A DNA stretch of 21,260 nt. It comes from an uncultured Porphyromonadaceae bacterium (GTDB lineage: Bacteria; Bacteroidota; Bacteroidia; Bacteroidales; Paludibacteraceae). Below the pieces are notes generated by a model. The model searched no databases, was not told the origin of the DNA, and saw only the letters and a program-made list of their open reading frames with translations. The stretch lies in NCBI GenBank assembly GCA_937898265.1, contig CALEJM010000314.1, positions 1-21,260 on the forward strand. The letters run 5' to 3'. The translations under genes were made by a program, and so were the position numbers. Positions 1 to 21,260 of the stretch are shown one piece after another (position 1 is the stretch's first letter; each line of letters begins with the position of its first letter).

Positions 1-279
1 GGCACTGATGGTGGCAGCTTGGTTTTCTGGTTTCAGTGAGATCGTGTAGTGGCTATACTCGGTCTGTGCGGGCTGCACCTTCGGTTTCTCAACCTGAAGC
101 TCGATGTTGGCACGTTTATGGTTGCCAATCTCGGGTTCGTAGTCTTTCTCAATCTGAACGCGACGGTTGACAGTGGTGTCTTTTGTTTGTGTGGTCTTGT
201 TTTGAGCCTGCGCTGTGAGAGCGAGCGTGGAGGCTAAGAGGACCAGCAGGGTGTTACGGAGCAAACGGTGGTTTGTCAT
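1..279 (-). CDS. Secreted protein, N-terminal part only (Bacteroidota outer-membrane barrel type, function unknown)
   Basis: The reading frame starts at an ATG at 279-277 and stays open to the left edge, so only about 93 residues are visible. Residues 1-26 form a signal peptide (MTNHRLLR, a hydrophobic core, then a cleavage site around AQA-Q). The mature start has a stretch reading TVNRRVQIEKDYEPEI followed by KPKVQPAQTEY. This 'DTTVNR..v.ie.dYePeI' opening is, as I recall it, typical of a Bacteroidota family of conserved periplasmic/outer-membrane proteins that usually continue into a large beta-barrel. The name is an inference from that opening. It lies 27 bases after the CRD protein gene and is probably the last visible member of the long minus-strand operon. 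Everything after residue 93 is outside the window. Confidence 0.6.
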   Translation of the reverse strand, partial: MTNHRLLRNTLLVLLASTLALTAQAQNKTTQTKDTTVNRRVQIEKDYEPEIGNHKRANIELQVEKPKVQPAQTEYSHYTISLKPENQAATISA

Positions 280-306
280 ATCGTAGTAGTTATTATTTAT
301 CGTATG

Positions 307-1548
307 TTATTTGATGTCTTCGAGTGTGATGGTCTGCAGCGTCGGGTAGTTTTTCAATGCCTTGGAAGTGAACTGGCGGGCGTTGTGCTCGTGGTTGACT
401 ACGGTGGTGTTGGCTTGTGTCGACCATTTGATGGTCTGACCCGCCTTCTCTTCGGCAGTCATGTGGAAAACCATTGTTTTCTCTTTCACCCTTAGCGAGT
501 TGTAGGCTGAAGGGGTGAAGATGACGTTGCGTTTGAAGTTGATGGTTCCGCGTTTGAGTCGGAAGTGTTCAATGTCTTCGCCGGCAATGGAGATGAGGTT
601 GACGACGGAGAGTTCGTCTTTGCTGAGGGTGTGTCCAAATGGGATGTTGAAGTAGACGCTTGCTTCTTCGGAGATGCGACGTATACTATAATTGTATGCG
701 TCGATGATGTAGTTGACCTTGACGTTGAGTTTGAAGATGCCAAGGATGTTGCGCGACTCGGTGTAGGTGAGCACGGTGACGTCGTTGTTCTCCTTGGTAA
801 CGCTCCAATTCTTCGGCTTCTCCATCAGTTTGTCGAACATCTGCTTGGTGCTTCCGCCCCAGAGATATTTGTGGATGAGTGAGCCAGCGTCGATCTTTTG
901 GATATTGCTCTTGTCTTGTTTGCCGATGTGGTTGTCCATCACGTCGGGGATGCGCTCGGCGGTCTTGGCGTCGATGTAACGACGTGCTACGTCTGCTTTT
1001 ATCTGTATGGAGTCGAGTCCGTCGGCGCCACGACCGTGAAGTTCAACGATATGTCCGATGACCTCGTCGAAGCCCACGATGCTGCCGTTGGTCTTGACAG
1101 CAACGGTGGAGTGGACACGGTATTTCTGGTTCTCATCGGGGAAGTCGACGTTCATACGGTTGCGTGTGAAACGTAGGAGGTCTTTTATCGCCTTCCGTTT
1201 GTTGCGCGTGGTCTTGCCTGCTACCACCATCTCTTCGAGCATGATAGGCTGAGAGTAGAGGCGAATCTGCAGCACTTCGTCGTCTTTGATGCTACGACTG
1301 TGAAGACTCTTAGTGGCATAGCCAACGAAGGAGATGATAAGCGAGTCGTTCTCGTTGATGTTGATACGGAAGTTGCCGTTGTTGTCGGTGACGGTGCCGT
1401 GTTCAGGCGCTTTCTTGAAGTAGATGCTTGCGTACGAAACTGGTTGGCCGTTTTCGTCAACGACGTGACCTTTGGCCTGCCTTTGTGAGAAAAGTAGGTT
1501 GGAGATTGTCAGCAACGACAGAAGGATGAGAGTAATACGCTGTTTCAT
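307..1548 (-). CDS. Secreted protein with carboxypeptidase-regulatory-like domain (CRD), DUF5686-like region
   Basis: 413 residues. Residues 1-22 are a signal peptide (MKQRITLILLSLL... ending LLFSQ). Residues about 25-100 are a CarboxypepD_reg-like Ig-fold domain with the usual marks: GHVVDENGQPVSYASI, then GTVTDNNGNF, then ISFVGYATK. After it comes MLEEMVVAG, the connector found in TonB receptors and DUF5686-type proteins, and an alpha/beta region of about 300 residues that I do not recognise with certainty. Full DUF5686 proteins are roughly twice as long and end in an outer-membrane barrel; this one ends at 413 residues with no obvious barrel, so it is either a short family member or a separate family. 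It is expected in the periplasm or at the outer membrane. It starts 12 bases after thyA, in the same operon. Confidence is high for the gene and CRD, low for the rest. Confidence 0.8.
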   Translation of the reverse strand: MKQRITLILLSLLTISNLLFSQRQAKGHVVDENGQPVSYASIYFKKAPEHGTVTDNNGNFRININENDSLIISFVGYATKSLHSRSIKDDEVLQIRLYSQPIMLEEMVVAGKTTRNKRKAIKDLLRFTRNRMNVDFPDENQKYRVHSTVAVKTNGSIVGFDEVIGHIVELHGRGADGLDSIQIKADVARRYIDAKTAERIPDVMDNHIGKQDKSNIQKIDAGSLIHKYLWGGSTKQMFDKLMEKPKNWSVTKENNDVTVLTYTESRNILGIFKLNVKVNYIIDAYNYSIRRISEEASVYFNIPFGHTLSKDELSVVNLISIAGEDIEHFRLKRGTINFKRNVIFTPSAYNSLRVKEKTMVFHMTAEEKAGQTIKWSTQANTTVVNHEHNARQFTSKALKNYPTLQTITLEDIK

Positions 1549-1560
1549 AGCACGATACTT

Positions 1561-2355
1561 TTATACTGATACCACACCGGCAATGTGTGGGTGTGGGTCG
1601 TAGTTGACTAATTGGAAGTCTTCGTATTTGAAGTCGAAGATGTTCTTGACCTCAGGGTTGATAATCATCTGTGGCAATGGGCGTGGCTCACGGGTGAGCT
1701 GCAGCTTCACTTGCTCAAGGTGGTTGGTATAGATATGTGCGTCGCCTAAGGTGTGGATGAACTCACCGGCTTCAAGGCCTGTTACCTGCGCCATCATCTG
1801 GAGGAGGAGGGCATAGGAGGCGATGTTGAAAGGAACGCCAAGGAAGAGGTCGGCACTGCGTTGGTAGAGCTGCAGACTAAGTTTGCCGTTGGCCACGTAG
1901 AACTGGAACAAGGCGTGGCAAGGTGGGAGATTCATGTGGTCGATGTCGGCAACATTCCATGCGCTGACAATGATGCGGCGGGAGTCAGGATTGTTTTTGA
2001 TGGTGTCAACAACCTGTTGAATCTGGTCGATGAAGCCGCCGTTGTAGTCGGGCCATGAGCGCCATTGATAGCCATAGACATGACCGAGGTCACCATTCTC
2101 GTCGGCCCACTCGTTCCAGATTCTCACACCGTTATCCTGGAGATATTTGACGTTGGTGTCGCCCTTCAAGAACCACAACAACTCGTGGATGATGGACTTA
2201 GTGTGCAGTTTCTTGGTGGTGAGCAGCGGGAATCCGTCTTGCAGATTGAAGCGCATCTGATAGCCGAAGACACTGATGGTGCCTGTGCCTGTGCGGTCGC
2301 ATTTCTTTGTGCCGTTGTCGAGCACGTGTTGTAATACCTTGAGATATTGTTCCAT
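1561..2355 (-). CDS. thyA: Thymidylate synthase
   Basis: 264 residues, exactly the length of E. coli ThyA. The enzyme methylates dUMP to dTMP using 5,10-methylene-tetrahydrofolate, producing dihydrofolate, in the cytoplasm. Visible landmarks: the phosphate-binding loop DRTGTGT (residues 20-26), FPLLTTKK (42-49), [12 protein letters not shown] (57-68), IWNEWA (79-84), the catalytic cysteine in [12 protein letters not shown] (Cys146, same number as in E. coli), [18 protein letters not shown], the [12 protein letters not shown] motif, and the terminal [12 protein letters not shown]. Nothing essential is missing. It sits 8 bases after the PorE-like gene and 12 bases before the CRD gene. A folA gene (dihydrofolate reductase), a common partner of thyA, is not adjacent here. 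The envelope-protein neighbours suggest co-transcription rather than shared function. Confidence 0.98.
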
Positions 2356-2363
2356 TGTTTTTT

Positions 2364-4352
2364 CTAATACAAATTATAGGTGGTTCGCAAAACCCTGAAC
2401 TCCGTGCGTCGGTTCATCTGATTGGCAATGACTTGCTCGTCGGCCTCAAGTTCGTCGATGAACTCTGGTGTCAAAACGTCGCCTTCGTGTAGGAATTTAT
2501 ATTGTTTTGCTGTTTCGCTGTCAACAACAACAGGTTTGCTCTCGCCATAACCCACAGGCGTCAAACGCTCTTTTTCAATGCCAGCCTTTATCAGATAGTT
2601 GACTACAGACTGCGCGCGTTTCTGCGAGAGAACCATATTGCTTTGTTCGCTGCCGACAGAGTCGGTGTGCGCCGAGATTTCAATGGTGATGTGTGGGTTG
2701 TCTTTCATCAGCTTGACCAAACCGTTGAGCTCTTCTTCCGATTCCTTTGTCAGGTTCCATTTGGCAAACTCATAGAAGATGTTGTCCATCTTGATGGATT
2801 TGTTGACGCTTGGGAGTCGGAACGTGCGTTGGAAGGTCTGATTCTCTTCCAGACCGATGGTAGAGACGTTGTCTGACGAGTTGAGAAAGCCACGGCAGGT
2901 GCCCAACATAACGTACGAGGTGTTCTTGTTGAGTTTGACTTGGAAAGTGCCGTCGCGTTTAGTGTGTTGCTTTAGATTGGTGCCGTCGTTGCCCACGATT
3001 TTGACCACGGCATCAGGTAGCGCACGACCTCTCTCGTCAACGACCTTACCTCTCAAGACAAAGATCAAATCGGGCATCTCAAAGCGATAGATTCTGTCGA
3101 CAGCGCGTTTCTGACCACGCGAAGAGGAGAAGAAACCGGCGTCGCGGTCGGCATCGAAATGGATGCAGAAATCGTCGGCATAGGAGTTGATTGGTGCCAA
3201 CATGTTGACTACATGCCATTTGCCTGATTTTCCTTTGACAGCTTTATAGATATCTAATCCACCAAGACCCTCATGACCGTTGGAGGAGAAATAGAGCGAA
3301 CCGTCGGGATGGACGGTTGGGAACATCTCGTCGCCAGCGGTGTTGATGTCTGCGCCTAAGTTTTCGGGGATACCCCATTTGCCGTCGCTCAGTTTAAGAG
3401 CCATCCAGATGTCTTTGCCGCCAAAGCCTTTCGGAGCGTCGGAGACAAAGAAGAGGGTATCGCCCGTGATGGAAAGGGCAGGATGGGCCACGGTGATAGT
3501 GCTGTCAACGAAGAGCTGCTGTGGTGCCGGTTCTTTCCATTCGCCACCGCTACGTTCCGATTTCAGAATCTCGGCAGCGCGAGAACCGCCAGCACAACGG
3601 GTGAGATACATCGTCTTGCCGTCGACAGAGAAACATGGTGCGCCCTCGTCGCCAGTGGTGTTGAAGTTGCCTTCCAATGGGGTCGGCTTGTCCCATTTGC
3701 CGCTCTTGTTCCTCTTGGTTGAGAAGAGGTTGAAATGGGCTGCTCCTGTGACTTGGCTGACGTCGCGTTTGTTGGTCTTCACTTTAGGCAATGCGCGATT
3801 GGTGGTGAAGATGATAGCATTGGTGTCGGTGCCGATATAGGTGGCGGCAAAGTCGGAGTTGCTTCGTGAGTTGAGGTAGTTGGCCGAGCGTACGAGGTAG
3901 CGGGTGCGTCGGGCAAGGAGTTCTGCCGACGTCTGGGCGCTCTGAAGTCCCTGGAGTGCCAATGCGTTCTTCGCATCCGTCTCAAGATAGAGGGAGTAGA
4001 GGTTGATAGCTCCTTCGTAGTTGCCCTGTGCATGAAGACATTGGGCTGCGTTAAGATAGAGGATTGGCTCAGCGTATTTGTCCTTGATGGCAGAGTTGTA
4101 GGCTCTTGACGCTTTCGACCAATTGGCAGTATGACGGTAGCACTCGCCAATCTTGAAGTTAATCTCTGCGCGGATAGGTTTTTGACGAGGCTTCAGTTTC
4201 TTTTTGGCCTTTTTGTACTCTTCGGCAGCTGCGTGGTAGGCGCCGTTCTCAAATTTGACGTCTGCCTTGCGGATTTTGCGCGTAGCACTGCAACCCGACA
4301 GCATCAAAATGGTCAGGAAGATAGAGCAGAGGAGTACAATGCGGTTTCTCAT
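2364..4352 (-). CDS. PorE-like outer-membrane lipoprotein: TPR, PD40 beta-propeller, CRD, OmpA-like peptidoglycan-binding domain
   Basis: 662 residues. The N-terminus is a lipoprotein signal with lipobox LSGC (Cys21). Residues about 30-150 are TPR-like helices ([36 protein letters not shown]). Residues about 165-430 carry PD40/WD40-like blades ([38 protein letters not shown]). Residues about 437-520 are a CRD ([20 protein letters not shown]). Residues about 535-662 are an OmpA C-terminal domain with the [12 protein letters not shown] opening, the [12 protein letters not shown] segment with Asp and Arg ligands for peptidoglycan ([12 protein letters not shown]), GYGESKP and NRRTEF. A roughly 30-residue insertion (ETAKQYKF...ADEQV) sits before NRRTEF. 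This domain order and length match PorE (PG1058) of Porphyromonas gingivalis, a component of type IX secretion that links the machine to peptidoglycan. Several Bacteroidota paralogues share the order, so orthology is inferred, not shown. It is flanked at 8 bases on both sides by operon partners. Confidence 0.85.
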
Positions 4353-4360
4353 AGACTGAA

Positions 4361-6241
4361 TTATTCTTGTTTCAACATAACGACCTCACCATTGGTGGTG
4401 GTGACAATCCAGGTGTTGTTGCCGAGTGCCACGATGGTGTTGATGGCTGCGTTGCCGATTTTGTGTTGCCAAAGCAAGGTGCCGTCGGTGGTGTTGAGTG
4501 CACAGATGACGCCGTTCTTGCTTCCAGAGATGACAATGCCGTCTCTCTCTACAATGTTGCAAGGGTTGGAGTCGTCACCGTATTGTGCGTCGGTAATCCA
4601 ACTTGGCTTGAACGTAGAGGTATTCAAGGCGTAGACTTTGTCTTTCTTAGTGCGTGTGTAAACGGTGGTGTTGTCGGTGCTGATGCCGATAGATTCGGCT
4701 GCGTTAGTTGCTGGAGACGACTGCCATACGGTGCGACCTGTAGTCTTGTTGACTACAAGGATGGAACCGCTGACAATGAGGTAGAGGTTGTTGTCGTCGG
4801 CAACGGGAGATACAGCGCCGATCGAGTTGGAGTTTTCGAGGTTTTGTTGCCAACGGATAGCACCTGTGGACATGTTCAATGCATAGATCCTGCCTGTCCA
4901 TGTGGTGAAATAGATGGTTTTGTCGGAAATCAATGGTTGGCAGCTGACAGCACCTTCGATGCCACGTGTTTGCCAAACCTCAGCGCCGTCGCTGAGGTTC
5001 AAGGCCAAGAACTTACCATTGTTGCAAGCGACGTAGACGATGTTGCCGTTGATAACTGGTGTTGAGCTGAGTGGTTCGCTGGTGATGACGTCCCACGCTG
5101 CAGTGCCATTCTTGGCGTTCAGGCAATAGATATGATGGTTGGCGTCGGCAACAACAACGTATTGCTCGTTGGCTGCTGGAGCACCAAGGATAGAACCAGA
5201 GGTGCTGAACGACCAACTTTTAGCTCCTTTGGCCATGGTGAGGCAGACTACGCCACCGTTGTGGGTGGCTACATAGATGTTCTCGCCAACAACTGCGGCT
5301 GAACCGTAGATGGCTTCGTTGAGATTGATGTTCCATTTCTCTACGATGTTCTTGTAGTTTTTGTTGACTGCCATACTTGGACGGAGTTTCAAGTTGCCAT
5401 CATTATAGAATTTCTCTCCGGTTGAGATAGCTGTCCATTGCTCTGGGTCCTGACCAAGGCGTTTGTGGAAGAAGTGGAGACTGTCTGAAGTCATGGTACA
5501 CAGTGTGTAAGATGCCAACGGACGATTGTCGGACTTCGATGTGCCACAGATAATGCCGATGATATTGTCGTTGTTAACCACAAGGTTGTGGTGATAGTGA
5601 CCGTTGATAATGGCTTGGAGATTGCGTCGACGAACCACATCGGTGAGTTGATACCAGTTGTCGCAGTCAGGTGATTGCAGTGGATGATGAGTTACAACAT
5701 AGAGTGGTGTCTTCTTCGAGGTGTTCTTGAGTTGCTTCTTGACCCATTCAATGTCCTCTGGTGCAATGTGAGCGTCGCCGTTACGAAGTTGGGCGGTGTT
5801 GACTCCCAAGAAGAGATTGCCGTTGCAGAGCAGACGGAAGTGGGTGTCGCCAAACACTTCGCGGAAATAGGCGTCTCCCACGCCGTTGTTCAAGCAGTCG
5901 TGATTGCCCGGAACAACATAATATGGGAGTTTGGTCTTGTCAAGCATCTGCTTCACCTCTTTCATTGAAGCCATGTCGCCACGATGGGCTATGTCGCCAA
6001 GAACAAGAATGAAGGCAATGCCGTCTTGCTTGGTGATGTCTTTGGTCAATGCCAAGAAGTCGGTCTTGCACTGAGGATTGTCGACAGAGTAGTGAACGTC
6101 GGCAATGACGGCAAAACGAAGCGTGGCGTCGTTGAGTGCGTCGTATGGTTTTTCTGTCTTGTCGTTTGACTGCTGAGCGTTTGCAACAAAAGGAATCGCC
6201 ATCAGCAAAACGAGTAATAACCACTTGAAATTGTATTTCAT
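4361..6241 (-). CDS. Secreted calcineurin-like metallophosphoesterase fused to a PQQ-type beta-propeller
   Basis: 626 residues from the ATG at 6241-6239. I prefer this start to the one 11 codons upstream because it begins a clean signal peptide (MKYNFKW, hydrophobic core, VANA-QQ) and avoids overlap with the upstream gene. Residues about 40-225 are a metallophosphoesterase with all metal-binding motifs: D48-x-H50 (ADVHYS), GD in LGDIAHRGD (82-89), GNHD (112-115), THH (184-186) and GHYHHN (214-219). From about residue 295 to the end there are repeated PQQ-like propeller blades: pairs such as GENIYVATHNGGVVCLTMAKG, NGNIVYVACNNGKFLALN, DKTIYFTTWTGRIYALNMSTG and ISGSKNGVICALNTTDGTLLW. The predicted place is the periplasm or cell surface; the substrate cannot be read from sequence. 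A phosphodiesterase or phosphatase joined to a scaffold or ligand-binding propeller is the simplest reading. It lies 14 bases after the 132-residue gene and 8 bases before the PorE-like gene. Confidence 0.9.
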   Translation of the reverse strand: MKYNFKWLLLVLLMAIPFVANAQQSNDKTEKPYDALNDATLRFAVIADVHYSVDNPQCKTDFLALTKDITKQDGIAFILVLGDIAHRGDMASMKEVKQMLDKTKLPYYVVPGNHDCLNNGVGDAYFREVFGDTHFRLLCNGNLFLGVNTAQLRNGDAHIAPEDIEWVKKQLKNTSKKTPLYVVTHHPLQSPDCDNWYQLTDVVRRRNLQAIINGHYHHNLVVNNDNIIGIICGTSKSDNRPLASYTLCTMTSDSLHFFHKRLGQDPEQWTAISTGEKFYNDGNLKLRPSMAVNKNYKNIVEKWNINLNEAIYGSAAVVGENIYVATHNGGVVCLTMAKGAKSWSFSTSGSILGAPAANEQYVVVADANHHIYCLNAKNGTAAWDVITSEPLSSTPVINGNIVYVACNNGKFLALNLSDGAEVWQTRGIEGAVSCQPLISDKTIYFTTWTGRIYALNMSTGAIRWQQNLENSNSIGAVSPVADDNNLYLIVSGSILVVNKTTGRTVWQSSPATNAAESIGISTDNTTVYTRTKKDKVYALNTSTFKPSWITDAQYGDDSNPCNIVERDGIVISGSKNGVICALNTTDGTLLWQHKIGNAAINTIVALGNNTWIVTTTNGEVVMLKQE

Positions 6242-6255
6242 AATCAAAGAGTTGT

Positions 6256-6654
6256 CTAATTGTTTTCTAACCAAAGCTGTATCTCTTTCTTGCGCTCTTC
6301 GCGCTCAAGTGAAAGGGTTTGTTCGGTTTTTTCTATGTCGTTGTAGAGTTCAAGGAGCGACTCTGCAATTTGTCGTTTGTCGATACTGTAGTCGAAGGTG
6401 ATAAGTTCCTGATAAAGCAACTCTGCCAACAGCTCTTTCTGCATGCTTACCTTGGTTGGGTCGCTGAAGGCTTTGAGTGCGGTGCCCAAGTTGTTGGTCA
6501 AGAAGAAAGCACGGTTGTTCTCCAGAAATCGGGTGTAGAGAGAGTCAATGTCATGTTTCACGTCTTCTTTTCCAAATTTCTTTTTGTAGAGAATCTGGGC
6601 CAATGCCTGAAAGAAATCTTCGATGATAGCTAACAGATAGTCGCGTTTTATCAT
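6256..6654 (-). CDS. Conserved hypothetical cytoplasmic helical protein
   Basis: 132 residues with no signal peptide or membrane segment. It begins MIKRDYLLAIIEDFFQALAQ, which resembles the start of the DUF6483 family, then is almost wholly alpha-helical and charged, with a Glu/Lys-rich C-terminus (EREERKKEIQLWLENN) likely to form a coiled coil. I do not recognise a function. It is 16 bases downstream of nadC and 14 bases upstream of the phosphoesterase start, so it is very likely co-transcribed with them. It could be a small adaptor or tetratricopeptide-like protein; nothing in the sequence points to catalysis. Confidence 0.75.
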   Translation of the reverse strand: MIKRDYLLAIIEDFFQALAQILYKKKFGKEDVKHDIDSLYTRFLENNRAFFLTNNLGTALKAFSDPTKVSMQKELLAELLYQELITFDYSIDKRQIAESLLELYNDIEKTEQTLSLEREERKKEIQLWLENN

Positions 6655-6670
6655 ACAACAGATGTGCTTG

Positions 6671-7516
6671 TTATTTTACGGCTTTGAAACTCATGTCAAG
6701 ACTCTTGACGGAGTGGGTGAGTGCTCCGACAGAGATGAAGTCGGGACCAGCAACGGCATAATCATGCAATGTTGCCATAGTGATGCCGCCAGAAGATTCC
6801 ACTTCGTAGCGATGGTCGATGATCTTCACGGCTTTGGCTGTATTCTCTGGTGTGAAGTTATCCAACATAATGCGGTCAACACCACCATGATTCAGCACGC
6901 GGTCCAACTCCTCGAAGTTACGCACTTCAATCTCTATCTTGAGATCTTTGCCTTTTTCTTGACAATAGGCACGGGCGCGGTCGATGGCTTTCTCAATGCA
7001 GCCGGCAAAGTCGATGTGGTTGTCTTTCAGCATAATCATATCGTAGAGACCCATGCGGTGGTTGCATCCACCACCGATAGCCACTGCCATCTTCTCCAAC
7101 ATGCGAAGACCTGGTGTGGTCTTGCGAGTGTCAAGCAGTCGAGTGTTGGTGTCGCTAATCATGGCCACATATTCTGCTGTCTTGGTGGCAATGCCGCTCA
7201 TGCGTTGCATAATGTTGAGCATCAGACGTTCGGTCTGCAACAATGACTGTTTCTTGCCTGTGACTTTGAAAGCAATGTCGCCCACTTTCACACGGTCGCC
7301 ATCGTGAAGGAATTGTTCCATCTTCAACTCTGGGTCGAAACTTTCAAACACTTTCTTTGCCACTTCGATACCGGCAATGATGCCGTCTTCTTTCACGATG
7401 AGTTGTGATGTTCCCATCGCATCGGCAGGTATACACGAAAGGGTAGAGTGGTCTCCGTCGGCAATATCCTCGGCAAACCACAATTTTATTTGTTCTTCCA
7501 ATGAATAAGCATTCAT
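6671..7516 (-). CDS. nadC: Quinolinate phosphoribosyltransferase (decarboxylating)
   Basis: 281 residues, the usual family length. The enzyme converts quinolinate and PRPP to nicotinate mononucleotide plus CO2, the third step of de novo NAD synthesis, in the cytoplasm. Family motifs are present in order: EDIADGDHST near the N-terminus, DTRKTTPGLRMLEKMAV with the substrate-binding Arg-Lys, GGGCNHRMGLYDMIMLKDNHI, EIEVRNFEEL, DRIMLDNF, and the C-terminal phosphate-binding segment ESSGGITMATLHDYAVAG and SVGALTHS. It is the first gene of the long minus-strand operon and is divergent from rlmH; the promoter region between them holds two facing -7 boxes. nadA and nadB are not in the window. Confidence 0.97.
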   Translation of the reverse strand: MNAYSLEEQIKLWFAEDIADGDHSTLSCIPADAMGTSQLIVKEDGIIAGIEVAKKVFESFDPELKMEQFLHDGDRVKVGDIAFKVTGKKQSLLQTERLMLNIMQRMSGIATKTAEYVAMISDTNTRLLDTRKTTPGLRMLEKMAVAIGGGCNHRMGLYDMIMLKDNHIDFAGCIEKAIDRARAYCQEKGKDLKIEIEVRNFEELDRVLNHGGVDRIMLDNFTPENTAKAVKIIDHRYEVESSGGITMATLHDYAVAGPDFISVGALTHSVKSLDMSFKAVK

Positions 7517-7692
7517 ATTTCAATCAATAATTTAATCTGTAAAACTTATTGTTAAGCGCATAATTCACAGCTTGTTATGTAAGTTCTTCGCAATTCTCTT
7601 TTTTAATCAGAGTTTTTTTGCGACCTTTGCAGTGCTACTTATGCAATTTGTTGCAAAGGTAAGATTATTATTTTGAATATATACAATATAAT
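7517..7692. promoter_or_regulatory. Divergent promoter region between nadC and rlmH
   Basis: A perfect 9-base inverted repeat, ACCTTTGCA at 7623-7631 and TGCAAAGGT at 7652-7660, is explained best as two facing Bacteroidota -7 boxes. On the minus strand the box reads TACCTTTG (7661 down to 7654), a full match to TAnnTTTG, and would start the nadC operon with a leader of about 130 bases. On the plus strand GACCTTTG (7622-7629) is a one-off match and would start rlmH with a leader of about 55 bases. Neither has a convincing TTTG at -33. The repeat could also bind a regulator. Confidence 0.4.
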
Positions 7693-8175
7693 ATGAAGTT
7701 ATTGATATTGATGGTTGGCAAGATGGCAAATCCGACCATTTCGCAGATGTTCGACACTTATGTTGAGCGCATTAAACATTACGTTCCAACAGAGGTGACG
7801 ATGGTGGCTACGAAGACTACGGCAAAACAGATGGCGCAGCAACGGGATGAAGAAGGAAAACTGTTGCTAAATCAGTTGAAACCAGAAGACTACGTCGTAC
7901 TTTTGGATGATAAAGGCACAGAATATACCTCATCGAAATTTGCAAAATATATTGAGCAAAAACAGAACTCAGCCAAGCGTTTGGTGTTTGTTATCGGTGG
8001 TGCCTACGGTTTTTCGCAGGAGGTTTACGACCGGTCAAATGCGATGTTCTCTCTATCGAGATTGACGTTCCCCCATCAGTTGGTGCGCATCATTCTGGCA
8101 GAGCAGATTTATCGTGCCTATACGATTATCAAAAACGAACAATATCATCACGAAGATAGTCTTTTGTTGAAATAA
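7693..8175 (+). CDS. rlmH: 23S rRNA pseudouridine-1915 N3-methyltransferase
   Basis: 160 residues, close to the 155 of E. coli RlmH. It is a SPOUT-family methyltransferase that uses S-adenosylmethionine to methylate pseudouridine 1915 in helix 69 of 23S rRNA on the 70S ribosome. Landmarks: MKLLILMVGKM at the start, LDDKGTEYTSSKFAKYIE, the SAM-binding knot VFVIGGAYGFS, and the C-terminal signature LSRLTFPHQLVRIILAEQIYRAYTI ending in NEQYHHE. All the residues usually kept in the family are there. It stands alone on the plus strand, divergent from nadC and 91 bases before the G3E GTPase gene. Confidence 0.97.
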   Translation: MKLLILMVGKMANPTISQMFDTYVERIKHYVPTEVTMVATKTTAKQMAQQRDEEGKLLLNQLKPEDYVVLLDDKGTEYTSSKFAKYIEQKQNSAKRLVFVIGGAYGFSQEVYDRSNAMFSLSRLTFPHQLVRIILAEQIYRAYTIIKNEQYHHEDSLLLK

Positions 8176-8215
8176 AAATCTCATTTTTTGTAGGCGTGAT
8201 ATCAATAAAAACCAG

Positions 8216-8223
8216 TAACTTTG
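8216..8223 (+). promoter_or_regulatory. -7 box for the G3E GTPase gene
   Basis: TAACTTTG is a full match to the Bacteroidota TAnnTTTG box, 43 bases before the preferred ATG. The nearest upstream TTTG (8187-8190) is 25 bases away, longer than the usual 19-21, so the upstream element is weak or absent. Confidence 0.4.
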
Positions 8224-8266
8224 TGAGAAGAAAATAAATTAATTGGAACTTTATAAATCACTGAAT

Positions 8267-9604
8267 ATGAATAAACAGCCAATTCCTGTTCTGCTGCTTA
8301 CCGGTTATCTCGGTAGCGGAAAGACTACACTTGTCAATCATATCCTCTCCAACGAGAGAGGCATTAAGTTTGCAGTCATCGTTAACGATATCGGCGAGGT
8401 GAATATCGATGCCGATTTGATTCAAAAAGGTGGTATCGTTGGACAGGCTGACGATTCCCTCGTTGCGCTTCAAAACGGTTGTATCTGCTGTACGTTGAAG
8501 ACCGATTTGATTAAGCAAGTTGAGGAAATCGTCTCAACCCACGCTTTCGATTATATCGTTATCGAAGCGAGCGGCATCTGCGAACCAGAACCTATTGCTC
8601 AAACACTTGTGGCTGTGCAACATGCAAGTCGCCAAGAGTTTGGTTTTGAACTATGCCGTCTTGATTGCGTCACCACCGTGGTTGATGCCCTTCGTCTACA
8701 AAGTGAGTTCTCCAATGGTGTTGCCTTGCGAGCAGAACACGATGAGGAAGATATCGAGAACCTGATTATCCAACAGATTGAATTCTGTAATGTCATTCTC
8801 TTGAACAAGGCTTCTGAAGTTTCTCCTGAAGATTTGGCTCAAATCAAGCAGATAATCAAAGCAATACAGCCTAACGCAAAAATCATTGATACCGATTACG
8901 CCAAGGTAGAGTTGACTGAATTGCTCAACACCAATATGTTCGATTTCACCAGTACTACGTTGTCTTCAACATGGGTGCAAGAGTTTGAACGTGAGGTTAC
9001 AGAAGAGGAGGAACGTGAGGCTCATCTGATTCACGACGAGCACGAACATCACCACCATCATGACCACGAACACGAACATTGTCATGAGTGCGAAGAAGAG
9101 CATGAGCATCATCACCATCACGATCATGAAGACGACGAACACGAACACCATCATCACGAAGAGCATGAGCATGACGAACATGGTCATCACCACCATCATC
9201 ATCACCATCATCACGATGGCGGTGAAGTGGAGGAGTATGGCATCGGCACTTTCGTTTACTATCGTCGTGATGCTTTCGATATGGGAAGATTTGAGGACTT
9301 TGCTCTCCGTCAACTCGACCGTAGTGTGATTCGTACCAAAGGCATCTGCTATTTCAAAGAGAATCCAGACATGTCGTATATGTTTGAGCAGGCTGGCGTG
9401 CAGAAAAAACTCGTTGAGTCGGGTCTCTGGTTGGCCACCGCTCCACAGAACGAGTTGGAAGCTATGATTGCTAACGACCCTTCCATTCTTCGCGACTGGG
9501 ATCCTGTCTATGGCGATAAGATGCAAAAGCTCGTTTTCATCGGAAAAAACATGAACAAAGAGGCTATCATCCAAGCTTTAGATAATTGTCTTGTAAAAAA
9601 GTAA
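8267..9604 (+). CDS. G3E-family (CobW/COG0523) GTPase with histidine-rich metal-binding loop
   Basis: 445 residues from the ATG at 8267; an in-frame TTG at 8243 is possible but less likely. Residues about 8-20 hold the Walker A loop GYLGSGKTTLVN, followed by NDIGEVNID, the family metal-binding motif NGCICCTLK (CxCC) and EASGICEP. The C-terminal third is a CobW_C domain (GTFVYYRRDAFDMGRF to KLVFIGKNM). Between the two domains, residues 253-316 contain about 37 His plus many Asp and Glu, and two Cys. COG0523 proteins are GTP-driven metallochaperones or inserters for zinc, cobalt or iron-type sites; the His loop suggests zinc (or nickel/cobalt) storage or delivery, but the metal and client are not shown. 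No cobalamin or nitrile hydratase genes are near. A strong terminator follows at 9623-9670, so it is monocistronic. Confidence 0.93.
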   Translation: MNKQPIPVLLLTGYLGSGKTTLVNHILSNERGIKFAVIVNDIGEVNIDADLIQKGGIVGQADDSLVALQNGCICCTLKTDLIKQVEEIVSTHAFDYIVIEASGICEPEPIAQTLVAVQHASRQEFGFELCRLDCVTTVVDALRLQSEFSNGVALRAEHDEEDIENLIIQQIEFCNVILLNKASEVSPEDLAQIKQIIKAIQPNAKIIDTDYAKVELTELLNTNMFDFTSTTLSSTWVQEFEREVTEEEEREAHLIHDEHEHHHHHDHEHEHCHECEEEHEHHHHHDHEDDEHEHHHHEEHEHDEHGHHHHHHHHHHDGGEVEEYGIGTFVYYRRDAFDMGRFEDFALRQLDRSVIRTKGICYFKENPDMSYMFEQAGVQKKLVESGLWLATAPQNELEAMIANDPSILRDWDPVYGDKMQKLVFIGKNMNKEAIIQALDNCLVKK

Positions 9605-9622
9605 TTCTCTAATAATCAGTAT

Positions 9623-9670
9623 AAAGCCGCCATCCAGGAATTTCTGGGTGGCGGCTTTGTCGTTTTTTTT
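9623..9670 (+). terminator. Rho-independent terminator after the G3E GTPase gene
   Basis: A 15-base-pair stem (AAAGCCGCCATCCAG at 9623-9637 with CTGGGTGGCGGCTTT at 9644-9658, one G-U pair) closes a 6-base loop and is followed by eight T at 9663-9670. Confidence 0.95.
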
Positions 9671-9850
9671 CGTGTTTGTCAAAAAAAATGACTTTTTGTA
9701 GAGGTTGCAGAGGCAAGAAAATGGCTTAAAACACACTTTTTCATGCCGAAAAACGATATCATAGCACTTTTTTTCAAGCAAAAAAATCATCAAAAATCCC
9801 TCTTTTCATCGCAAAACACAAGTCGCATCACAAAATTATTTCTCAAAATG

Positions 9851-9882
9851 TTTGGCAGTCGTTGGTAGGTTGCCTATTTTTG
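9851..9882 (+). promoter_or_regulatory. Bacteroidota housekeeping-type promoter of the candidate small RNA
   Basis: TTTG at 9851-9854 and TATTTTTG at 9875-9882 are separated by 20 bases, a full match to the Bacteroidota consensus (TTTG, 19-21 bases, TAnnTTTG). Transcription should begin near 9886-9889. No open reading frame starts there; a structured segment and a terminator follow. Confidence 0.65.
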
Positions 9883-9885
9883 CAT

Positions 9886-10024
9886 CGTAAACGTTTGCAC
9901 ATTATTGTGGTGCTGACGAGCAGGGGAGGTAACTCCATGACGTTTACAGGAAATCTCCGGCAGCGCGTCACATAACACAATTTCTCGACCTCAGGTTCCT
10001 CACGGAGCTTGAGGTTGTTTGTTT
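9886..10024 (+). ncRNA. Candidate structured small RNA, family unknown
   Basis: About 139 bases between a full-match promoter and a terminator hairpin, in a gap without a gene. Complementary segments: GTAAACGTT (9887-9895) with GACGTTTAC (9939-9947), 9 pairs; GGAG-GTAA-CTCC (9925-9936), a GNRA-capped hairpin; and 9904-9918 (ATTGTGGTG, bulged C, TGACG) with 9966-9981 (CGTCA, CAT, bulged AA, CACAAT), 14 pairs. The first and third helices cross, so they form either a pseudoknot or two alternative states. In the second state GGAG (9925-9928) can instead pair with CTCC (9955-9958), giving one long rod. I could not match it to 6S, SRP, tmRNA, RNase P or a riboswitch class I know. The next gene has its own -7 box, so this reads as an independent RNA rather than a leader. 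Confidence 0.5.
9986..10024 (+). terminator. Terminator of the candidate small RNA
   Basis: CGACCTCAGGTTCC (9986-9999) pairs along its whole length with GGAGCTTGAGGTTG (10004-10017), including three G-U pairs, around a TCAC loop. TTTGTTT follows. The T tract is interrupted by one G, so strength is moderate. Confidence 0.65.
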
Positions 10025-10057
10025 ATATATTGTATGTCGTGGTTCGGAAAATTTCGT

Positions 10058-10065
10058 TATCTTTG
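10058..10065 (+). promoter_or_regulatory. -7 box for the cyclophilin operon
   Basis: TATCTTTG is a full match to TAnnTTTG, 21 bases before the ATG of the cyclophilin gene. The -33 position has no clear TTTG (TATG at 10033-10036 is the nearest at the right spacing). Confidence 0.5.
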
Positions 10066-10086
10066 TGACGTAATAATTCTACAACT

Positions 10087-10827
10087 ATGACAAAAGTAAA
10101 TATCGAGACCTCTTTAGGCAATATCATCGTTCGTCTTTACGACGAGACTCCTTTTCATCGCGACAATTTCATTCGCCTCGTTAACGAGGGTTTCTATGTT
10201 GACACGCTCTTTCACCGTGTCATCAAGGACTTTATGATTCAAGGTGGTGACCCCGACAGCAAGAACGCACCAAGCAGCAAGATGCTCGGCATGGGCGGTC
10301 CTGGCTACAATGTGCAAGCAGAGATTCTTCCTAATCTCTTCCACAAACGTGGTGCTTTGGCTGCAGCTCGTCAAGGCGACGAAGTCAATCCTGAGCGCGA
10401 AAGCAGCGGCAGCCAATTCTATATTGTATGGGGACAAATCTACAAACCTTCGCAGATTCAGCAACTCAACAAACAGTTGCAGATGCAAGCCACACAACAG
10501 ATTTTCTCTACCTTGGCATCGCAGCACCGCGCTGAGATTCTCCAACTCCGCAAAGACCGCAATCAAGCAGGCTTGATGGAATTGCAAGAACGTCTCATCA
10601 AGGAATCAGAGGCAGAAGCCAAGAAACAAGGCATCGGCTTGACACAGGAACAGATGGATCTCTATACCACCGTTGGCGGCACACCACACCTTGACGGTCA
10701 ATACACTGTTTTCGGTGAAGTAGAGGAGGGTATGGACGTTGTGGAGAAGATTCAAAACACTTCTACACAACGTGGTGACCGTCCGAAAGAAGATATCAAG
10801 ATTCTCAGTACCACCATCGTAGAGTAA
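10087..10827 (+). CDS. Cyclophilin-type peptidyl-prolyl cis-trans isomerase with helical insertion
   Basis: 246 residues with no signal peptide, so cytoplasmic. The cyclophilin core is clear: ETSLGNIIVRLY, FHRVIKDFMIQGGD (catalytic Arg44 and the QGGD substrate floor at 52-55), GALAAAR, SSGSQFYI (107-113), then HLDGQYTVFGEV near residue 200. The position often held by Trp in cyclophilin A is Tyr, common in bacterial members. Between FYIVWG and the HLDGQ segment there is an insertion of roughly 75 residues (about 118-193), rich in Gln, Lys and Glu and predicted helical, which replaces a short loop of the minimal fold. Such an insertion may act as a lid or chaperone arm; that is inference. It heads an operon: the phosphatase gene starts 4 bases after its stop. 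Confidence 0.93.
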   Translation: MTKVNIETSLGNIIVRLYDETPFHRDNFIRLVNEGFYVDTLFHRVIKDFMIQGGDPDSKNAPSSKMLGMGGPGYNVQAEILPNLFHKRGALAAARQGDEVNPERESSGSQFYIVWGQIYKPSQIQQLNKQLQMQATQQIFSTLASQHRAEILQLRKDRNQAGLMELQERLIKESEAEAKKQGIGLTQEQMDLYTTVGGTPHLDGQYTVFGEVEEGMDVVEKIQNTSTQRGDRPKEDIKILSTTIVE

Positions 10828-10831
10828 TCAC

Positions 10832-11272
10832 GTGAACGTTCTCTTTGTTTGTCATGGCAATATCTGTCGTTCCGTCATGGCAGAGATGATTCTCCGTCAC
10901 ATGGCTAAGGAGGCTGGACGCAACGATATCATCGTTGACAGTTGTGCCACAAGCACCGAGGAGATTGGCAACGATATCTATCCACCAGCCAAACGGTGTC
11001 TTTCGTTGCACAATATTCCGTTCATTCATCACGAAGCACGACAGATAACACGCAACGATTTCAATCGTTACGACCATATCTATTGCATGGATCACAACAA
11101 TCTGCGCAATCTACGCCGTATGTTCGGTGACGAATACGCCTCTCGTGTACAAATGCTCATGACCCTTGTTGGCGAAGACCGCGAAGTGGCAGATCCTTGG
11201 TACACTGGTGATTTTGAAGCCACCTACCGTGACATCGTAACTGGTTGCAACGAGATATTAAAGACATTATGA
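10832..11272 (+). CDS. Low-molecular-weight protein tyrosine phosphatase
   Basis: 146 residues from a GTG start 4 bases after the cyclophilin stop. The phosphate loop CHGNICRS fits C-x5-R-S (Cys7, Arg13), right at the N-terminus as in all LMW-PTPs, and the general acid is in ADPWYTG (Asp121). The fold is cytoplasmic; it removes phosphate from phosphotyrosine. Many bacterial members regulate tyrosine kinases for capsule export, but no such kinase or capsule gene is near. Here the link is to a cyclophilin and two small membrane proteins. The stop TGA overlaps the next start as ATGA (11269-11272), so translation of the two is coupled. Confidence 0.93.
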   Translation: MNVLFVCHGNICRSVMAEMILRHMAKEAGRNDIIVDSCATSTEEIGNDIYPPAKRCLSLHNIPFIHHEARQITRNDFNRYDHIYCMDHNNLRNLRRMFGDEYASRVQMLMTLVGEDREVADPWYTGDFEATYRDIVTGCNEILKTL

Positions 11273-11448
11273 AAAAGATAGATAAAAAACTGCCGTTGCT
11301 GATTTTTCGTTGTCTGGCACTTGGTTTGGGCCTTGGCATCCTTTCATTGCTTGGCATTGACAAAATCGAAATCAAAGATGCCATCTGGCTACTTGCTTTA
11401 GCAGTAACTTGCTTGGCAGCCTGCAGTTTGGGAGAACACTCAAAATAA
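11269..11448 (+). CDS. Small two-helix membrane protein, unknown function
   Basis: 59 residues. The ATG at 11269 overlaps the phosphatase stop (ATGA); this is preferred to an in-frame start 24 bases upstream. A Lys-rich N-terminus (MKKIDKK) is followed by a hydrophobic helix at about 8-29 and a second at about 37-53, ending LGEHSK. I do not recognise the family. Overlap with the phosphatase gene and its place in the operon support it being real. Confidence 0.7.
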   Translation: MKKIDKKLPLLIFRCLALGLGLGILSLLGIDKIEIKDAIWLLALAVTCLAACSLGEHSK

Positions 11449-11457
11449 ATAAACTAT

Positions 11458-11715
11458 ATGATTTCAATTCTCTTTGGTACATTTTGCTTGGCATACGGAC
11501 TCTTCACCTTGTTCGTGCGGTTCAAAAAAGCCAATCCAGATGCCGTTCAATCGGAAGGGATGAAGAAAGATTTCGGCAAATTGGACATCATGAAAGCGAA
11601 ATTTGGCAACAAATTAGGTACTTTCATCCATGTCTTGTTCTATACAATCTTCCCTTTAGGCTTGGGAATTTCTGTTTTGGTCCTCAAGTTTGTTTACAAT
11701 GTGGATGTGATATAA
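11458..11715 (+). CDS. Small two-helix membrane protein, unknown function
   Basis: 85 residues, 9 bases after the previous small gene. Hydrophobic helices lie at about 1-20 (MISILFGTFCLAYGLFTLFV) and about 56-81, joined by a charged segment (RFKKANPDAVQSEGMKKDFGKLDIMKAKFG) that would lie on the cytoplasmic side. It has the look of conserved small inner-membrane proteins of Bacteroidota, but I cannot name it. It is the last gene of the cyclophilin-phosphatase operon, closed by the terminator at 11738-11772. Confidence 0.75.
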   Translation: MISILFGTFCLAYGLFTLFVRFKKANPDAVQSEGMKKDFGKLDIMKAKFGNKLGTFIHVLFYTIFPLGLGISVLVLKFVYNVDVI

Positions 11716-11737
11716 AACATAGATTATCAATCATATC

Positions 11738-11772
11738 ATCCCCTTTTGCCTCTATGCAGAAGGGGATTTTTT
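11738..11772 (+). terminator. Rho-independent terminator of the cyclophilin operon
   Basis: ATCCCCTTTTGC (11738-11749) pairs with GCAGAAGGGGAT (11756-11767), 12 pairs with one G-U, around a 6-base loop; T at 11767-11772. Confidence 0.9.
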
Positions 11773-11859
11773 GTCCATGAAAAAATATTTTCGTTTCACT
11801 GCAACAAAATGGCATGTTTTTTCGTCATACATATAGAAAACAATAAACAACAAACAACA

Positions 11860-12492
11860 ATGAAGCGTATCTCGCTATTAATCGTCGGCGCACTTCTGAC
11901 GCTATGTGCCATGGCACAAGACAACAACACCGCCCAACCATCTTATCGTCATCACTTCGAAGTATCTGTGGGCGAACCGTTCTCAACACTCTGGGGCTTT
12001 AATCTCCAAAGCACTACAAACAAGAAGAACGACCACTTTTTCCATGAATTCGGCGGAGAGTTTCGTCCAGCCATGAACAAAGGCTACGAAGACGAGACCT
12101 TCGTTCCACCATTGACAGTCAGCTATTTCTATCAGCCTCTCCATTGGTTGCAGGTGGGTGGTGAAATCGGCACCTTCTCCGTAAAAACCCGTGAACGCTA
12201 TTGGAACGACAAGACCTATGCCCATTGGCTTGAGACGAATCTCTACCTTGCCATCGGCGCCCGTTTCAACTACTACCACAAGAATATCACCGACCTCTAT
12301 TCTGGTTTGACCCTTGGCTGCAACGTTCGCATGGCTTCCACCCATCAGGACGCTATGGTCTTCTCACAAGCACTGTTCTCCTGGCAACTCACTATGTTAG
12401 GCATTCGTTTCGGTCGTCAGGTTTATGGTAATGTGGAGATAGGCTACGGCTACAAAGGTCTTGTTTCTGCTGGCATCGGTTATCGTTTCTAA
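11860..12492 (+). CDS. Outer-membrane beta-barrel protein candidate
   Basis: 210 residues from the ATG at 11860, chosen because it begins a signal peptide (MKRISLLIVGALLTLCAMAQ). The mature part alternates hydrophobic and polar residues in strands rich in Tyr, Phe and Trp (for example HHFEVSVGEPFSTLWGF, LTVSYFYQPLHWLQVGGEIG, LYLAIGARFNYYHKNI, NVEIGYGYKGLVSAGIGYRF). It ends in Phe, the usual C-terminal signal of outer-membrane barrels. The size suits an 8-strand barrel. No specific family is recognised and the cargo is unknown. It has its own transcription unit after the terminator at 11738-11772. Confidence 0.75.
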   Translation: MKRISLLIVGALLTLCAMAQDNNTAQPSYRHHFEVSVGEPFSTLWGFNLQSTTNKKNDHFFHEFGGEFRPAMNKGYEDETFVPPLTVSYFYQPLHWLQVGGEIGTFSVKTRERYWNDKTYAHWLETNLYLAIGARFNYYHKNITDLYSGLTLGCNVRMASTHQDAMVFSQALFSWQLTMLGIRFGRQVYGNVEIGYGYKGLVSAGIGYRF

Positions 12493-12570
12493 TTGTAACC
12501 CACCAACCTACAACGACTTCTGATTAAACTATCAGCGTTTCATCTGGTCAATTCTATATACAAAACAAAT

Positions 12571-12576
12571 AGGAGG
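12571..12576 (+). promoter_or_regulatory. Strong Shine-Dalgarno site AGGAGG
   Basis: AGGAGG lies 6 bases before the first ATG (12583) and 9 before the second (12586) of the repeat protein gene; the second start has the better spacing. Such sites are rare in Bacteroidota, whose ribosomes mask the anti-SD. Confidence 0.6.
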
Positions 12577-12582
12577 ACCGTT

Positions 12583-13224
12583 ATGATGAAACGCTTATAT
12601 TTTGTCTCGTTGCTGATGTTGTTGTCAGTTGCCGCCTTTAGTCAGAGCTATGGCGAGGATGGCTACACTTATTATTATGACTACGATCATCGCGTTGTCG
12701 TTCGTTCGTGCATTGCGTGCAATATGGATTATCAAGACCTCTGGAATGGTGATTATGTGCGCGTTATCAGCGATTATGTCTACATCTACCGTGATGGAAA
12801 ACGCGTTTTGTACGGCAATAAGGTGTGGTTGGAACACACTGGAGACTATACTGTTCAACTGGGCGACTATCTCTATCTCTACGATAGCGATGGTCGTCGG
12901 AAAGGTCCTTATGGACAAATGATTTATGCCTTGTGGAATGGCTGTTACACCGTGAAACAATCAGGCTACTGGTATCTTTACGACAATGATGGCGATCGCA
13001 TCAGTGGTATATATTCGTCTGGCGACTACGATATTAAAATCTTTTGGAACGGATATTATCTTATCAAACAGGGTGAATACTATTACGTTTACAAACCAGA
13101 CGGCACCCGACTTTCTGCCGCTTATTCCACCGAAGAACCGCTGCTGATGAACTCAGGCAGTTTTCGTTGTCTCCAAGGAGGGTATTACAACCTGATTGAC
13201 ACTGACGGACGACGGGTTCATTAA
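12583..13224 (+). CDS. Secreted tyrosine-rich repeat protein, function unknown
   Basis: 213 residues (212 if the second ATG at 12586 is used, which fits the AGGAGG better). Residues 1-21 are a signal peptide (ending AAFS-QS). After a Tyr-rich start and a CxxC (Cys43, Cys46) there are five imperfect repeats of 31-37 residues, with their Gly at about 56, 87, 120, 157 and 192. The shared pattern is (W)NG-x-Y-x-V, a short spacer, Y-x-Y-x-YD-x-DG-x-R. Examples are LWNGDYVRVISDYVYIYRDG, NGCYTVKQSGYWYLYDNDGD and WNGYYLIKQGEYYYVYKPDG. The pattern resembles WG/KWG-type and cell-wall-binding repeats, which make small beta-sheet units, but I cannot assign a family. It is likely exported to the periplasm or beyond. 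It stands alone, closed by a terminator. Confidence 0.8.
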   Translation: MMKRLYFVSLLMLLSVAAFSQSYGEDGYTYYYDYDHRVVVRSCIACNMDYQDLWNGDYVRVISDYVYIYRDGKRVLYGNKVWLEHTGDYTVQLGDYLYLYDSDGRRKGPYGQMIYALWNGCYTVKQSGYWYLYDNDGDRISGIYSSGDYDIKIFWNGYYLIKQGEYYYVYKPDGTRLSAAYSTEEPLLMNSGSFRCLQGGYYNLIDTDGRRVH

Positions 13225-13231
13225 CTGAAGT

Positions 13232-13269
13232 AATCACCAAATTCAAACTTGAGTTTGGTGATTTTTTTT
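13232..13269 (+). terminator. Rho-independent terminator after the repeat protein gene
   Basis: AATCACCAAA (13232-13241) pairs with TTTGGTGATT (13254-13263), with a partly complementary inner segment, then T at 13262-13269. Confidence 0.9.
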
Positions 13270-13636
13270 GTTGGATATTGTCAAATTGACAAATCAAATA
13301 CTGAATTTAGATTTTAAAAAGCAAGTAATTCATCCTGCTCAACTTAATTCTAAGATAAAGCGAGTGAGTTTCAAATGACGGATTCGAAAAACTTTTTCTT
13401 GAAGCTCCAAACGAAATGGATTTTTCCGAAAATATAATAAAATTGTTTGCTGGCAAATGGATGGAGTCGGTGCGATTACCTTAACGGATGAATCAAAATG
13501 GTTTGAGGCTCTCTAACTTCTGATTTTCAAGATGTAGAAATGAATTATCATTTGCTGATGATATAATGACTTGCCGCTGATTGGATTCTGTGAGTGGGGA
13601 ATTCTGCGTCGTCGATTTAATTTCTCTTTTTACCTG
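13270..13636. other. AT-rich gap without a confident gene
   Basis: About 370 bases between the terminator and the comEC promoter. A short plus-strand frame (ATG 13416 to TAA 13484, 22 codons; open upstream to about 13365) reads like protein (MDFSENIIKLFAGKWMESV) but is too short to call; it may be a remnant. A minus-strand frame of 65 codons at 13493-13690 overlaps the comEC promoter and has no support. No repeat or RNA structure stood out. Confidence 0.4.
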
Positions 13637-13667
13637 TTTGACATACGATAGAAAACCATTATCTTTG
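13637..13667 (+). promoter_or_regulatory. Promoter of the comEC-like gene
   Basis: TTTG at 13637-13640, 19 bases, then TATCTTTG at 13660-13667: a full match to the Bacteroidota consensus. The leader to the ATG at 13755 is about 80 bases. Confidence 0.7.
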
Positions 13668-13754
13668 CGCATAGAATAGGTTTCGTTCAAATCGTACTAC
13701 AGGCAAATCTGGAAAACGAGTTGACTGGAACCATTCAAAGTTGATTGAAATAAG

Positions 13755-15857
13755 ATGACTCAAGAGCGTAAAAGACAGTTGATTACTATAAAGAGTAGGA
13801 GTAAGGCGAAGGCTGGACTCTCACCCATCTTATTGCTGTTTACCACCTCACTCATTCTCGGTATCCTCTTAAACTATTACCTTCATCTCCCGTTCTTACC
13901 AATCTTTTTGTTGGGGAGTGGCGCTTTCGTCGCAAGTCTTGCTTTGCTGTTCTTTAATCGGCAGAATAAGAGTCTGTTGAATATTCTACAAGTGGTGTTT
14001 TTAGGGGCGTTTATGACCGCAGTCGGTTTGTGGACGCAGCATAGCTACTTCGAACGACATACCAATTTGCCGACTTTGGAACAGACTGTTTATCAGGCGG
14101 TCGTGAAAGGAGAGCCAACGATAGGCGAGCGTAGTGTCCGCATAAAAGTGGAGGCAACAAAATGTTGGATGGGTGGCTCGGCGGTTTTGCTGCCGATGAA
14201 GCCTTGGATAATGGTCTCACTACCAGTCAATGATACGAGTAGCAATCTGCTGTATGGCGATGAAATTGTTTTCTCAACCAAGGTCTCACCCTCTAAGGAT
14301 CACCATGATAACTATCGGTTTGACTACGACAAATATCTGCTTCAACATGCAATCGGTGGGTCGGCATTTGTGCGTCAAGGAGCATGGCAAAAGCTGGACT
14401 CTAAACCCCATTTCTCCATTCGGAGGATGGCATATCGTTGTCGTCGTAATATCTTTGAGAAGTTTGAGAAGATGGGTGTTAGCAACGATGAATTAGCTCT
14501 GCTTTCGTCGCTTACGATAGGTCGGAAAGATTTGTTGACCAGGTCGTTGCGAGAAGATTATAGCAAAGTAGGCGCATCTCATATCCTTGCGGTAAGTGGC
14601 ATGCACGTCGGCATTTTGTTTCTCGTGCTATCTACCCTTTTGCTGCCTTTAGATTGGATTCTAAGAAACAAATACGTAAAACCTTTGATAATAATCGTTT
14701 GTCTGTGGTTTTACGCCTTTCTCGTTGGTCTCTCTCCTTCTATTATAAGGGCTTGTATGTTGATTACTTTGGCATACATCAACCGAATAGGACCAGAGGG
14801 GGAGTATTCGTTGAATTTCATCTTTTTTACGGCATGGTTGGATTTGATATTCAACCCGATGGCAATCTTTGACCTCAGCTTTCAGTTAAGCTATGCTGCC
14901 GTAACGTCAATCATTGTTGTGTTGCCAACAGTCAACGGGCGTTTGGTTATCCGTAGCAAGGTTTTACGAGCAATCTACAACATGTTTTGGATGACTTTGG
15001 CAGCTCAGTTTTCTACCTCGCCCATCATTGCTCTCCATTTCCACAAACTCTCTCTGGTATTCCTGCTTGGCAGTTTCGTCGTTGTGCTGTTTGCCTACAT
15101 CATCATTGGTTTGGCCATGGTGTGTCTCATCCTACCTCTCTCGTTGTCAAAAAGTTTGGCAATACCGCTGAACTTTATTTTGAAATGGATGAACGGGGGG
15201 ATCAACGGGATGGCGGCATGGTCGAATGCTTCGTTTGATATCTGGATATCGGAGTTTCAAGCTGTTCTTTGGGCAATGGCGGTTGTGGTTTGTCTGCTGA
15301 CAGTCTTTAAGTATCGGGGTCGATTGCTTCAGTTGGCGCTCTTGTTGGGTTGTCTGGCTGTAGTACCGTCTATCTTTCGCACTCTAAAAGACCGTACTTT
15401 CAATGAAACGAAACTCTATGTCAGCGGACGCGGAACAATGATTAACGTGGTGGATAATTCTCAAGGAATCAATAGAGTATACCTGTTGGATTCAGCTGTA
15501 GTTGACTTGGCGGGCATCAAATGGGATTTTCATAACTGCTCCAAACCTCAAATAAAACAGATAGATAAGTCGGCAGCTTTCGTGTTGATTCCGCTGCCCA
15601 ATGGAAAGAGTGTCGGCATCTTGCAGACGATGGCTTGGCTATTGCCCGAGGAGGTGTCGTGCGATTGGTTGGTCTTGACCAAAGAAGCACGTGTGAACCA
15701 GCGGTCTTTGGAAGAGAAGATTCACTGCAAAGCGCTTGTGGTTGATAGAGTGCCGTCGGCTAGGAAACTCGCTACGCTAAAGGGTATTACGCAACAAACC
15801 AACCTCCAACTGATTACTGCTGAAGATTGGTTTGGTAGTTCCGTCGACCTCGATTAG
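13755..15857 (+). CDS. comEC: ComEC/Rec2-family membrane protein (DNA uptake channel type)
   Basis: 700 residues. Two or three membrane helices near residues 24-95 are followed by a DUF4131-like soluble domain (about 105-215, with FDYDKYLLQHAIGGSAFV at its end). The competence domain comes next, opening with the signature DYSKVGASHILAVSGMHVGI (residues 269-288) and continuing as many membrane helices to about 545 (GLSPSIIRACMLI, LSFQLSYAAV, FSTSPIIALHFHKLS). ComEC forms the inner-membrane channel for single-stranded DNA in natural transformation. The C-terminal 150 residues show no HxHxDH motif, so the metallo-beta-lactamase domain seen in Bacillus-type ComEC is missing or replaced by a short domain, as in many Bacteroidota. 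It has its own promoter. Its stop overlaps the minus-strand gene tail to tail. No other competence gene is present. Confidence 0.9.
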   Translation: MTQERKRQLITIKSRSKAKAGLSPILLLFTTSLILGILLNYYLHLPFLPIFLLGSGAFVASLALLFFNRQNKSLLNILQVVFLGAFMTAVGLWTQHSYFERHTNLPTLEQTVYQAVVKGEPTIGERSVRIKVEATKCWMGGSAVLLPMKPWIMVSLPVNDTSSNLLYGDEIVFSTKVSPSKDHHDNYRFDYDKYLLQHAIGGSAFVRQGAWQKLDSKPHFSIRRMAYRCRRNIFEKFEKMGVSNDELALLSSLTIGRKDLLTRSLREDYSKVGASHILAVSGMHVGILFLVLSTLLLPLDWILRNKYVKPLIIIVCLWFYAFLVGLSPSIIRACMLITLAYINRIGPEGEYSLNFIFFTAWLDLIFNPMAIFDLSFQLSYAAVTSIIVVLPTVNGRLVIRSKVLRAIYNMFWMTLAAQFSTSPIIALHFHKLSLVFLLGSFVVVLFAYIIIGLAMVCLILPLSLSKSLAIPLNFILKWMNGGINGMAAWSNASFDIWISEFQAVLWAMAVVVCLLTVFKYRGRLLQLALLLGCLAVVPSIFRTLKDRTFNETKLYVSGRGTMINVVDNSQGINRVYLLDSAVVDLAGIKWDFHNCSKPQIKQIDKSAAFVLIPLPNGKSVGILQTMAWLLPEEVSCDWLVLTKEARVNQRSLEEKIHCKALVVDRVPSARKLATLKGITQQTNLQLITAEDWFGSSVDLD

Positions 15858-16228
15858 TTGACGGAATAGATGCTGTCTACGACATATTTTTGCATGCCGC
15901 GCCAGGGAAGTGTGCCCTTGTATTCAATATAATGGAGTTCTACGGTCTTGCCGGTGCAGCGCATCAGCGAGTCTGCCAAATCTTGATTGGCAATAGAGAA
16001 CTCAAACTCATAATTCTGAATGCCCGACTCAAGACTTTTGCTCTTGAAGCCCTCTTGAATAAGCTTGCCTTCGTTGGTCTTGAAGATATAACCTTTGTGA
16101 ACCACAAAATTCAGCTGTCCAGCCTTTACCCCCTCACCAAACACAAAATAGTATTTGAAATAGCCGATACCAACGAGAACGGCGAGTGCAACTACCACAA
16201 TGGCAGAGATAATCTTTACTTTGTTCAT
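15854..16228 (-). CDS. Small membrane-anchored conserved protein of Bacteroidota
   Basis: 124 residues: one membrane helix at about 5-28 (ISAIVVVALAVLVGIGYF) followed by a compact extracytoplasmic domain with the run FGEGVKAGQLNFVVHKGYIF and then KTNEGKLIQEG. I recall relatives in Bacteroides that start the same way and carry the legacy name '6-phosphogluconate dehydrogenase'. Nothing here resembles that enzyme (no Rossmann fold, far too short), so the name should not be copied. Function unknown. It is 12 bases downstream of the NimA-like gene in the same operon. Its stop codon shares bases with the comEC stop (TTAG at 15854-15857). Confidence 0.8.
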   Translation of the reverse strand: MNKVKIISAIVVVALAVLVGIGYFKYYFVFGEGVKAGQLNFVVHKGYIFKTNEGKLIQEGFKSKSLESGIQNYEFEFSIANQDLADSLMRCTGKTVELHYIEYKGTLPWRGMQKYVVDSIYSVN

Positions 16229-16240
16229 AGGAGTGATATG

Positions 16241-16753
16241 TTATAATGTTTCTTTTGTCTTTTCATTACCATCAGCGTCATACTCCTTGCGTTTGCCTGT
16301 TGGAGGAGCTGACAGCGTGATTTTTACAACACAGGTGCGCTCCAGACTTCGTTCAATGGCCTGATCAAAGAACTCCATATGCTTAGGGAGAAAACGTTGG
16401 CAGATTGCTCGCATGGCAAATATCTTTTCCTCTTTGTCTGCAACAATCTCTGTTTGACCAAAGGCAATGGCACTATGAAATTGAAGCGTGAACGAATTGT
16501 CTTTCGGACCAACAGTTGGAGCGCATTTCGTTACGGCAGAGAGACATACGTTTGAGTTGGATTTTAAAATATCAAGTTTTAGGCCTTCGTGTGCACAATG
16601 AAAATAAAAGGTCTTTTCGTCGGTGCGACACAGCGAAAGAGGAACGGCATACGGCGTTCCGTCTGTATTGACCATTGATACAGTGATATAAGGCGCTTTG
16701 TCCATCACGCCAAGTGCCCAATCGGCAGGCATTTCTCTCTTTTCTCTTCTCAT
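16241..16753 (-). CDS. NimA-like flavoprotein of the pyridoxamine-5'-phosphate oxidase family
   Basis: 170 residues with no signal peptide. It has the split-barrel FMN-binding fold of the Nim / Pyridox_ox_2 group: MRREKREM at the start, PYITVSMVNTDGTPYAVPLS, the conserved FYFHCAHEGLKLDIL (His52; compare FHGA-x2-G-x-K-x-D in Nim proteins), then FHSAIAFGQTEIV, and RFLPKHMEFF. Members bind FMN or similar cofactors and include the 5-nitroimidazole reductases NimA-K, but most chromosomal family members have no shown role in resistance, so I do not call it nim. The C-terminus is charged (KRKEYDADGNEKTKETL). It sits between a DUF1295 protein (6 bases upstream) and a small anchored protein. Confidence 0.85.
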   Translation of the reverse strand: MRREKREMPADWALGVMDKAPYITVSMVNTDGTPYAVPLSLCRTDEKTFYFHCAHEGLKLDILKSNSNVCLSAVTKCAPTVGPKDNSFTLQFHSAIAFGQTEIVADKEEKIFAMRAICQRFLPKHMEFFDQAIERSLERTCVVKITLSAPPTGKRKEYDADGNEKTKETL

Positions 16754-16759
16754 AGTCTG

Positions 16760-17620
16760 TTATTCTTTTGGAAACCAAAGGAGTAGGCGAGAGGTCTTCT
16801 TTTGGTAATCTTTGTAATCGGGACGGCGTTGGAGTTGTCTCTTCTCCATCATAGGTATGGATACCACATTAAAGAGTAGAATCATCAATACGGCACCAAG
16901 TCCGAAGTACCACAAAGTCACGTCGTTGACAATCATTACCACAAATACGCCCACCCATATCATAATCTCGCCTAGATAGTTGGGGTGACGAGAGTATTTC
17001 CACAAACCAGTGTTGCAAGTGACTTTCTCTTTGGTCTCGCGAAGGAAACGAGCCATTTGTTGGTCGGCAAAATACTCCAACAAGATGCCTATCAAGATGA
17101 TGGCATCGCCTATTAGACTCCATGCGTCCAATTCCATTTCAAAGATATTGAAGATGGGGAGGAATGCGGTAAAAACCAATAGTGTCGGCATCATATGAAT
17201 GCCTGTAAAATTCAAAAACTGCCACATGAATGGGTTGTTGTTGTCTCTAAATCTCTTATAGCGCCAATCTTCCCAATCGAGTCCGTCTGTTGTGCGTATC
17301 CAATTGAGTGTCAGTCGTAATCCCCAAATGTTGAAGACAATAAGGAATATCCAATGCCAAACGGATAACGCTGGAGTGATGATCGCTAACCAAATGCTCA
17401 ATGCCATTGGTATGGCCGACCAATACGGATCGTAGATGCTGCTGTTATGCCAGATGACAGAGCAGATGTATATCAATATCGTAGTGGAGATGTTGAACAC
17501 AAACATCTTAACCAGTTGATTTCCGATCAACGTGCAAGACAAAGCTCCAAGTCCTGAAGCAAGGATGTACATCAGCGTGATGGCGGAGATGTCCAGGAAT
17601 TTAAGTGTGGTATTTTTCAT
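16760..17620 (-). CDS. DUF1295 / steroid 5-alpha-reductase-like integral membrane protein
   Basis: 286 residues from the ATG at 17620; an alternative TTG start two codons upstream is less likely. About six to seven membrane helices cover most of the length. The family signature is CNTGLWKYSRHPNYLGEIMIW near residue 215, the same NADPH/substrate-binding segment (RHPNYxGE) seen in steroid reductase and isoprenylcysteine methyltransferase-type enzymes, together with GLRLTLNWIRTTDGLDWEDWRY earlier. The C-terminal PDYKDYQKKTSRLLLWFPK is also typical. The family is expected to reduce or methylate a lipid-type substrate in the inner membrane; the substrate is unknown. It is first in a three-gene operon with the NimA-like flavoprotein. 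A -7 box (17662-17669) lies just upstream. Confidence 0.9.
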   Translation of the reverse strand: MKNTTLKFLDISAITLMYILASGLGALSCTLIGNQLVKMFVFNISTTILIYICSVIWHNSSIYDPYWSAIPMALSIWLAIITPALSVWHWIFLIVFNIWGLRLTLNWIRTTDGLDWEDWRYKRFRDNNNPFMWQFLNFTGIHMMPTLLVFTAFLPIFNIFEMELDAWSLIGDAIILIGILLEYFADQQMARFLRETKEKVTCNTGLWKYSRHPNYLGEIMIWVGVFVVMIVNDVTLWYFGLGAVLMILLFNVVSIPMMEKRQLQRRPDYKDYQKKTSRLLLWFPKE

Positions 17621-17661
17621 AAACAAGGGTATTAAGTAACAACTATTATTATTTCTCGCTG

Positions 17662-17669
17662 CAAAAGTA
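17662..17669 (-). promoter_or_regulatory. -7 box for the DUF1295 operon
   Basis: On the minus strand TACTTTTG (17669 down to 17662) is a full match to TAnnTTTG, about 42 bases before the ATG. No TTTG is seen at -33. Confidence 0.45.
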
Positions 17670-17721
17670 CGAAATATTTTGATTATTTGAGTCTTGGAGG
17701 GTTGACTTTTCTATTTGTTGC

Positions 17722-18441
17722 TTAGAAGTTTAGGTAAAATGACTTAGTCAGTTGCTTGAACCAATCGGAATATTCGCCCAAAGATGTTTGTATGAATTGC
17801 TCCTCTGCTGTTGGCTCATCATTTGACAGCTCCAAAGCGAGAGTAAGAAGTACGCGTCTCTTCTTAGTGGATGATTCTGTGGTGTTTACAACGGCTGAAT
17901 GCACCTGAAAAAACTGTTGTTTCTGAGCCTCAGCTAATAGAATTTTGCTCTCCTCATACGGAAGAATAAGACAGAACCGCCCATTGGGTTTGAGCAGTTT
18001 TTTGACCGCCGTAAGCAATTCGTTGAATGGCAACGTGTCGGCATGTCTGGCTAACGTCCTGTCTTGACTGGGATTTTTGAGTGAGTGGATGAAATATGGC
18101 GGGTTGCAGACGATGATATTGTATGATTCTGTGGTCTGCGTCGCAAAATGTCGTATGTCTTCAGCAAAAACCATTATCTTGTTGCTCCATGGGGAATTAG
18201 CAACGTTTTCTTTAGCTTGTTGAGCTGCCGTTTCTACTAACTCCACCGCATCGACTTTCTTTGCTCCACGCTGAGCAGTCATCAAAGCAATTAGTCCAGT
18301 TCCTGTGCCGATATCCAACACGTTATAGGTGTCTTCTACAGGGCACCAAGCTCCCAACAAAACGCCGTCTGTTCCCACTTTCATGGCACAGTCGTCTTGT
18401 TGAATCGTAAACTGCTTGAACTGGAAATAACTATTGCTCAT
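17722..18441 (-). CDS. trmN6: tRNA1(Val) (adenine-37-N6)-methyltransferase
   Basis: 239 residues from the ATG at 18441, which overlaps the tadA stop as ATGA; a longer in-frame start inside tadA is rejected. It begins with the family opening FQFKQFTIQQDDCAMKVGTDGVLLGAW, has the SAM-binding loop LDIGTGTGLIAL (42-53), and the N6-adenine methylase motif NPPYF (113-117). It corresponds to YfiC/TrmN6, which methylates A37 of tRNA1(Val). The C-terminus ends in FYLNF. Translational coupling to another tRNA-modifying enzyme fits the role. Confidence 0.92.
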   Translation of the reverse strand: MSNSYFQFKQFTIQQDDCAMKVGTDGVLLGAWCPVEDTYNVLDIGTGTGLIALMTAQRGAKKVDAVELVETAAQQAKENVANSPWSNKIMVFAEDIRHFATQTTESYNIIVCNPPYFIHSLKNPSQDRTLARHADTLPFNELLTAVKKLLKPNGRFCLILPYEESKILLAEAQKQQFFQVHSAVVNTTESSTKKRRVLLTLALELSNDEPTAEEQFIQTSLGEYSDWFKQLTKSFYLNF

Positions 18442-18869
18442 CGTCTCTTGGCAAAAAACTCCTTCATCAGTTTGGCACACTCATCTGCCATTATGCCACT
18501 TTCAATGATTGTTTTAGGATGCATGGCTTTAGGGGCAAATGTTTGAAAACCACGTTTGTCATCGCTGGCTCCGTAGACCACGCGGTCAACTTGTGCCCAA
18601 CCGATTGCTCCTGCACACATCACACATGGTTCCACAGTGACGTATAACGTGCAATTTTTGAGGTATTTGCCGCCAAGGCGATTGGCAGCCGCTGTAATAG
18701 CTTGTATCTCTGCGTGTGCCGTAACGTCATTTAAGGTTTCGGTCAGGTTGTGCCCTTTGCCGATAATCTGGTTGTTGCAAACAACAACAGCACCCACAGG
18801 AACCTCTCCCATCTCCATGGCAAGCTCGGCTTCCTGCAGAGCTTTCTGCATATAATAGGTGTCGTCCAT
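18438..18869 (-). CDS. tadA: tRNA-specific adenosine-34 deaminase
   Basis: 143 residues with the zinc deaminase motifs HAE (His52, Glu54) and PCVMCAGA (Cys82, Cys85), and the N-terminal MQKALQEAELAMEMGEVPVGAV typical of TadA. It deaminates A34 of tRNA-Arg(ACG) to inosine in the cytoplasm. Guanine or cytosine deaminases share the fold, but the AxxA-type spacing and the GGKYLKNCTLYVTVEPC segment fit TadA best. It overlaps the methyltransferase gene by 4 bases. The upstream terminator (18876-18920) separates it from the GalE-like gene, so its promoter should lie within or just after that hairpin; I do not see a clear one. Confidence 0.93.
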   Translation of the reverse strand: MDDTYYMQKALQEAELAMEMGEVPVGAVVVCNNQIIGKGHNLTETLNDVTAHAEIQAITAAANRLGGKYLKNCTLYVTVEPCVMCAGAIGWAQVDRVVYGASDDKRGFQTFAPKAMHPKTIIESGIMADECAKLMKEFFAKRR

Positions 18870-18875
18870 TATGAC

Positions 18876-18920
18876 AAAAAAGCCTTTTGCTGCTGCGGAA
18901 ATGCATACAACAAAAGGCTT
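18876..18920 (-). terminator. Rho-independent terminator of the GalE-like operon
   Basis: Read on the minus strand, AAGCCTTTTGTTG (18920 down to 18908) pairs with CAGCAAAAGGCTT (18892 down to 18880), 13 pairs with one G-U, followed by TTTTTT over the next bases (to 18876). Confidence 0.9.
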
Positions 18921-18933
18921 ATAAGTTTATGAA

Positions 18934-20007
18934 TTAGTGTTTGTTGGAGATTTTCTTCTGCCACAACCAAGCGTTGCGCAAGGTGTCTTCCAATGGGGTT
19001 GTTGCCTCCCATTTGAGATTTTTGATGGCTTTAGCTGGGTTGACCCATACTTTCTCAATCTCACCCTTCTTGCGTTCTTCAATTTCATAAGGCACTCTGA
19101 CGCCTGTTGCTTCCTCAAAACGTGTGAGGATGTCCAACATAGAGTAGCCGTTGCCTGTTCCTATGTTATAGGTTTCCAATCCTTTGACTTTCTTTTTGCA
19201 GATGCGTTCAACGGCCTTGACATAGGCTTGAGCAAGGTCAACAACATCAATATAGTCTCGAATGATGGTTCCGTCTGGGGTGTTGTAGTCGTTACCGAAA
19301 ATCTTGATGTGCTCACGCTCACCCACAGCCACTTGGGTCATCAAAGGCACAATGTTGCTTGCGGAACCATGTGGATACTCACCAATTTCGCATGAAGGGT
19401 GTGCACCAATAGCATTATAGTAACGCAATACAATACCTTGAATATCTTCCTTAGAAGCAATGGAGTCAGCAAGTATTTCTTCGGAAATCTGCTGGGTGTT
19501 GCTGAAAGGAGAGAGTGGTTGACGAAGAGGTGTCTTCTCGTCAATTGGTGTTTTGGTGATTTGTCCGTAAACCGAGCAGGAAGAGGAGAGCACGATGCCG
19601 TGAATTTTATGTATTGGCAACAATTCCATCAGATTGATGATTGTCATGAGATTGTTGCGGTAGTATTTGGTTGGGAAGTTTCTCGAGTCTCTTACTGCTT
19701 TGTATGAGGCAAAGTTGACCACACATTTAATATCTTCATGTTTGGCCAAGAAATGGTCCATTGATACAAAATCGATGCAGTCAATGTTTTCAAACAGTGG
19801 TTTTTTGCCAGTGATTCTCTCGATGCCATAGAGCACATCGATGTTGGCATTGGAAAGGTTGTCAATTACAAGGACTTCATAGCCAGCTTGCATCAACTCT
19901 ACAACAGTGTGAGAACCAACATACCCCAGACCGCCAGTTACCAACACCTTGTCGGTGGAGGAGAACATGTCCAGGAATTTTCTCCAGTTGCTTTTCTTTA
20001 CTTCCAT
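18934..20007 (-). CDS. GalE-like extended short-chain dehydrogenase lacking the catalytic Tyr and Lys
   Basis: 357 residues. After a 20-residue N-terminal extension (MEVKKSNWRKFLDMFSSTDK) comes the NAD-binding LVTGGLGYVGSHTVVELM (GxxGxxG at 25-31). It follows UDP-glucose 4-epimerase closely: VIDNLSNA, NFASYKAVRDS, LSSSCSVYG (Ser143 = E. coli Ser124), LRYYNAIGAHPS, IFGNDYNTPDGTIIRDYIDVVDLA and TYNIGTGNGYSMLD. The active-site YxxxK (E. coli SPYGKSK, Tyr149/Lys153) reads SPFSNTQ: Phe168 and Gln172. Both residues needed for hydride-transfer chemistry are gone, and I checked this on the DNA (GAA at 19504-19506 and CTG at 19492-19494 on the plus strand). A normal epimerase is therefore doubtful; sugar-nucleotide binding may remain. 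The gene overlaps the nucleotidyltransferase by 10 bases. Confidence 0.9.
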   Translation of the reverse strand: MEVKKSNWRKFLDMFSSTDKVLVTGGLGYVGSHTVVELMQAGYEVLVIDNLSNANIDVLYGIERITGKKPLFENIDCIDFVSMDHFLAKHEDIKCVVNFASYKAVRDSRNFPTKYYRNNLMTIINLMELLPIHKIHGIVLSSSCSVYGQITKTPIDEKTPLRQPLSPFSNTQQISEEILADSIASKEDIQGIVLRYYNAIGAHPSCEIGEYPHGSASNIVPLMTQVAVGEREHIKIFGNDYNTPDGTIIRDYIDVVDLAQAYVKAVERICKKKVKGLETYNIGTGNGYSMLDILTRFEEATGVRVPYEIEERKKGEIEKVWVNPAKAIKNLKWEATTPLEDTLRNAWLWQKKISNKH

Positions 20008-20906
20008 AATTGTTCTGGATAAACACCTTTAGCGATGAGTTCTTTAATTTTTTCAATGGTTGTTGGGCGGTCTTCGGCATAGGTGACGCCAAACCATTTT
20101 GCGGTTGTCTCCAAGACTTCACATGTGACGGTTTTGTTGACAATCAGCTCGTTGACCATTGATGGAATATAGAATTCGGATTTCATCTCGTTGCCTCTCT
20201 CGTTGAGGAAACGGACAAAGGCATCTTTTGAATATTTGAAATAATCGGGTGTAAAGCCCCACATATTCATTGATACTGGTGTGGTGGCTGGCAATTCAAC
20301 GCGTGCTCCGTCATCTGCCAAGTAGGAGATAACGCCATTTTCATCGCGTCCGATTTTTGTGCGCTCGTTGATGGTGGAAAGATGACGGTTTTCGTCAACA
20401 CTACATTCGCCACGACTTACAGTGCCGTTCTCCGAGAGGGTGTTGCCAAGTTGGTAGCCTACCATACAGTATTTGTTCTGACTGTTGGCCACGTTTTTCA
20501 AGAAGGAGGAGAGGACTACGAAGGCGTCTGAACCATAGAAGTCGTCGGCATTGATAACAGCAAAAGGTTCGTTAACAACATTTTCTGCCATCATGACAGC
20601 ATGGTTTGTTCCCCAAGGCTTTTCTCTACCTTCCGGACATTGGAAGCCAGCTGGCAATGTAGTGAGTTCTTGAAAAACGACCTCAACGTCTACCTTGCCT
20701 TCATATTTTGACAGTACGTGACTTCTAAATTCTTGTTCGAAACTGTGGCGGATGATGAATACTACTTTGCCAAAACCGGCGCGGATGGCATCGTAGATAG
20801 AGTAGTCCATGATGGTTTCGCCATGAGGACCGATGCCGTCTAATTGTTTCAATCCACCATATCTGCTACCCATTCCGGCAGCAAGAACAACTAATGTAGG
20901 TTTCAT
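19998..20906 (-). CDS. Sugar-phosphate nucleotidyltransferase family protein
   Basis: 302 residues, cytoplasmic. The N-terminus is the NTP-binding signature VVLAAGMGSRYGGLKQLDGI (LxxGxGxRxxxxxK), followed by IMDYSIYDAIRAGF, GTNHAVMMAENV, and AVINADDFYGSDAF with the metal-binding Asp. These fit NTP_transferase proteins that join a sugar-1-phosphate to UTP, dTTP or GTP. The RYGGLKQ variant (rather than RxxPxTK) marks a Bacteroidota-type subgroup, whose sugar I cannot tell; other members lie by an anomeric kinase, which is not seen here. The C-terminus overlaps the start of the GalE-like gene by 10 bases, so the two proteins probably act on the same sugar nucleotide. The next gene upstream stops 22 bases before it. 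Confidence 0.88.
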   Translation of the reverse strand: MKPTLVVLAAGMGSRYGGLKQLDGIGPHGETIMDYSIYDAIRAGFGKVVFIIRHSFEQEFRSHVLSKYEGKVDVEVVFQELTTLPAGFQCPEGREKPWGTNHAVMMAENVVNEPFAVINADDFYGSDAFVVLSSFLKNVANSQNKYCMVGYQLGNTLSENGTVSRGECSVDENRHLSTINERTKIGRDENGVISYLADDGARVELPATTPVSMNMWGFTPDYFKYSKDAFVRFLNERGNEMKSEFYIPSMVNELIVNKTVTCEVLETTAKWFGVTYAEDRPTTIEKIKELIAKGVYPEQLWK

Positions 20907-20928
20907 ATTTTCAGAATCAAATGTTTTT

Positions 20929-21260
20929 TTATTTGATGATATTACCCAAGATTGAGCGAAGGATAGTGCGAGTGGCAGATGCTGTTGCGTTGCTTACTGC
21001 CTTGCCTGCTGCGTTTTTGGCTTTGTCGGCCACAGTGCCCTTGGTTTTCTTGCCTGTGACAGTGTTGGCAATTTCATTGCCTAAGCTGCGGGTGATGCTG
21101 GTAACTGCTGCACCGACTGCAACGCCAAGAATACTCTTACCAGCTTTTTTGGCAATGCCGCTGCCTTTCTTCTCGGCAGCCTTAGCCTCTTTAGCTTGCG
21201 CTTTCTCCAATTCAGCTTGTTCTTTGGCTACTGCAACTTCTTGTGCAATAGCCTCGCTTT
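20929..21260 (-). CDS. C-terminal end of a probable HerA-like (DUF853) ATPase
   Basis: The frame is open through the right edge; 109 complete codons are seen before the stop at 20929. The visible part is an Ala/Glu/Lys/Gln helix (AIAQEVAVAKEQAELEKAQ, then AKAAEKK), a Gly/Ala segment (SGIAKKAGKSILGVAVGAAV), and the closing SATRTILRSILGNIIK. This coiled, Ala-rich tail ending in 'R-x-I-L-R-S-I-L-G' matches, as I recall it, the C-terminus of DUF853 (HerA-like, YjgR-type) ATPases. The ATPase core would lie outside the window, so the name is an inference from the tail alone. A weak ATCAAAT / ATTTGAT hairpin at 20916-20937 overlaps its stop. Confidence 0.5.
   Translation of the reverse strand, partial: SEAIAQEVAVAKEQAELEKAQAKEAKAAEKKGSGIAKKAGKSILGVAVGAAVTSITRSLGNEIANTVTGKKTKGTVADKAKNAAGKAVSNATASATRTILRSILGNIIK

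Follow-up and report, generated by a model that had tools for sequence, protein, structure and literature searches.

The window analysed here, a stretch of 21,260 nucleotides from an uncultured Porphyromonadaceae bacterium, encodes a homologue of UDP-glucose 4-epimerase (GalE) in which both members of the catalytic Tyr/Lys pair are replaced, by Phe168 and Gln172 respectively. The replacement is fixed in a clade carried by a small group of uncultured Bacteroidales. Both GalE itself and the requirement for its Tyr/Lys pair are textbook knowledge. Since the protein, which we call FQ-GalE, fails the Ser-Tyr-Lys triad test, we class it as a candidate GalE-derived SDR pseudoenzyme and not as a GalE. 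In our judgement it is likely, and by a good measure, that epimerase activity has been lost. A natural, fixed double loss of Tyr and Lys in which most of the site is kept offers a direct test of the fold without catalysis. The features concerned are as follows.

18934..20007, minus strand: FQ-GalE, a GalE homologue without the catalytic Tyr/Lys pair, 357 amino acids (open reading frame, TIGR01179, AlphaFold2, Foldseek)
19411..19413, minus strand: codon of Ala199 (E. coli Pro180), clade-fixed, adjoining the substrate Asn198; Pro in 151/151 canonical rows
19492..19494, minus strand: codon CAG of Gln172 (E. coli GalE Lys153); Gln in 4/4 clade members, Lys in 151/151 canonical rows
19504..19506, minus strand: codon TTC of Phe168 (E. 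coli GalE Tyr149); Phe in 4/4 clade members, Tyr in 151/151 canonical rows
19579..19581, minus strand: codon of Ser143 (E. coli Ser124), kept; Ser in 4/4 clade members and 151/151 canonical rows
19915..19935, minus strand: dinucleotide-binding loop GGLGYVG, residues 25-31, kept (sequence and alignment)
19998..20906, minus strand: upstream nucleotidyltransferase, 302 amino acids, whose end overlaps the FQ-GalE start by 10 nucleotides (ATGGAAGTAA) (PF00483; 3pnn, E 2e-127)

The FQ-GalE frame starts with ATG and has zero internal stops. Homology to GalE is full-length: the protein scores 331.5 bits against the GalE equivalog model TIGR01179, which is above the cut-off of 262.3, and its closest PDB sequences are 3enk and the E. 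coli GalE chains. The AlphaFold2 (AF2) model (pLDDT 90.1, pTM 0.90) has GalE 3enk as its top Foldseek match (TM 0.92/0.97), and every one of the best 50 of 2000 Foldseek matches is a UDP-glucose/galactose 4-epimerase entry. The first-pass annotation had stated that the NAD loop and the active-site Ser are retained and that the frame is whole. All of this holds: the loop reads TGGLGYVG (residues 24-31), Ser143 lies in the segment SSSCSVYG, and the frame is intact in four sequence clusters.

The YxxxK motif of canonical GalE has become F168-S-N-T-Q172, and both new codons are a single nucleotide away from a Tyr and a Lys codon, respectively. We note that the E. coli reference chain used for residue mapping, 1kvu, itself has Phe at position 149. 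The loss of both residues, already reported in the first-pass annotation, is borne out by the alignment to E. coli GalE and by a wider canonical set in which Tyr and Lys are each present in 151/151 rows (117 proteins and 34 loci, at least one locus duplicated; L005, L062 and L096 left out). Judged from the aligned residues, the contrast between the F/Q and the Y/K state is far beyond chance. The Ser of the Ser-Tyr-Lys triad is retained in the F/Q clade and the Tyr and Lys are substituted in 4/4 members. A misalignment hiding another YxxxK was considered and rejected at the sequence level, as the columns of S166, P167, N170, T171, Q173, I174 and E176 match nearly all canonical rows. Y102 and Y197 were rejected as replacement tyrosines, neither being conserved within the clade, and the sequences of the F/Q members showed no other Tyr/Lys pair.

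The protein search, of which the best 120 of 7999 scored candidates were considered, gave three close matches to FQ-GalE with identities of 90, 77 and 71%; the next ones were at 57-58%. In the alignment of the window protein (P0001) with these 120 matches, F/Q was found in exactly 4 of 121 proteins, i.e. in P0001 and its three nearest proteins P0002-P0004, and Y/K in 117. A sequencing error, which close relatives with YxxxK would have suggested, is excluded because the three nearest proteins all have the same Phe and Gln, so that the state occurs in four sequence clusters. The expectation that the SPFSNTQ proteins form a clade in which the F/Q state is fixed proved correct (4/4 members). The support was 100 in the quick tree and 100/100 in the careful tree, the latter built from 55 of 57 rows after L082 and L107 were lost for too few filled columns. 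The stem of the clade is long, 0.87 and 0.62 changes per site in the quick and the careful tree, respectively.

Other F/Q lineages may exist beyond the best 120 matches, since only these were considered and the region search was nearly blind. With residues 158-204 it recovered P0002 alone among 9 candidates and missed P0003 and P0004, and it is thus uninformative on other F/Q lineages. No relative was found in genome contigs or in viral contigs with the clade alignment and two N-terminal patterns each. Whole-genome searches of 299, 101, 250, 393, 358, 2 and 120 genomes (overlapping sets) revealed no F/Q member; the cut-offs in E were strict in the searches of 299, 250, 393 and 358 genomes, and the search of 393 matched nothing and is uninformative. 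The 358 genomes are all those available for the nearest family, i.e. the group of G450; two records labelled Paludibacteraceae at NCBI, L025/G005 and L068/G011, belong to it. Acquisition of a foreign GalE by horizontal transfer is disfavoured, as the GalE trees and the nucleotidyltransferase tree both place the window near the L069 lineage with moderate support (85 and 85/91 as sister in the GalE trees, 84/88 in the nucleotidyltransferase tree).

The distribution of changes along the protein was investigated at the 165 positions whose conservation in the 151 canonical rows reaches 90% or more. All four F/Q members keep 104 of these 165, and at 24 the canonical residue is present in no member. 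At 16 of these 24 positions a single new residue is common to all four (30, 97, 98, 101, 107, 109, 113, 155, 168, 169, 172, 199, 226, 292, 322 and 345). The further changes fixed in the clade include A101S, G169S, P199A and V109R, and positions 101, 109 and 199 are presumably near the catalytic site. Each F/Q member departs from the conserved residue at 35-46 of the 165 positions (36 in the window protein), the canonical median being 2 and the worst canonical case 21, and at 13-16 of the 80 positions where the 151 canonical rows show no variation at all. The high similarity that the first-pass annotation saw outside the catalytic pair was, in other words, overstated.

The ligand-binding residues are largely retained. 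In terms of E. coli equivalents, G7, G10, G13, D31, N32, D58, K84, N99, S124, Y177, N179, N199, F218 and R231 are kept in 4/4 members, and N35 and F80, on the NAD-adenosine side, in 3/4. The equivalent of Arg292 reads K/K/K/R in the four members and that of Asp295 E/D/D/E, which are mostly conservative changes, and P0004 has the extra losses N53S and F99C. We take N199, F218, R231, R292 and D295 to be UDP-sugar contacts; the role of N179 does not rest on this assumption. In the GalE of Bifidobacterium, the triad residues (Ser125/Tyr150/Lys154) are numbered one higher than in E. coli. According to the available part of a report on that enzyme (PMC6668579), its nicotinamide ribose is contacted by Lys154 and Tyr150, the pyrophosphate by Lys85, the adenosine part by Asn33, Asp59 and Asn100, and O6 of the sugar by Asn180. 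Set beside the list of kept residues, these contacts locate the loss in FQ-GalE on the nicotinamide-ribose and proton-transfer side.

The rate of change was compared with that of the neighbouring nucleotidyltransferase. P0003 and a nucleotidyltransferase (P0124) 77% identical to that of the window apparently share one 2149-base contig and bear the same organism label, from which linkage is inferred. Between the window and this pair the identity is 76.2% for GalE and 77.2% for the nucleotidyltransferase. The 7 canonical pairs in the 75-80% nucleotidyltransferase band (from 190 pairs of 20 loci) have GalE identities of 70.0-77.6%. L005, L062, L081, L096, loci without both genes and matches of fewer than 280 columns were left out, and the comparison comprises this one F/Q pair; P0002/P0122 and P0004/P0123 were unused, their shared contigs being unproven. 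Between the window and the unused pair P0004/P0123 the identities are 70.9% for GalE and 79.8% for the nucleotidyltransferase, so that here GalE would have diverged further than the gene assumed to adjoin it. The mean identity of the window to the 20 canonical loci is 53.3% for GalE and 61.1% for the nucleotidyltransferase, the lowest canonical GalE pair being at 57.2%. As read from these identities and, for the later pace, from one pair of inferred linkage, the clade underwent a burst on its stem and then changed at an ordinary pace. The GalE identity of that pair lies within the canonical range, so constraint seems to have returned after the F/Q switch. Moreover, the four members are invariant at 120 of the 165 canonically conserved positions, compared with 29 of the 85 variable positions (Fisher p 6e-9).

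FQ-GalE occupies a familiar gene position, with ATGGAAGTAA serving both as its start and as the end of the nucleotidyltransferase gene. The PDB relative of the nucleotidyltransferase, 3pnn, bears only the name 'Conserved domain protein'. Of the 80 loci found with the nucleotidyltransferase, 16 have a GalE immediately downstream, no more than about 100 bases away, and Tyr and Lys are present in each of the 17 loci that gave any GalE match. The other 64 of the 80 have no GalE directly downstream (some end at a contig edge), and so the nucleotidyltransferase can work without a linked GalE. In the 31 nearer GalE loci (L091-L121, with 1.5 kb flanks) Y/K is found in 31/31 and the nucleotidyltransferase is also present in 25/31. 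In L091-L095, L103, L105 and L106 the junction reads ATGGRARTRA, and the aligned genes have the same overlap as in the window. Position, junction and gene trees together indicate that FQ-GalE descends from, and stands in the place of, the ordinary GalE of its lineage and has lost the catalytic pair. With Y/K relatives of up to 57% identity at the same gene position, this gives a before/after pair in which to study the turning of a metabolic enzyme into something else.

Several other features of the window may be mentioned. On the plus strand, 8243-9604 encodes a CobW-family GTPase (PF02492, PF07683) with a very long middle stretch rich in His, Glu and Asp, a composition that suggests metal binding. 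A calcineurin-like phosphoesterase is fused with a PQQ-type beta-propeller in a single frame at 4361-6274 on the minus strand (PF00149 with PF13360/PF13570). The plus-strand frames 12583-13224 and 11746-12492 have no Pfam match at 1e-5; by eye the former shows a repeating pattern and much Tyr and Asp. At 20929-21260 (minus strand) lies the tail, rich in alanine and lysine, of a gene that continues beyond the window; this 93-residue part has no Pfam match, and we take it to resemble the end of a HerA/DUF853-type ATPase.

In a sample of 120 genomes of the nearest family a GalE match (1e-40) was found in 111, of which 105 have exactly one and six have two. The altered GalE would thus usually be the only copy. 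At 1e-140 the 358 genomes of the family yield matches in G450 and G419 alone, both with Y/K, the relative from G450 being 57% identical to the window protein. Among close relatives, G493 has a first GalE (L095) that falls in the sister group of the F/Q clade, and a second (L124, C112:2800-4400) with Y/K and 43% identity to the window protein; the triad region of L124 reads FASSATVYG, as against FSSSCTVYG. G001 also has a second GalE (46%). G457 shows one GalE match; its GalE locus and that of G001 are identical in the 600-base stretch that was compared.

Two further GalE-like proteins of the nearest family, P0242 (L136:7320-8330, genome G503) and P0243 (L137:6368-7339, genome G422), have intact frames and are 77% alike. 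In both the Tyr is kept, the Lys has become Leu, the Ser segment is deleted and the substrate Asn is lost. They adjoin lptB (TIGR04406 364.7 and 364.3 bits, cut-off 240) and succinate dehydrogenase genes. For the canonical GalEs nearest to this Y/L type, no lptB link was found in the 6 regions examined. G503 and G422 also carry a Y/K GalE of another type, and their nucleotidyltransferase is located elsewhere, with no GalE in the stretch examined around it. The Y/L protein occurs in 2 of the 358 genomes at 1e-78, the genome of the query included. The Y/L stem is very long (2.13) and the tree puts it apart from the F/Q clade; a common origin, which the tree does not favour, is yet not rejected (AU p 0.195). 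The two types are alike in a similar N-terminal extension, the lost Lys, Ala at the Pro180 position and an intact frame. They differ in that the Y/L proteins have the Tyr but neither the Ser segment nor the substrate Asn, and have lptB as neighbour instead of the nucleotidyltransferase.

As regards function, an SDR fold that has lost its catalytic pair and is conserved in a clade is what the alignment, the trees, AF2 and Foldseek jointly find. The pair is gone and its loss fixed in the clade, the frames are whole and the gene overlaps that of the nucleotidyltransferase; on these grounds the non-catalytic role proposed in the first-pass annotation remains the leading reading. In the available part of the respective sources, the Y149F mutant of a related enzyme, the Bacillus UDP-glucuronate epimerase, retains NAD, with a rate reduced about 1200-fold and an activity that rises with pH (PMC7984243), and the Lys132Gln mutant of the SDR relative eugenol synthase is inactive with NADP bound, the Gln reaching the nicotinamide ribose via a water (PMC1991597). 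By analogy, FQ-GalE is expected to bind NAD with little turnover, proton transfer being lost. It would then be a former UDP-glucose 4-epimerase with no or trace epimerisation, kept for a non-catalytic job, perhaps together with the nucleotidyltransferase; we give this reading a little less than an even chance. The fold and ligand pocket would have been kept for that job, and the protein would most likely hold a UDP-sugar and NAD(H) and act on or with the nucleotidyltransferase, which the overlapping start makes the first candidate partner. Possible roles are those of a product buffer, a feedback sensor or a stabilising subunit. Counting against this reading are the altered equivalents of Arg292 and Asp295, the extra losses in P0004 and the 64 of 80 nucleotidyltransferases without an adjoining GalE. 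A wider proposal is that GalE became a pseudoenzyme at least twice in one Bacteroidales family (F/Q and Y/L), and that the F/Q form, in place, is a UDP-sugar/NAD(H)-sensing regulatory subunit of the nucleotidyltransferase. We hold it to be doubtful; if it were true, the F/Q enzyme would have become a sensor of its own pathway.

FQ-GalE might instead be a relic under relaxed selection, an epimerase made dispensable by the lack of a galactose need or by another GalE and slowly being lost without a new function. The many departures from conserved residues and the long stem, which also fits a period of relaxed selection, point that way, as do G503 and G422, where a much more degenerate GalE-like protein beside a separate Y/K GalE is the pattern expected after replacement. 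We consider a relic unlikely nevertheless, given that four frames are intact at mutual identities down to 68%, that the rate relative to the neighbour gene is ordinary in the one pair of inferred linkage, and that conserved positions remain conserved, with Phe, Gln and 14 other new residues common to all four members.

GalE is a dimer in known structures, and one may also think of an inactive partner subunit in a mixed dimer with a second, working GalE of the same cell. The second GalEs of G493 and G001 would suit such an arrangement, but G457 shows a single match and the chance appears slim. The single GalE in most genomes bears on another possibility, namely a slow but sufficient epimerase in which the part of the Tyr is taken by Ser143, water or hydroxide and the nicotinamide ribose is held by Gln172: losing the only epimerase would matter. 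Ser143 is indeed kept, and Y149F of the related epimerase has about 1/1200 of the activity left (PMC7984243); however, the Lys is lost too, its change to Gln abolished activity in the related SDR (PMC1991597), and no reason is given why selection should fix both losses, all of which makes this account improbable. Much the same low probability attaches to a change of chemistry, in which the enzyme would act without the pair on a UDP-sugar or on a different ligand bound in the same pocket. The clade-fixed changes at or near the pair (101, 109, 168, 169, 172 and 199), the remaining Ser and substrate Asn, and the precedent of eugenol synthase, described as an active SDR relative without the Tyr, agree with it. 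On the other hand, eugenol synthase needs the Lys that FQ-GalE does not have, as far as that source goes (PMC1991597), and the 16 shared changes bring in no new Tyr, Lys or His, the charged ones being R109 and two E/D swaps.

P0003, the one F/Q member with a public name, is labelled UDP-glucose 4-epimerase GalE, and all four members pass the curated equivalog cut-off (331.5, 337, 333.6 and 320.4 bits), so metabolic models using such names may err. No paper on a GalE pseudoenzyme was found among those listed for the open-licence PMC literature.

FQ-GalE agrees with GalE (TIGR01179; E. coli 1kvu/1a9y, Burkholderia 3enk) in its fold and length, in the NAD loop and the active Ser and, for the most part, in the presumed UDP-sugar contacts; it differs in having Phe and Gln in place of Tyr and Lys, along with the four further clade-fixed changes named above. 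NmrA and HSCARG/NMRAL1, both regulators, and MAT2B are SDR proteins that act via partner binding and NAD(P) sensing, according to the available text of a paper on them (PMC3793261); they share the SDR fold but lie outside the GalE subfamily, and the partner of FQ-GalE is a putative one. MAT2B moreover retains the SYK triad (PMC3793261), unlike FQ-GalE, and the title of a later paper states that it stabilises but does not regulate MAT2A (PMC8638259). The laboratory mutants BcUGAepi Y149F, E. coli GalE S124A/Y149F (1a9y, 1a9z) and eugenol synthase K132Q each copy one of the two F/Q changes, and NAD(P) is described as staying bound in the first and the last. In none of the three were Tyr and Lys changed together, whereas in FQ-GalE both changes are present, natural and fixed.
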